DNA from: Picochlorum sp. 'celeri'
Taxonomy: Eukaryota > Chlorophyta > Trebouxiophyceae
Length of the DNA stretch: 64,000 bases
Direction of reading: 5' to 3'
Assembly (NCBI GenBank): GCA_010909725.1
Contig: JAACMV010000002.1
Coordinates: 1,116,001-1,180,000, forward strand
The translations under genes were made by a program, and so were the position numbers. This document shows, piece by piece, positions 1 to 64,000 of the stretch. Each line of letters starts with the position of its first letter. Positions within the stretch are counted from its first letter, which is position 1. The notes below the pieces were generated by a model, which did no database searches, was not told the origin of the DNA, and saw only the letters and a program-made list of their open reading frames with translations.

Positions 1-1116
1 AGAGGGATGATTTTGGAGCAGATTAATGGGTATCCTGTGAGGAAGAGGCTGCAGGACCCATCATTCCACAACATCAAATATGTGCGGGAGATGTTGTTCC
101 AGCTTTTGACTGCCTTGGATCGTGGACAGAGGTTACTGGGATTCACACATGCTGATATGGGCTTGGGTAATGTCATGGAACATTATCCAGAGGTGTATCC
201 GGAAGGAACGGTGACTTCTGTGAGTGATATTCCAGGCTTTGAGGCCAGTGGCAGTGGCAGCTTGCTTCCAAAGGGACCAAAGATGGAATTCAAGATTATT
301 GACTATGGCTTGGTTGAATTGAATGACAAGCTGGCATATACTGCTGGTGGAACGACGCCAGCCCAGACATTGGCCAAGTTGGAGGAAGGATTTGGTCACC
401 AGGACATTGGAGAGGGCGTTGACCTGTCGTTTGGGCCTGAAGGAAGCGAGACTGAAAAATGCGATGAATGGAAATTCCACAAGCCAGAACACGCAAAATC
501 TAGTTCTGGAGACGAGTACTATGTACTGAAACCAAAACATATGTCTTTGGGGAAGAAGGCTCACAAAAAGCTGCACAAGGACAACACCCAGGACAAGGTC
601 ACGCTGAATGGTGCCAAGGGTCCAGTTGAGAAAATGTACAGGCGATTTTGGGCACGCAAGGGTGATGTGTTCCATTTACTGTTGGCATTAGGAACCATTT
701 TGAATGAAAGGGTGTGGCCAAAGGAGGATGAGCGTGAGGTGAGGATGTTTGCCCATTTGGTCTTCCATGTGACTGGAGTCAAGGTGACTGCCTACTTTGC
801 TTCGCCGGATGAGAGGGCCAGTGTGCTGGGTCGTCGTGACAAGACTGCTGAATTCAAGCCATTGCAGTCATATTCTGAAGTATCTGATGATGAAGAGGAA
901 GATGAGGAGGAGTTCTCAGGCAAGCCTCTCTATGGCAAGAGGAAGGGACCATTTGGATGCTTCCAAAGGAGCCACATGTTCTACAGAGCCCACGCCCATC
1001 CTTTCAATTCTGGTCTTTTGGCAGGCGAAGCCTTGGTCTCTCCATTCTTTGGTGGAACAGCCCCACAGGCTGCCCCACAGGCTGACACCAATGATATTCT
1101 GGCATACAAAAAGTAA
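1..1116 (+). CDS. Divergent protein-kinase-like protein, 5' truncated by window edge
   Basis: The reading frame is already open at base 1, and the first residues align with the middle of the next gene, so the start lies outside the window. What remains is the C-lobe of a kinase-like fold. HADMGLGNVMEH sits where kinases have HRDxxxxN, and FKIIDYG sits where they have DFG. An acidic stretch (about codons 295-305) precedes a conserved tail with FNSGLLAGEALVSPFFG. Catalytic Asp and metal-binding Asp equivalents are present, so it may be active, but the HRD Arg is replaced by Ala and DFG by DYG. It is a tandem paralogue of the next gene. Substrate and location are unknown. A TGTAA motif lies at 1195-1199, about 80 bp past the stop. 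Confidence 0.75.
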   Translation, partial: RGMILEQINGYPVRKRLQDPSFHNIKYVREMLFQLLTALDRGQRLLGFTHADMGLGNVMEHYPEVYPEGTVTSVSDIPGFEASGSGSLLPKGPKMEFKIIDYGLVELNDKLAYTAGGTTPAQTLAKLEEGFGHQDIGEGVDLSFGPEGSETEKCDEWKFHKPEHAKSSSGDEYYVLKPKHMSLGKKAHKKLHKDNTQDKVTLNGAKGPVEKMYRRFWARKGDVFHLLLALGTILNERVWPKEDEREVRMFAHLVFHVTGVKVTAYFASPDERASVLGRRDKTAEFKPLQSYSEVSDDEEEDEEEFSGKPLYGKRKGPFGCFQRSHMFYRAHAHPFNSGLLAGEALVSPFFGGTAPQAAPQADTNDILAYKK

Positions 1117-1403
1117 AGCAAACACAACTAAAAACCTCGTGTTGATCGTCAATACATTGCATCCTGTCTGTCTGGTCTCTTTTTTTTGTCCTATTGTAAT
1201 CATCAGCATCACCACTGAGGACCATATATCACCCAAAGGTTCCATGGAGCAAAAGAAAAAGGACCATCTACTTGTTCCAGAAGCAACCGTTGGAAATCGC
1301 GTCATTGATGACGATGTTGCCTTTAGATTCGTCAAACTTGTTTGAACAGCGAATTTGTATGACGAGAGTTGTCTTATACTTCTGATTAAATTTATGTCAC
1401 ACA

Positions 1404-3219
1404 ATGAGTACGGATGTGACAGAGGAAACGCTGTCCAATGGACACCACCGTTCGTCTACTCCAGAAGTAGGCGACATGGATATTCACACCCAGGCATGTG
1501 CTCGAGTCATGCCTCAGCAATTTAAACCTGCACCTGGAGTAGAGGTATGTTTATTGTGACACCTAGCACACACAAAATATAGCAAGCTGAAAGGAAGTGC
1601 GGGGAGAATTCTTCCCGTCCAAGTTGTGTCGTCGCATGCGATTGACTCCCTCGGATACGTCACTCCTTATATTCCGTAATATATCGCAGGTTTTTGATGG
1701 AGTCTATTTGGGTAAAATGCTTGGGGCTGGAGTTCAAGCAAAGGTTTTCGACTTGGTGTTCAAGGACGGGAGCCAGACTGGGAAAGTGTTGAAAATCGGG
1801 CATCAGGACTTGTCGCATTCTCTTCTCCTGAATAAAATGGCAACTTCAATGATGAGTCTTCAGAAAGAATGGGAGATTGGTATGCAGTTGAAGGCTGCCC
1901 TTGAGGACAAGGATGGCAACCTGCCTGGGTTCACAAGAACATGCGATTGCATGGCCATTATGAAGGATGCCAAGTCAAAGTCTGTGACCTTCCGGGGAAT
2001 GATGATGGAGAAGATACAAGGATGGTCTGTAGCATCGAGAGTGACGGATCCAACGTTCCATAATATCCATTACATCAGAGAGATGTTGTATCAAGTGTTT
2101 TCTGCCTTGGACAGGGCTCAGCGGTATCTTGGATTCAATCACGCCGACTTGGGACTGAACAATGTGATGGAGCATTATCCGAGGATATTGCCATCTCTTG
2201 TGGAAAAGCAAAAGCAGGAGAATTTGCGGGTGATTTCATCGACCAATCTAGCCGGTATGGATTCGGTTTCTTCGCCAAAAGAGCCAGGGAAGGAGCCAAC
2301 ATGGACTCGAACAGAGTCAGGTATGGGCTGTGCGGTTCCACCTCCTGTACCAGGATACTCGTGCGCTTTTGACGGTGGCAAACTTCCTCTTGGACCCCAT
2401 ATAGAGTTTAAAATTATCGATTATGGGGTTGGAGAGTTCAATGAAACGCTGGCCCAAGCTGCTGGGGGATACACGGCTGATGAGACCTTGCGCAAGATTC
2501 ATCATGTATTTTCTCAGCGAGGTATCCCAGTGGGACCCAATGCAAATGAAGAGTTGCTCAACTTGGTACAAGAAGAAGATCCTGGTATCAATGCAGGAGA
2601 AAAGAAGAAGAAGAAGAAGAAGAAGAGGAGTGCTTGGATGTTGAGAAAGGATCAAGATAACAGATTTGTTGTCATGGAAGGAGACTCGATGAAAAAGAAT
2701 GCCAAAGAAAAGGAAAAATCTCGCAGACAAACAACATCAGTCTCAAAAGGCCCCATTGAGAAGATGTACAGGAGATTTTGGGAGCGAAAGGGTGACGTAT
2801 TCCACATTCTCTTGTCCCTTGCAGTCACCTTGGATGACAGAGTCTGGCCAAAGGAGGATGAAAAGGACGTTCAACTCTTCATTTCTCTCATCCATCATGT
2901 CACCGGGGTGAAGATGAAGGCATATTTTGTCTCTCCAACAGATCCAAAGCGAATCAAGGTCATGGGGCGACGCTGGAAGGAGTCTGAAGAGTCTGCTGTC
3001 GAGGAGGGCTACAGACCATACCTCTATGGCACTCGTGTGCGCTTTTTCAACAAAATGAGAAAATTCAGAATGGTCCTTTCCGCCCATTTTGCACCTTTCA
3101 ACTCTGGATTGCTCGCCGGAGAAGCACTTGTGTCTCCATTTTTCGGAACTGGAGGAGCAAAGCATGCCACATTACCAGTCTGTGTGGAGAGTGCCTTTCC
3201 GTTCCGTGAAGTGGCCTAG
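1404..3219 (+). CDS. Divergent protein-kinase-like protein (tandem paralogue), one intron
   Basis: I place exons at 1404-1544 and 1690-3219 with a 145-nt GTATGT..CAG intron in phase 0, giving about 556 aa. This joins a short N-terminus to VFDGVYLGKMLGAGVQAKVF, which restores a glycine-rich loop, followed by a VLKIG lysine and a helix C-like EWEIG. HADLGLNNVMEHYP and FKIIDYG replace HRD and DFG, as in the upstream gene. An insertion with a Lys tract encoded by AAG repeats (about 2602-2630) interrupts the C-lobe. The conserved tail FNSGLLAGEALVSPFFG is shared with its neighbour, so the pair arose by tandem duplication. I do not recognise the subfamily. TGTAA lies at 3341. Confidence 0.8.
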
Positions 3220-3534
3220 AGAGACTGGCCACTTGTGCATCAACTCAACAACAACAATATCACATTTGAATACTGAGAAGAACTCGTACTATGTAGCATG
3301 ACGCGTGTCGTCATCAGATCATCATCGTTTTTACTGTAGCTGTAACTCAACTCAACCTGTGTTTGTATGATGATTCATGGGCAAGAGAGTCTCGCCGTCT
3401 CTGACACGCGCCTGCCACGTGTCACAGCCGTTGTTCAAAGACGCCACAAGAGAGGACGAGAGTTTATACGATTCCAGTATCAAAATATCATACCAAATGA
3501 ATATCAGATACCAGTTTAACTTGAATATAAATGC
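3220..3534. other. Intergenic, no gene seen
   Basis: This 315-bp stretch between two plus-strand genes holds the 3' flank of the kinase-like gene (TGTAA at 3341-3345) and the promoter of the VOC gene. I see no convincing ORF or structured element. Confidence 0.5.
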
Positions 3535-4119
3535 ATGATGATTGATACAAACGATACGCAACGACTGAAGAGAGTTTCGGAAAGTTGCGAGAGGTCAAGT
3601 CCATTGTTGCCCGTCAGCTCTGTCAACCATTTAAGCCTGGTTGTGTCCGACTGTGACCGTTCTTTGAAGTTTTATAAAACATTGTTGGGATTCCAAGAGA
3701 TTACGAGACCAAAATCTTTCGATTTTGACGGATATTGGTTGGAAAAAGAAAATCTAGCATTGCACCTCGTGCAGGCACCACGTCGGCAGGCAAGGCCAAA
3801 CCGAAGAGCAATACATACCAAATCGAATCACATAAGTCTTATATGTGATACTTCCATGGGCGACGTGGAGAGAATACTGGATTCTGTGGGAATTTTGTAC
3901 AAGAAGGAAACCTGGACGGAACCCACTGGGGCAATTTTGGAACAAGTATTTTTCCATGATCCTGACGGATTTCTCATCGAGGTGTGCAATTGCGACTCTT
4001 TCATGCATCTAAATAGATGCCGCATAGCACGTCAGGCTGACCGCGATGCAGGTCGAGGTCAAGAAGACACGAATCATGATGATTCCACCAGCACTGACAC
4101 CACCCTCCATACCCCCTGA
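3535..4119 (+). CDS. VOC-superfamily protein (glyoxalase I / dioxygenase-like)
   Basis: This 194-aa protein carries one vicinal-oxygen-chelate domain at about residues 25-145. It begins VNHLSLVVSD..SLKFY and ends FFHDPDGFLIEVCNCD. Candidate metal ligands are the His of VNHLS, the His of NHISL and the Glu of LIEVC, the spacing usual for glyoxalase I-type proteins of plants and algae. Known members detoxify methylglyoxal or bind other substrates; the substrate cannot be read from the sequence. The C-terminus is low-complexity and hydrophilic. It converges with the next gene (196 bp between stops). The start is the first ATG of an ATGATG pair. Confidence 0.8.
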   Translation: MMIDTNDTQRLKRVSESCERSSPLLPVSSVNHLSLVVSDCDRSLKFYKTLLGFQEITRPKSFDFDGYWLEKENLALHLVQAPRRQARPNRRAIHTKSNHISLICDTSMGDVERILDSVGILYKKETWTEPTGAILEQVFFHDPDGFLIEVCNCDSFMHLNRCRIARQADRDAGRGQEDTNHDDSTSTDTTLHTP

Positions 4120-4315
4120 GGGAATGAAGCTCTTTTCTACTATTTTTCCCATGCATGTATCAATACAAGAACAGATCCTTAAAAAATTACAGCAAAGATA
4201 AATATCTATATATACAGGTTCATTCAGTTTTTTCTTTTACATATTGCATACAGTAGCGGTACTTGATCATGCATACTCCATTATGTAATACTATCACCCA
4301 CGTTTCTCTATATTT

Positions 4316-4948
4316 TTATGCCGGCGTCGGCTTCAATGTTTCAATCATATACGTCATAAAGGCGCCCTTTTTCGGACCAACCTGTTTCTTCTTCAAATGA
4401 AACCGAACACACTTTTCAGACGACCCATCCCCCCCAATCACCCGAGCATCCACAGTCCACGTCCCATCTTCACCAGCCTCTTCCCCCAAAATCTCAAATG
4501 ACGACGAATTCAACATCTCTGGAAACTGATTCCCAAACTGCCCCATAAAGTGATCCTGATGGTACAAATCCTTTGGGTACCCAAAATACATGCTTGGATC
4601 CAAACCCCCAATATCATACCCGAATTCGTAGGCCAACTGTATCCCATGATTTGCCCAAGGCTCATTACAATCCTTCAAAGCCTCCAACTGCACCCTGACG
4701 GTCTCTTGCGCAGAGAAACTGGCATTGGGCAACACCATGGGCTGATCTGTATTCTGAGGATTATACACCTTTTTTGGCTCTGATTGACAGATACTACGAC
4801 GAGCATCCAGTTTCTTTTCTTCTCTGTGATACCTCCTCATATACATAGCAGTATACCGGACACAAGGACCCCTAGGTGACCACAAGAGCCACTTGGCAGG
4901 AAAAGAAGAAGAAGAAGAAGAAGAAGAAGAAGACACACGCACCACCAT
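4316..4948 (-). CDS. Conserved algal/plant protein of unknown function (DUF4864-like)
   Basis: About 210 aa from the ATG at 4948; an upstream in-frame ATG at 5005 would add only residues encoded by AT-rich leader. A serine run encoded by TCT repeats (4908-4931 on the plus strand) is followed by a basic stretch that could be a plastid transit peptide. The folded part (about residues 90-210) has VRVQLEALKDCNEPWANHGI and AYEFG..DPSMYFGYPKDLYHQDHF, a pattern I associate with uncharacterised plant plastid proteins of the DUF4864 type. No catalytic motif is visible. It is divergent from the glutathione peroxidase gene, sharing a 345-bp promoter region. TGTAA on the minus strand lies at 4237-4241. 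Confidence 0.65.
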   Translation of the reverse strand: MVVRVSSSSSSSSSSFPAKWLLWSPRGPCVRYTAMYMRRYHREEKKLDARRSICQSEPKKVYNPQNTDQPMVLPNASFSAQETVRVQLEALKDCNEPWANHGIQLAYEFGYDIGGLDPSMYFGYPKDLYHQDHFMGQFGNQFPEMLNSSSFEILGEEAGEDGTWTVDARVIGGDGSSEKCVRFHLKKKQVGPKKGAFMTYMIETLKPTPA

Positions 4949-5293
4949 GATGATGATATTATCGATGAAGAAGCAATATAAAATAATAATAAATATACTG
5001 CTCAATGACGGTACTACTTGTATGTATTGAAAGAGAGAAACACCCAGTTGCCTTTTGTTTGTTTCAAAAGTCTTGTATTACGAAACTTCAAGTTTCGTAA
5101 TAAAGTGACTTTCGTTCGAAAACCCGCCATGGAATACATGTACCTCATCATCTCAACGAGATGCATCTTTACTTTATTACTATTAATGGAATATATATAT
5201 TCTTCTAGAAGAGCATATCTTCCCGCTGTGTGTGTGTGCTTGTCTCTCTTACTTATCAATCAATCAATCAATTAAACATTAATAATAATAATC
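4949..5293. promoter_or_regulatory. Divergent promoter with a 27-bp perfect palindrome
   Basis: This is the shared 5' region of the DUF4864-like gene and the selenoprotein glutathione peroxidase. Positions 5076-5102 form a perfect odd palindrome, half-site TATTACGAAACTT around a central C at 5089. The core GAAACTTC resembles a pair of heat-shock-element units (GAAnnTTC). An AT-rich TATATATATT lies near 5189, with short TCAA and AAT repeats just before the GPX ATG. A binding role is inferred. Confidence 0.55.
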
Positions 5294-5818
5294 ATGGGAG
5301 GATACTTTAGTTCACCGAAAACCGACGTGACATCCTTCCACCAGCTCTCAGCTCTGGATATTGACAAAAACAAGGTCGACTTTGCAACCCTCAAGGGAAA
5401 GGTTGTCCTTGCCACAAACGTTGCATCCAAGTGAGGATTAACAGCAGTAAACTACAAAGAGTTTGCTGCGTTATTGGAGAAATATGGCGATAAGGGGCTT
5501 GTGATTATGGCATTTCCATGCAATCAATTCGCTATGCAAGAGCCAGGGACCAATGCGCAGATTAAAGAGTTTGCCAAGTCCAAGGGTTTCACAGGCATGC
5601 TCATGGACAAGGTCAAGGTCAATGGTGCTCATGCATCCCCTGTCTTTCAATTCTTAAAGGTTGCGTCGGGAGATGAAAGCTTGGTTGCTTGGAACTTTGC
5701 CAAGTGGCTTGTCAAAAAGGATGGCAGTGTCCACGGACGCTATGGCCCCAGGACCAACCCTATGAGCCTGGAGGACGAGATCAAGACCTTGTTGGATGAG
5801 GATGCCTCCTCATTGTAA
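5294..5818 (+). CDS. GPX: Selenocysteine-containing glutathione peroxidase (in-frame UGA = Sec47)
   Basis: The 174-aa reading frame from ATG 5294 contains one in-frame TGA at 5432-5434. It falls exactly at the peroxidatic residue: NVASK-U-GLT, where selenoprotein GPXs have NVASxUGxT. After the TGA the frame runs on through FPCNQF (74-79) and WNFAKWLV (133-140) to a normal stop. The catalytic tetrad is therefore U47, Q78, W133, N134. The enzyme reduces hydroperoxides using glutathione or thioredoxin, and its length matches monomeric GPX4/PHGPx-like forms. No signal or transit peptide is evident. Reading the TGA as a stop would leave a pointless 46-aa peptide and ignore 128 conserved downstream residues. 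A SECIS element is required in the 3'UTR, and I could not identify one with certainty. Confidence 0.93.
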
Positions 5819-5860
5819 CACTGGGCAAGAGGGAGAGAGAGATGTATCGCAGAATACCTC

Positions 5861-5936
5861 ATCGTGCATGGTAAAAACCAATCATGGGATATGACGGCCC
5901 ACCTTGACGAGTGCCTGACAATGACACATCCATGAT
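5861..5936 (+). promoter_or_regulatory. Candidate SECIS region in the GPX 3'UTR (tentative)
   Basis: Two foldable parts lie 40-120 nt after the GPX stop. ATCATGG (5881-5887) pairs perfectly with CCATGAT (5930-5936) and encloses an ATGA at 5891-5894. Alternatively, a hairpin with an AAAAA loop (5873-5877) is flanked by an imperfect stem. Neither gives the full SECIS consensus (AUGA quartet, 10-13 bp helix, apical AA, GA). The true element may lie elsewhere up to about 6200. Confidence 0.25.
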
Positions 5937-5987
5937 GGCTTGGCTTCACCTTGTATAATGTTGTTGTACATATGAGTAGGTATTCTG

Positions 5988-6012
5988 CATCATCGATTGT
6001 CAATCGATGATG
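5988..6012. repeat. 25-bp perfect palindrome in the GPX 3' flank
   Basis: Half-site CATCATCGATTG is followed by a single T (6000) and its exact reverse complement. It could form a stable hairpin in the GPX transcript or be a protein-binding dyad. Confidence 0.8.
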
Positions 6013-6201
6013 ACTCTGTGATGTTACATCATTCACATGTTCATAACCATCATGTAACACATAAATATCTCCATGTATGTATAGAAAGAGAAAGAGAAAG
6101 AGAGCAATGTTGGCTCTTGATGATGATACTAGAGCAATGCATGCCGATGATGCTGATGCAAGGGCATGTTGTCTACACATGCAGATAGGCATGCACCCGC
6201 C

Positions 6202-6224
6202 ATAATTATATAGTATATAATTAT
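6202..6224. repeat. 23-bp perfect AT palindrome upstream of the phosphorylase gene
   Basis: Half-site ATAATTATATA is mirrored exactly around G6213, about 155 bp before the phosphorylase ATG. It may be part of the promoter. Confidence 0.8.
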
Positions 6225-6379
6225 TTGGAACCACAAGGTACGCTAGTATGTCTGTAAGAGGATAACAGTGAGAAAAGACGGTGATCTGCGATCACATTCT
6301 GTCTAGCCCCGATCATTTAATACCTGCGGTGCATTGCCTTTTAACTATATTACTATGTATATGCAGTATTTATATAACA

Positions 6380-9043
6380 ATGATTGGCGGGAAATCTCTC
6401 TCTGGGTCGACCCATCGCTCGATCCCTTGTGTCAGAAATGCCCCATTCGCCATGCGAGGTCAAAAACGGATTGGGTTTCCTGTTGCTCAGGCGTTTCCAA
6501 ACATCTTGGGAAAGAGCAAAGGTAGTAATGGGAGTGTGTCTCCTGATGTAGTGAAGGAAGAGGTGGCCAGGGAAATGCAGTATAGGTTGTCTACCAACAG
6601 TAGCAGTGATGAGGCCACGTATGCTGCTGTGGCGTGGAGTGTGCATAATCGTTTGGTGGATTCTTTCAATAAGACGCACGAGTTTTGGAAGAAGAAGGAT
6701 CCAAAGTTTGTGTATTATCTGAGTGCCGAGTTTTTGATGGGGCGTACCATGACCAATGCCATCAACAATTTGGGTGTGGAGGGTGAGTATGCGGAGGCTA
6801 TCCGTGAGATTGGAAGTACCATGGAGGCGGTGGCTGATACTGAGGTGGATGCTGCTCTTGGAAATGGTGGTTTGGGCCGTCTGGCGGCGTGCTTTTTGGA
6901 TTCCATGGCATCCCTGGATCTTCCAGGGTGGGGGTATGGAATTCGTTACAAGTATGGTATGTTCAAGCAGGGTGTGGCCGAGGATGGAAAGCAGATTGAA
7001 CTCCCGGATAAATGGATTCCAGAGACGGGGAATCCTTGGGAGATTCGCAGGCCTCAGATTCGGTTCCCAGTTGGGTTTTATGGGTCTGTGGGAGCAGGGG
7101 GTGAGTGGACACCGGCAGAGACTGTGCAGGCTGTGGCGTGTGATTTCCCTATTCCAGGATATCATACAAGTACGACATCGAATTTGAGGCTGTGGGATGC
7201 TGAACCTGTTGAAGAGTTTGACTTGGAAGCATTCAATGCGGGAGAGTATGAAAAGGCTGTGGCTTCTAGAAGAAAGGCTGATGAAATTGTGGCTGTGTTG
7301 TATCCAAATGATGCGACAGAGGAAGGAAAGGAATTGCGTTTGAAGCAGCAGTACTTTTTCGTGGCTGCGTCGTTGCAGGATACGTTGGCGAGGTTTTTGG
7401 AAGAGCATGGTGATTTGGAAAAGCTCCCTGAAAAGGCCATCTTCCAGTTGAATGATACTCATCCAACTATTGCTGTGCCAGAATTGATGCGATTGTTGAT
7501 TGATGTTCATGGAATGGAGTTCAGCAAGGCATGGGATGTGACGAAGAAATGCCTTGCGTATACCAATCATACTGTGATGCCTGAGGCATTGGAGAAGTGG
7601 CCAGTTGCAGTCTTGTCAAAGCTGTTGCCTCGCCATATGCAGTTGATTGAGCAGATTAATGAGACATGGTTGGAATCAATCAAGGCTCATGTTGAGAAAA
7701 AGGTTGCTGATGCTGCTCCAAAGGCCGAGGATCCAGATGATGTGCCAACAGAGGATTCAGAGGTGGAGGGTGCTGTTGATCCTCTCGAGGCAGCCTTGGC
7801 AGAGTACAGCATTGTCCAGGAGAACCCATGGAACAAGGGTGAGATGCTCGTGAATATGGCATACTTGGCAGTTGTTGGATCATGTGCTGTGAATGGAGTG
7901 GCAGCAATTCATTCTGAAATTATCAAGGAGGATATTTTCCCTCAGTTTGTGGAAATCTTCCCAGAAAAGTTCCAGAACAAGACCAACGGAGTGACCCTGA
8001 GACGGTGGCTCGCCTACTGCAATCCAGAGTTGGCTGCATTGGTGACAGAAGCTCTGGGAACTGATGCGTGGGTGAAGGACGCCACCTTGTTGTCCAAGCT
8101 CAAGCCAATGGCGGAGGATGCAGAGTTTAGGAAAAAGTGGAGGGCCATCAAGATGCAAAGGAAGGAAAAGTTGGCTGCACATATCAAAGAGGTGACTGGT
8201 TATGATGTACCAGTGAATGCCATGTTTGATGTGCAAGTCAAGCGTATTCACGAATATAAACGCCAGTTGATGAACACCGTGTCTCTGATTCACAGATACC
8301 AAAAGATCAAGGCTGCTTCTCCAGAAGAGAGGGCCAAGATGGTTCCACGCGTTGCCATCCTTGGTGGAAAAGCTGCATCAGCGTATTACATGGCTAAGAA
8401 AATTGTCGCGCTTGTCAATGCAGTCTCAAAAACTGTGAACAATGACCCTGAGGTTGGAGATCTTTTGAAAGTCATCTTCTTGCCAAACTACAATGTGACA
8501 GAAGCCGAGGTGATCATCCCAGCAGCAGAGCTGTCCCAGCACATCAGTACTGCTGGAACTGAGGCATCAGGAACATCCAACATGAAATTTGCATTGAATG
8601 GTTCCCTGATCATCGGTACAATGGATGGTGCAAACATTGAGATTGCTGATAACACTGGGGTTGAGAATCTCTTCACCTTTGGTGTGGATGCAGCAGATGT
8701 CCCTCGCCTGAGAGAAGAGAGGAAAGATTTCAAGGACTACGACCCAAGATGGGTTGCTGCATTCGACGCTGTCAGAAAAGGAGAGTTTGGCGATGCTGAT
8801 TATTTCGAAGACCTCGTGGACTCTGTCAATGATATGACGAAAGGAAATGATTGGTTCCTGGTGGCAAACGATTTTGCCACATACATGGACGCCCAAGATG
8901 AGGCAGATGCATTGTATGCAGATGAGGAAGAATGGACCAAGAAATCCATCCTCTATACAGCCTCCAACGGCTTCTTCTCCAGTGACCGTACCATCCAGCA
9001 GTATGCTGATGAGATCTGGAATGTCAAGCCTTGTGCTCCATGA
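6380..9043 (+). CDS. Starch/glycogen alpha-glucan phosphorylase
   Basis: About 887 aa from the ATG at 6380; the frame is open further upstream, but that part is AT-rich leader. The GT35 fold is complete: YYLSAEFLMGR, ALGNGGLGRLAACFLDS, QLNDTHP, NKTNGVTLRRW, VKRIHEYKRQLMN and the PLP site EASGTSNMKFALNGS, with the PLP lysine at about residue 736. It releases glucose-1-phosphate from storage glucan. Between VEKKVADA and NPWNKGEMLVNMAYL lies an acidic insertion of about 35-40 residues, at the position of the L78 insertion of plant plastid Pho1 but shorter. The N-terminal 60 residues are basic and Ser-rich and could be a transit peptide. It is intronless. TGTAA lies at 9085-9089. It converges with the HIRAN gene. 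Confidence 0.93.
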   Translation: MIGGKSLSGSTHRSIPCVRNAPFAMRGQKRIGFPVAQAFPNILGKSKGSNGSVSPDVVKEEVAREMQYRLSTNSSSDEATYAAVAWSVHNRLVDSFNKTHEFWKKKDPKFVYYLSAEFLMGRTMTNAINNLGVEGEYAEAIREIGSTMEAVADTEVDAALGNGGLGRLAACFLDSMASLDLPGWGYGIRYKYGMFKQGVAEDGKQIELPDKWIPETGNPWEIRRPQIRFPVGFYGSVGAGGEWTPAETVQAVACDFPIPGYHTSTTSNLRLWDAEPVEEFDLEAFNAGEYEKAVASRRKADEIVAVLYPNDATEEGKELRLKQQYFFVAASLQDTLARFLEEHGDLEKLPEKAIFQLNDTHPTIAVPELMRLLIDVHGMEFSKAWDVTKKCLAYTNHTVMPEALEKWPVAVLSKLLPRHMQLIEQINETWLESIKAHVEKKVADAAPKAEDPDDVPTEDSEVEGAVDPLEAALAEYSIVQENPWNKGEMLVNMAYLAVVGSCAVNGVAAIHSEIIKEDIFPQFVEIFPEKFQNKTNGVTLRRWLAYCNPELAALVTEALGTDAWVKDATLLSKLKPMAEDAEFRKKWRAIKMQRKEKLAAHIKEVTGYDVPVNAMFDVQVKRIHEYKRQLMNTVSLIHRYQKIKAASPEERAKMVPRVAILGGKAASAYYMAKKIVALVNAVSKTVNNDPEVGDLLKVIFLPNYNVTEAEVIIPAAELSQHISTAGTEASGTSNMKFALNGSLIIGTMDGANIEIADNTGVENLFTFGVDAADVPRLREERKDFKDYDPRWVAAFDAVRKGEFGDADYFEDLVDSVNDMTKGNDWFLVANDFATYMDAQDEADALYADEEEWTKKSILYTASNGFFSSDRTIQQYADEIWNVKPCAP

Positions 9044-9125
9044 GCAAAATGAGAGAGATTATTGTGTAGCGTGTGCAAAACGCATGTAACCATGGTATTT
9101 TTTTGTCAACTAGCTATACTGTACA

Positions 9126-10034
9126 TCAGAGCCCCAGTGTTTTCAAGTATGATACATCGAGTGTCCATCCAGAATCCCTCCGAATTTCTGAAAACTCAAA
9201 TTGCCTCGACATGATCTCTGCTGCTTCCTCTGTAGTCAAATCATTCAAATCTTCCAACACTTGGACAAAGTCACGTTCCGTCAATGTTGTCCCAACGTCC
9301 AAATACTGAATCAATGAAATCAATGTATCTTGCACTGCGAATCCAACCAGCCTGACCACCTTGTCGCCCTCGAGAATCTGCCAGCGAGCCTCGACTGATG
9401 ATGTGGATGCACCTGTGATGCTGCATCTATAGTTCATTCGCTGTGCCATCCCATCCCTATATGTCTCCCAGGCCTCACCCTTCAGCGTATGCACGAGATT
9501 CTTGCAATCAGAAAGTAAATCCCCTGGAATCGCCAAAGGTATCACGGGTGGCAAATGGGGCTGCGTATCCAACAGGCAGCCCCAATTGCCATTACCTGAA
9601 GTGACCTGGCCAACACTCTTGATCCTGCCAAAGCAGATTTGATGAATAAATGCACCAGTCTGCTGTTTCGGAATATACCCCAGTTTCTCATCATTCAAAA
9701 GCTTCACAGCAACAGCGTTGGGATCGTATCGATTCTCTGGCTCCTTTTCCAAGACGACAGCCGTGTTTGGTCTCAAATTCTGCAACAAGGCTTGCCTGTC
9801 GTCAAAGGTCACACCGGCAACTCGGAACGTCTCCATGGGGAGATTCAACCGCAACCCTTCTCGAGCATATATGATATCTGGAAGAATTTCTGTCAGAATA
9901 GACCCGCCTTTTGGTGTGGAATGCATCGCTGCTCGCTCAAACCTTCTTGACCCAAATTGTTTCGTTGGCGTTTGAACAAACGCTTTGGAGGAGAATTTTC
10001 CTGTTGGTAAGGTTCTACATACCCTGAAAATCAT
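9126..10034 (-). CDS. HIRAN-domain protein
   Basis: About 302 aa from the ATG at 10034. Residues 1-35 are rich in Arg, Ser and Thr without acids, resembling a mitochondrial or plastid presequence. The HIRAN domain (about 70-165) starts FRVAGVTFDDRQALLQNLRP and includes EKEPENRYDPNAVAVKLL and LGYIPKQQTGAF, the hallmark VxLxREPxNxxDxNAxxV and GYIP pattern. HIRAN domains bind single-stranded 3' DNA ends and are usually fused to SNF2 translocases of the HLTF/Rad5 type. The C-terminal half has no recognised domain. The gene follows the SHPRH-like SNF2/RING gene on the same strand, 85 bp after its stop, which suggests a linked role unless the presequence sends it to an organelle. Confidence 0.78.
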   Translation of the reverse strand: MIFRVCRTLPTGKFSSKAFVQTPTKQFGSRRFERAAMHSTPKGGSILTEILPDIIYAREGLRLNLPMETFRVAGVTFDDRQALLQNLRPNTAVVLEKEPENRYDPNAVAVKLLNDEKLGYIPKQQTGAFIHQICFGRIKSVGQVTSGNGNWGCLLDTQPHLPPVIPLAIPGDLLSDCKNLVHTLKGEAWETYRDGMAQRMNYRCSITGASTSSVEARWQILEGDKVVRLVGFAVQDTLISLIQYLDVGTTLTERDFVQVLEDLNDLTTEEAAEIMSRQFEFSEIRRDSGWTLDVSYLKTLGL

Positions 10035-10119
10035 ATTAAAAATACGTATTGGTGTAAACAAGGCATGCGGCGCATAATCATGGGAAGACAAGTCAGATTG
10101 GTCTTTGGATTGGTCTCAC

Positions 10120-13100
10120 TCACTGAGGAGCCCTCAGAACGGCATGGAGGAGACTGTCGATTTCATGTTGACGGAGAGTCTCAGAAGATACATTGCCGGC
10201 GAGGGTGGTTGCTGCTTCTTCATCTCCTTGGCCAAGGAGATTGTCTTCTTCTTCCCCAGCAGAGGAGGAGTGAGTATCATTCATGGAATGATCCTGCTGT
10301 TCTTCAGAGAACAAGTCCTGTCGCTTCTTCTGCAAATGGAGAACTTGTTCTTCTATCGTTCCACCTACGATGAGCCGAACGATATGGACATCTCTTTGCT
10401 GACCGATTCTGTGAACTCTTGAGATGGCTTGCTGCTCTATAGCCGGATCGATTGATGGTTCCAAGAGAAAGACATGATTTGCTCTCACAAGGGTCAAGCC
10501 TGCATCCATTGGAATTTTACATCACGGTGAGATACATGCCGTACGAATCACATAGTGTGTTTTCTTTTGGTATCATACCTTGGGCTCCAGCTTTCTGTGC
10601 AATCAGGAAAACTTTGATATCTTCATTCTCCCGGAATGATTGAATGGCATGTCCAGCATCCTGCAGTGCAATATTTCAAACCAGATCAGATGTTGATACC
10701 AATGGCTCTCTGCTTTACCAACTCGACAATTACCTTTGATCTCCCATACAAATGCACGTGAGGGATTTCGTGGGCTTTTAAAGCCAATGAGACGACTTTC
10801 AGTGCATCTGTGAACTGACTGAACACAAGGCTCTTCTCATGAGGGGCTGATATTTTCAAGGCAAGTAATCTCCGCACTAGAGCTGATATTTTTATACTCC
10901 AATCTGAATTCGTCGATACAGTTGATATTATAGGGTCCTCTGCGGCTGTGGGATCTAGATCATTATCGGGGGACCCATGGCGATTTCTCGTGTGAGCAGC
11001 AACTCGCAGTACGTGCCTATGAGAGCATTTGGCCCTGCATATGGGGCATACTGCAGATTTGGTTCCACGAAAAAGATGGTCGCTACATTCGCGGCAGAAT
11101 GCATGGCCACATGAAGACCATAAACATAGATCACCATCCACATCAGCCATGCAAACTGGGCATTCAACACCAGGAGATTTGGTCTCCACTTTTGCTGGTC
11201 CAAATGAGTCTTCCTGGACAATGGTCTCCTTTTTCATGCCGTCCGACTCATCTTTTTTTATAGTAACGGAAGAATTTCCATCCACCTCATTCAACCTGTT
11301 TGCCATGAATGCTTTCTTGTGCTGCAAATCTTGAGCTGCTTCTTTGTACTCTTCAACCTTCTTGAGCAGTTTGTCAATCTGCTTTAGATTCTTGATGGGA
11401 TACTCTGTTGCAGCCTTTTCCACATCAACCTCAATGTCATTCAAAATGGATTTCTTTAGACGAACGGTTGCAGATGACGTGTGCCTGTCGCGTAAAAGTC
11501 GAAGAAATTCCAAAAGCTTGCTGGTCACCTTGAACCTGGCCTCTACTGCATCCATGTGACACTTCTTCAGGAAATGCTCGTTCTCGGCAGAGATGGTCTT
11601 TGAGAGCACTTTGCATCGTTGTTGAAGTTCATGCAAAATCTTTGTGGCGCATTGATTGATGAGATACTTGATCGGTGTCTCATGTGCTGCTTCAAGTTTC
11701 TTGTCAATGTAATACCCAAGACCAAGTTCTCCATTGAAGAAAGCATATCCTTTCACTCTCCCGATCCAGGAGTCTGCAGGCAAGAATTCTGCGTGAGAGG
11801 AAGCACCTTCTAAAATCTCTGGATCGTCTGCGTCTCTTGGCTTTGAAAACCCGAGGGATTCTTCCAGCAGGATGTTGTCAATGGTGATGTCTGTTCCGAC
11901 CTGCTCTGCAGTTGCTGCTACTTTTGCCTCTCTTGGTACAGGCAACACCTGACTAAATTGATTCAGAATAGTATCACGCTTAAATACGGTGAGCAGGTTG
12001 GCCATGCGTGCCAGCGTGTAGCGGAAGTCTCTCATAGGAACTGCTGATGCATTCTCAGTGGCCCAATCGATGCTCTCCAATGTATCTAGCTTTGACTGCA
12101 AAGTTCTAATGGCTTCCTCTATTTTTGCGCGTGTGATGAAACTTTCCAACGGGACAAGATCTGAGCGGACAACTTTCTCGGTCTCCGATAGGTGGGATAT
12201 GACGACTGTCCCAAGCGCCTTTTCTGTGGTGCTTTGTTGGTGATTTAGTTCCTCAAGCTCTTGCAATCGCAGGTGATTCAGATTCGTTTCAAAAGTTTGC
12301 CACCAGGTCCGCACGTCCGAAATAGCACTCCATGTATCAAAAATTCTGATATTTGGATATTGGGCGATCTGCAGCACCTCGTGTTTTAGCTTTAGTTCCT
12401 GCTCCATCAACTTTGCTTCATGAGCCATTGCATGCTCATGTTCACTTCTTGCATTACCAATGTAGTCAGATGCTCGCTTCTCCCGCTCCTCTTCATACTT
12501 CTGGATTTCTGGATGATTTTCATCTGTTTTTCGCAGCACTTGAAGCATCTGCTCTGCTGTGTTGATCTGAATGCGTCTCCAGGCTGACCATGAGCTTGCT
12601 GCCAAAGCATCTGGATCTGGAAGCTTTGCCGCATCCTCTGCGGACAAATCTACAGCTCGAATGCCTTTCTCGCTCACATTTTGAGACTTAATCAGCATCT
12701 GCTGTGCTTCATGCAAAATCTCTCCTGGACTTGAGGACGCGAAATATTTTTCTGGGGATGGCACATTTTCTCCGGGGCTATTCGGCACATCTGTTTCACC
12801 TTTAGAAGGTTTTCTCTTCTTTTTCAGCTTGTCCAGCAAACGCATAGCCGTTGTATTTAGGTGAGCACATAGCAGTCTCTCCATCTCTTGTAAGTCACCC
12901 TGCTCTTTGTCGACAAGCCTCTGAAGGACCTCAGCCATTGAAGTAGTTCCTCCAGACCCTAGTTGGAGATCTCCTGCCATTTCTTGTCGCCAAAATTTTG
13001 TCAACTGAGGGTGAATACATGCCAGTCGAAGTTGGTGGAGCGATGATTTCTCCTCTTCTTGAAGCTTATGAACTCTTTTCTCGAAAGCTTTCTTGGTTGC

Positions 13101-15220
13101 TGCGGTGTCATGCTCCATGACAACTTGCAATGATTCAACAGCAACTTCAAGAGAAGTATGTGCCTGGCGAGCCTTCTCAACAAGTTGAGAATACAATTCT
13201 GACTCCCCTGGCTGCAACTTTAAAGGAACAAAATGCAAAGAACGTGGTGGAAGACTGAATTCAGTGCGGACAGTCATCTTGTCTGTCCTCCACATAACTG
13301 GAAGCAGGAGTTTGACCAATCGGGCCCAACTGCTCTGCCTGGCATGCTGTGTACTGCTAGGGCTCTTTAGACCAGACACGACCATCTTCCTCCATACTGT
13401 ATCAAATCGCATGTCCACCATACCCAGAAACGATAACAAGGCCTTCAGGTCTGACAATTCATTTGAAGACTGCATGGGTGTCCCTGTGACACACCACCTG
13501 TTGTGTGCCAAGATTTTATCAGTCATCTGTGAAACCTGACTGAATGATCCAATCATTTGAGCTTCATCTGCCACCATACGGAAAAACTCAATCTTCAGTA
13601 AAGCACAATCTGGTACCAAATATCGCTTTGCATTCCGGAGTGGCCTATCATTCTTTGATGAGTCATAATGAATTTCACTCTTCAGGACATCAAATGACGT
13701 CAATACCACGTCAGCAACTGCGATTCTTCTAGCCTCTTTCAGAACAACTTCACTAGGATCTTCACAAGGCTGTGGTTGTCCCGCTGCTCTTGCCGCATAC
13801 ATTTGGGCTTCTCGCACCATGGCTTCTGTTAGTGCGCCATATTTACTCCTGGATAAGCCAGCCAAAAAATGATCCACAGACTTTTGCATTCCTTCTTGAC
13901 TGACTGTCAAATCACTTTCTTCTCTTTTTCTCTTCTCTTCTCGATCCAACTCACGCCGAATACCATCATACACTTCGACTTTCAATGATCCTCCAGCATG
14001 GTTTTGCAGCTCGCTTGCCCATTGTTGTAACAATGCTGGGGGACAAACCACCAGAGTCCCACCGGACAATTTCCCATGCTCCTTTTTCGTTTTCCTATGG
14101 ATGGACTCTGCTTGTTTTGATGCGAGGACGAGTGCAATAATTTCCACAGTCTTGCCCAGCCCCATTTCATCACACAACAACCCCCCAGCTGGAGCAAACT
14201 GCACATCACACTCTGATTCTGACACAAACTTCCCAGAAAAATACTCAAAATAATGAATAGAATCTTTCATGACAACTGGAACAAATCTAATCGAGGGAGC
14301 ACTCTGCGCCCGAACGCTGGATCCATCCACAAAATCATCATCAGTCTGCCCAGACTCTCTATGCAACATCCAAGCTAGTGCGCGCTTCTGATATTTATAG
14401 AGGCTACATTTCAATCCAGCAGGATCCTGATACTCTTTCTGCCAATCTGAGGGCTTGATAACATTGAATATGTTATCTCGAAGATTCGATCCAGCCTGCT
14501 CCTTTGTAAGGAAAAAATTGTCCAGCTTGCTCGATCGACCAAAACTTCTATGCAAGCCCTCTGGATACTCATAGTGCGGAAAACTATCAATTATTTGAAC
14601 CAGCTTTTGAATATGTTGAACTTCTTTTTGCGCAACACATCTCGATGAATCAATCAATTCCTGTGTAAATGCAATATCAATTCGAAAGCGTGGGATGTCC
14701 CTGTTCTGCACATGGCCCTGAACACCAGACATGTCGCCTTGCGCAGGAATGGAGCCCATCTCACCGTCATGCAACACAATCTCAACAAAGATCAAATTCC
14801 TTCCAATCAACCATTTCAAGCTTGCCAACAAGGGACCATCTCGGACCAAAATATTTGAATGCCCATCCTGCACAACAGGCAAACATTGCTTGGCCTCTCC
14901 TCCACCTCCCTGTCGAACGCACATAGCATCACGATGCTCGACAGATATCCACTTCTTATCAATCTGATCAGCACGAACATTGAACACAATCTGCTCAGAC
15001 CCCTCTCCATCCCCATCAGATCGTGTACTCGTAGTCCTTTCCTCTGCTGCTGAAGAGGGAAGGAGTTGAACGAGTGTCTCGTACGCATCTCTATTCTCCC
15101 TGCAACAGGCCAAGATCCATCAACTCGTGCAAAAACATTGACATATACCCATGAATAAACGTACAGTGAATCCAAAGGAAAGTATCCCACCTTTCCCAGC
15201 ACTGCTTGGTCGTTTGCCAT
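10120..15220 (-). CDS. SHPRH: SHPRH-like SNF2 translocase / RING E3 ubiquitin ligase
   Basis: I rebuild four exons: 15165-15220, 10734-15099, 10579-10660 and 10120-10499, with introns of 65, 73 and 79 nt, giving about 1627 aa. The phases (2, 0, 1) fit and restore the helicase C-lobe, for example AQKAGAQGLTLVRANHVFLLEP. The SNF2 N-lobe has DEMGLGKT (about residue 330), a DEAQ motif II (about 529) and RWCVTGTPMQS. A long coiled-coil-like insertion follows, then a C3HC4 RING with CPVCMAD..CGHAFCRECSDH..CPICRAKC (about 1331-1373), then helicase motifs V-VI ending QAISRVHRIGQ. This order matches SHPRH, which polyubiquitinates PCNA in DNA-damage tolerance. No PHD or H1/H5 domain is visible. The N-terminal exon is the least certain part. 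Confidence 0.9.
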
Positions 15221-15384
15221 GCTTCTTTCACATGTCCAAGCCAAAGGCGTTTTTCCCAACTCTACGCATCATCACAGCCCATGAAGACTGGTAGCAGATT
15301 CTTCCTAATGTAAATTCTTTTCTGGATTCTGATGCATACTTGAATTCACATGGAAATAACACTGCTTTTTAATTCACTACGAAT

Positions 15385-15435
15385 GCCCTTTTAAGTAAAA
15401 GGGCCTTCCATGGCCATGGGATGGATGCATCCATC
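15385..15435. promoter_or_regulatory. Three successive palindromes in a divergent promoter
   Basis: Between the SHPRH-like gene (start 15220, minus) and RTRAF (start 15503, plus) lie a hairpin GCCCTTTT-AAGT-AAAAGGGC (15385-15404), the 12-bp palindrome CCATGGCCATGG (15408-15419) and the 16-bp palindrome GATGGATGCATCCATC (15420-15435). Such close packing of dyads suggests protein binding; this is inference. Confidence 0.6.
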
Positions 15436-15502
15436 AAAATGGCAGAATATTGGATTTGGTGCCCACTGCAGTGTCAATATTAATATCTATTGATGCAACT
15501 TA

Positions 15503-16369
15503 ATGGCATCTGAACTGGTAATATGCCGCTCAGTTCGGCGGCATTTGCAAACCTTGGGGTACCATGCAGTTCCAACTCAGAAGGAGAACGCATGCCGAGT
15601 TGAAGACATCCATCGGCACTTATTTGATAGACTTAATGATACAAGGTGGATGCAAGAGGTTATAGTGTGGTTGGAAGATACAAAGATTCGACATTATGAC
15701 ATTGGCGACAGGAAGGGGCTCAAGTCGACAGATGCCACGGTGTGGCAGGAGGCTGTCGGCACGTATCTGAAGGAATTGAATTGCCCAGTACCAGAGAATG
15801 CGTCCTCTGATACTCAGCCTCGTGCATTGTCAGTGCATGCATTTGTATGGTTGTTGGGGTATGCTGTTGGAGTGGCATACGAAGATGGTGTAGACTATGA
15901 TGATGTGTTGACCAAGCACGTGATGCACGCTGGTATTCAGCCAGAGTCGTACGAGCCTAAAACCATATTAGATGATATTGATACGGATGAGGCCCGCGAG
16001 GCGTTCAGATCTGTGTGTAGTATTCTTGGTGTGAAGGCATCTGGTGAGATTACTGTGGAGGGTCTGAGTCGGTGTCTATACAGAGTAGAGCACGAGATTG
16101 TTCCCGTTCTTCGTCGAAAAGGTGACATGGGTTTTTCATTAGATGACGATCAGAAGATACGCGAGGTGATCCCTCTTGGGTTTCAAACAGGAGATGAGCA
16201 GGTTGATTTGGCTGCGCGGGTGTTACGAATACTTCATATTAAAGAATTGAGGCGGCTGCAGAACGCTATAGATGATGCGATAGTCGCCCATCAGGAGGTG
16301 ACGGCAAATCCAAGGACAGAAACTGGGCGAGGCAATACCAAGAAGAAGAAGAACAAAGTGGCCTCATGA
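15503..16369 (+). CDS. RTRAF: RTRAF/CLE7-family RNA transcription, translation and transport factor
   Basis: The 288-aa protein matches the RTRAF (C14orf166, hCLE) family along its length. It has VIVWLEDTKIRHYDIGDRKGL (about residues 53-73), a YLKELNCP segment, an AFVWLLGYAVGVAYED helix, and a C-terminal block LGFQTGDEQVDLAARVLRIL plus HIKELRRLQNAIDDAIV. In animals RTRAF joins the tRNA ligase complex and capped-RNA and transcription complexes. The basic tail with KKKKNK is typical of a nuclear protein. It is about 40 residues longer than the human protein, mainly through an N-terminal extension. It is intronless and converges with the GT92 gene, with 7 bp between stops. Confidence 0.88.
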   Translation: MASELVICRSVRRHLQTLGYHAVPTQKENACRVEDIHRHLFDRLNDTRWMQEVIVWLEDTKIRHYDIGDRKGLKSTDATVWQEAVGTYLKELNCPVPENASSDTQPRALSVHAFVWLLGYAVGVAYEDGVDYDDVLTKHVMHAGIQPESYEPKTILDDIDTDEAREAFRSVCSILGVKASGEITVEGLSRCLYRVEHEIVPVLRRKGDMGFSLDDDQKIREVIPLGFQTGDEQVDLAARVLRILHIKELRRLQNAIDDAIVAHQEVTANPRTETGRGNTKKKKNKVAS

Positions 16370-16376
16370 TGATGAG

Positions 16377-18017
16377 TTACCATTCGCCTTCCTCGGCATC
16401 TTCACTCAGCTCTTCTTCTTCCTCATGGGTGTCTGGGTCGTAGGTTTCAAGATACTCCAAGAAATCTTCTTTTCTCATGGTATCTGTTCCCCAAAAGTCT
16501 TCTAATGCCTCCTCTGAGTATCCTGCTAACTGGCTTTTTAAAATTTCTGGATCTAGTGCGCGAGTTTTGGTGACAACATCTGAATTCCATATTTTCAGGC
16601 CATCAAAGTTAAATTCTGTCGACCATCCATCTACGAAGTAAAAGTATTCCCATCCTCTCTGTCGTCGCATACCACTGCCTTTGAGTATTTTCAGCTCAAA
16701 ATCCTCGACACTCTTGGTCGCATAGTGATGGATGACTAATCTATCATGAACAGGAAAATCACTCGCTGTTGCTCCTTCGATGGGACTCGTGTCTGTTCTG
16801 ACTGCAGGATTTGAACAATTGTACCTAAATGAGTGAGGAGAGTCTGCTGTTCCGACTGTACAGCGAGTATTCACGATTGATTTGACGAACAAATGATGGG
16901 TATGCTTGAGTGGTAGGCATCGTATGTAACTCCGTAGAACACTCCTCAGAGGCTTTGTATCATGACCAGAGGAACCAAAGAGTATCCAGTGAACCGCTAA
17001 AGCACTGTACTTTTCAAATTCTGGCAAAAATGCTGGAAGACTCTGAATTGGATGGGTATTCCTAAATATTAAAAATTCGTCCACATCCATAAAGACAAGC
17101 CAATGGTGATCAGGACCATGATCCCTCAAGCATTGTTCGTATGCATAGAGTTGAGGCGATAGTCCATCAACATGACCTTTTTGATCCAGTCGCTCATACA
17201 CAACACGCCCATCTACTATATACTGCTTGAGAAACTCATCAAGGGGTGGAATACTCTGATGATCATATAAGTAAATGGGATGTATATCTAGAGAGAGGTG
17301 GTGATTCACCCATTCCACAATGTAATCATGTTCATCTCGAACTACTAAACATGCTGCCACGTAGCTTTCTCCGTCGTTGTATGCTACAGACTCGGGCACA
17401 AGATACAGTGAGCTTGTGAGGTCCATCGGCGGTGACTGCTTTCTCAAATGCTCCTGGCGCTTCTGCTTTCTCCATTCCGCAAATGTTGGCTTCTCTGGCA
17501 TGGGAGTCCCCTCGAAAGATGGCAGCCCATGGGCCTTTGTATTCGAACTCGGTACGTCATCAGTGCCCTTGCCATGTCCACCTGCTGCAGAGGATCCCTT
17601 TCTATCAGGTGCCCTATCAAATGCATGCTCAGCGTCGTCTCCACGAGTCTCCCCGTCCGTGTCATCATCGTAATGGTCTATAATGGCATCAATGTTGACA
17701 TCTCGCGATACCTCTTCATCATAATCAGACTGAGCAAATGGAAACGCGCGCTGCCTTGTCGACTCGTCGCCCCCTGCTTCCTCCTCTTCAAACAACCCTT
17801 CAAAGTCAGATCCCCGCAGCCACGTATTCTCAGATATATAATCCATAGAAGTATCATCGTCCCGATCGCCCTCCACACGTCGCTCGTAGCGTCGAGCGTC
17901 ATCATTGTCAAACTGAAAAAGGTCCCTCACAGGTCTCCTTGACAGCGCCCCAGTCACTCTGCCCACCGGAAGCACCACAGCAACCAGAAGAGATAAAAAA
18001 AATAGTATGCTATACAT
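16377..18017 (-). CDS. Family-92-like glycosyltransferase, type II membrane protein
   Basis: 546 aa. The N-terminal hydrophobic segment (about 3-24) is a signal anchor and is followed by an acidic, disordered stem to about residue 200. The catalytic domain begins SYVAACLVVRDEHDYIVEWV and has LVFMDVDEFLIF (DxD-type metal/sugar-nucleotide site) and RLVIHHYATKSVEDF. This is the DUF23/GT92 pattern of Golgi glycosyltransferases, some of which are galactosyltransferases. The acceptor is unknown. The acidic C-terminus (EEEEELSEDAEEGE) is unusual. The gene diverges from RNASEH2B across a 398-bp GATCT-rich region. Confidence 0.82.
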   Translation of the reverse strand: MYSILFFLSLLVAVVLPVGRVTGALSRRPVRDLFQFDNDDARRYERRVEGDRDDDTSMDYISENTWLRGSDFEGLFEEEEAGGDESTRQRAFPFAQSDYDEEVSRDVNIDAIIDHYDDDTDGETRGDDAEHAFDRAPDRKGSSAAGGHGKGTDDVPSSNTKAHGLPSFEGTPMPEKPTFAEWRKQKRQEHLRKQSPPMDLTSSLYLVPESVAYNDGESYVAACLVVRDEHDYIVEWVNHHLSLDIHPIYLYDHQSIPPLDEFLKQYIVDGRVVYERLDQKGHVDGLSPQLYAYEQCLRDHGPDHHWLVFMDVDEFLIFRNTHPIQSLPAFLPEFEKYSALAVHWILFGSSGHDTKPLRSVLRSYIRCLPLKHTHHLFVKSIVNTRCTVGTADSPHSFRYNCSNPAVRTDTSPIEGATASDFPVHDRLVIHHYATKSVEDFELKILKGSGMRRQRGWEYFYFVDGWSTEFNFDGLKIWNSDVVTKTRALDPEILKSQLAGYSEEALEDFWGTDTMRKEDFLEYLETYDPDTHEEEEELSEDAEEGEW

Positions 18018-18415
18018 GCAGAACTTCCATCTAGACTCCCTTTACATGCACAAGACGAGTGATAGCCACGCGAGTCGTTGGGCACACGACGGTATCACAG
18101 TTTTTCCCATTACATGACGTATATTCATGATACGCCGATTTATACACAATACTTGCTAATGAAAGATGAGATCTTGGCATTCAGAATATGCTGGTTGACT
18201 CGTCTATCGACGATCAAGACTCGTAAGACGACTGCACAAGAGTCCCGGATCTCTCACAAGATCTCAAGATCTCAAGATGTAGATCTCTGAGAGATCCAGG
18301 GAGAGATCTACCTGTAGATGGATATCTTCCAAGGAGCGATCGGATCAAATTGATCGCATTATTTCATTTCACTGTGTCGTATTATTTAACTGGATGAAGC
18401 ATCGGAAGATTTAGG
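18018..18415. promoter_or_regulatory. Divergent promoter with clustered GATCT palindromes
   Basis: The interval between the GT92 and RNASEH2B start codons contains repeated AAGATCTC units (18257-18276) and a stem GGATCTCTC (18247-18255) that pairs with GAGAGATCC (18289-18297). A smaller dyad GATCTC-TGA-GAGATC lies at 18282-18296. A similar GATCT palindrome cluster occurs at 35803-35857 in another divergent promoter. Confidence 0.55.
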
Positions 18416-19392
18416 ATGGCTGTTTCTGACAAACAGGCTGTTGAGCGGCGAACCATGATGGTTGCACGGGAGCTGATGCTGCCTGGAGGCATGTTTTCCT
18501 TATTTGGGACTCTATTAATGATATTTGAATACATGATAATGATTTGAAGCACCCGTATTGCAGGTGGAGGCAGGGAACCAGTCCTTGTGAATTTGAATGA
18601 TCCGAAAACAGGTGGGTTCTCTGGGTCCTTGAGACGGGCTTTGGTCTGTGAAATCATGAGCATTGATGTATTGTAGGAGAGAAGCGACAGTTTATGGTCA
18701 CTGAGACTCATATACAGGAATGCAATGTGGTGAAGAAGAAATTTAGCTCTTGGTTTGTTGATGACTCTATTATTCAGGATGGTTCCCTGTACATCTGGAC
18801 ACCGATTCATATAGTATTCCTTGTTCTGCCAGCACTAGAGAAAGCAAGAGAACAGGGGACATTTTGTGGTATAGATCATATTGTAGAGTGCCTCGATTGT
18901 GGCAGTGATGCGTTTGCTGTGATGGATATTGTCCGTGCACAGCAGAAAAAGTTGCAGAATGTGTGCGAGTTCAAAGAAAATGGCGGTGAATTGTATTACA
19001 AACTCAATGACGATAAAATGAAGGCATGGCTTCAGGGGAGGGTTGTGCGGCTGGAGAATGATTTGAAGAAGAAGGATGATGCATTTGGGAGTCTGTCTGA
19101 TGCAGCATTGCATCTGTATAGTGTTGGCATGGTGTCTGAATATCTCTCTGATGCTTGGAGTGAGGCATTATATAAACTCTATAACCTCGAGAAGCCTGCT
19201 GCAGTGCCTGAATCCAATGCTGTTGATGATGTGATTGTGCAGAAGGAAGTTAAAAAGCCACGAGTTGATCCAAAGCAGCTTCAAAAGGCTCGAGCATTGG
19301 AGGCAAAGAAAGAGGCCAAGGCAAAAAAGCTCGCCAAGGAGTCTGCTGGTATGAAAAAAATGAGTGCCTTTTTTAGTGTTAAGAAAAAGTAA
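18416..19392 (+). CDS. RNASEH2B: Ribonuclease H2 subunit B
   Basis: Three exons: 18416-18488, 18564-18611 and 18677-19392, giving about 278 aa. The first intron (75 nt) appears to use a GC-AG border (G|GCATGT..TTGCAG); the second (65 nt) is GT-AG. Splicing yields REPVLVNLNDPKTGEKRQF, matching the N-terminal triple-barrel part of RNASEH2B, then KKKFSSWFVDDSI and TPIHIVFLVLPALEKA. The C-terminus GMKKMSAFFSVKKK corresponds to the PCNA-interacting (PIP) box of the human subunit, without the Gln. RNase H2 removes ribonucleotides and RNA from DNA:RNA hybrids; B is a structural subunit and PCNA tether. It converges with the YHYH gene. Confidence 0.88.
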
Positions 19393-19561
19393 AATGTGTA
19401 TCATGTAGCTATATATAATTCTAAGACAGAACTGATGTTTTTTGACCAAAATCAGGTGAAAACAAAAAAAAGATTGCCTGAGGAGTGAACACTGCTGCCA
19501 TCGTATCATCATCCACCGTATTGTATCGTCTCGATAATTCTCATCTGTATATGCATCTGCG

Positions 19562-20633
19562 CTACGGTCTATTTGCTCCTTGGGGTCTGTTCCCTCCCTG
19601 AGGCCTGTTCCCTTCTTGGGGTCTGTTGCCTCCTTGAGGTCTGTTCCCTGCTCCTGCAGGTGAATTGACGGGATCGGATGCGCCACCTGGTTCCATGTCG
19701 TACGGGGGAGCGGAATCCTCATTCAAGGTATACGAGTATGGACAATTCTCCACTGTACTCATCTGTACTGGAGAGTCATCCCATTCCAAATCGAGGCTTG
19801 AAAAATCATATTGTTCCTCTGCTGGGTCGCATTTCCCAGCAACATTTTGCAACATCCTATTATTTCCAAAGTTGAACATCACGCAACCCTTGAGGCAGTT
19901 TGCAGTATAGGGATACTCCAAGCGCCCAGTGGTATGATAATGGTAGAATGGAAAAGTCTCGTCAGCATGTCCCATGCACTCATCCAAGTCGTCTGGAAAA
20001 TTTCCATCGTCTCCATGAGGACCAGCGATTGGAATTCCATCGGCCATCACACCCCAAAATGGAGAATGGTCCTCATCATTCTTCTCTGTAAATGCACAGC
20101 ATGCTCCAGGCAAGGTGTGAACATGATAGATGTCCTGTGCAACATGACCTCTGCATTCATCCATTGTTCTTCCCTCATAGATGTATGCATCTCGATCGTC
20201 GCGGTCAAGCGCATTGAAAATCGCCACCCCAGACAGCGTCATACCTGCAAGCAATAGATGATGCCATGTTTAGATCAAGTCATGGTCACGGTAATCGTGG
20301 TAAAAAGCACATACCAACGATCCCTTTGACAGAATTTCCAACTTCATTGATCATGATCGGGGTCTTAGAAATCACAGGATTCTTCGGAACAGTAGCTCTC
20401 CAATCTTGAACTTCGGCTATGCCAGGAGTGCTCTGAGCACTCCAATCCCACGGAGGACAGCCTGATGCTGAGATCTCCCACACATTGGTGCCATTAGAAG
20501 TCGATGAAATAACGCTAACTGATGTATCAGATCCATCAATTGCGCACCGGGCTGCATTGGCTAATTTAGCGGAGAGCAACAATGCGGCAAAGGCCATTTC
20601 GGTGCTTGACCTTTTGTGCTGTTGGTTCATCAT
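19562..20633 (-). CDS. Secreted YHYH-domain protein
   Basis: Two exons: 20315-20633 and 19562-20244, with a 70-nt GTATGT..CAG intron in phase 1, giving about 333 aa. A cleavable signal peptide precedes ARCAID (about residue 28). The join gives NSVKGIVGMTLSGVAIFNALD. The YHYH signature follows, with DECRGHVA, YHVHTLPGACC, a central DECMGHADETFPFYHYHTTG, and paired cysteines. YHYH proteins are extracellular, of unknown function, and frequent in marine algae and bacteria. The C-terminus is a short tandem repeat of GNRPQGG/GNRPQEG, which can vary in number by slippage. I see no catalytic motif beyond the His-rich signature. Confidence 0.85.
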
Positions 20634-20967
20634 GCACCCGATCGGAAAGAATTTACGCTAAGCAGTACTTTGGGAATAGATCAGTGGAAAAGATACGTAT
20701 AATGTCTCTTCTAAAAATTGATCAAATTTAATTGTACATGGTAGGAGCGGAAACGCTGCAGGCTTTGACCATCCATGGCGTAGTTTCCTGTCCAGCTTCC
20801 GGAATCTCGGGAGCACGCGCATTCTCTTGAATATGCTTGTATTGCCGCTAGCTTATACAATCTCTTTATGTGGCCATGTAACAGTGCATTGTATTTAACA
20901 CATTACTATTGTAAAATGCAATAAACTACCATCTAATTCACATAAATTCATGCGTGGGTTTCCTACT
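20634..20967. other. Intergenic, no gene seen
   Basis: This 334-bp interval between two minus-strand genes is the promoter of the YHYH gene and the 3' flank of the Popeye-like gene. It is AT-rich near 20870-20950. No ORF or structured element is evident. Confidence 0.5.
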
Positions 20968-22102
20968 TCAACATTCAAATTCACCTAGACCTGTTTCACT
21001 GCCTTCCTTGCTTAATGCAGTTTCTGTCTTCAGGACTGACGACTTCACCCGCTCTACACTCATGATTCTCGTCTTGGCACTCACACCACTAGTAGGCAGT
21101 GCATTATGTCGTGTACCGGGTGGCATGAATGGCTCCAAAGACGACCATATCCATTTGAAGAAGCCTTTGAAGGTGAGCTTGCGCATTTCCCAGTCCTCCA
21201 GGGGTCTCACAAAATCTACAGAACGCTTCCCTTCAAAGAAATCCAAGGGCTCTGGTGTACCGTGAGAGGTTCTTGCGGGGATATTCTGAGGCTCTGACAA
21301 TGTCCTAAACTCCCATTCTGCGGTGACGGTGAATAAGATGAAATTTCTAAAATAATTGGACACGGCTGGCCCACAGTTACATGCCAAGTCATTCAAGGCA
21401 TAAATGCTCCATTCAAACACTACACAGTCCGCATCAGCGACCACTTCAAAGGAACCTTTGTTTTCAAAACCTGTGAATAAAGGATTATATGCTTGGGTGA
21501 GATAATCATGTAACAAATAGTAGTACACACATGGGCAACGCACCAATATATACGCCAAAGACGTTTAGCAGCCCTATATCAAACGCCATCCCACTATAAA
21601 AGTTTGCTGTGCTCGAAACACCGTCTTTTTCATTTCTAATACAATGAGCTTTTCCTTCAATAAGAAGAACAAAGGTGTCGATGGCTTGCTGCCTGTCCAG
21701 AATTTTCTCCCCAGCTTTGACTTTTCGAAACCTTCCCTTTTTCAGGACCTGCTTGACTTCCAGGGAGCCCATCCCCCCTCTCCGGCCAAAGAAAGCCCTC
21801 ATTTGTTTTTCATCCTCTGTCTTGAATTTTATGGGCCGCTCATCCGACAGTAACCTCACAATGGCTGAACCATGGACAATCAAGTTCATGCAACTCCAAA
21901 CTATTGTTGTGATTTCGATACTACCTGTCGATTGGTAATTTGGCCAATTTGGAAATCCGCACAATGCGTTTGTCAGGAGAAAGGTATATGCTAGAAAGAG
22001 GAAGATACGAATCAGAAGGATGTCAGCAAACAAACCACCAAGGAAAAAGCAACAAGACGACGCCTGGCCCCATGGACCCGGAGGGTCCATCACCGAAACC
22101 AT
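20968..22102 (-). CDS. Popeye-domain-like membrane protein (cyclic-nucleotide-binding fold)
   Basis: Two exons: 21544-22102 and 20968-21470, with a 73-nt intron (GTGCGT..CACAG) in phase 1, giving about 353 aa. The N-terminus has two or three membrane helices and resembles POPDC proteins: FLGGLFADILLIRIFLFLAY, then a W..NL.VHG.AI.RLLSDERPIKF segment. A cAMP-binding-like beta-roll follows, with VKAGEKILDRQQAIDTFVLL, IEGKAHC and, after splicing, ENKGSFEVVADADC. POPDC proteins are cAMP effectors in animals, but the vertebrate phosphate-cassette motif DSPE is not visible, so cNMP binding is uncertain. The exact donor site is also uncertain. It lies 1.8 kb from a class III cyclase gene. Confidence 0.65.
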
Positions 22103-22405
22103 CTTAGATTGTAATTAAACACAAAAAGTTTTGGTCTTTTTTCTCGATCCATCGGGTTTTGGTGTGCAGGTGAGATGACGAATGATGTTCCCGTCACCGC
22201 TTCCGCCACAAATTCCATCAGCACCTCGATCGAGGACCGGTCGCGATCGGTCCATTCACGCTGATTGCTGACTCAGCACTTTTGGGCTCATGTACACGCG
22301 GCAACCTCAGATGTTGTCTCGGACATGACGACGGTAAGGGTTTCGCCCCTGATCCAGTGCAAATCTATAAAGAATTCTAATTTACTTGCAAATTCACACA
22401 CCAGA
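22103..22405. promoter_or_regulatory. Divergent promoter with GC-type palindromes
   Basis: Between the Popeye-like gene and the amidohydrolase start lie the perfect 12-bp palindrome CCTCGATCGAGG (22224-22235) and an adjoining dyad GGACCG (22234-22239) / CGGTCC (22248-22253). A TATAAAG-like motif occurs near 22367, about 40 bp before the ATG. Confidence 0.5.
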
Positions 22406-23854
22406 ATGTCCGTCAGAACACCAACGGTACCTGTGCCTCCCAAGAGAGCTGTCCCAAGTGACACTGTCGTCTACAAAGACATCTCTGCATTGATCACCAA
22501 CAATGATTCACTTGGGGAAATATTTGATGCTGCAATGGTTGTAAAGGGAAACGAGATCGCGTGGGTGGGGAAGCAAGCTGACTTGCAGGATACTTGGAAT
22601 GCTGACAAGGTTGTGTCCATGGCCAACACAATTGTTTCTCCAGGGCTGATTAATACCCATAACCATATGAACCAGACGCTTGTTCGATGCATCGGTACAG
22701 ACTATCCTTTGTTTAATTGGTTATTATCCTTGTATCCTGGAATGGCCACATACACAGGGGAAGATGTGTACGTGTCTGCAAAATTGGCCATGGCTGAGCT
22801 CATCATGAATGGGTGCACAACATCTTCTGATCACTTGTATGTGTACGCAAATGATGTTACCCTGGATGACACAATTCGAGCTTCGAGAGAGATCGGTATG
22901 CGATTTCAACCTGTAAGGGGCATCATGACAATGGGAGCTTCCAGGGGGGGGTTGCCTCCTGATGAAGTGGTGGAAAACCTGGAATCAGCTCTGGCTGACA
23001 CAGAGCGCCTCATCCAAGAGTTTCATGATGATACCAAATTCAGTATGTTGAGGATTAGTGTCGGTCCCTGTGCACCTTTCACTGTGGAGAATGAGTGCAT
23101 GACCAGAGGTGCTGACCTTGCACGAAAATACAAAGTTCGCCTGCACACCCATCTCGCAGAAAACACTCAGGACCTCGAATACTGTCGTAAGAACTACGAC
23201 TGCACTCCTGCAGAGTATATTAAAAAAGTTGGATGGGACCAGGATGACTGCTGGTTTGCTCACTGCACATTGGTGACCAAAGAAGAGATTGATCTCTTTG
23301 CAGAGCGCGGCATAGGAATTGCCCATTGTCCCTCATCAAACTGCAGATTGGCGTCAGGCATTTTGCCTTCAAGAGAAGTATTGGATGGTGGAGTAAACAT
23401 TGGCCTTGGTGTCGATGGAGCTGCATCAGAAGACTCTCAGAATCTTTTGGAACAGATGAGGTGGGCGATGATGCTGCAGAGAGGACGCCTGCAAGATGTT
23501 AAGGGACTAAAGTTGCGGGAGGCATTTTACATGGCTACGAAAGGAGGTGCCAAGAATCTTGGTCGGGATGATATTGGAGAGTTGTCTCCAGGTTTTGCGG
23601 CCGACTTTGTGGCTTGGAACACAAAGGGCAATCTCAGCCTTGCTGGCTCATTGCATGACCCTGTTTCTAGTTTGGTTTTATGCACACCTGGACCAGTGTA
23701 TTACGCCGTGATTAATGGAGAGATGATTGTTGACAAGGGTAAATTTACAACCATTGATGTAGAATCCTTGGTTGAGGATCACAACAAGAGGTCTGCCAGA
23801 ATATGTGCCATATGCAAGGAGAGTGAGAAGGCTGCAGCACATTTATCAGTTTAA
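22406..23854 (+). CDS. Amidohydrolase, 8-oxoguanine deaminase / AtzA-TrzN-like
   Basis: About 482 aa from the ATG at 22406; the frame is open upstream only through a non-ATG region. It is a metal-dependent TIM-barrel hydrolase of the cytosine/guanine deaminase-like group. Metal ligands are NTHNHMNQ (HxH), THLAENT, AHCPSSN and the Asp of GVDGAASED. The segment VRGIMTMGASRGGLPPDEVVE closely parallels the RGSMSxGxSxGGLPP signature of 8-oxoguanine deaminase, so deamination of an oxidised purine or related heterocycle is the best guess. Chlorohydrolase-type activity on triazines belongs to the same family and cannot be excluded. It is cytosolic by appearance. TGTAA lies at 23914-23918. It converges with the cyclase gene (70 bp). 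Confidence 0.85.
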   Translation: MSVRTPTVPVPPKRAVPSDTVVYKDISALITNNDSLGEIFDAAMVVKGNEIAWVGKQADLQDTWNADKVVSMANTIVSPGLINTHNHMNQTLVRCIGTDYPLFNWLLSLYPGMATYTGEDVYVSAKLAMAELIMNGCTTSSDHLYVYANDVTLDDTIRASREIGMRFQPVRGIMTMGASRGGLPPDEVVENLESALADTERLIQEFHDDTKFSMLRISVGPCAPFTVENECMTRGADLARKYKVRLHTHLAENTQDLEYCRKNYDCTPAEYIKKVGWDQDDCWFAHCTLVTKEEIDLFAERGIGIAHCPSSNCRLASGILPSREVLDGGVNIGLGVDGAASEDSQNLLEQMRWAMMLQRGRLQDVKGLKLREAFYMATKGGAKNLGRDDIGELSPGFAADFVAWNTKGNLSLAGSLHDPVSSLVLCTPGPVYYAVINGEMIVDKGKFTTIDVESLVEDHNKRSARICAICKESEKAAAHLSV

Positions 23855-23924
23855 TTGGAATTGGGCTTGGATTGTCCGACTCGCGAAACAGTTACATTTT
23901 CATTCTGATCTTCTGTAATTAGTG

Positions 23925-26744
23925 TCACTTTTCCGTTAGTTCACGACAGCCCTCCCAAGTTGCAGGTGGAATTCCACCTTGTGATTGCATGAATGCTAAC
24001 AGTGCCATTGATGGCCCATCGCCCAAGTCCTTCAGCCTTTCAAGTATTCCCATAGACTGTCGCCAACGGCCTTGTATATATAGAGTATATGCCTCGTGAA
24101 ACGTATCAAGCAGTTCAATACCATCGGGGGAGGATATCCATGGAACAGACGCAATGTCTGGGTGCTCATCAAATTCATCAAGGTATGGGTAGTCTGAGAA
24201 ACTCAAATGTCCACCGGACTCGTGTCCATTTTGCTCCGAGTTGAAACTGCTTCTTCTTCCCTGAGAAGAGTCCGGTCCTCTGTGACTTGTTTCTTCTCTA
24301 AAATCGGCCTTGATTGTGTACAGCGTGGTTGGAATAAAACTACCTTTGACAAGAACTGTATCAATAGCTCGGCACCTTTCCTGATTTTGCGGGGACAAGA
24401 GAGAATAAAAACTGTCTGACAGCAGAATGGGTACATGATACTGTTTGGTGGCTGCCTCCAACCTTGCTGCCATATTCACATGCGGAGACAAGTACGACGG
24501 ATCAATTTTATGATGGGAACCAATGGCCCCCTCAATAGCCCATCCAACATGTAATCCAAATCCCATGCTTGCCCTGAAACCAGGAATCTTTTCTTGCATG
24601 TCTTCTCTATCGCAAAATTTTTTTAGTTTTGAGGACCTATCTAGAGCTGATTTTATGATTATCATCGATGCAAGAGCTGCGTCCGCAAGGTGCTGAGTTA
24701 TCTGCAACTGTATGTCCGGATCTTCATCACCACCCCAGAGCATTGCTGCCTTTGCCTCTATGATGCTGCCACGCGATCTCTTGTACTTTTCCTGACATTC
24801 TGGTAATTTCCATACTACCAGAAAGGCATCACCAATATTCTTATTTGGTGCTCCACCGTGGAAACTTACCTCTGCATGCACAATCGATGCAATGCAATTC
24901 ACAAACTCCATGATGTCCTCTTGCAGAACTTCTGTTGCAGAGGTGAAATTTCGAATGTCACAAAACCCAAATATTGCCCTCACTCTTCTTCCTGGGAGCA
25001 TGGGATTTATGTCACCCCCACTTTTGATATTGTTGGCAATGATCTCCGCCCCTGCTTCCCCAAAGCCCACTGAGAGTAGGTTGCAAACTTTTCCTATAGA
25101 CCGTTCCAAAACTCTTGTTTCCAACTGCTTCGACTTTTGCTTTTCATCTTTATTGACATCTATTTTAAGCGATGATAACGGATTCTCACTCATTTGTTTG
25201 ACCTGCTGTACCATTCTTTCAATGGGCTGCAATACTAACGAATCTGCATCTCGAATGAAAAAGACAGCACCCAGTGATAGCACCATGAGGAGGAATGTGA
25301 TCCTTGCTATATCTAGTAATGCCTGAAATTGCACATCCCATCTCACATCAATCCAGGCTTCTGTAATATTTGCTGCAATACCATCAATCTCTGCTACCTG
25401 AAATAACAGATCGCAAGGCTGTAATGCATTCTGAACTTTTGCTTGCATATACAGTCTCCCAGAGACAAATAAACGTACCTGAACTGACGAAGACTGCTTT
25501 TCGGTCCTCCTCAGATCGTTAAAGCGCTCAGATTCAAAAAAGGTGATATTGTGGACAACTAACTTGATCAATCTACCGGTGGTTCTGCCACCAACTTTGT
25601 ATTCATTCTCATGCTTGTAGTCCCTTAACGCGCTCTGGAAAGCTGATGAATTGCCTTCGTTGGCAAAGAGATTATGCAAAGTAACGACCCCTCCTTCCTC
25701 AAAAGACGTGGCACTACCATAAAACACCCAGGAATCAAACACAGGCAAAACAGATAGAAGGATCAAAACTCCAAGGATCACTTTCCTCATTGTCATCTCC
25801 GTCAACTTTTCCCCAACCCTTGTTTGTGGCTTTAATGTGGTCATCTGGAATTGCATTGCACCGTTTTCACTTTCACTCTCACTTGTGGACCTGGATAATC
25901 GTAAATCAGATGCTTTGTTGGTTCGCAGACGAAGGCGCTTTGCTCGAAGCCTGAGTAACTGCAGCACTGAGATAACTTGCATGATCCTAGCTGCCCGTGC
26001 CCCTGCCTGAGCGGCCTTGGCCATCCTCTCGAGTGTCAAATGACGATTGGAATCATCTGAGTCAATTGTTATTAGATCCACAAAAGCTGGAATGTCACAT
26101 AGAAGCGAAAAAGAAGCCACTAAATCCATCCAGAAATAAAACCTGAATGAATCATTGGGCATGGTGATGAAATGCAAATGATATCGAGCAAATACGTTCT
26201 AGTACACACCTGAAAAAGTATCCAGGGCGGCATAATGAAGATAGAGTGATCTCTATCGCGAATATAACCACTGCGGTGATGACAAACGCGAGGAAAAATG
26301 GATCTAAATCTGAAGGTGCAACTGCAACCCTAATGAGGTCCGCATATAAAATCTGCAATGCACGCATGTTACTGTCTCAAAATCTCATTCAAATGATTCC
26401 ACGATGCCACTCATGGTAACACGCACCATTAAAGTAAATATGATGGAAGCCAACGTGAAAGGAACTCCATCCATCTTCCGCCTCAATTTCTTCTTCCACT
26501 CTTCATTGCATTCACTCTTCCCCTTGAATAGCTCAATGATCGATTTTTTCTGCTGGGGCTTTTCCACATATGCTTTTGCTTCTATCTGAATCATGGAAGA
26601 ATCTCTCTTGGAACTTTTCGATAGCGGACTAACACTAGACAACTCACTGTGCCGTTGCCCAGGACTCTCCATGGATTCCTCTTTCTCCTCTCCCCCCATT
26701 GGAGTATCACGATCAGGAGCCCCCATTCCGAATACACTATTCAT
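23925..26744 (-). CDS. Class III adenylate/guanylate cyclase with N-terminal channel-like membrane domain
   Basis: Three exons: 26427-26744, 26210-26352 and 23925-26142, with introns of 74 and 67 nt in phases 0 and 2, giving about 892 aa. After a soluble N-terminus, spliced helices FTLASIIFTLMILYADLIRV, FFLAFVITAVVIFAIEITL and FRFYFWMDLVASFSLL resemble S1-S3 of a voltage-sensor/ion-transport domain, followed by a basic RLRAKRLRLR stretch. Two further membrane helices bracket an extracellular region (about 280-470), then a HAMP-like LQPIERMVQQVKQM. The catalytic domain (about 540-740) has FGFCDIRNFTSATEVL with the first metal Asp, NKNIGDAFLVVW with the second, and NMAARLEAATKQY. It should make cAMP or cGMP; specificity is not readable. 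No pore loop is seen. Confidence 0.85.
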
Positions 26745-27002
26745 TAGCACTAGAGTAGCCTCAAGACGTGGATGGCATCATATTGACTTGACACACTATG
26801 TGTCCAGTCATTGCCCTTCATGCACTCGAGTGGTCTCATGTCACCCAACAAGACATTCCACGAATTCCAAGAAGGAAAGGTCCATTTTCTATATCAAAAG
26901 CATCTCAAAAGCCATACTGTAGTACAAAGAACAGACATATCATGATTCCAAGGTCCTAGAACAGATCTAGGCAAACCATCGACTGCCTCGATGTTGCTGT
27001 TG

Positions 27003-27866
27003 TCATGCCAACCTCATAGACTCAATCTTGACGAGAATCTCGGCACATTTCTCCAATCTTCCCAGACATTCATCTTGGATATATGAATCATTCAATTGGG
27101 CAGACACACGATCCATATACATCCACATATTCCGAGCCACATTACCTTGGAGGCAATCAATACTTTGGGCAGCAGCCGCCTCTTTGGCACCTTTCTCCTT
27201 CTCTTCTCCGATAGATTTCCCTTCTATTACAACAGGAAGATCGCACGACACACAGAAAATACGATCATGCTTTCGTATTAGAGGCGTTTGACATCTACAC
27301 CACACATGCATCACATGGTGACTCAACCTGCATAAATCCTGCACAAAACGCAACCTCGACACACCTGGGACAATGATCGGCGAGCAACGTCCACCCATGA
27401 AGCATTTTATCTGCTAAAATACTTGAAACATCACTGGGAGCATCAGCAACGTGCTTCTCAATTGCAGGCACACTGTTTTCTGTCTCATCCTGTTGTTGTT
27501 CTTCTTCTTCCACAGCAAGCTCAGTCCCATTTTCTGCGAGACAGTCAAACTCTCTTCCACATTGAACGCATGTATCACGAGTACCTTCGGGATTCCTCAT
27601 CAATGGGACCTGAATATAATCCATATTTTCTACTGATAGTGCTACTAGGCAACCAAAGAGTATGTCTATACCCCAACTCGACACAAAGCTGACCAATGCG
27701 CATACATTGTCTCTCAAAGGAAATCGAATTCAAACTAAGACCGTACCATGCAATCAGGACAGGATTCCGCCAACATGCAGTAGCCTTTCAACAGCAGGTC
27801 CCCCATTGTCGCAACGGAACGAGTCGTTGCCTTGACTTTGCGTTCTCCATTCATATCAGAGGTCAT
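27003..27866 (-). CDS. ZNRD2: ZNRD2 (SSSCA1/p27)-like protein with two zinc-ribbon units
   Basis: Three exons: 27747-27866, 27365-27609 and 27003-27294, with introns of 137 and 70 nt in phases 0 and 2, giving about 218 aa. Splicing creates two copies of the ZNRD2 zinc ribbon. The first is LLLKGYCMLAESCPDCMVPL..CVQC; the second is KMLHGWTLLADHCPRCQTPL..CVSC. Each has CxxC..CxxC for one Zn. Animal ZNRD2 has a single such unit and acts as a chaperone-like factor. A low-complexity acidic and Gln-rich linker separates the two units, and a short helical tail follows. The first ATG is chosen at 27866 because upstream in-frame sequence is AT-rich leader. It diverges from the methyltransferase gene (184 bp). 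Confidence 0.8.
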
Positions 27867-28050
27867 ACTGATGGAGCAATGTACTGAAATATATTCTATA
27901 GTGCATCTAAACACCTCGAAAGAAGCATCTTTACAGAAAAACGCATGGTGCACTCTGTAAAAAAAACATTAAAGCGATCCTCACGGATCAAGTCGTCTTG
28001 CACGGATCTATGCATTTCTTAATGCTTAAAAATACTATTAATTAAGATTT

Positions 28051-29126
28051 ATGGCAGCATCGTCGGGACAGGATTCGAAAACGTACCAACTGACTCTTGT
28101 CACGAATTCTGACAAGCACCGATTGCTGAAAAATGTGATCTTTGTAGCATGCGGCGTGGTAATATCTAGCATTTACACTATTCTTAGGAATAGGTTTGAC
28201 CGACGTCGAAGGCGTTTGAGGGGAGGATGTGGGTATAGTCAGGGGGACCTACTGCTCAACCAACTGTTCCAGTCCAGGCAAGATATTGACACCATCTTGA
28301 ATGCCCAATATGGCACCAGGACGGATGACGAGCTTTTTCATTACACAAAACAGGGGTATCGCTCGTTTGTAGAAAGGGTTGGTGTCCTTGCTGAGAGGTT
28401 TTGTGAGAAATTAAAAGACTTTACAGGAGAACGGAGAGAGACGACAGCGCTGGATATTGGCTGTCTGACTGGAGGTGTCAGCTTTGAACTGGCGAGGTCT
28501 TTTCAGACAGTGTATGGATGTGACCCGTGCAAGGAATGCATCCGTGCTGCTGATGTGCGTTGTATGTATACATAGCATCCCCGTGGTACAAGTCTGATGA
28601 CGCTTATGTGAACGTAAATGTGCAGGCGATGAGGTCGAGGGGATGGATGAGATGCAATATTATTGAGGAAAATGATTTATATTTCGACGAGACGCTAACG
28701 TTGGATGCAGATATTGATAGAAGCAAGGTCAACTTTGCTGAACTCTCATTTGAGACATCATGGAGCAATGCATTCAAGCAGCCCTTTGACTGCGTCGTTG
28801 CTGTACATGCATTACAGCGGATGAATTCTCCAGAGACGCTTCTGACGTCAATGGTAGATCTAGTCGCCCCTCATGGGACATGCATACTTGGGTGTTCTTG
28901 TGACTGGTCTGAAGAGTCAACACCAAGATCACATTGGCTTGGAGGATACATAGCAAAAGATGGTACCCCCATTAAATCTATTGACACTATCAAGACATTA
29001 ATGTCGCAGTACTTTTCGTTGGTTCACGAGGAGAATATACCATTCGTTACGAGAGAAACTTCAAGAAAACTGACAGCATCCTTGATGAGCATCACAGTCT
29101 GGAAACGAGACGTTCCTTCTTCTTGA
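28051..29126 (+). CDS. Membrane-anchored OvoA-C-terminal-type methyltransferase (4-mercaptohistidine N1-methyltransferase-like)
   Basis: Two exons: 28051-28554 and 28626-29126, with a 71-nt GTGCGT..GCAG intron in phase 0, giving about 334 aa. A single membrane helix (about 28-46) is followed by basic residues. The SAM domain has ALDIGCLTGGVSFELARSF (about 131-150) and, across the splice, IRAADAMRSRGW. The C-terminal part has HWLGGYIAKDGTPIKSID and ENIPFVTRETSRK, matching the methyltransferase domain of ovothiol synthase OvoA, which methylates 4-mercaptohistidine on the ring. Here the domain stands alone, without the sulfoxide synthase part. Product and substrate are inferred. The stop lies 10 bp from that of NOL12. 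Confidence 0.8.
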
Positions 29127-29136
29127 CTGAACCATA

Positions 29137-29966
29137 CTATTTTTTACCTCGCTTTTTTAAATTCTTTTTACCTCCCCGACTACAGGAAGTTTTGCACTGC
29201 TTCCCCTTGCCACCACCAGAAGAAGAAAATTTCTTCTTCCCCTCCACCTTCATCTTTGTATTCGACAACACAGTTAGAGCAGTTTTGCTCAGCTTATGTG
29301 CAGGCTTTGCACTTTTTCCATCCGCTGCGCCATCAGTGCTCTTTTGATGCATCGCTTTTTTCCTCTCCGCACTGGCAGCCAACATCTGCTCCTCATCACT
29401 ATCATCTCCAGTCGACAAGGCGCACACTTTGACCGTACTCCTCATCTCCCTTCCATCAAATACACTCACACGCTCCTCACCAGACTCTGATTCTGAGCCC
29501 GACTCTTCATCGTCCTTCAGGTTATATTGCTGCCGTCGAGCCTCCCGCCTCTGCATCAAAAAACCCACACACACAGAGTGTCAAGAAGAAGATATGCAAC
29601 ACGCTTGACCAACATATATTTCACCCACCTCTGCTCGTTCCTCCAACACATTCTCCCTCTGTAATTTTTCTAGTGACTTGATGGCTTCCTTCCGCCGCTG
29701 TTGCTTCCGTTTCCGAAAACCAGTCACGAATTCCCTACGCACAGGCACATGCATGTCACATAAACCCGACTCCATCTCGTATCATCCCACACAGCCACGC
29801 ACCTGTGAGAATCCGGATCAAATACAATCTCTACATCTTTATTCCTCTGCTTCCGCTTGGAGACATGCTTGCCATTGTCAGCATGACTTTTGTAAGCCAC
29901 AGCCAACGAGTCTACAAACCGACCTTGGTTCGCCGATATCCCATGAGGATATCGAGTACGTTTCAT
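29137..29966 (-). CDS. NOL12: NOL12/Rrp17-family nucleolar protein
   Basis: Three exons: 29803-29966, 29629-29734 and 29137-29550, with introns of 68 and 78 nt in phases 2 and 0, giving about 227 aa. Splicing gives VEIVFDPDSHREFVTGFRKR and KQQRRKEAIKSLEKLQ, the NOL12 signature (VEIVFDExxRxEYLTGFHKRK), then a basic coiled coil ERAERREARRQQYN. An acidic serine-rich patch and a Lys/Gly-rich basic tail follow, typical of nucleolar proteins. Family members bind RNA and act in pre-rRNA processing for the large subunit; yeast Rrp17 is a 5'-3' exonuclease. It overlaps the methyltransferase transcript region at its 3' end. Confidence 0.88.
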
Positions 29967-30084
29967 GGTCAGACGTATTTTAAATCTACTACTGGTTCAG
30001 AAATGATGAGGCATTTTGGTTGCGACAGCCATGCATTTGATTCTATTTACAACAAAAATTCACATGACAATCTGATGCAGTGCA

Positions 30085-30330
30085 TCAATCCTGATGAGTT
30101 CTTTTCGCACTCTGAGGCTTTGCAAACATACTAGGCGTATCGATAGACTTCATGCAACATAAACCCACTCCCAGAGAGAACCCTAATATCAGAAATGCTA
30201 TAAAACCTTCCAAAATCTTGACCTGGTGCTCACAGGATGCATCACACGTCGTGTACGGTGGCCCCTCGCTTCTACTGTCGCCCTTCACGGTCGCAACTAA
30301 TGATACAAGTAATAAAAAGAGTGTCTGCAT
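30085..30330 (-). CDS. Small type I membrane protein
   Basis: 81 aa with a signal peptide (about 1-17), a short lumenal part with two cysteines (TTCDASCEHQ), one membrane helix (about 39-58) and a cytosolic tail containing MKSIDTPSMFAKPQ. The pattern of a TM helix followed by IDTP-x-x-F faintly recalls the C-terminal tail of V-ATPase accessory subunits of the Ac45/VOA1 type, but I cannot confirm this. Topology rather than homology supports it as a real gene. Confidence 0.55.
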   Translation of the reverse strand: MQTLFLLLVSLVATVKGDSRSEGPPYTTCDASCEHQVKILEGFIAFLILGFSLGVGLCCMKSIDTPSMFAKPQSAKRTHQD

Positions 30331-30701
30331 GCTTCTACTACCCGCAGGATGAAGCAGTCCTTGCAGAATCGATTCTTGATTTCTTGATCCCCTTTATTCC
30401 CGACGATGCATCAACAACAACCGCAATAATAAGTCTTTTATGTATTATTTACACTATATAAAGTATTATCTATGCAAGGGTTGTTGAGACAATCGTGATT
30501 TTGAGGGACTACATCCCTCTGATGTCCTAAATAAAGAGTATAAAAACAAATCACGAGGACGGATTGTGTGTACGTAATAATGGCTCTCGTTGAATAGAAT
30601 ATATGTATTTGTATGTGTATGTACACTATAATACACATGGTACCTGTGTAGGGAATGATTTCAACATCGTTGCTGCTGCCTGCATGTGAGTCACTTTCTT
30701 C
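30331..30701. other. Divergent intergenic region, no gene seen
   Basis: This is the shared 5' region of the small membrane protein and the signal peptide peptidase gene. A bulged hairpin GGAC(T)ACATC / GATGTCC lies near 30507-30528. The rest is AT-rich with GTATGT/TATGTA runs near 30600-30635. Confidence 0.45.
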
Positions 30702-31907
30702 ATGGCAGAGCAGGAGGGGGCAACAGAGTCCTTGAATGATACCCAACAGAGCAGTGATCAGTTTCTTAGCCATGTGGTATTGACTGTGGGGATTGTGTCG
30801 CAACCATGCTGCTTGGTGTTGATTGGGACAGCTTTTGCCACTCTAGTCTTTGGGTGTTGGAGAGCCTGGGTACATCATCATGCTGCACCGAATGATGATG
30901 CCATCGAGACTCCATTTTCATTGACACATCGACATGCCATGTGGATACCAGTGCTGAGTTCATGTGCTCTGCTGGCAATGTTTTTCCTCTTTTCCTACAT
31001 ACAGTATGTCTTGCTGCTGTCTGTGCTCGTGTCAGCAGTCTATTCGTTGAATTTTTCTACATCTCCTTTTTTTCCATCAGCATCAAACGCTAGGATAGCC
31101 GTGATGAGCGTCGTTGTATTGAGTTGGTTGTACACTGGGCATTGGGTACTGAATAACATGATTGCTGCAGCCATGTGCATCACATTTCTCTCTCATGTCA
31201 GACTTCCAAATTTTAAAATATGCGTGACGTTGCTGGGAGCTCTCTTTTTCTATGATATCTTTTGGGTCTTTTTCAGCTCACACATCTTTGGGAGTAATGT
31301 GATGACTGAAGCAGCAGACAAAAGGGCAGACAATGTGGCTGTGAGGCTTGCTGAGAAGGTCGCTGGAAAGTCATTTGATTCGCTTGCCAGACATATAGAT
31401 TTACCTACAAAGTTCAAGGTACCGGCTGATCTCTTCCTCCCACAGCAGGAATCCCCAGATCAGTTCATCATGCTGGGTGCTGGTGATGTGGCCATGCCAG
31501 GACTCCTCCTGGTACTTGGAATGTTGTCAGATACGGCTCGTTCTCTACACTGTATCAAAAAGTCCCCTGCATCCCTTCGTATGAGAGAGTTGGCCGAGTC
31601 GATCGGATGTATCCTGCCTGTAGGTTTCTCCAGACGAAGAGCTCCTGGCAAACCAACATTTCATCATCACTTTTACACTACTGTTGGTCTGATTGGATAT
31701 TTGGTCGGCCTCTTCTCAGCCCTGGTGTCTAGTATATTCTTTCAGGTAGCACAGCCAGCCCTGCTCTACCTCGTTCCATGCACACTGATTCCCATGTATG
31801 TTCAAGGTGTGAGGAATGGAGATGACTGGCAAGCCAATGATCCAGATGATGAGGGCATCGGGGCTACAAAAGACTCGTCTTTACCCGTATCAGTCACTTG
31901 TGTATGA
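30702..31907 (+). CDS. SPP: Signal peptide peptidase (intramembrane aspartyl protease)
   Basis: 401 aa with about nine membrane helices. The two catalytic motifs of A22B proteases are present: YDIFWVFF (Asp about residue 184) and LGAGDVAMPG (Asp about 261; GxGD). The C-terminal AQPALLYLVP carries the PAL motif (about 350). The family cleaves type II membrane segments, such as leftover signal peptides, in the ER membrane. The N-terminal part before the first helix is short and acidic. The insertion between the two catalytic motifs (ADKRADNVAVRLAEKVAGKS) is soluble. It is intronless. TGTAA lies at 31925-31929. Confidence 0.93.
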   Translation: MAEQEGATESLNDTQQSSDQFLSHVVLTVGIVSQPCCLVLIGTAFATLVFGCWRAWVHHHAAPNDDAIETPFSLTHRHAMWIPVLSSCALLAMFFLFSYIQYVLLLSVLVSAVYSLNFSTSPFFPSASNARIAVMSVVVLSWLYTGHWVLNNMIAAAMCITFLSHVRLPNFKICVTLLGALFFYDIFWVFFSSHIFGSNVMTEAADKRADNVAVRLAEKVAGKSFDSLARHIDLPTKFKVPADLFLPQQESPDQFIMLGAGDVAMPGLLLVLGMLSDTARSLHCIKKSPASLRMRELAESIGCILPVGFSRRRAPGKPTFHHHFYTTVGLIGYLVGLFSALVSSIFFQVAQPALLYLVPCTLIPMYVQGVRNGDDWQANDPDDEGIGATKDSSLPVSVTCV

Positions 31908-32035
31908 GTATTATAGTATTGTTTTGTAAAAGTACATCTTTGCTGAGGGCGAAGGTGGTTCTACAAAGAGAACTGGGCAGTGTTTGTCAACAAATAGGCC
32001 ATGCTCCTCTGATACAGTAGGTACTAGACAACACA

Positions 32036-34534
32036 ATGTTTAGAAAATTCAGTAGAGCTCTTGGTTCGAGCAAGGATCGAACGACTGTTCGATTCGATGT
32101 GAAGATCGCTCGACTATCTGATCTGCCAGCCACGACTGGATCATGCCGCGTCATCTGGGCACGTGATTCCAAAGTTCAAATGACAAAAGTGGCCAAGATT
32201 TCCGGGGATGGTGGGGTCGAATGGTCTGGGGAGGTATTGAGTATTATTGCGTCGTTGGACGGGGAGGGTGACTCGTTTGCTGCCAAGGACTATGATTTTA
32301 AGATTCAAACCAAGGGCACAGGGAAGGAGGACAAGGGTCGATTCGTGACAGTTGGGAAGTCAAAGGTGAATTTGGCGCAGTATGTGGATTCGAAAACACA
32401 TCGAGTGTCTCTTTCTGTGCCTGTACATGATGCTCAGGTTCAGTTGGAGTTCCGTGTGCTCGGAGTGCCTGTGAAGGGTCTGGCGAATGATGATGATGTA
32501 TCTTTGGTAAGCAGTCGCTCGGATTCTCTTGGTCAAATGAGTACGCGCAGTAGCCTGGGTATTGCGGGAGTAGAGGAGGAGGAGGAGGACGAGGCAGTGA
32601 AAAAAAGAGAAAGTGAGGTCATCCCTGAGAGTGATCACAATCATCCTGAGCAGGAGAATGCTAGGGAAGAGGCATCTCATAATAGTGAAGACGATGCTCT
32701 AGAGAAGTCTGAGGAAGCCATTCACGTGGAACAAGAGGAAGAAAACGAGGAAGTAGAAGAAGAGTTGAACAAGAACAAAGAGGAAGAACAAGCAGAGGAG
32801 GAAGAGGAAGAGGAGGCAATTATGATGGCAGGAGATGAGGAGATATTAGAGAGACTTCGCATAGCTGAATATGATGCCCAAGAAGCCAAGAGAATGTTAG
32901 AAGAGTCCATGGATTTGCTTGAGCAGGAGACTTCTGCTCGCCAAGAAGCTGAAGAGGCGGTGGAAAGCCTGGAGCGTGAAGTCGATTGGTTGGAGAAAAA
33001 AGCCATCAAAGAAAGAAGCGATTGGGAAGGAAGAATGAGGGATTCTCTTGGAAAGATGGAGTCCACAGTACTGTTGATGGAAAAGGTGCAGAGAGAGAAA
33101 GAAGACATGGAGCGTGCTCATCATGCCTTGCAGGCTGAAGTTAAGCGACTTGAGGAGCTCTCTGACGCATCGCTCGTCGAAACTAAAATTAAAAAAGCAG
33201 AAGATCGTGCGAGAAAAGAGGCCGAGGAAGAAGCATCCATAGAAATCGATGGACTCAAGCGCCAAATAGAAGACATGGCTGCCAAGCTGGAGACTGCAAT
33301 AGCGTCTCAGACTGCTGGGGCTGCAATGGCCGTTCCAGAGTCTCCATCTCCTCGACATGAATCAGAAGATGTATCCAAAGCACTTTCATTAGAATTGCAG
33401 TACTCGAAGATTGAGAATGAGTCACTCCGGCAAGATGCAGCCTCGGCGACTGCAGCAGCTGAAAGAGTTGAACAAGCGTCCCGCAGAGAGGCGGAAGTGT
33501 ACGCCCAGAGGGCCGCGGATTACTTTGAACAGTTGAAGGAATCACAGTCGCTGTGTGCTGAGGCGGAGAGATCTGCTGCAGAGGCAAAATCCAGGATTGT
33601 CCTCCTGGAAGATGCTGTGGAACGTAACAACTTGCAAGCAGCCGAGCTGAGACAGCGGATAGCTCTCATGACGATGTCAGGAGATTCTAGTGGAACAAAT
33701 ACTACACCAGATTTAGAAGATGTGATGCGATTGATGAGAGAAGCCCAGGATTCGGCAGAAGCACGAGCTAGTCAACTTGCTCTTGTGACACAAGAACTCT
33801 CAGCAACACAGGTTGAGCTGTCAGAAGTACGGCAACAGCTCGCTGCATCTCAAAATGAAATCGATGATTTGGCTCGCTTGGCAATGACCATGGAAAATGA
33901 AGCAAAAGAGCTTCGCCAGGAACTGCACAAGAGGGATGAGCAGCGGAAGGAATATCAAAAGTTCCAAGAGGATGCACACGACATCTTCAACTCGGAAAGT
34001 TCAACACGCGGTAGCACACTGTTGCCAAAACCAACAGTGGATGAGGAAAAGTACAAGGAAGCTCATGAATTAGCCCGTGACGCAGCACTTATGACTGCAT
34101 CACTGACAGAGCAACTGGCAGCCTCAAACAGTGAAAAGACAGATTTGAAATCGAGGTTGGAAGAAACGCGGTTTGAGCTCCAAAAGATTAAATCTGAAAA
34201 CGATACAGAACTTCGAAGACGTGTCCAAACATTAGAAAGAGAAATTGTTGTTTGTCAAAACAGAGCAGAAGTGAATGAGATTTTCAGGGGAGAACATGAC
34301 AGAGTTGCAGAGGAACTCATCAAGGCAAAAATTGACTTGGCCGAAGCACAAGAACAAATGATTGTTCTGAAGCGAAACTTGTTCCACAGTCAAGAGAAAT
34401 CGATGAGCTTTGCATCCAAGATGACTCGACTGGAAACCAAACTGTATCGTCGATTGTCACACGTTGGAACAAAATCTCCCCGTGATAAAAAGGCATCAAA
34501 TCAGGAACGGAGAAAATCAGGAACAAAGAAATAG
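32036..34534 (+). CDS. NT-C2 (EEIG1/EHBP1-type) domain protein with long coiled coil
   Basis: 832 aa. Residues 10-150 form an NT-C2 domain: RTTVRFDVKIARLSDLP, CRVIWARDSK, VEWSGEVLSIIASL and GRFVTVGKSKVNLAQYVD. An acidic low-complexity stretch of Glu repeats (about 180-265) follows, then heptad-rich coiled coil to about residue 815 and a basic tail. NT-C2 domains tether proteins to membranes or small GTPases; in plants PMI1 and relatives act in organelle positioning. A scaffold or motor-adaptor role is inferred. Its stop codon (34532-34534) directly abuts that of the chlorophyllase gene on the other strand. TGTAA at 34547-34551 lies inside the opposing coding sequence. Confidence 0.8.
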   Translation: MFRKFSRALGSSKDRTTVRFDVKIARLSDLPATTGSCRVIWARDSKVQMTKVAKISGDGGVEWSGEVLSIIASLDGEGDSFAAKDYDFKIQTKGTGKEDKGRFVTVGKSKVNLAQYVDSKTHRVSLSVPVHDAQVQLEFRVLGVPVKGLANDDDVSLVSSRSDSLGQMSTRSSLGIAGVEEEEEDEAVKKRESEVIPESDHNHPEQENAREEASHNSEDDALEKSEEAIHVEQEEENEEVEEELNKNKEEEQAEEEEEEEAIMMAGDEEILERLRIAEYDAQEAKRMLEESMDLLEQETSARQEAEEAVESLEREVDWLEKKAIKERSDWEGRMRDSLGKMESTVLLMEKVQREKEDMERAHHALQAEVKRLEELSDASLVETKIKKAEDRARKEAEEEASIEIDGLKRQIEDMAAKLETAIASQTAGAAMAVPESPSPRHESEDVSKALSLELQYSKIENESLRQDAASATAAAERVEQASRREAEVYAQRAADYFEQLKESQSLCAEAERSAAEAKSRIVLLEDAVERNNLQAAELRQRIALMTMSGDSSGTNTTPDLEDVMRLMREAQDSAEARASQLALVTQELSATQVELSEVRQQLAASQNEIDDLARLAMTMENEAKELRQELHKRDEQRKEYQKFQEDAHDIFNSESSTRGSTLLPKPTVDEEKYKEAHELARDAALMTASLTEQLAASNSEKTDLKSRLEETRFELQKIKSENDTELRRRVQTLEREIVVCQNRAEVNEIFRGEHDRVAEELIKAKIDLAEAQEQMIVLKRNLFHSQEKSMSFASKMTRLETKLYRRLSHVGTKSPRDKKASNQERRKSGTKK

Positions 34535-35575
34535 TTATGCTTTTTGTGTAAACGTCAGTCTATCCAAAGATTGCTGTACCATGGCACCAGCTTTGAACCA
34601 TGTCACAATCAGTGTGCCATTATCCTCATGAGGCAGCTCTACACCATTATCAACAAACCATGACAACATGGATGTTGCCATTGTATCAGCAATGTACGCC
34701 CTCGTGGCATTCCCTCGACCACAAAGACCATCCTGCACAGCATTTGTTGCCGCTCCCCCATCTGCAAACTGTGAATGACTCGTCCCATTCATCACAATCT
34801 CCCAGCTCCCTGCTGCTCCAGCAGCAAAAAACTTTTCATAATTTCCTTCCACTGGATTACAAGAAGACAGCACAGACGCCCCTGCGACTCCAATCTTTTT
34901 CCCTGATTTCCTCAGAGAAGCCACTGCAGAGGGATTATTCTCTGATATGGGAGCAAACATGCTCGAGTCTACTGGATCAATCAGCCATGCTGCTTGTATC
35001 GGATATGAGTAGTCAGTCAAGGTAAAAACAAGACTTGCAACCTTTCCTCCCCGCGAATGCCCTGCTGATACCACAGCTTCCACAGCATCCATCCCAGGAA
35101 CCTCGCCCACCAGTCCATCAGAAGCCTCAATCCACCGCATCAATGGATCGTAATATCTATCCAATTCATCCTTGACATTAATAAGAGACAATGCCGGCAA
35201 CTGATACTGCACCGTCACAAACCCCCAGGATGCAACACCTTGAAGCATTCGAGAGTACCACGAGTACCTGGATTGAAATCCATTGAAAAACACGACTACC
35301 GGTAATGCAACGCCCCCATTCCCTTGGTCGACATCCTTTGGATACTTTATATATACCGTAAAGGAACCACCAGACGCTCTCCGAACCCGTGCCTCCCTCT
35401 CGCCAACCTGGTATGCCCCTGGCATATTCCAGGGAGATGAGTCACTCGTTTTGGAATCATCGTTACTGCGCTCTGTCGTCAACATGTGCCGTCCCTCACC
35501 ATACTCTATACCAAATACACCAACCAATAATCCGAGAATAATAGGCAAAGCATGCCACCTGGGTCCTTGCCCCAT
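34535..35575 (-). CDS. CLH: Chlorophyllase-like alpha/beta hydrolase
   Basis: About 346 aa from the ATG at 35575. An N-terminal hydrophobic segment (about 9-24) may be a signal anchor. The hydrolase core has LPVVVFFNGFQSRYSWYSRM with the oxyanion-hole region, the nucleophile elbow AGHSRGGKVASLV (GHSRGG, the chlorophyllase lipase motif, Ser about residue 186), LIDPVDSSMF with a candidate acid, and NGTSHSQFADGG with the catalytic His. Chlorophyllases remove phytol from chlorophyll; the family pattern is clear, but substrate is not proven. Whether the N-terminus targets plastid, ER or outside is not clear. It is intronless and diverges from the ABCG gene across a GATCT-palindrome promoter. Confidence 0.85.
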   Translation of the reverse strand: MGQGPRWHALPIILGLLVGVFGIEYGEGRHMLTTERSNDDSKTSDSSPWNMPGAYQVGEREARVRRASGGSFTVYIKYPKDVDQGNGGVALPVVVFFNGFQSRYSWYSRMLQGVASWGFVTVQYQLPALSLINVKDELDRYYDPLMRWIEASDGLVGEVPGMDAVEAVVSAGHSRGGKVASLVFTLTDYSYPIQAAWLIDPVDSSMFAPISENNPSAVASLRKSGKKIGVAGASVLSSCNPVEGNYEKFFAAGAAGSWEIVMNGTSHSQFADGGAATNAVQDGLCGRGNATRAYIADTMATSMLSWFVDNGVELPHEDNGTLIVTWFKAGAMVQQSLDRLTFTQKA

Positions 35576-36003
35576 GTATGCACCCAACAACAGTCCCAGG
35601 AGTAGAACAAACTTTTTGTTGACAGGGAGAGCAATATACCAGTAGCTATTGCAGAATGCAATGCGATTCTACACAATGTATAAATACTGGTATGAATTTG
35701 TTGTTATCGTAAATCAATCAACCCTGTACAAGAAGGCAGATATCAAATCCCACGCGGGTCGATGACCATTCGAGCACATGACGCGTGCTGTCCAAGACTT
35801 CCGGAGATCTCCTTCAAGATCTAGATCTTGAGATCTCCTATAAGATCTCATATGAGACCAGATCTGACGTTATTCCTGGCGTCATAGTGGTATCATGCAT
35901 GATGCCATCACAGCACAAGGATCTACAGCCTCTACTATCAACTACGTTCTTGATTCCAGATTAAAAATCATTGGAATCTGTTGCATTGATCAACACAGGG
36001 AAT
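35576..36003. promoter_or_regulatory. Divergent promoter with GATCT palindromes
   Basis: This region between the CLH and ABCG starts holds GGAGATCTCC (35803-35812), the 16-bp palindrome CAAGATCTAGATCTTG (35815-35830) and TCTCATATGAGA (35846-35857), plus further AGATCT copies. It resembles the 18247-18297 cluster. Confidence 0.6.
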
Positions 36004-38000
36004 ATGGATACTACTGAGACTGAGCAAACGCAGAACTGGGACGACGTGGAAGCCCAACGGGCTCCAGCCTGCAAGGCAGAGGCTGAGCGCCGAGCTACTC
36101 TCAGTTGGAATCATTTGCGTGTGGTATGTCTATAGTGTATGAGGTTGTTGTTCATGGGTGTGATGGGGCCAGTCTGTGTTGTGCCATCAGATGCGACGGT
36201 TGGTTGGGTCGACCGCATTGACGTACATAGAATACTCATAGAATACGCGTGATGCAGAAAGTAAAAGATTCCAAGGGTAATGAGAGGTTCATCCTGAAAG
36301 GTGTGACTGGGTATGTGGAGCCAAGGCACATGTTGGCGATTATGGGGCCATCTGGGTGTGGAAAGAGTACGCTTTTGGATACATTGGCTGGGCGATTGGC
36401 ATCATCGGCATCGTGGGATGGTGAGATTCGTGTGAATGGACATAAGAGTCAGCTGAGTTATGGGCGAGCTGCGTACGTGACGCAGGATGAGGTGTTGATT
36501 GGGACACTGACGGTGGAGGAGACGCTCTTGTTTGCTGCGCGGTTGAGGTTGCCCATGTCCATGGCGGGGAGCGAGAAGAAGAAGATTGTGGATTCTGTCA
36601 TCCAAGAGTTGGGTTTGGAGTCGGTAAAGAACACGTATATTGGCAATTGGCACATCAGAGGTGTGTCTGGAGGGCAGAGGAGGCGTGTGTCCATTGGGTG
36701 CGAGTTGGTGACATCGCCCACCCTGTTGTTTTTGGATGAGCCTACGTCTGGATTGGATTCTGCTGCTGCGTACCACGTGATGGCAAGTGTGAGGAGACTG
36801 ACAGAAGGATGCAGGACCATTGTCACTGTGATTCATCAGCCTTCTTCGGAAACGTTCGAGTTGTTTGACAAGCTTTGCTTGCTCGCTGCTGGAGACGCCG
36901 TCTACTTTGGAGATGCATTGAGGGCAGAGGACATGTTTGCGGCGGCAGGGCTTTCCGTGCCATCGACAAGATCTGCTCCGGATCATTTCCTTCACTGTAT
37001 CAACAGAGATTTTGAGAGCGAGGATTATGATGTGGAGAGCAACATTCACCATTTGGTGTCCACCTACAAGGATTCCAAGTTGGCAGAAGCAGCAAAGGCC
37101 ACAGTGCAGGAGATGCACAAATCCCCTGGACCAGAGTATGAGGTGAGCAAAACACACCCACCATTCCCAGTACAGACATCTATTCTCACCTACAGAACGT
37201 TTTTGAACAACTGGAGGAATGTGGGAGTGTTCTGGATGCGTCTGGCCATGTACATTGTCCTGTGCTTGGCCATTGGATTCATCTACTTCCAGCTGGGAGA
37301 TTCGTGGAAGGATGTCTTCTCGAGAGCAGCTCTGCTCTTCTTCGTGGTTGCATTCCTCACATTCATGTCCATTGCCGCCTTCCCTGCCTTTGTCGAGGAT
37401 ATGAAGGTGTACATACGAGAACGGTTGAATGGGTACTACTCGCCCTTGGTATTCACACTGTCGAATACATTTGCTGCACTCCCATTCATTTTTGTCATTT
37501 CTGTGGTATCCACCGTGTGTGTGTACTTCATTGCTGGGCTCAGCACCAATGGAGGCGACGTCATTTACTTTATCCTGGCGCTTTTTGCATCCCTCACTGT
37601 TGTCGAGTCCCTCATGATGGCCATTGCACCAATTGTACCAAACTTCCTCATGGGTATTGCTGCTGGAGCCGGTATTTTGGGTATCTATATGGTTGTATGC
37701 GGTTTCTTCCAACCTCTCGGGTCCATGCCAAAGCCAATCTTCAGATACCCCCTCAGTTATATTTCATTCCACACCTATGCATTCACTGGATTTATGAGAA
37801 ATGAGTTTGAGGGAACCGATGGATGGGGATCTCCAACCGGAGAAACAAATGTCACCTTGACTGGAGACGATGTCCTGAACTATTACGAAATCATGGACAT
37901 CAACAAGTGGATCTGCTTCCTCATTCTCTTCTGCATGGTGATCTTTTACAGGATGGTCTTCCTGTCCACCCTCATGCTCAAAGAGTGGATGTCTAGGTAA
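36004..38000 (+). CDS. ABCG-type half ABC transporter
   Basis: Two exons: 36004-36123 and 36258-38000, with a 134-nt intron (GTATGT..TGCAG) in phase 0, giving about 620 aa. The join reads LSWNHLRV-KVKDSKGNERF, the usual start of an ABCG nucleotide-binding domain. Walker A is GPSGCGKST (about 70-78), the signature VSGGQRRR (about 176), Walker B LLFLDEPTSGLDS (about 196). The ABC2 membrane domain (about 310-615) has six helices including AFLTFMSIAAFPAFVEDM. The NBD-then-TMD order fits WBC half-transporters, which dimerise to export lipids, sterols or drugs. The substrate is unknown. TGTAA lies at 38060-38064. Confidence 0.92.
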
Positions 38001-38077
38001 TATTTGATTCATTTTTTAAATTGAGCACGATACTACTATGACGAGCGATATTTCTTCATTGTAATAATGAGATACTC

Positions 38078-39076
38078 ATGGATTGCTCGGTTGACAAGAT
38101 AGTTTGGGTCTTGGACGGATCCGTCGGACACCTTCTCAAAATAGACCCAGCGATATCCGATTTATGCGATCAGAAGGGTTTGGAATTCAAAGACAAGTTT
38201 GCCAATGCAAGCTATGCAAACATAGCCTGTCCAGAGGTTGTCGAAAGAATCCATGTCTCGTACATTAATGCCGGAGCTGACGTCATTTCCACGAATTCCT
38301 TTGGATGCACCCTTCACTCTCTCGGTAAAATACATGGATTAGAAAATAGGAGGGATGAATTAGTTATTCAGTCCTGTCGCATCGCGAAAAGGGCAGCGAA
38401 AGGCACCCAAGTGAGGGTTGCTGGGGTGGTCCCACCCTTGGGAGACTGCTACGTGGGTGATCCACTGGACACTGATGCCATGTATGAGGAATACAAATGT
38501 ATCATATCATTGCTGTATTCTGAAGGTGTGGATATCATCCTTTGTGAGACCATGGCGAGCAGTGCAGAGGCTATTGCAGCAGCAAGACGGGCCACACAGT
38601 ATGCCCCAGGGAAGGAGCTCTTCGTTTCGTTCACATTGGACGACACACTGGAGGATGGGGATACCCAAGGGAATTCATGTCGTATTCGAAATGGAGAATC
38701 GCTTGAATCTGCTGTGACAGCATTGTTGCATGCAGTGGGACAGGAGCATGTTCATGCAGTCTTGCTCAACTGTTCTGGTCCGGTCATCATGCATCATGGC
38801 CTCATGTGCCTGGGGCGAGTCTTGCAGGGTGTTAATCATATTCGTATTGGCGCCTATGCGAATGGATTTGAGACGACAACCACAGAATGGTTGATTCAGG
38901 AGGGATACCGAGAGCCTGTAGAATCCCCTCGGCATATTGTTGATGCCCAAGGTGCATCTGATGTGGCATCCTATGTAAAGCATGCACAGCAGTGGATACG
39001 GGATGGTGCGAGCATCATTGGAGGGTGTTGTGGGACAACGCCGGACTATATTGCAAGACTAAAGGAATGTACATGA
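38078..39076 (+). CDS. HMT: Homocysteine S-methyltransferase
   Basis: 332 aa, a complete Pfam-type S-methyl_trans domain: VWVLDGSVGHLLK, GADVISTNSFGCTLHSL, DIILCETMASSAEA, and the three zinc cysteines in LLNCSGP (about 232) and GGCCGTTPDYI (about 315-316). Enzymes of this kind move a methyl group from S-methylmethionine or S-adenosylmethionine to homocysteine, making methionine. It is monomeric and cytosolic by family. An upstream out-of-frame ATG (38067) overlaps the start and could dampen translation. It is intronless. Confidence 0.92.
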   Translation: MDCSVDKIVWVLDGSVGHLLKIDPAISDLCDQKGLEFKDKFANASYANIACPEVVERIHVSYINAGADVISTNSFGCTLHSLGKIHGLENRRDELVIQSCRIAKRAAKGTQVRVAGVVPPLGDCYVGDPLDTDAMYEEYKCIISLLYSEGVDIILCETMASSAEAIAAARRATQYAPGKELFVSFTLDDTLEDGDTQGNSCRIRNGESLESAVTALLHAVGQEHVHAVLLNCSGPVIMHHGLMCLGRVLQGVNHIRIGAYANGFETTTTEWLIQEGYREPVESPRHIVDAQGASDVASYVKHAQQWIRDGASIIGGCCGTTPDYIARLKECT

Positions 39077-39265
39077 ACTTGTGTCGAATGAGACTCTCGA
39101 ATGGATCACATGTGTACGGTCAACGGATCGATTGATGGGAATCGAAGCAAGCAGGTGGTTGGGAGGTGGTTGTCAATCGCACATCCGTGCGCTCATTGTC
39201 GCAATTGTAGAATGGGTAGAAGTATTTACATATTATTATAAACTGAAACAATATAGTTATTCAAA

Positions 39266-40039
39266 ATGGCACCGAAAAAGAGAGGAATGAGTCTAGAGGA
39301 GAAACGGACGGCAATTCAGAGCATTTTCCATGATTCAAAGAGCGTGTTTGTTCTCAAGGTAATAGCACTTGTGTTTTGATATATTTCTAAATTATATTTC
39401 ACTACTTCTATCTAGTACTGTAGGATATTGAAAAGATGGCTGTGAAAAAGGGAGTTGTGGCGCAAAGTGTGAAGGACGTGCTGCAATCTCTGGTGGATGA
39501 TGACCTTGTACACCAAGATAAGATTGGTATTAGTAACTTTTTTTGGAGTTTTCCATCGGAAGTGGCGGTTCGACTGGAGAAGGAGGAGAGCACGCTGAAT
39601 GCCAAGCACGAAGGGCTTTCCAAGGAACACGAGACACTGCTCGGCAAGATTGAGGAGGAGAACGTGGGGAAGGAGGACTCGAAGCAGAGGCGGGAATTGG
39701 CCGAGGCTATTTCCAAGATGAAGGAGAGTATTGGAGCGAAGAGGAAGGAGCTTGAAGCATTTTCTGAGAATGATCCAGAGCGCTTTGAGAAATTACGTAC
39801 GTTGTGTCCTTGATTTTCTATTATTAGGTATGTATGCTACTCATGTCTTGTTACATAATACTACTAACTACGGTGCAGGTAAAATGAAAGTGACGTGCCG
39901 AGATGGAGCAAATAGGTGGACTGATAACATATTTAGCATGCAATCGTGGATGAAGAAGAAATTTGTTGGGATGGATGCCCAAGTGAAGCAATTCTTTGCT
40001 CAGCAAGGTGTGTCAGAAGACATGGATTACCTCGAGTAA
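39266..40039 (+). CDS. MND1: MND1 meiotic recombination protein
   Basis: Three exons: 39266-39358, 39424-39796 and 39879-40039, with introns of 65 and 82 nt, giving about 208 aa. The N-terminal winged helix reads MAPKKRGMSLEEKRTAIQSI, then, across the splice, FVLKDIEKMAVKKGVVAQSV and LQSLVDDDLVHQDKIG, followed by a coiled coil. The end WTDNIFSMQSWMKKKF and SEDMDYLE is characteristic. MND1 pairs with HOP2 to stimulate DMC1/RAD51 strand invasion, so its presence implies that the organism keeps a meiotic pathway. The second intron has a branch-site-like TACTAAC at 39862-39868. Its stop is 10 bp from the convergent DUF2009 stop. Confidence 0.93.
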
Positions 40040-40049
40040 CTCGCTTGTA

Positions 40050-41981
40050 TTATCTGAAATCACCATCAAATCCGGTGAACCCTGCGAGCTTGAATATGTT
40101 ATAATACTTTTTCTTTTCTATTTTGCTGCACCAATTCCATGCACTTGTAAGACGACCATCGATGCAGGAGCCAGCATCAAATGAATTGTCTGCTCCTGAT
40201 CCATCGAATGCATGTCTGAAAAAATCTTGTAAGACGTGTTTAATACACATATCAATACTTCCATAGATGTTCTCTATATATGCCGAGACTCCCGGGTCCT
40301 TTTGCGCAATCTTTGGGAGTTCGTCCAGTGCCAAGACGAGTGGATTTAGTATCCTTGGGACTTGTGTATACTTGTCTATAAACATGAGGGCATTGGGAAC
40401 GTTGTGATCGCCCAAGTGAACCACAGAGGATCCTACCCAGCTACCGATTCGCCTCTGACACCGAGCTATGATGTTGGACATGGCTCTACCAACGCTTCCT
40501 GCAGATTGGACTCGCTGAAGGCCTTGGCCAGTGTTCTGCAGTCTGTAATAATTGCGTTCTGTCAGCATATCCTTGTCAGCCATATACCATAGCTTGAACA
40601 TTTCATGTGATATCTCTCTCCACAATGTCAAAGTTTGTAGCACATATGTGTACTGCCGCTGATGATTATGGGTCAGTCTGGATCCCTCTGAACCACCATG
40701 TATTGCCAGGGACAAGCCGTCCTGGATCTCCTGTGGATCGAAATGTGTCTTCAGGTAGTCAATCATGCGATCGATAGGATCTCTATTGAATCGTAAATAT
40801 GCATTGTTGTCTCCCAAAGAGTACATGCATAGAAGCAAATCCTCACTGTCCAAATCCTTTGTTTGATACTTTCTGGCCAGAGCATCACGTGCCTTTTCTT
40901 TTGCTTTGATATCACGCTGTATCTGATGCCTTGAGCGCCCATCACTGCGGATCTCAGCAATTGCAGTGGGCAGATTTGGATCTGCAAGAAGTTTTAGCGC
41001 ACCCCCGGCTTCAAGAACGCTGTGCACAGTTACCAAGGGTGTAGCACATTTGAATCCCAAGAGCTCTTGAATCTCAGGCTCTACAGAGTCCATCAGCATG
41101 TACATTAATTTCCCATAGGTATCCCTCATTTTATCTGGATTCATCACCTTGTGTCGACGCCCAATTTCAAAGCACTTTTGGAAAAACTCTTGCAAGTCGC
41201 TAAAATTCCTTTCTGCTATCAAACTCGAGCCCTTTCTAAAATTCTGTGCCACAGTTAACCCACACAGAATCGCACAAAGATCCTTAATTTGAGCATGAAC
41301 TCTCGCATTCTTACTTCGATAGCTCAATATGTCCACTTTGTCTGTGTATTCAGAGACATTCAAAGCGCCTTCCAGCAACCTCAGCAACCGACGCTCCTCA
41401 TGAGACAGTCTCACAGGAATATATTTTGCTCTCTCCGCAATGACATCGCACGACACGCTCTCTTCTGCATCTCCTTGTTCCCCTTCTGTATTGATATTCA
41501 CATCCTCTCCGTGTTGCATATCCTCCTCCATGGACATGTCCTCATTCTCTGTCCCATGAAATGCCTCCCCAGCTCGTCGCTTTCCCATCCTCTGAGTCTC
41601 CTCCTTGATCTGCTGCGCCGTCTGAGCGGCTTCCATCGCACACTCCAAAATCTCCTCTTTCAAAGAAGATGATAGTTTCACCAATTCTTGTATGAAACTC
41701 GCATCCATACTCCCCTCAAAGCCCGACGCCATGCGCTCAGTCAACGAGGACATTTTATTCGCCAACTCCTTCTCAATCGATGCTTTCTGGTCAACATACT
41801 CTGAGAACTGTTGTTGATACACTTTTAATTTCTGAGATAAATCCCGAGCTTCAGTCTCAGCCTGAAGGCGTAGGGCTCGTTCATTTTCATCTCCCTTTTG
41901 CTCGTGAACAACTTCCATACCGGATTCATCGCCCTCTGAATCCAAAATATGGTTTAATTCATCTTTATTGAGTTTTGTCAT
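40050..41981 (-). CDS. DUF2009 / UPF0652 family protein, function unknown
   Basis: 643 aa. An N-terminal coiled-coil and acidic region (to about 190) precedes the conserved DUF2009 domain: LLRLLEGALNVSEYTDKVD, KCFEIGRRHKVMNPDKMR, YGKLMYMLMDSVEP, LTLWREISHEMFKLWYMADK, NTGQGLQRVQSA and VVHLGDHNVPNALMFIDKY. The family is found across plants, algae, animals and protists with no assigned biochemistry. No enzymatic motif is evident. The long Glu/Asp-rich insert is probably disordered. The gene is intronless and convergent with MND1. Confidence 0.85.
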   Translation of the reverse strand: MTKLNKDELNHILDSEGDESGMEVVHEQKGDENERALRLQAETEARDLSQKLKVYQQQFSEYVDQKASIEKELANKMSSLTERMASGFEGSMDASFIQELVKLSSSLKEEILECAMEAAQTAQQIKEETQRMGKRRAGEAFHGTENEDMSMEEDMQHGEDVNINTEGEQGDAEESVSCDVIAERAKYIPVRLSHEERRLLRLLEGALNVSEYTDKVDILSYRSKNARVHAQIKDLCAILCGLTVAQNFRKGSSLIAERNFSDLQEFFQKCFEIGRRHKVMNPDKMRDTYGKLMYMLMDSVEPEIQELLGFKCATPLVTVHSVLEAGGALKLLADPNLPTAIAEIRSDGRSRHQIQRDIKAKEKARDALARKYQTKDLDSEDLLLCMYSLGDNNAYLRFNRDPIDRMIDYLKTHFDPQEIQDGLSLAIHGGSEGSRLTHNHQRQYTYVLQTLTLWREISHEMFKLWYMADKDMLTERNYYRLQNTGQGLQRVQSAGSVGRAMSNIIARCQRRIGSWVGSSVVHLGDHNVPNALMFIDKYTQVPRILNPLVLALDELPKIAQKDPGVSAYIENIYGSIDMCIKHVLQDFFRHAFDGSGADNSFDAGSCIDGRLTSAWNWCSKIEKKKYYNIFKLAGFTGFDGDFR

Positions 41982-42056
41982 CCTATATATTACTATATGG
42001 TCTGGTTCCAGACCTGCAGGATTCTACAGGTATTTTGGAAATGTTACAGAATTGCT

Positions 42057-42902
42057 TCATTTAAGAAAGATAGCTGTCCACCCAAGTGTTATGGTAATAA
42101 CAAACAACCCCATGGCATCAATACTAATCTTTGGTGGCAATGGAGCAACCTGAGCGAGCACATAACTGGTCAGACCTCCTCCAACGAGAGCCAGGACGGT
42201 TGTCAACAGGGCTCCCCAGATTGGAGAATTGCCCCAGTATGGCCCATCAGGATTCCTCTTATTTCTCTTATCGTACAACTTCCATGCGCAAAAGCATACA
42301 GCTGCACCAAGGGGAAGCGTGGGGTCTGACGAAGCCGCCTGCCATGCAGCCCACAGGGCCAGAGCCACAAAGATACTTCCATCATTGACGAGGGTCACAC
42401 TGGACACGTTTGGCTCAAACGCATCCTTGATTCTCTGAATCAGAGACACCTTGTCCTCATCTCCAGAAACATCACTTCTACGACCGGTTTTTGGTGGTTT
42501 GAAGCCGTACTTGTGTCGCATCTTCATCTTTGCCTGCAAGACTGTATCAAATGCTAACTCTATTGCTTCTCTAGATGGTTCGTGCTGCTTGTACTGCTCA
42601 TACAGATAATTCCTCGCGTCTTGAATCTCTTCAAAAGACGCTTCCCTATCGATTCCGAGCAACTTGTATGGATCTCGTTCCTTGATACGGGGAAATATCT
42701 GCAGTGGCTCTTCTGGAAGGGGCTGAGACTCTGGCATATCCATCCACCCAGAGCCCCCCGTCGATGACGACGAAGAGCACAAAAACTTTCTATTCTTTTT
42801 CAGCACGTCATACACGGTACTAGAGGTAGCAAATTGGCTTCTCTGAGGAACTGATACGATTCGGCCGACACGCCCTGACTGACAACAGGGAGAAATTCTC
42901 AT
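42057..42902 (-). CDS. CPP1: CPP1-like plastid chaperone-like protein (DUF3353, J-like domain plus membrane helices)
   Basis: 281 aa. The N-terminal 60 residues are Ser/Arg-rich without acids, consistent with a plastid transit peptide. A J-like domain without HPD follows: RDPYKLLGIDREASFEEIQDA to MKMRHKYGFKPP (about 75-145). Three to four membrane helices occupy about 180-281. Arabidopsis CPP1 (chaperone-like protein of POR1) stabilises protochlorophyllide oxidoreductase and sits in the plastid envelope. The order J-like then TM is the same here. TGTAA on the minus strand lies at 42044-42048, just after the stop. It diverges from squalene synthase (207 bp). Confidence 0.87.
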   Translation of the reverse strand: MRISPCCQSGRVGRIVSVPQRSQFATSSTVYDVLKKNRKFLCSSSSSTGGSGWMDMPESQPLPEEPLQIFPRIKERDPYKLLGIDREASFEEIQDARNYLYEQYKQHEPSREAIELAFDTVLQAKMKMRHKYGFKPPKTGRRSDVSGDEDKVSLIQRIKDAFEPNVSSVTLVNDGSIFVALALWAAWQAASSDPTLPLGAAVCFCAWKLYDKRNKRNPDGPYWGNSPIWGALLTTVLALVGGGLTSYVLAQVAPLPPKISIDAMGLFVITITLGWTAIFLK

Positions 42903-43109
42903 TCTGATACTGTATACTAGGATATATAGATACTAAAAATTGGAATGTATAGCACATTCCGCTCTATCTGTGCAATAAGAATGAGAATGGCCATCAGATC
43001 TTGGCGATGAGGCAGATGGGTCCATCGATGCGAGTCTGAGACCGGGCATCGCAAGAAGAACACTCTCAGCCGCGTTTGATTGCATTCTAAAACAATATAA
43101 ATACATCAG

Positions 43110-44675
43110 ATGGGTAAATTAGCGGAGATTGTTCGTCATCCGGACGAACTGATACCCTTGGTGCGTTGGATAAAGGCGTCTGTTTTGTTGTCCTTTTGTG
43201 ACGGTGCTAGGGGGTGTGTCTGTGATGGATTTCCGATACATGTGTGTAGATGGGTATGTATATCGCTGCGAAGAGAGCGAAGCGTCTTCCAAAAGAGGAA
43301 GGGCTGAAGTTTTGCTATGATATGTTAAACAAGGTTTCTAGGAGTTTTGCTATCGTCATTCAACAGCTTCCTGAGCGCCTGCGGGATGCTATTTGCGTAT
43401 TTTACCTTGTTCTTCGGGCGTTGGACACTGTTGAGGATGATATGGCGTTGGATGATGAAGTAAAGATTCCATTGCTTCGCTGTTTCCATGAAAAGTCTCG
43501 TGATAGGTTAGTCTGTGTCCATTGCATTATCGAGGTGAATTTTTATATATAAAGGCAACTCTTAACAGGAATATGGATTTGTATATTCTTGATGCAGATC
43601 TTGGAAAATGTCCTGTGGATATGGGCACTATGTGTCTCTCATGGAGAACTACCCCTGTGTGACTGATGTATTTCTGTCTCTAGACTATGAATATCAGCGA
43701 GTCATTGAGGATATTTGCAAGAGAATGGGGAATGGGATGGCTGATTTTATTCCAAAAGAAGTGAAAACTGTGAAAGAATATAACTTGTATTGTCATTATG
43801 TTGCTGGACTGGTAGGGATTGGTCTGTCGCAGTTGTTTGCATCGTCTGGGTTGGAATCAAAAGAGTTTTTCAAACTTGATGATACGGCAAATGAGATGGG
43901 ACTCTTTTTGCAGAAAACGAATATTATTAGAGATTATCTGGAAGATATTAATGAGGAGCCTGCGCCAAGGATGTTTTGGCCCAAGGAGATTTGGGGGAAA
44001 TATGCCAAGGCTTTGGAAGATTTCAAAGATGCATCAAACAAGGAAAGTGCCTTGGCATGTTTGAACCACATGATTACAGATGCGCTTTCCCATGTAGATG
44101 AATGCTTGGATTACATGTCCAAGTTGAGAGATCCATCGATATTTGCCTTCTGCGCGATCCCACAAGTCATGGCAATCGGCACTTTGGAAGCATGTTACAA
44201 CAATCACAATGTGTTCACAGGTGTGGTGAAAATGAGACGGGGAGAGACTGCAAAGATTATGTGGTTTTTAAAGGATTATACTGATGCTTGTATTTTATTT
44301 AGACATTACGCCAAGCTTATAGCAGCAAAAGCACAGGTTCAAGTAGACAAGGATGATCCCAACCGAGAGCGCATTTTGGAGATTTGCCAGAGAATTGAGA
44401 CGACGGCATCTGCACGAATTGAATCCTGTGTGCGTGAAGCTTCCGATTTGGATCCAACACCGTTACCTATGAGCACAAGGATTCTGTTCCTCATTGTATC
44501 AATCATGTATGGTGCCTATGCATGGAAGATTGAAAAAGCCAGAGAGGTCTTTGGCATACCATACCATGAGAAGACAACCCTTGTTGATCTCATGAACATG
44601 TGTATTGCGGTGGTCCTTATCCTGTACAGTGTCGTGTCAGTTTTTGCAAAATTAACAGCAATACGGTATTCTTAA
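43110..44675 (+). CDS. SQS: Squalene synthase (farnesyl-diphosphate farnesyltransferase)
   Basis: Three exons: 43110-43160, 43250-43506 and 43598-44675, with introns of 89 and 91 nt in phases 0 and 2, giving about 461 aa. The start [17 protein letters not shown] is plant-like. Catalytic blocks: [12 protein letters not shown], the first Asp-rich motif [10 protein letters not shown] (about 72-81), [17 protein letters not shown], and the second motif [12 protein letters not shown] (about 212-223), plus [21 protein letters not shown]-terminal hydrophobic helix (about 432-455) anchors it in the ER membrane. It joins two farnesyl diphosphates to squalene, the first committed step to sterols. An AT-rich TATAAATA sits 6 bp before the ATG. 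Its stop is 5 bp from that of NSUN6. Confidence 0.95.
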
Positions 44676-44680
44676 GATGA

Positions 44681-46207
44681 TTATGTTTTGTCCCTCTTCT
44701 TGAATTTGGCAATAAAGAATCCCATGGTGTCCAAATCACCTCCCGGATCAAAACGTTGAACCATATCTGCCTCTTCCTTCTGTAACAAAGAATACGTCGA
44801 GTCACCGACTGTCACGGATCCTGTCAGCCCTGGTCCTCCTAGATGATACTTTGATCTGACCAATTGCATCTCTGGAAACGTATCCAGAATATACCTCACA
44901 TTACATTCATTCTCCAAGGGATTAATAGTACATGTTGAGTACACAAGGTACCCCCCTTGCTTCACCAGCTTGACTGCATTATGTATCAATATTCGCTGAT
45001 ACGATGCAGTCTTTTTCAAATCTTCAATGGTCGTTTGGAGCAATAAACGGGGTCGCAAGCCTAGAGCAGTGCATGGCCCATCTAACAATACAAAATCAAA
45101 TGAGGCCTCCTCAAACCCAGATTCCAACACAGCCGCGAAAGACTCCTTCTTTGGTGGAAGACCGTGAAGTTCACGTGCCCTTGCCCGGCGTTCCACCACC
45201 CGCCTCTCCCCTGGAGTCATTTCCTGCTTTGCCACCTGGCCATTAGAAATACTGAGCACCTGCCCTTTTTCAGCAACACATTTCGTGGCATCTGCCTTGA
45301 TTGCACGGATAATATTCGCGCCAAAATCCTCTGCCACTTTTTCAATACCTTTGACTTTTGTATGCGAACGATCTAAAGCATAAATACAGCCTCTATTTTG
45401 CATAATCTCTGCCATGGCAGTTGTTTTACCTCCAGGTGCTGCACACATATCCAACACTCTTGACCCAGGCGTTGGATCCAACGTGGCTGCTGCTACAACA
45501 CTTGGAAGATTTTGAACCATGATATCGCCCTTCATGAAATCAATCCCCAGCGAGGGCAGCGAAAACACCCTATCAACCATGCGCACAGCCAACCCTCTGC
45601 CACTCGTAACAATCTCCTTTCGATTGCACGCCAGCACCCCAACACCTAGAAACATATTCTTCCGATCTGGAAATCTCTCATCATCAAGAGGGACATCCGG
45701 AGGCAGGATAGAATTCCTCGTGACCCCATACTGTCCCTTTGATGGATCCTTCTCCACAGCAACACTCACTGCCACTGTATCCCCCTTTGCCAACCCATGC
45801 GTCGTCGCAAGCACCCCTGGAGCATAACAGTGTGCCCCCTTCAACATTGACTCCCCAGCCATTCGACCAACAATCACTTCTCGCCCCTCCAGGCCGCTAT
45901 AATCCACCACATGCGGCCCATGTCCACGAATCATTATTGCCATTGGCAACTCTGGGTGAGGATACACATCGTACTGCTCGTGATCCTGTCTTTCATTTCT
46001 CTCAGAATATAATTCCTTGGACAATCGCTCCAGAACCTCCTCCCTCGTTGTCAGATTCGTGTTCACTCGAACGCATGTCGTCAACGGCGGAAGACTGATC
46101 GATTTGGAAATATTCGCCAACCGATCCCTACCTAAACACTGTACAAATAAAGATTCAACATCCTGGCATCCCCATGTCAATCTCGGATTCCAACCACGAT
46201 GGGTCAT
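44681..46207 (-). CDS. NSUN6: NSUN6-like RNA (cytosine-5) methyltransferase with PUA domain
   Basis: About 508 aa from the ATG at 46207. An embedded PUA domain (about 105-200) with HVVDYSGLEGREVIVGRMAG and LKGAHCYAPGVLATTHGLAK is the NSUN6 arrangement. The methyltransferase part has RVLDMCAAPGGKTTAMAEIM (SAM site), LLDGPCTALGLRPR (Cys of motif IV, about 377) and YSTCTINPLENE (catalytic Cys of motif VI, about 424). NSUN6 methylates C72 of the acceptor stem of certain tRNAs. Upstream in-frame sequence lacks an ATG, although a TTTTACAG acceptor-like site suggests a short 5' exon is possible. Confidence 0.88.
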   Translation of the reverse strand: MTHRGWNPRLTWGCQDVESLFVQCLGRDRLANISKSISLPPLTTCVRVNTNLTTREEVLERLSKELYSERNERQDHEQYDVYPHPELPMAIMIRGHGPHVVDYSGLEGREVIVGRMAGESMLKGAHCYAPGVLATTHGLAKGDTVAVSVAVEKDPSKGQYGVTRNSILPPDVPLDDERFPDRKNMFLGVGVLACNRKEIVTSGRGLAVRMVDRVFSLPSLGIDFMKGDIMVQNLPSVVAAATLDPTPGSRVLDMCAAPGGKTTAMAEIMQNRGCIYALDRSHTKVKGIEKVAEDFGANIIRAIKADATKCVAEKGQVLSISNGQVAKQEMTPGERRVVERRARARELHGLPPKKESFAAVLESGFEEASFDFVLLDGPCTALGLRPRLLLQTTIEDLKKTASYQRILIHNAVKLVKQGGYLVYSTCTINPLENECNVRYILDTFPEMQLVRSKYHLGGPGLTGSVTVGDSTYSLLQKEEADMVQRFDPGGDLDTMGFFIAKFKKRDKT

Positions 46208-46341
46208 TGTGCTGTTACACTGTAAAACAAATGTGTCTGAAGTTTGCCTCCTACTCAACCATCAACGACACAATCATATACCAACACAGGACCATCGATA
46301 CATATGTAATTACTTTACAGGATATCAATTAATGCATCTTT

Positions 46342-46602
46342 TTATTCTTCGAATGGCTCATCCATGAAATCACCTGAAAAGTCATCAAGAGCTTCAGTGG
46401 GGTCATCTTCAGCGGGGCTGTAATCCAAAAACTCTGGCTCTCGATTGTCGTCCTTTCCAATGTAGACAAATCTACTTGCTCCATCTCGAGTTCCACCCTT
46501 GCATTCGTGGTATTGCCACCCTCTCACGATTCGGCAAGGTGGAGGGCCATCCTCCTGCTCCTCTGGGTCATTTGATTGGCCTTGCCACTGTGAATTCGTC
46601 AT
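46342..46602 (-). CDS. Small acidic hypothetical protein
   Basis: 86 aa from the ATG at 46602. It is rich in Asp, Glu and Pro, with a central CRIVRGWQYHECKGG and FVYIGKDD segment and an acidic tail. I do not recognise it. It lies downstream of the start of NSUN6 and in the same orientation. Composition looks coding, but there is no homology evidence. Confidence 0.4.
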   Translation of the reverse strand: MTNSQWQGQSNDPEEQEDGPPPCRIVRGWQYHECKGGTRDGASRFVYIGKDDNREPEFLDYSPAEDDPTEALDDFSGDFMDEPFEE

Positions 46603-46992
46603 TTCTCGAGAGTTTCGTCGTGTGGGTTTTCTCTTTTTTCTTTGAGGTATATATAGCATCAATAAGATTTGATGATGCTGTGACCCAGACGAGTGGGGCA
46701 CATTTGGGTGGCCTGCTTGGGATCAAAATCTTACTAGTACTTGGAAAGATCGATCTTGAAACCTTTTTAAACTCTTTAAACTAGGAGAATGGGTCCCAGT
46801 CAGAGCTGATGATAGCGGTGAAGGATTCCGCATTGAGACAGCAAATCAAAAACACTATACATTTATTATTCGTATTCCAGGTACTCGGAGATTGCGCATC
46901 TTTCTCTGGCAGAACAGAATCTTCTCGAATCTCTCAAGACACTTGTACCTCCAGGTATTATTCACCCTTGAAACTATATATATTATATAGCC
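46603..46992. other. Intergenic, promoter of the MDR gene
   Basis: 390 bp. The 3' part has TATATATATTATATAG (46974-46989, allowing one base) immediately before the ATG at 46993. Small ORFs here look like chance. Confidence 0.4.
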
Positions 46993-48024
46993 ATGAGCAA
47001 TACTGCAGTCGTTTTGAAGGCTCCTGATATGGAAGACCCAGCCGCTGGGATCGAAGTGAAGGAAATTGAAAAGCCTTCGAACCTTGGACCCAAAGAAGTG
47101 CTGTGCCAGATGAGAATGAGGCCAATAAACCCTGCTGATATTTTCTCTCTGATGGGAGTTTACCCAGGATTCGACTGCTCTGATTGCAATAAGGAGGGGA
47201 CGGATGTGGTTCCCGGCTTGGAAGGTGTTGGTGTGGTTGAAGACGTTGGAGAAGGCGTATCTCTGTCCAAAGGGCAGCGTGTCGTGGGTATTCCATTCCC
47301 ATCTGTGGAGAAGGGTAATGGAACGTGGCAAAAGTATATTGTGGCCAAGGAAGATGACCTCTTCCCCGTGCCAGACTCCATCTCTGATGAGCATGCTGCG
47401 CAGTTTTATATCAATCCAGTAACATGTGTGGGGATGCTGGATGAGCTCTCCATCCCACAGGGAGAGTATTTGTTGCAGACTGCCGCTGGATCTGTTTTGG
47501 GAAGAATGCTGATTCAGATTTGCAAATATAAAGGTATCAAGACGATCAATGTGGTCAGAAGAGAGGAACAAGCACAGGAGATTTTGGACATTGGAGGAGA
47601 TCATGTGATTGTATCTCAGGATGGTTCATCTATTCAGGACAAGGTTATGGAGATTACGGATGGAAAGGGCGCATACGCCGCGGTCGAATGTGTTGGGGGC
47701 ACTGTATTCAAAGGATGTGCCTCCTCTCTTCGTGCATCAGGCACAATCCTCATCTATGGTGCCATGTCCAGTTTGGAGATGACTGTCGCAATCCCTGATG
47801 TATTATTCCGAGGTGTGACTGTCCGTGGATTCTGGCTTATCCCATATTTCGTGCATGCTTCAGTGGAGAAGAAGCGTGCCATGTGCAATGAAATAGCCAC
47901 CATGATGGAGCAGGGCATCATTGTCCCGTACGCTGGCAAGGTGTTCCCATTGGAGGATGTTGCAAAGGCTATTGCACATGCGACGGCGCATGCCCGTGGT
48001 GGAAAGGTGCTTCTCTCATCATAG
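46993..48024 (+). CDS. MDR-family enoyl reductase / quinone oxidoreductase-like protein
   Basis: 343 aa, a zinc-free medium-chain dehydrogenase/reductase. The GroES-like half has IKEIEKP-type start, MRPINPADIFSLMGVYPG, GLEGVGVVEDVGEGV and GNGTWQKYIVA. The Rossmann half has YINPVTCVGMLDEL and LLQTAAGSVLGRMLIQICKYKG with a NADPH-binding loop. The order GxGTWxxY then VNPxTxxxML is that of mitochondrial 2-enoyl thioester reductase (MECR/ETR), so reduction of an enoyl thioester or a related enone with NADPH is likely. No presequence is visible, so a cytosolic reductase is as likely as a mitochondrial MECR. A hairpin-forming CATAGTA/TACTATG pair lies just after the stop. Confidence 0.8.
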   Translation: MSNTAVVLKAPDMEDPAAGIEVKEIEKPSNLGPKEVLCQMRMRPINPADIFSLMGVYPGFDCSDCNKEGTDVVPGLEGVGVVEDVGEGVSLSKGQRVVGIPFPSVEKGNGTWQKYIVAKEDDLFPVPDSISDEHAAQFYINPVTCVGMLDELSIPQGEYLLQTAAGSVLGRMLIQICKYKGIKTINVVRREEQAQEILDIGGDHVIVSQDGSSIQDKVMEITDGKGAYAAVECVGGTVFKGCASSLRASGTILIYGAMSSLEMTVAIPDVLFRGVTVRGFWLIPYFVHASVEKKRAMCNEIATMMEQGIIVPYAGKVFPLEDVAKAIAHATAHARGGKVLLSS

Positions 48025-48240
48025 TACCATTATTATTTTTGAATGATAATTCTACTATGGAAACCTTGTGGTTTTAACTGTTTGTTGGTCATCACCTGCC
48101 ACTATTTGTATTACTATGTGTACTTTCAAGTAAAATTTAGAATACAACTACGCGAATGGCAGACATTCAATACAAAAAAATCGTCCTGATACAGTCCTAC
48201 TCGTCGTTCCAAACATGTCTCTTTCAAAGAGAAACTGCTA

Positions 48241-48630
48241 CTACTTTCTCCCAAACATGACCTCATCCACCCCCTGCCCCTTCCTCTTATACTCAACCCC
48301 AGCCTCCACAGCCTTCCCACAAGGCCTATATGCTTTAATAGGCCACCATCCAAAGCCAGGAATGGAAGCCAAACCACCCATGATGCGACCACTTCCATCA
48401 CACCCAAACGCCATCTTGTCCTTTGCAATTCCACAAGTTGGGCAGGTATTGGCATCAGACGTACTAACTTCTTGCACCTGATTTTCATTTTCTGTGGGAG
48501 AAGAACTCTGCGCTGCCACAGTGCGATTTGACATCCATGAGACATGTGGCCTCAAGGAGCGGACATGTGGTGCCCGTGCAATCACACCCGTGGGCGTATT
48601 CTGCCTACCATTGGCGATTCTTGTGTTCAT
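48241..48630 (-). CDS. Small probable plastid protein with CxxC motif
   Basis: 129 aa from the ATG at 48630. Residues 1-50 are rich in Arg, Ser, Thr and Asn without acids, like a plastid transit peptide. The mature part has NTCPTCGIAKDKMAFGCDGS and GGLASIPGFGWWPIKAYRPC then EYKRKGQGVDEVMFG. I believe this cysteine- and Trp-rich pattern belongs to an uncharacterised family of algae and plants, but I cannot name it. The CxxC plus two more cysteines suggest a Zn site or redox function. Frame upstream of 48630 contains a hydrophobic stretch but is probably leader. Confidence 0.55.
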   Translation of the reverse strand: MNTRIANGRQNTPTGVIARAPHVRSLRPHVSWMSNRTVAAQSSSPTENENQVQEVSTSDANTCPTCGIAKDKMAFGCDGSGRIMGGLASIPGFGWWPIKAYRPCGKAVEAGVEYKRKGQGVDEVMFGRK

Positions 48631-49003
48631 TTTGTATGTGAATATATAAATCAATGCAAGCAGTATCAGCGGGAGACATATCTGAGTATCTTGACTGCCA
48701 ACATTGATACATAGAGCTCCCATCAGAATCCCACCGCAATCGGGGGATATCCATCTGCTTATCCAGGAATCTTATCCAATCCCAAATCCAATATGCAATG
48801 CTCCTACAGTTCAGATGTGCCATATTGAAATACTCCATGAATGTTTCTATCGTGGAGAGGCAGTGCATTTGAGTGCTGAACAGGGACCATTTCAGTCGAA
48901 TCGAATTTGGTCCTTCTCACTGTGCCTTTGATGAGGCAGAGGATGATCATGCATGGATTCAGACGGATATTTTAATTTTTCTTGAATTTATTGCACATCA
49001 TTC
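48631..49003. promoter_or_regulatory. Divergent promoter of the rhodopsin kinase gene
   Basis: 373 bp between the small plastid protein and the histidine-kinase rhodopsin. No palindrome above 12 bp was seen. AT-rich TTTTAATTTTTCTTG lies about 30 bp before the ATG. No convincing ORF. Confidence 0.45.
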
Positions 49004-51475
49004 ATGGGACAGACAATGCAGTCTTCGTTACCACAGGAAGGTTCTGCCATTTCGCTGAGTTCCATGTTGTCGGAAAAAGATAAGAATGGGGGGATGATCA
49101 AAACAAAAACTACTAGGAAGACGGTCTTCTCGAGAGATTTGAGAATGCCCCAGTCTCCCCTCAGCCAGTCCATTCAGCAGCGTACTCTTGATAGCTGGAC
49201 AATAACCTATTCCATCATCATTGTTGGATCCCTGTCCTATTTGACATCTATTTGGTTATTATGCTACTATTTACCCACGGGAGATGCAATTGTGGTGCGA
49301 GATGAGTTCTATTCTGGAATACCAGCAGCTCTATATTCGATGCCAACGGCAGCATTTGCCTGTGCTTTGTTTCTCAATCTGTCATCCTTATTCTTTGAGA
49401 ATCACAGGGCTCGCCAGCAGCTGTGTGTGTTAGTCACGTATATATCAGGTGTTGCGTTTTTATATGAGCTTCTCGCATGGTATGGGTCGGCGCCGATTTT
49501 TCTGACGGCGAGCAGCAGACCGCATTCTGCCATGCGGTACATCATGTGGAGCCATGCAACACCTGCCATGGTATATGCGCTATCCATGGTGTCCGAGTTT
49601 TCTCTCCAACGAACTTTTAGAGCAATGATAGCAGATATTTTTATGATTCTGATCGCCATTCCAGGAGAGTACTGTGCATCATGGGTTCTAAGATATGTGT
49701 GCAATACACTTTCCATGGCCATGTTTCCACTTGTTATGCATGAGATTTGGATGATGTTCACCCAGGCTATGGGGGTCGCTTTAGATCACGATAGACAAGG
49801 ATACCATTCGTTGAAGGCGTTGAGGAGTGTGACGCTGGTGCTTTGGAGCATCTTCCCATTTGTATGGGTGCTGTGCCAGTTCCAGTTGATTGATAGTGTT
49901 GTTGAGGAGGGTTTGTTGAGTTTGGCAGACGTCTTTGGTAAAATTGTGTTTTCTTCATCTTTATTACAGAGTAATTTTGTCACCATTGAGGCTCGGAGAA
50001 GGCTTGCATCCAAAGCAGCAGAGGACGCCAATAGAACTGCTGTTATTTATGAGTTGCAGGAATTGTTGGCACAAAAGGAGGAGTTCATTGCGGTTGTGAC
50101 GCACGAACTTCGCACTCCATTGAATGGTATCATAGGCTTGAGTGAAGCACTGTTAGCATCTCGGGTCCTTGACGGTGCCAATGCTCGTAGTCTGAGTGCC
50201 ATTCGGAATAGCGGTATTCGGCTGCTGGCATTGGTAAATGATGTCTTGGACGCTGCGGCCATGAAGCGAGGAACGCTGAGTATTCATGCAAAGAGGCTGC
50301 AGATTTCAAAAATAATTGATGACGTGCTTGAACTGACAGCAGCTTTGGTGAGTCCTGGCGTAAAGCTGTCGACACGGGTGTCTGCAATCACCCCTCCTGT
50401 TTTGGGTGATCCCCAGCGGTTGGTGCAAGTACTCTACAATCTCGTCGGGAATGCATGCAAATTCACTGAAGAAGGAGAAATTTTGATTGAGGCATCTGGA
50501 ACAGCAGATGATGACCACGTGACCGTGAAAGTCCGTGACACAGGAGTTGGGATTCCTGAGAACAAGCTGGATGACATTTTTGTGCCATTTTCGCAGGGCA
50601 ACATGTCACTGAGACGCAAGTATGGAGGGACAGGACTTGGACTCAGTGTTGTGAAACATATTGTCGAGGCGCACGGGGGAACCATCCGCGTAGAATCCAC
50701 AGAAGGTGAAGGGTCATTGTTCACATTCACGATACCATCATGCGTCCATGGACCAGCTGCACGTAGTTCAACGGAATCTGGAGGTAGCGACAAGAGCTCA
50801 GATATGTGGAAACGCTTTTCGCTAGATAGCGAGGCTCGCCATTCATTCGAGTTTGAAAAGAAGATGTTGAAAAAAGCAGGCCAACAGATGGAACCAGAAA
50901 AAGCTGCCAATGTATTCGCCAACAGCAAGCCCAGCTTCCCTGATTTGACTGCAACCACTGATGTGGAGGGCAGGATCAGCGTCCAGGACAAGGGAGATAC
51001 TGATACAACAACTGAATCGAAAATGAAGCCCTCTGATAGTATTTTGAGAGACCTAAAGGACACAAAACTGTTTAGAATTCTGTCTGTGGATGATGATCCA
51101 GTGAACCAGATGGTCGTCCAAGCCATGCTAAAAAACAAAGGATTTGAAGTATCCACAGCAGCAGATGGTGAGAGAGCCTTAGAAATGATTGAAGATATGC
51201 ATAAAACAGATAATCTACCTGATGCCGTCCTCTTGGATGTTATGATGCCAGGTCTGAGCGGCTTTGATGTTGTCAGGCAAGTCAGATCATCCTATCCAGA
51301 ATGGAAAGCACCCGTCCTCCTTGTCTCTGCGTCGGGACAAAAAGAGCAAATTAAAGAAGGCATGGACTCTGGGGCAGATGCATATCTCACAAAGCCGCTC
51401 AAAATTGAAGAACTGCCCAAAACCATCAAGCATTACATTAGAAAGGCGCAAGCCTCGAGTGATGATAGTGAATAA
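49004..51475 (+). CDS. HKR: Histidine-kinase rhodopsin: type-1 rhodopsin + HisKA/HATPase + receiver
   Basis: 823 aa. Residues about 62-330 form seven helices that align with microbial rhodopsins. Helix C is MRYIMWSHATPAMVYAL (177-193), helix F LRSVTLVLWSIFPFVW (273-288), helix G LADVFGKIVFSSSLLQS (307-323). K313 is the retinal Schiff-base lysine and D309 the Asp212 equivalent; the Asp85 site is M181 and the Asp96 site A191. A HisKA domain has FIAVVTHELRTPLNG (phospho-His 367), HATPase has NLVGNACKF, DTGVGIPE and YGGTGLGL, and a receiver at about 690-815 has VDDDP, D745 and K797. Histidine-kinase rhodopsins are sensors of green algae. It ends after the receiver, with no fused cyclase. Intronless. 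Confidence 0.93.
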   Translation: MGQTMQSSLPQEGSAISLSSMLSEKDKNGGMIKTKTTRKTVFSRDLRMPQSPLSQSIQQRTLDSWTITYSIIIVGSLSYLTSIWLLCYYLPTGDAIVVRDEFYSGIPAALYSMPTAAFACALFLNLSSLFFENHRARQQLCVLVTYISGVAFLYELLAWYGSAPIFLTASSRPHSAMRYIMWSHATPAMVYALSMVSEFSLQRTFRAMIADIFMILIAIPGEYCASWVLRYVCNTLSMAMFPLVMHEIWMMFTQAMGVALDHDRQGYHSLKALRSVTLVLWSIFPFVWVLCQFQLIDSVVEEGLLSLADVFGKIVFSSSLLQSNFVTIEARRRLASKAAEDANRTAVIYELQELLAQKEEFIAVVTHELRTPLNGIIGLSEALLASRVLDGANARSLSAIRNSGIRLLALVNDVLDAAAMKRGTLSIHAKRLQISKIIDDVLELTAALVSPGVKLSTRVSAITPPVLGDPQRLVQVLYNLVGNACKFTEEGEILIEASGTADDDHVTVKVRDTGVGIPENKLDDIFVPFSQGNMSLRRKYGGTGLGLSVVKHIVEAHGGTIRVESTEGEGSLFTFTIPSCVHGPAARSSTESGGSDKSSDMWKRFSLDSEARHSFEFEKKMLKKAGQQMEPEKAANVFANSKPSFPDLTATTDVEGRISVQDKGDTDTTTESKMKPSDSILRDLKDTKLFRILSVDDDPVNQMVVQAMLKNKGFEVSTAADGERALEMIEDMHKTDNLPDAVLLDVMMPGLSGFDVVRQVRSSYPEWKAPVLLVSASGQKEQIKEGMDSGADAYLTKPLKIEELPKTIKHYIRKAQASSDDSE

Positions 51476-51614
51476 TAGATACTACTATCTATTTCTTTAT
51501 TTTCTTTTTGCATGTCTTCTCTTCATCAGAGGAGTCCTATTTAATGATACATCCATCAATACGTATTTACAAGTTGTATGTACATTCATAAAATACCGAG
51601 ACTTGGCATGTCAA

Positions 51615-52641
51615 TCAACCTCGTGCTTCTGCTCTCATCTTCCTCACACTCTCCTTCACCGCCTCTTTATCTTTCGCCGCTGGCTCAAACACATACTTTA
51701 TCAATGATTCCTTGATCGATAAAATCTCTGGGAATTCTGATTTGATCCTGTCAGTCTCCAGCAAATTGTTTGACCTAGGAGCAACAATCACCTTTGCCTG
51801 CTCCTCCACAGTAAAGTTGCTCCACGTGAACTCCTCATCAACATATTCCTTGTACAACTCCATAATTTCATTATGAGATATAGCTCCTGGATTCGTGTAG
51901 TTCATAATACCAGTCAGCTTTCTCTTTGCCATTTCAATAGAGTATGGCAACAGCTCTGGAAGCACCGTCATCGAGTTGGGAATGTTGATAATCTTCTCAT
52001 ACTTGATAATCTTGGTAATAAAATTCCTTGGATACAGTAAATCACCAACAATTGGCATCCTCACCCTCAACGTCAACACATTTGGGAATGCCTTTAGCAA
52101 ATTCTCCACAATAGCCTTGGAATGAGAGTAATACGACCCAGTGAAATTTGGCTCATCCTCCTCCGTAAATCCCTTGCCTCCAACCTTGTGCTCATCATCA
52201 TAATGGAAAATACACCCAGTTCCATAATACGTCATATGAATACCGTGAGCATTCGTCACATCAGCCAAATTGAGACAACCAATGACGTTGGCTCTGATGG
52301 TTTCAATCTGGTGCGTCTCACACCAGTCCACATTGGGCCTCCCTGTCACACCAGCAGCATTTAACACATGCGTTGGTCGAACCTACATATCAACACGTAC
52401 TCCCCATCGATACATACACCTGCGCTCCTTGTCAGATCGAATCAAACACGCCATCTCGTACCCTGCGGATATCAGCCTCTATTCCACGCCTATCTTCCAA
52501 TCGAGATTTTCCATATTCAAATGGAATGCCCTGTTCCTTGAGCAATTCGCCCACCAGACCACCGATCCAACCGGATTTGCCGTAAATGAGAAACTTGGGA
52601 GTTTCATCACTACTTGAAGGCTTTGAACCACGCTGACCCAT
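51615..52641 (-). CDS. NRS/ER: UDP-4-keto-6-deoxyglucose 3,5-epimerase/4-reductase (NRS/ER)
   Basis: Two exons: 52462-52641 and 51615-52382, with a 79-nt intron (GTACGA..TGTAG) in phase 0, giving about 315 aa. The SDR nucleotide site FLIYGKSGWIGGLVGELL, then EYGKSRLEDR, spliced ADIRRVRPTHVLNAAG, VTGRPNVDWCE, TGCIFHYDD, and SYYSHSKAIVE (YxxxK) match the C-terminal half of plant RHM and the stand-alone NRS/ER. Together with a UDP-glucose 4,6-dehydratase elsewhere, it would make UDP-L-rhamnose for glycans. Cytosolic. TGTAA on the minus strand lies at 51567-51571. Confidence 0.93.
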
Positions 52642-52875
52642 TATGGAATCCTAGAATTTCTATATCAGATATTTACTTCTGAAACACTTGCATAGCGTTG
52701 ATTGATTGAGATCAGGATGTACGCCCAGGAGTAGGAATGTCGTAATAAGATTCTTTAAAAACAGGAAAGAAAAATACTCAGCTCCAACTAGAGCCACAAC
52801 ACTGTGTCCTAAAATAGTAAATAAATAACATTAATTCTAGATAATAGTGAGCGTAGGAGGAATTCATTGGAAACC

Positions 52876-53568
52876 ATGCCTGCGACATGCAATACCCGTG
52901 GGATTCTGAAAACGTCCCAGAACCGGGTTCGTACCAGTGGTGCATTGCAAGGTTCTGCCATGTGGGAAAGTGTCATAGGATTAAAGAATGAAGAGCGCGG
53001 TGCGAATGCAGAAGTTGAAGCCATGCTGAATGCCCCGAAACGGGGTTTTCATGGGGAAGGTAAAAAAAAGCGTCAGGCCGCAGCTGCCGAGGCTATGAAG
53101 GCGACTGGCAATTTTGATACTGGAGTTACGGATTATGATAGTCTTTTGAGCCTCGCAAAGTCGCAAGGGGCGTTGGGAGAGGCCGTGAATCGAGGCGCGT
53201 GTCGAGTGTGTGGGCAGGTGGGGCACTTGACCAAGCAGTGTCGGAATCAGTTTTCAAAATTTTTTCAAAAAGGGGGACAAGAAGCAGCAGATGTAGTAGA
53301 CGATATGAAACACTCTTCGGATGATGATTCCTTGTTGAGGTTGGCGTCTGAGGATGAGAAGGAGGAGGAGGAGAGGAGGAGGAGGAGAAAGAGACGGAAG
53401 AAACAGTCCCGTGACAGAAAGAGGGATGATTGTCGGGACGATGAGAAGGAAGAACGGCGCCGACGACGACGTCGACGAGATCATCATTCACACCGCCATC
53501 GTGATAGAGATGGATCTGATTCATCCAGAGAAGAAGAGAGGAGGCGACGGCGGCATCGCCGAGACTGA
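52876..53568 (+). CDS. CCHC zinc-knuckle protein with RS/RD-rich tail (SREK1IP1-like)
   Basis: 230 aa from the ATG at 52876. An N-terminal conserved part includes SAMWESVIGLKNEERGANAE and GKKKRQAAAAEAMKATGNFD. One zinc knuckle CRVCGQVGHLTKQCRN (about residues 111-126, CX2CX4HX4C) is followed by an acidic stretch and a long Arg-rich tail of RRRRRKRRKK, RDRKRDD and HHSHRHRDRD repeats. The knuckle plus RS/RD tail resembles SREK1IP1 and ZCCHC-type splicing factors, so a nuclear RNA-binding role is likely. It converges with the epimerase gene (22 bp). Confidence 0.75.
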   Translation: MPATCNTRGILKTSQNRVRTSGALQGSAMWESVIGLKNEERGANAEVEAMLNAPKRGFHGEGKKKRQAAAAEAMKATGNFDTGVTDYDSLLSLAKSQGALGEAVNRGACRVCGQVGHLTKQCRNQFSKFFQKGGQEAADVVDDMKHSSDDDSLLRLASEDEKEEEERRRRRKRRKKQSRDRKRDDCRDDEKEERRRRRRRRDHHSHRHRDRDGSDSSREEERRRRRHRRD

Positions 53569-53590
53569 GAGGCACATGTATGACATCACA

Positions 53591-54628
53591 CTATTTTTCT
53601 GACGTAAAGAATTCATACTTGACAACATGTCTATATTCATCTCCGGGCTCGTAGATAATGGATGGGAAATGAGGATGATGAACTGCATCTGGAAACCCTT
53701 GCGTCTCCAAACAACAACCAGAATGCTTGGTATATACTGCCCCATCCTTCCCCGGAGGATGCGCTTCCAAGAAATTACCAGAATAAAACTGAACACCAGG
53801 CGCTGTGGTATACACCCGCATACCACGCCCGCTATCTGCGTGATACAAGACTGCTGCCAGTCTCATTGTGCTTGCTCGATCATCATCCGTGGATGCAGAC
53901 AGCACATAGTTGTGATCATACCCACCAGGAACTGAATCTATATCTTTACCTATTCTTTTTGCAGTCGTAAAATCCATTGCTGGATCCCTCTCAACCGACC
54001 GAACCTCTCCAGTGGGGATATGCTCGGCATCAACTGGGGTGTATTGCCTTGCCTCTGGCATTTCCAACTCGTGATTCAACAGGCAAGAGGGCCCAGCATC
54101 ATGCCCACCCAAATTAAAATACCCATGGCTCGCCAGATTCAAAGGAGTCGCTGCTCCCGTTACAACGCCAGTCATGGTTATCGTAAGGCTTGAACCATCC
54201 TCAGCGAGCTCATAGTCTGCGCAAACATCAACATGTCCAGGAAACCCTTCTTCTCCATCGTTGGAATGGTATTCAAACGTTGCATGACAATCACTCACAC
54301 GCCGCCCCTTCCAATCAACCCTATTAAACCCTACATTACCCCCATGAAGGCAGTGTTTCCCATGATCATTCAGAGCTACTCGATGCGTCCGTCCGTGTGA
54401 TTGAAATTCTCCGTGACCAATTCGATTCGCCACTCTACCAACGATTCCACCGAAATACGGTGTCTCTCCCCTTTGATAGAATTCTATGTCATCACATCCT
54501 AAAACAACATCTTGTATGGTTCCATTTCTGTCCGGTAGGAAGAGTTTTTGAATGGTTGCTCCAACAGCCAACAGGTCTACTCGGACATGTCCTGTTGTAC
54601 TCTCCAAACGAATACTACAATCAGCCAT
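53591..54628 (-). CDS. GALM: Aldose 1-epimerase (galactose mutarotase)
   Basis: 345 aa. The beta-sandwich epimerase pattern is complete: LLAVGATIQKLFLPDRNG, DVVLGCDDIEFY, YFGGIVGRVANRI, LNDHGKHCLHGG with a substrate His, ASHGYFNLGGH with the catalytic His, GYDHNYVL, YSGNFL, and KHSGCCLETQGFPDA with the catalytic Glu. It interconverts alpha and beta anomers of glucose or galactose. No targeting peptide. The coding sequence is a single exon. The protein is about the usual family length. Confidence 0.93.
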   Translation of the reverse strand: MADCSIRLESTTGHVRVDLLAVGATIQKLFLPDRNGTIQDVVLGCDDIEFYQRGETPYFGGIVGRVANRIGHGEFQSHGRTHRVALNDHGKHCLHGGNVGFNRVDWKGRRVSDCHATFEYHSNDGEEGFPGHVDVCADYELAEDGSSLTITMTGVVTGAATPLNLASHGYFNLGGHDAGPSCLLNHELEMPEARQYTPVDAEHIPTGEVRSVERDPAMDFTTAKRIGKDIDSVPGGYDHNYVLSASTDDDRASTMRLAAVLYHADSGRGMRVYTTAPGVQFYSGNFLEAHPPGKDGAVYTKHSGCCLETQGFPDAVHHPHFPSIIYEPGDEYRHVVKYEFFTSEK

Positions 54629-54859
54629 GATTTCCTTGGTACAATACCATGGTACAGATTTTTATACTTTTGATAAAAGATCAGGATACTGTGCATTTCC
54701 GTTCCTGGTGGAAATTTTCAACGACTAGAAATTTCTCGGATTGTTCAAACAGCTGGTTCATGGTTCATCTGGGATTGTGAGATTGTGGATGCAGAGAATA
54801 TACATGTCGGTGCTCAACGCGTTTGAGTCATTTCGCATTTGACATTGGTATCCAAAGCC

Positions 54860-54870
54860 TATATATATAG
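54860..54870 (+). promoter_or_regulatory. TATA-like element
   Basis: TATATATATAG lies 18 bp before the ATG of the secreted-protein gene at 54889. If it is a true TATA box, the leader would be extremely short or the start codon would lie further downstream, such as the Met at 54907. Confidence 0.4.
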
Positions 54871-54888
54871 AAGCCTTGAATATATCAA

Positions 54889-55560
54889 ATGTACAGGAGT
54901 AGTAGTATGAGTAGACTTATTCTGTGCTGCCTTGTGGTGGCATCAGGATGCATGTCAGGACATGCCTTGTCCTTGTCGGGAAACAGGAAACTCATGGGCC
55001 TTTTCGATGGGTGGACCAAGGATGTTTCAAAGCCAAGTTATACGAGGGAGACGACGTATCATGGCATTAGTGGTGACAAGACTGTGGAGAAGACTGCTGT
55101 GTATACAGGGTCAACCAAAGATGACAAGACTGGGGAGAAGACAAAGTACACAGCGACGGCGACTGGGTCTGCTTCAGGGGATGGAAGTACTACATCTGTG
55201 TCTATTAGTAGTGGTACTATTGATTGCAGAGATGAAATCGGGGATGCTCCTGCGGGGATAGATTGCTTGAAGACGGATGTGTCTGCTGTGGGCTCTGATT
55301 CTGTGGCTGCAACAATCAATCAGGATCAGGCGTATCAGGGACCCAAGGGAGACGCGACGGCGTCTGCTGATGTTTCTGGATCATTAGATTCGGATGGGAG
55401 TGTTCTGAATAGCTTGGATGCATTTGCTATTACTGCGGCAGCAGCTGATGAGAATGGGGGAGGGCTGGCTGCTGCTGGTGGCAATGTCACCTTTACTGGG
55501 GATGTGGCGAATTCACAGGCGTCTATCGACAGCCAAACAACCGTGAACGGCGAAAGATGA
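54889..55560 (+). CDS. Secreted protein of unknown function
   Basis: 223 aa with a signal peptide (about 1-27; LILCCLVVASGCMSGHA). The mature part is rich in Ser, Thr, Gly, Asp and Ala, with alternating polar beta-strand-like segments such as EKTKYTATATGSASG and VAATINQDQAYQGPKG. Only two cysteines (near IDCRDE and IDCLK) remain in the mature protein and may pair. No known domain is recognised. The composition resembles extracellular matrix or adhesin-type proteins. A TGATGA microsatellite follows the stop (about 55557-55576). Confidence 0.7.
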   Translation: MYRSSSMSRLILCCLVVASGCMSGHALSLSGNRKLMGLFDGWTKDVSKPSYTRETTYHGISGDKTVEKTAVYTGSTKDDKTGEKTKYTATATGSASGDGSTTSVSISSGTIDCRDEIGDAPAGIDCLKTDVSAVGSDSVAATINQDQAYQGPKGDATASADVSGSLDSDGSVLNSLDAFAITAAAADENGGGLAAAGGNVTFTGDVANSQASIDSQTTVNGER

Positions 55561-56130
55561 TGATGATGATGATGATATTGTGGGAATTTCTTCGTGTATT
55601 CGAAGAAGAATACTATACTAATACACTGTAGTATGTATGTATCTTCTTCTATTGTATTCAAGTTACCCGTCTAATTTATCTTTTATGCATCAGCGTGCAC
55701 GTGTGCTGGGTACATTTTCATTACATGATTTAAATATAGGTGAATATACATCTGCATTTCGCGAAGATACTACTTCTTTCTTGTAAAAGTTCCCCTAAAA
55801 GTGTTCTGTTGCCTAACGCAGTATGCAGCAGGCATTTCCTTCTTTCTTTCCAAACCCCATCATCTATCTGGCTTGGGCATTCGTTTCCCAAACGCAAAAA
55901 TTGCTTTTCTTCGGCAGCAAATAAAATAAATGAAAGATTCTTAATCAGGAAAGCCTGAATAATTCGGATGATACCATAGTACGCCCTAAAAAAGTACAAT
56001 ACACGTCAGCATCAGTTACTCATCAGTTTCTCACGATGGATATCCCTCGTGTGTCTTCTATCTAAAAAATGAAGATTTCCGCATATTGCACTATACCATT
56101 GCATATATTTGAATAATTTTATATACTGAG
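55561..56130. other. Intergenic region with one weak minus-strand ORF
   Basis: 570 bp. It begins with a (GAT)n microsatellite. A minus-strand frame (about 55730-55990) encodes FLRLGNECPSQIDDGVW and neighbouring basic residues, opening after a TTTTTTAG acceptor-like site, so it could be the last exon of a small spliced gene starting near 56100. No start exon could be found and no family is recognised. Confidence 0.3.
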
Positions 56131-57237
56131 ATGGATACTCTCTCCCCAAAAGTCATAACTGTTTGCAGAGGCATAGGAGGTTCACGCGTCAAGCTGGAAG
56201 GAGTTGAATCCGTACGTCTACAATGCAACGCATGTGCATGCCTTGCCCTGTTGGGGGTGTTACAGGTTCAAAATTATTCTAAAAGATGCCTTCTTTTTGT
56301 ATATTTGCAGATACATCTAGCGCCAAGCTCGCCCAAGGGACCTCTGGATGACGTGGTGTCCAAGATTGCTCCCCAATTGTCTAGAGAGAGCAGTATTGTC
56401 AATGTGGTCTTTGTGTATGATCCGAACGTCATTGTGGTATCACACACGTGCCAAATTCCAAGAAAAAGTATCAATAAAGTGATGCTCTCGTTCTCGTTGC
56501 CGTATCAGGTGTGTCGGGAAAATATCTCAAAGATTGATGCATTTGCCTTTCCTCTGGAGATCCAAGGTATTTGGGTCTGTGTTTTTACAAGGCTGGATAC
56601 CTCTCTCTTATACTTATGTCCTGAAAAGTGTATGAAAGTTAAAATTAGCATCAGGCATCAAAAGAAACAAGGCAGTGTCGAACTGTCTTCAATCTCGCAG
56701 CAATTCCTCCTTGGGAGGCAAGCAAGGGCATCTGCACAGGAATTATCAACAATTGGATCCCCCAGGTCCGATACCCCGACACAGCCCTCAATGTCTACAA
56801 CAGCGTTGAACGAATGGATAGGAATGCTGGATGACAATGATTTGTTGTTTGCTCAACCCATGGACAGTGATCTGTCCTCACAGATGCCAGAAGCAACCAC
56901 AGGGCACACGCCAAATCCTCATCAGTCTTATTGGAAAGGGGTTGTATCAGATGCCAAGGCACTATTGCCTAAAAGTGGTTGCAGTATACATGATATTCGT
57001 CAGATTTTTGATCTTTTGTTTGCGGTCTTCGGTTCGTCTGATGAATACCATGGAATCCGGAAAGGACAATTGGTGACTACCAAATACATCTTGACCATGG
57101 TATCGGATGATGTTAGGCCATATCTTGCCATGGATATGTTGGAGGCCTTGGAGTCTGGGCCAGATGCAGTGCGGATATGGACTGATGTGACACTGAAATG
57201 CCTGAGCACCTATGCTGCATCAAAATCTGGACATTGA
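56131..57237 (+). CDS. Hypothetical protein, probably one intron
   Basis: Exons 56131-56211 and 56311-57237 give about 335 aa. The interval 56212-56310 has GTACGT..TTTGCAG borders, is 99 nt long and has no stop in frame, so the unspliced frame also stays open (368 aa). The intron-encoded part is Cys-rich and unlike the rest, which favours splicing to VESIHLAPSSPKGP. The N-terminal half (about 30-175) has alternating hydrophobic strands; the C-terminal part has a helical SIHDIRQIFDLLFAVFG region. I do not recognise the protein. A role cannot be inferred from neighbours. Confidence 0.55.
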   Translation: MDTLSPKVITVCRGIGGSRVKLEGVESVRLQCNACACLALLGVLQVQNYSKRCLLFVYLQIHLAPSSPKGPLDDVVSKIAPQLSRESSIVNVVFVYDPNVIVVSHTCQIPRKSINKVMLSFSLPYQVCRENISKIDAFAFPLEIQGIWVCVFTRLDTSLLYLCPEKCMKVKISIRHQKKQGSVELSSISQQFLLGRQARASAQELSTIGSPRSDTPTQPSMSTTALNEWIGMLDDNDLLFAQPMDSDLSSQMPEATTGHTPNPHQSYWKGVVSDAKALLPKSGCSIHDIRQIFDLLFAVFGSSDEYHGIRKGQLVTTKYILTMVSDDVRPYLAMDMLEALESGPDAVRIWTDVTLKCLSTYAASKSGH

Positions 57238-58607
57238 CTGGAACATTGTTGTACAAAGCTGTGAATTGAAGTCGATGATGATTTTTTCCCCATGTTTCCG
57301 TTCGTATTTTGATATGATTGATTGAAGAATGAATGAATTGGCTATGCGGTTACTGCAAGATTTTTACGATATGTTCTGTGTCTATGCAAGTTTCTTCTAC
57401 ACATGTAGGTTTTTAAGGTTGGATATTTTAATCGCAGTGTAAACTGACAATGTCCTGTGTAAAACTTTCGAACTTTACGAAAACTTTGACCCAGAAATAG
57501 GATTGAAACAAAATATTGTAGTAGAAAAGACGCATCTTTCCCAGCTACTAGCAAGTTACCAGGCCAACCAATGGTCCCATGGTGATTATATACACCACAG
57601 GTTTCACTGTCAATGCATTACACTTGAGGATGAAAGTATTGTTGATCAACATACAGATCTAATTCATTCTATATAATTTTGTGCCTCGCTCAGTCTTGGA
57701 GGGCTTCCAGGATTGCCTGTACCATTGTGACGAGTTTATCTTCTAAAGCACGAGAGACACCACATGAACAAGGTTGAGCTTGTGTAGAATGCGTTCTTGA
57801 AAATCTCAGGACAGATTCCTTCATCTCTACATGGGGAAATATCAGTGCTGTTCAAGTTCCGCTACTCTCCTTGACTGGCGAAACAGATAGGTTGTGACAA
57901 CTCCGTTGTTTGTCGCAACATATTCCTCAGTTCAATTATCAGAATCATTTTCTCATATTTTAGCACAAAATATTTAATATCTGTAATGATCAGGGGTTAT
58001 CCAGAATTGAGGAAAAGCCCGAAAAAGCTTCGCAGAATAGATGTACAGCCTGTACCGGGAGTTTAACTGCGCAGACATTATCTGAGCAAAATTATCGTTT
58101 CCTGTTCCACATTCAGGCTTTGCTTTTTTCGGTAAAATTTTTTTGGACAAGAATATAGCCTACGAATATATAGAATGGACTACGCGTGTGGGCGAATCGC
58201 CAAATGCGTTTCGCGCATGGCCCCCGAGGCGCCTAGGACTGCTGACGCAACAGTAGCCCACATCTGTACCCCGATCAAGCAAAGGGTGCGATGGGAGTAA
58301 AACGCCAAAGGCGACGCTGATGTGTGCAATCATCGCGCTGCGCACAACTCTTGCATTCCTCCACGAAATGAATACTTGTCAAAGTCGTATTCGTACCCAC
58401 TAGTATGAATTGAGGCAAATTTCCTCGATTACAGGCACGAAGACTTGCTGAGGCAGTGCTCCAGGTAGTATTCGAAAGGAGTCAAAGGTGCGCCTGTGTA
58501 TGTTAATGCTTCTCATGTGCGCAGCAGATTTGCGTCAGATCATTTAACCCATGTGCTATTGCCTTGGCTTCAGGTCTTTCAGTAATTAGAGTCCAAAGAA
58601 AGCAGCC
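57238..58607. other. Gene-poor 1.37-kb interval with a GC-rich hairpin patch
   Basis: No long ORF. The stretch 58185-58345 is clearly more GC-rich than its surroundings and contains several short hairpins: ATGCG-TTTCG-CGCAT, CGCC-AAA-GGCG, and TGTGC with GCGCACA. It may be a structured RNA gene, a decayed element or a promoter CpG-like patch. I could not match it to tRNA, U1, U2, U6 or SRP consensus. Confidence 0.4.
57690..57824 (-). CDS. Possible 44-aa microprotein or exon
   Basis: ATG at 57824 and TGA at 57690-57692 frame a short peptide with a Ser/Thr/Gln-rich N-terminus, a CSCG motif and an amphipathic C-terminal helix LVTMVQAILEALQD. The helix looks protein-like, and an acceptor-like CATGTAG lies just upstream, so it might be a terminal exon. 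No homology is recognised. Confidence 0.25.
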   Translation of the reverse strand: MKESVLRFSRTHSTQAQPCSCGVSRALEDKLVTMVQAILEALQD

Positions 58608-60905
58608 ATGGATTTCAGGCATTTGGCTTGGGTGACCTTGCTAACGTTGTTCACAATATCAGTGGCCACACCAGATGGAGGAAGTGCCAGGCGTCGACAC
58701 TTCAGACATCGACTCAGGAGATTCGCTCTATCACGAATGCCGAAGCAGTATGGAATGTTTCCGATGTCACCAGAGCTTCAGCCACAAGAAGCGCTGCCAT
58801 CGCCAAAGCCGTATGGAGTATTTCCAACGCCACCAGGACCAGAGATCCAGCCACAAGAAGTGCTGCCTCAATGCAAGGATGCTGGTGATGAGTGCACTAG
58901 CGATGCAGAGTGCTGCCCTGCTCTAACAGGATTGATGTGCTTGGAGAATACAGTCATAGTTGATGGGATCTCGTATCAAGTATATCAATGTCTTCCTCCA
59001 CCGGAACCGCAGCCAGAGCCAGAGCCTGAGCCTGAGCCTTTGCCACAGCCGGGGATGTCACCAGAGCCACAGCCTCTTCCATCTCCCCAGCCACAAGAAA
59101 TTCCTCCTGAATGTAAGGATCGGGGTGACATATGCAGCAACGATGAGGAATGCTGCCCTCTACTCTCTGGTTTATTCTGCTTGGAGTCCATTGTCATAGT
59201 CGATGGAGTCGCGCAGTCAGTTTTTCAATGCCAGCCTCTGCCGGAGTCGCAGCCTCTGCCATCACCTCAGCCTTTGCCACAGCCATCACCTCAGGCACAG
59301 CTATCGCCGCAGCCATTGCCACAGCCACAGCCATTGCCACAGCCATCACCGCAGGCACAGCTATCGCCGCAGCCATTGCCACAGCCACAGCCACAGCCAC
59401 AGCCATTGCCACAGCCATCACCACAGCCATCACCACAGCCATCACCAGAGCCATCACCAGAGCCATCACCGCAGCCTTCACCAGAGCCACCCCCTCAACC
59501 ACAAGAGATTCCTCCGCAATGCAAGATTGCTGGCGAACAGTGCATCAACGATGAAGAATGCTGCCCTTTAATATCTGGATTGCTGTGCTTGGAAACCACT
59601 GTCACCATTGAGGGAGTCCCACGAAGAGTATTCCAATGCCTCCCAGAAACACCGTCAGTTGAGCCGTCGCCTGAGCCATCGCCATCTCCTGAGCCGTCAC
59701 CATCGCCTGAGCCGTCACCATCGCCTGAGCCATCACCATCGCCTGAGCCATCACCACCGCCGTTTCCAATTTTCGTTCCCCAGCCACTGTTATCGCCATC
59801 TCCTGTTCCATCGCCAGGTCCTGTGCCAGTGCCAGTGCCAGTTCCAGTTCCAGTCCCATCACCACCGCCTCCAGATGCCAGTCCACCGCCACCTGAGTCG
59901 AGTCCTCCTCCGCCCCCAGCATGCCCAGACTCCTGCACTGTGGATGGAATCGAAGGAACATGTCGACAGGACTGCCTTCAGGATGAGACGCAGTCAGGAG
60001 TGTGTGTATCGGGCCAAGAAGATTGCGGATATTGCTGCATTCAAAATGTTGAGCCGAGTCCACCACCACCTGAGTCGAGTCCTCCTCCGCCCCCAGCATG
60101 CCCAGACTCCTGCACTGTGGATGGAATCGAAGGAACATGTCGACAGGACTGCCTTCAGGATGAGACACAGTCAGGAGCGTGTGTATCGGGCCAAGAAGAT
60201 TGCGGATATTGCTGCATTCAAAATGTTGAGCCGAGTCCACCACCACCTGAGTTGAGTCCTCCTCCGCCCCCAGCATGCCCAGACTCCTGCACTGTGGATG
60301 GAATCGAAGGAACATGTCGACAGGACTGCCTTCAGGATGAGACACAGTCAGGAGCGTGTGTATCGGGCCAAGAAGATTGCGGATATTGCTGCATTCAAAA
60401 TGTTGAGCCGAGTCCACCACCACCTGAGTCGAGTCCTCCTCCGCCCCCAGCATGCCCAGACTCCTGCACTGTGGATGGAATCGAAGGAACATGTCGACAG
60501 GACTGCCTTCAGGATGAGACACAGTCAGGAGCGTGTGTATCGGGCCAAGAAGATTGCGGATATTGCTGCATTCAAAATGTTGAGCCGAGTCCACCACCAC
60601 CTGAGTTGAGTCCTCCTCCGCCCCCAGCATGCCCAGACTCCTGCACTGTGGATGGAATCGAAGGAACATGTCGACAGGACTGCCTTCAGGATGAGATACA
60701 GTCAGGAGCGTGTGTATCGGGCCAAGAAGATTGCGGATATTGTTGCATTCAGAATGTTGCACCAGGGCTGTGCGATCAGAAGACCTCCTGTTCCGGAACA
60801 TGCAAATGTCTTCTGGACGGTTCCATGCCCCCTTCTGCTAATGGTGGCTGCAGCAATAATAAGTGCAACGCAGTGAACAATGCCTACCAGTGCTATTGTG
60901 CTTGA
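58608..60905 (+). CDS. Secreted modular cysteine- and proline-rich protein (matrix-like)
   Basis: 765 aa with a signal peptide (about 1-20). It has three cystine-knot-like modules, each with C-x6-C-x6-CC and later cysteines ([57 protein letters not shown]). Pro/Gln/Glu-rich spacers and [10 protein letters not shown] runs separate them. Next come five near-identical 59-residue repeats: [31 protein letters not shown] with SPPPP linkers. A different Cys-rich domain ends the protein ([13 protein letters not shown]). SPPPP runs are typical of hydroxyproline-rich wall or matrix glycoproteins of green algae. Repeat units are near identical in DNA, showing recent duplication. A matrix role is inferred. 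Confidence 0.82.
59880..60757 (+). repeat. Five tandem 177-bp coding repeats
   Basis: The ATGCCCAGACTCC landmark recurs at 59921, 60098, 60275, 60452 and 60629, a constant 177-bp (59-codon) period. Copies differ by a few bases. The linker alternates ESSP / ELSP in copies 2-5, suggesting that a 354-bp dimer was duplicated. Confidence 0.95.
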
Positions 60906-61185
60906 TCCGTGTCTCTAGATATGACAGTGGTCGGGGCATGACTGTATAATACACAGATTTTTGCTCCAATACCTCGCGAGACAACCATGGGCTGGATGCC
61001 TAATCGACCATACGAGAGCCCGGTCAACCGAGCCCTATGATGGTCACCAAACATCGACCTGGATGAGGCCCACCACACAAGCACCGATACAATGCATGCA
61101 TAGAGTTCTCGTGTACAATACTTTTTTTTGCATGTAAAGTTTCAAACTTTTTTTTACATATTTATGTCTTATAACATATTTGTTC

Positions 61186-63189
61186 ATGGACGGCAACAAG
61201 ATGAAAAGGCGGGTGACGAATATTTTCACTCTCGTCTGTGTGACCCTCACCCTTGTGGTGACAGGCGTGGGGGGGCAGGAGGGAACCGACTGGTCTTGTG
61301 GCACAGAATCTACCAATGAAGCGGTAGAATCAATTTTGTCTGCACAGCGACAAGTATATGGCAGGGCTATGTATGAAATCAGCAATTCCACGGAAAGAAC
61401 ATTGGTGACAAGCAGAGCAAGCTTTCCTCGGGATGTAAAGATCAAAGTGCGAGTCGTGAATTGTGCTGGGAATACATTCAAGGGATTTACAAGATCTTTA
61501 AGAAAGATGAACGACGGCTTTGACGGGGCAAAAATTGGTTTTCGCCTCGATAAGGTCGTTGAATGCCCAGGTAATGAAGCAAGACAGCTGGATAAACACT
61601 GCACCGATGCTTTCTCTAAAAACAACAAATGCCCTGATGTGCTCAGGTCTATATCACGACGAGTGGGATACGACCGAGGAATTTTGATCATTGTCATTGA
61701 TATACCAGCTTATCGGGTGCTTGGTCTGGCAGACCTTGGGTTCATGCCAAAGGACCCATGGGTCATGGTTCAAGCAACAACCCTCCCTGATGTTTCAAGG
61801 ACAGTATCAAAATCTGTACAGATTGAGAACAACGGATATACGTTGATACATGAGGTGGGGCATGCATTTGGATTGCTTCATACTTTTGAGAACGGCTGCA
61901 AATCTCCAGGTGACTATATTCCAGACACACCATATCAGTCGACTGCATTGTCCAGAACACCAGAGTTCCTGCGAACGCTGCAGTGTTGTGTTTTGCACCC
62001 TACAAGCCAATGTGCTCCTCCACCTACATGTGACAATGAGTCGGGAAATAATTTTGATAATTTCATGGACTATAGTCCGGATTCGTGCAAGAAGAGGTTC
62101 ACACCAGATCAAATTGCAGTCATGCATGCCACATTGCTTGCTCGAAGACCAGAATGGCTTAAAAAATCAAAGAAGAACAAATCACTTCGGGATATTGCCG
62201 TTTCAGAGGAGATTGGAGAGACGTCAAAGACAATTCAAGGAGCATTCATCAGGAGTGAGGATAATAATGTTGACTTGGAACACGTTCAGGGTTGCCCTGC
62301 TGACAGCCTCTGGAAAAACGGTTACAAGAGGGGTGGCCCTGGCGTCTTAGGGCAGCCCCAACATGCTGTATACCAACTCGATATCCCAAGCTCTTCCTCT
62401 ACATTACGAATAAGCCAATGCCAGTCTTCAGGCGAGGAAGCAACGGTTTCGTTGACATATCTTGAGTGTGAAGAGGATTCCGTGTGCACCTGTCAAATGC
62501 TCCAATGTGGTCCAGAGACGGAGTCCAAGCTGAACATGGAAATTTCTCGTGTTCTTGGAGAGGGTCAAGGGAAAGACAGATACCTCATTGTGTCGAACAC
62601 TGCACGGTCGGGGGACAATGTCACCTTCAGCCTGGATGCTCGTGTTGACTTGGACCAGACTCAATCTCCACAACATGTTTCCACTCCTTCTCCTGTCAAG
62701 AAAACAAAGCAGTGCATATATGGTGGTACATATAAAATTTATGTGCCACGTGGTGCATGCAAGTATAAATATCTGTCAACGCCTGCAGATTGTGGAGCAA
62801 CAACAGTGAGACTCAGGTCAAGAAAGCAATTGAAGAATGCTATGTCAGCAGCTTACTGGGATGTACAAACAAAATCCTCGATGGACAAACAAATGAGTAA
62901 TTCATCTACCTTACGAAATCATGGGCGAACGAATTGCCCTTCAAAATATTTGGCTGCGCCAAAGTCCTCTCCTTCTATTGGTGGCAAGACATGGACATGG
63001 CGCATTATTCCTGTCAGCAACAAATCCTGCAAAAAAGTCAGATTGGTTGTAGATATCGGACTTCAAAAGAATCAATATGTGAGCGTAAGCCAAACCTGTG
63101 GCTTGGTATTCTCAAAGAGCAAGGCATCAAGTCAGATCTTTGGAGTGAAAGACAGAGATGGCAAGGCACCCAAGCCAGTCCTCATGTGA
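61186..63189 (+). CDS. Secreted pappalysin-like (M43) zinc metalloprotease
   Basis: About 667 aa from the ATG at 61186. The signal peptide is preceded by a short basic segment (cleavage near residue 30). The zinc site HEVGHAFGLLHTF (HExxHxxGxxH, about 222-234) is followed by a cysteine-rich stretch and the Met-turn NNFDNFMDYSPDSC. This is the metzincin pattern of pappalysins (M43), which cleave extracellular proteins. The C-terminal half (about 340-667) carries no domain I recognise and may bind substrate or wall. The gene follows the matrix-like repeat protein on the same strand, suggesting a shared extracellular function, though this is only proximity. Intronless. Confidence 0.87.
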   Translation: MDGNKMKRRVTNIFTLVCVTLTLVVTGVGGQEGTDWSCGTESTNEAVESILSAQRQVYGRAMYEISNSTERTLVTSRASFPRDVKIKVRVVNCAGNTFKGFTRSLRKMNDGFDGAKIGFRLDKVVECPGNEARQLDKHCTDAFSKNNKCPDVLRSISRRVGYDRGILIIVIDIPAYRVLGLADLGFMPKDPWVMVQATTLPDVSRTVSKSVQIENNGYTLIHEVGHAFGLLHTFENGCKSPGDYIPDTPYQSTALSRTPEFLRTLQCCVLHPTSQCAPPPTCDNESGNNFDNFMDYSPDSCKKRFTPDQIAVMHATLLARRPEWLKKSKKNKSLRDIAVSEEIGETSKTIQGAFIRSEDNNVDLEHVQGCPADSLWKNGYKRGGPGVLGQPQHAVYQLDIPSSSSTLRISQCQSSGEEATVSLTYLECEEDSVCTCQMLQCGPETESKLNMEISRVLGEGQGKDRYLIVSNTARSGDNVTFSLDARVDLDQTQSPQHVSTPSPVKKTKQCIYGGTYKIYVPRGACKYKYLSTPADCGATTVRLRSRKQLKNAMSAAYWDVQTKSSMDKQMSNSSTLRNHGRTNCPSKYLAAPKSSPSIGGKTWTWRIIPVSNKSCKKVRLVVDIGLQKNQYVSVSQTCGLVFSKSKASSQIFGVKDRDGKAPKPVLM

Positions 63190-63508
63190 TTGTGTCCAGA
63201 TGGATATAATGCAATCATTCTACCAGTATACTATCCATGGGCGTTCTCTGTTCAGGGTCCCGCTCATCTTTTTTACTCCAAGATTGCAGTCATCTCTGGA
63301 AGAAAAGGTGTCTTGCAAATTTGATGCAAATTTCTGTGGAGCCAAATCTCCTCAGTACGAATACATGATGTTCTGTTTTTTCCATTTCGAAAGTATACTC
63401 GGAATCAATCAAGAAAACTTCCTCAAATCTTTTCTGTTTCTTTGTTTCAAATTATTGTTCAGGATAATTTCAGTCTCAGACTGACAAGTTTGTTTACTAA
63501 TCTACTTG

Positions 63509-63509
63509 T

Positions 63510-63552
<43 letters not shown>
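63509..63552. repeat. (TTTA)11 microsatellite
   Basis: Eleven perfect copies of TTTA, about 320 bp past the metalloprotease stop. Confidence 0.95.
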
Positions 63553-63940
63553 TGACTATTTAAATATCAAGCTTTATTATTATACAGCAGTTTCCTATAA
63601 ACTGATATAGAAAACTGACCAGGGATTCAGATGAATGAATGACCATGAAGTGATGTCAACAAGACTCTGCATGCCGACAAGATGGCAAGCCTTGTCCAAC
63701 AGCATCTCTGCCTCGTAACCTGCATGGAGATCGGGTCAAAAAATACTGATCAAAAACACTTTCAAATTCCATCCGTACACTGACGACCTTGTATATACAA
63801 AATTATTCCTGGAAAGTACCAGATCAATGGCAGCAAGTCAGGGCTTCCTTCCCTGCAGCTGCAGAATAGTCTACTATCTGGTTGATTGATTGCATCAAAT
63901 GCCTGCTACTATCAGTGATCAGGTGTCTTCAAGAGGTACA

Positions 63941-63978
63941 CGTGCCTCCGCATGAGGAGGCACGCCTATCTATAGGCG
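63941..63978. repeat. Two adjacent perfect hairpins
   Basis: CGTGCCTCC-GCATGA-GGAGGCACG (63941-63964) overlaps by two bases CGCCTAT-CT-ATAGGCG (63963-63978), and the palindrome GTAGCTAC follows. They lie at the window edge, so the context is unknown; they could be an RNA structure or regulatory dyads. Confidence 0.7.
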
Positions 63979-64000
63979 TAGCTACTCGTGTGCCACATGG

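Follow-up and report, generated by a model that had tools for sequence, protein, structure and literature searches.

A putative histidine kinase rhodopsin of the Met type, ending without a cyclase, in the green alga Picochlorum celeri

A gene for a histidine kinase rhodopsin (HKR) was found at positions 49004..51475 on the plus strand of the window, the whole 64-kb stretch of Picochlorum celeri DNA that was analyzed (44–48% GC); window coordinates below are on this strand unless stated. The gene is an uninterrupted single ORF of 823 codons, encoding 823 amino acids between its ATG and a TAA stop, with an upstream in-frame stop just six codons before the ATG. Picochlorum is assigned to the class Trebouxiophyceae, and the P. 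celeri genome has been described as a phased diploid totaling 27.43 Mb, with 15 scaffolds in each of two sets and 46% GC (PMC7225527), the assembly used here holding 27,412,692 bases in 30 contigs. A second allele lies on contig C22, with 39 mismatches over 4393 aligned bases of the locus. Sixteen codons differ between the alleles, of which 5 are nonsynonymous and lie no earlier than residue 505, leaving residues 1–504 unchanged; three silent differences fall within residues 60–335. The best database match, 99% identical and also 823 aa long, was 'hypothetical protein M9435_001752' from Picochlorum sp. BPE23, for which an assembly of 28.37 Mb has been reported (PMC9615354). A literature search for Picochlorum together with rhodopsin returned no account of this gene, which is apparently undescribed in Picochlorum. 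By its sequence it is a real, well-conserved gene for a putative photoreceptor.

Pfam matches to Bac_rhodopsin, HisKA, HATPase_c and Response_reg were obtained in that order along the single chain, all above the cut-offs and well past chance, which is the arrangement of an HKR. The rhodopsin domain (PF01036, E 1.6e-19) matches over residues 118–320 (49355..49963), above its curated cut-off, and the model shows the seven-helix fold; Pfam, a PDB sequence match and the fold therefore agree with the preliminary description of this DNA, which had placed the membrane part among type-1 rhodopsins. That description had also proposed a fusion to HisKA, HATPase and one receiver, and here too the domain order and a complete set of motif residues bear it out. 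HisKA (PF00512, E 2.1e-16) covers residues 357–420 (50072..50263) and includes H367, which is kept in 16 of 16 aligned rows, as are the N, G1 and G2 motif residues of HATPase_c (PF02518, E 1.1e-31) at residues 468–578 (50405..50737). The receiver (PF00072, E 3.3e-25) occupies residues 692–808 (51077..51427), and its D696, D697, D745, S775 and K797 are present in all 15 rows with a letter there, the query included. Between HATPase_c and the receiver, a linker stretch of about 45 residues (~596–640; 50789..50923) with the pattern MWKRFS.DSEAR.SFEFEK.. is strongly conserved in 15 close homologues (alignment A1), within surroundings of low pLDDT.

What had been overlooked in the earlier layout is an eighth transmembrane helix. 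This helix, TM0, at residues 64–89 (49193..49270), is helical in the AlphaFold2 (AF2) model, reaches a best 19-residue Kyte-Doolittle mean of 1.69, and is spanned by the profile match to Rh-PDE (model positions 4–271). Rh-PDE of Salpingoeca rosetta (7cj3), the top structural match to the query, shares the 8-TM enzyme-rhodopsin fold, although its output domain is a phosphodiesterase. The protein thus fits a type Ib 8-TM enzyme rhodopsin, with a cytosolic N-terminus predicted. The first 62 residues (49004..49189) are predicted to be disordered, with pLDDT below 50; within this tail the motif SAISLSSML (residues 14–22; 49043–49069) is seen again in the majority of close homologues extending to this point. 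At the other end of the sensor, the AF2 model extends a helix from TM7 towards the DHp region. Sequence and model together depict an eight-helix sensor with a retinal lysine, joined to a complete HisKA/HATPase kinase and a single receiver, likewise complete.

No PF00211 match was found in the protein, which ends 26 residues after receiver K797 and so does not have the cyclase of the 2c-Cyclops. The earlier proposal that the protein stops after its receiver, in distinction to forms fused to a cyclase, was upheld, the 3' end being backed by the second allele, the 823-aa BPE23 protein and the ends of relatives. In the cyclase-less set from the best 120 of 192 profile matches, 33 of 34 rows (query included) end 18–104 residues past the column of the receiver Lys; the remaining row, P0016, stops ahead of the receiver. 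A gene model cut off before a downstream cyclase was rejected, since the frame closes with TAA and relatives stop at the same place. The next listed ORF of at least 250 aa on that side lies on the opposite strand, which also makes a downstream cyclase unlikely.

Searches with single proteins returned the close group alone, with 15 rows each, and Cop5 (HKR1) of Chlamydomonas reinhardtii was reached by the profile search only. From the best 120 of 192 profile matches, rows with PF01036 in the Pfam column were aligned, plus P0058, which was included although its Pfam column holds no PF01036; the other listed rows had no rhodopsin domain. C. reinhardtii CHLRE_02g074150 was recognized as Cop5 because, once an offset of 41 is applied, its residues agree with the published ones at all 8 positions compared, and a Gonium protein fitted the published residues of GpRh4 equally at 8 of 8. 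A viral or phage origin was rejected: of the 85 pattern matches from a scan of viral contigs with alignment A1, none was confirmed as a relative, both patterns deriving from the kinase part, and phage records showed less than 60% identity, none covering at least 80% of the query, with the five listed rows mapping to the kinase/receiver part. A search for heliorhodopsins gave no match in this genome or in any control genome.

In a midpoint-rooted tree of 52 rows from these best 120 of 192 matches, the 50 rows with Met at the position of Asp85 in bacteriorhodopsin (BR) form one group with support of 100/100. Within it, a branch of 35 cyclase-less rows (98/88) contains the query, Chlorella sorokiniana and two Micractinium proteins; its named species number four, in three genera, and the label Trebouxiophyceae is not extended to the other rows. 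The second Met branch, of 15 rows, contains Cop5, Haematococcus 'chlamyopsin-5', Volvox and Gonium, and 13 of its 15 rows carry PF00211. Two rows with Gln at this position, both with a cyclase, fall outside the Met group. The query, with Met at BR85 and both Asp212 and Lys216 retained, groups with Cop5 and apart from the Gln-type HKRs, on a cyclase-less branch beside that of Cop5. P0040, P0054, P0056, P0060 and P0062 were omitted from the tree, which has several long branches, and 'no cyclase' in it is read from the precomputed Pfam column and, for seven proteins, from a rescan. Read from the midpoint root, the simplest account would be that the cyclase was lost once, along the line leading to the query. 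One Met-type HKR of 1446 aa, P0041 from Sanguina aurantia, is annotated with TPR and sulfotransferase domains instead of a cyclase and may be a fused gene model.

The counterion position was assigned by phmmer and by all four MAFFT settings, both of which set M181 (49544..49546) opposite BR Asp85, as had been proposed; the Rh-PDE profile match sets it opposite Rh-PDE Glu164. R178, W182, T186, D211, D309 and K313 correspond to BR 82, 86, 90, 115, 212 and 216, so that the segment D309 to K313 (49928..49942) holds the Asp212 position and the predicted retinal lysine, again as first described and again by phmmer and 4 of 4 MAFFT settings. Only the Asp96 equivalent had been misplaced, by one residue: residue 191 is Tyr, and A192 takes this position in the MAFFT alignment. 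A proton pump was rejected as very unlikely, in line with the earlier view, since M181 and A192 leave no carboxylate at BR85 or BR96. At other positions the query has Ala at BR89, Asn at BR138, Tyr-Glu in the BR57 region, Thr at BR90 and Glu at BR204.

Among the best 120 of 192 profile matches, the BR85 column has Met in 53 and Gln in 2 of 55 rows with a letter, and BR89 is variable (Ala 28, Thr 26, Val 1 of 55). In a tree of the 16 closest rows BR89 changed three times, and Met at BR85 was invariant. Within the same best 120 of 192, Lys is present at the K313 column in 57 of 57 rows, Asp at the D309 column in 55 of 57, and the R178 and F284 columns are kept in 55 of 55 and 57 of 57. Such conservation of the pocket, along with alleles identical in protein as far as residue 504 and three carotenoid-oxygenase loci per haplotype as a possible retinal supply, speaks against a retinal-free, light-blind kinase whose rhodopsin would be a vestigial membrane anchor or a sensor of something else. 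The loss of two acidic pump residues, a light response of the query that is so far a prediction, and the one published Cop5 chimera with hardly any output (PMC8006352) would be compatible with such a kinase, which we nonetheless regard as improbable.

Met at BR85 is a known signature of the HKR1-type family and no novelty: it has been reported in five modular green-algal rhodopsins, Cop5 (as M113), Vop5, GpRh4, CsRh1 and ApRh1, and both it and cyclase-less HisK-RR forms have been in print since 2020 (PMC7693036). The freshest points here are the extent of the cyclase-less branch and an invariant helix-B acid. Cop5, Vop5 and GpRh4 share with the query Met at BR85, Asp at BR212, Lys at BR216, Thr at BR90 and Glu at BR204, and Cop5 also shares the rhodopsin-HisK-RR order, with cytosolic N- and C-termini (type Ib) reported for it. 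Cop5 differs in having Thr, Leu and Tyr at BR89, BR96 and BR138, where the query has Ala, Ala and Asn, and Ser-Asp instead of Tyr-Glu in the BR57 region. Chlorella sorokiniana P0035 and Micractinium conductrix P0032, both annotated as histidine kinases, have Met at BR85 and the rhodopsin-HisKA-HATPase-receiver order, with no cyclase found; they are ~41–42% identical to the query and diverge in the N-terminal and linker regions. Two further proteins were compared by tabulated residues, namely CsRh1, which we take to be from Coccomyxa, and ApRh1, presumably from Auxenochlorella. Like the query they carry Met at BR85, Ala at BR89, Thr at BR90, Asp212, Glu204 and Lys216, and are listed with HisK and HisK-RR and no other domain, but they have Thr rather than Ala at BR96 and a Met-to-Lys spacing of 129 rather than 132 (PMC7693036). 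In the same source Cop5 and GpRh4, unlike the query, carry a cyclase and further domains (PMC7693036).

The rhodopsin of Cop5 has forms at 380 and 487 nm, both stable in the dark, and when placed on the enzyme domains of Cr2c-Cyclop1 it is activated by UV-A and inhibited by blue/green light (PMC8006352). The suggestion in the preliminary description that the query might favor a deprotonated, short-wavelength state is thus better supported than before, since Cop5, a bistable switch, has the same Met. Its premise of a missing counterion was too strong, because D309 stays, the Asp212 equivalent of Rh-PDE is reported to serve as counterion alone, and E155 in helix B may help. It may also be that the color does not carry over from Cop5, given the differences at BR89, BR138 and the BR57 region and the variability of BR89. 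A possible alternative, to which we give the smaller share of belief, is a visible-light HKR, in which D309, alone or with E155, would keep the Schiff base protonated, the dark form would absorb blue or green, Met would act in tuning only, and light would inhibit the kinase as in the 2c-Cyclops. This alternative draws on the near-constant Asp at D309 and the constant acid at residue 155 (see below), and on Rh-PDE, a visible pigment with Glu164 at BR85 in which Asp292 (BR212) is reported as the sole counterion (PMC7644710). It draws also on Cop6, whose action peak lies at ~540 nm (PMC8006352) and which carries Gln at BR85 together with Asn at BR212 (PMC7693036). The 2c-Cyclops Cop6 and Vop6 like the query join an 8-TM rhodopsin to a histidine kinase and receiver, but are active, light-inhibited guanylyl cyclases with Gln and Asn where the query has Met and Asp and no cyclase. 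Green tuning, predicted from another position for CsRh1, ApRh1 and Cop5 (PMC7693036, Table 3), likewise counts against a UV/blue reading; the rule is weak, as it calls green for Cop5, in fact UV/blue. Set against visible-light sensing is Cop5 itself, the nearest characterized Met-bearing protein, a receptor for 380 nm light whose partner form absorbs at 487 nm (PMC8006352).

The helix-B carboxylate E155 (49466..49468), seen in the alignment and overlooked earlier, belongs to a column with an acid in every one of the 55 rows that have a letter there among the best 120 of 192 matches, both Gln types included, being Glu in all 34 cyclase-less rows and Asp in all 14 rows used from the Cop5 set. 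Bacteriorhodopsin and Rh-PDE, in which the helix-C acid is present, have no acid at the aligning columns. In three of four MAFFT settings E155 pairs with BR59, one of the three being weak in that the first half of BR helix B was left unaligned, and in the fourth it has no BR partner; it pairs with a tyrosine of Rh-PDE in two settings. By phmmer, Y154 lies opposite BR57; the BR equivalent of E155 may be anywhere from 57 to 59 in the settings that align helix B. It is proposed that E155 may share the Schiff-base charge role that Asp85 performs elsewhere. A wider version of this idea, which we put forward tentatively and think rather unlikely to hold in full, is that in HKRs without a helix-C acid a helix-B carboxylate (E155 in the query, Asp in the Cop5 branch and the two Gln-type rows) would be the Schiff-base partner beside Asp212 and set the UV/blue switch, across a widespread cyclase-less algal branch that would sense the ratio of UV-A to blue by way of a plant-like phosphorelay. 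In channelrhodopsin-2, acids in helix B occur together with a retained helix-C acid, so the link between a helix-B acid and a lost helix-C acid is not strict; no Glu85-type HKR (e.g. Ot-HKR) was among the profile matches listed. The idea was not found in the openly accessible papers searched on Met and the counterion.

For each haplotype, with loci paired by inference from the paired contigs, the genome search gave three HisKA loci, seven receivers (three inside kinases) and one HPt locus of 130 aa (L031:1456-1848, minus strand) with the motif HQFKGSSASFGA. The phospho-Asp is kept in the receivers of a WD40 protein and a Myb/SHAQKYF protein and is absent from that of a CCT protein, a weaker receiver (L027; C7:1382287-1382637) resembling a clock pseudo-response regulator. 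Another weaker receiver (L029; C4:1034545-1034919) is of uncertain type. A carotenoid-oxygenase locus (L038; C10:929218-930672) lies ~3 kb ahead of the receiver-WD40 locus (L017; C10:933253-933588), and the same pairing occurs on C16. Three PF00211 cyclase loci were also found per haplotype, one of them within the window: a 750-aa ORF at 23925-26177 on the minus strand, ~23 kb from the HKR gene, whose sole Pfam domain found is a class III cyclase (PF00211, 35.9 bits). The HKR receiver acting on such a separate cyclase is highly improbable, as distance is the sole tie of this ORF to the HKR and the scanned stretches of all three showed neither a receiver nor a rhodopsin domain. With one HPt protein and Myb- and WD40-linked receivers, the gene content makes a phosphorelay to gene expression the most likely output.

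The P. celeri protein is by sequence a cyclase-less HKR of the Met (Cop5/HKR1) type, and we consider it to be probably a sensory kinase that is switched by UV and blue light and feeds a His-Asp phosphorelay, its color and signaling being inferred from sequence, model and the analogy with Cop5. Retinal made by the alga would bind K313, with Met at BR85 and D309 alone, or perhaps D309 with E155, beside the Schiff base, and the pigment, like that of HKR1, would toggle between a deprotonated form that absorbs UV and a protonated one that absorbs blue. This switching would raise or lower autophosphorylation of H367, from which phosphate might pass to D745, then to the single HPt protein and on to the Myb-type and WD40-linked receivers, a route drawn from gene content, such that gene expression rather than cyclic GMP would track the ratio of UV-A to blue light. 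If this is so, a small, biotechnologically used alga would possess a minimal UV-A/blue ratio sensor made of one rhodopsin locus, one kinase and one receiver, with no cyclase. It would also offer an uncomplicated setting for studying how a Met-type HKR drives its kinase. The Cop5 kinase gave only marginal output in a chimera, which weighs against the reading above, and the Cop5 cyclase is reported to lack key residues (PMC8006352). The invariant helix-B acid, in turn, offers a testable answer to how the Schiff-base charge may be met in a rhodopsin without the Asp85 counterion.
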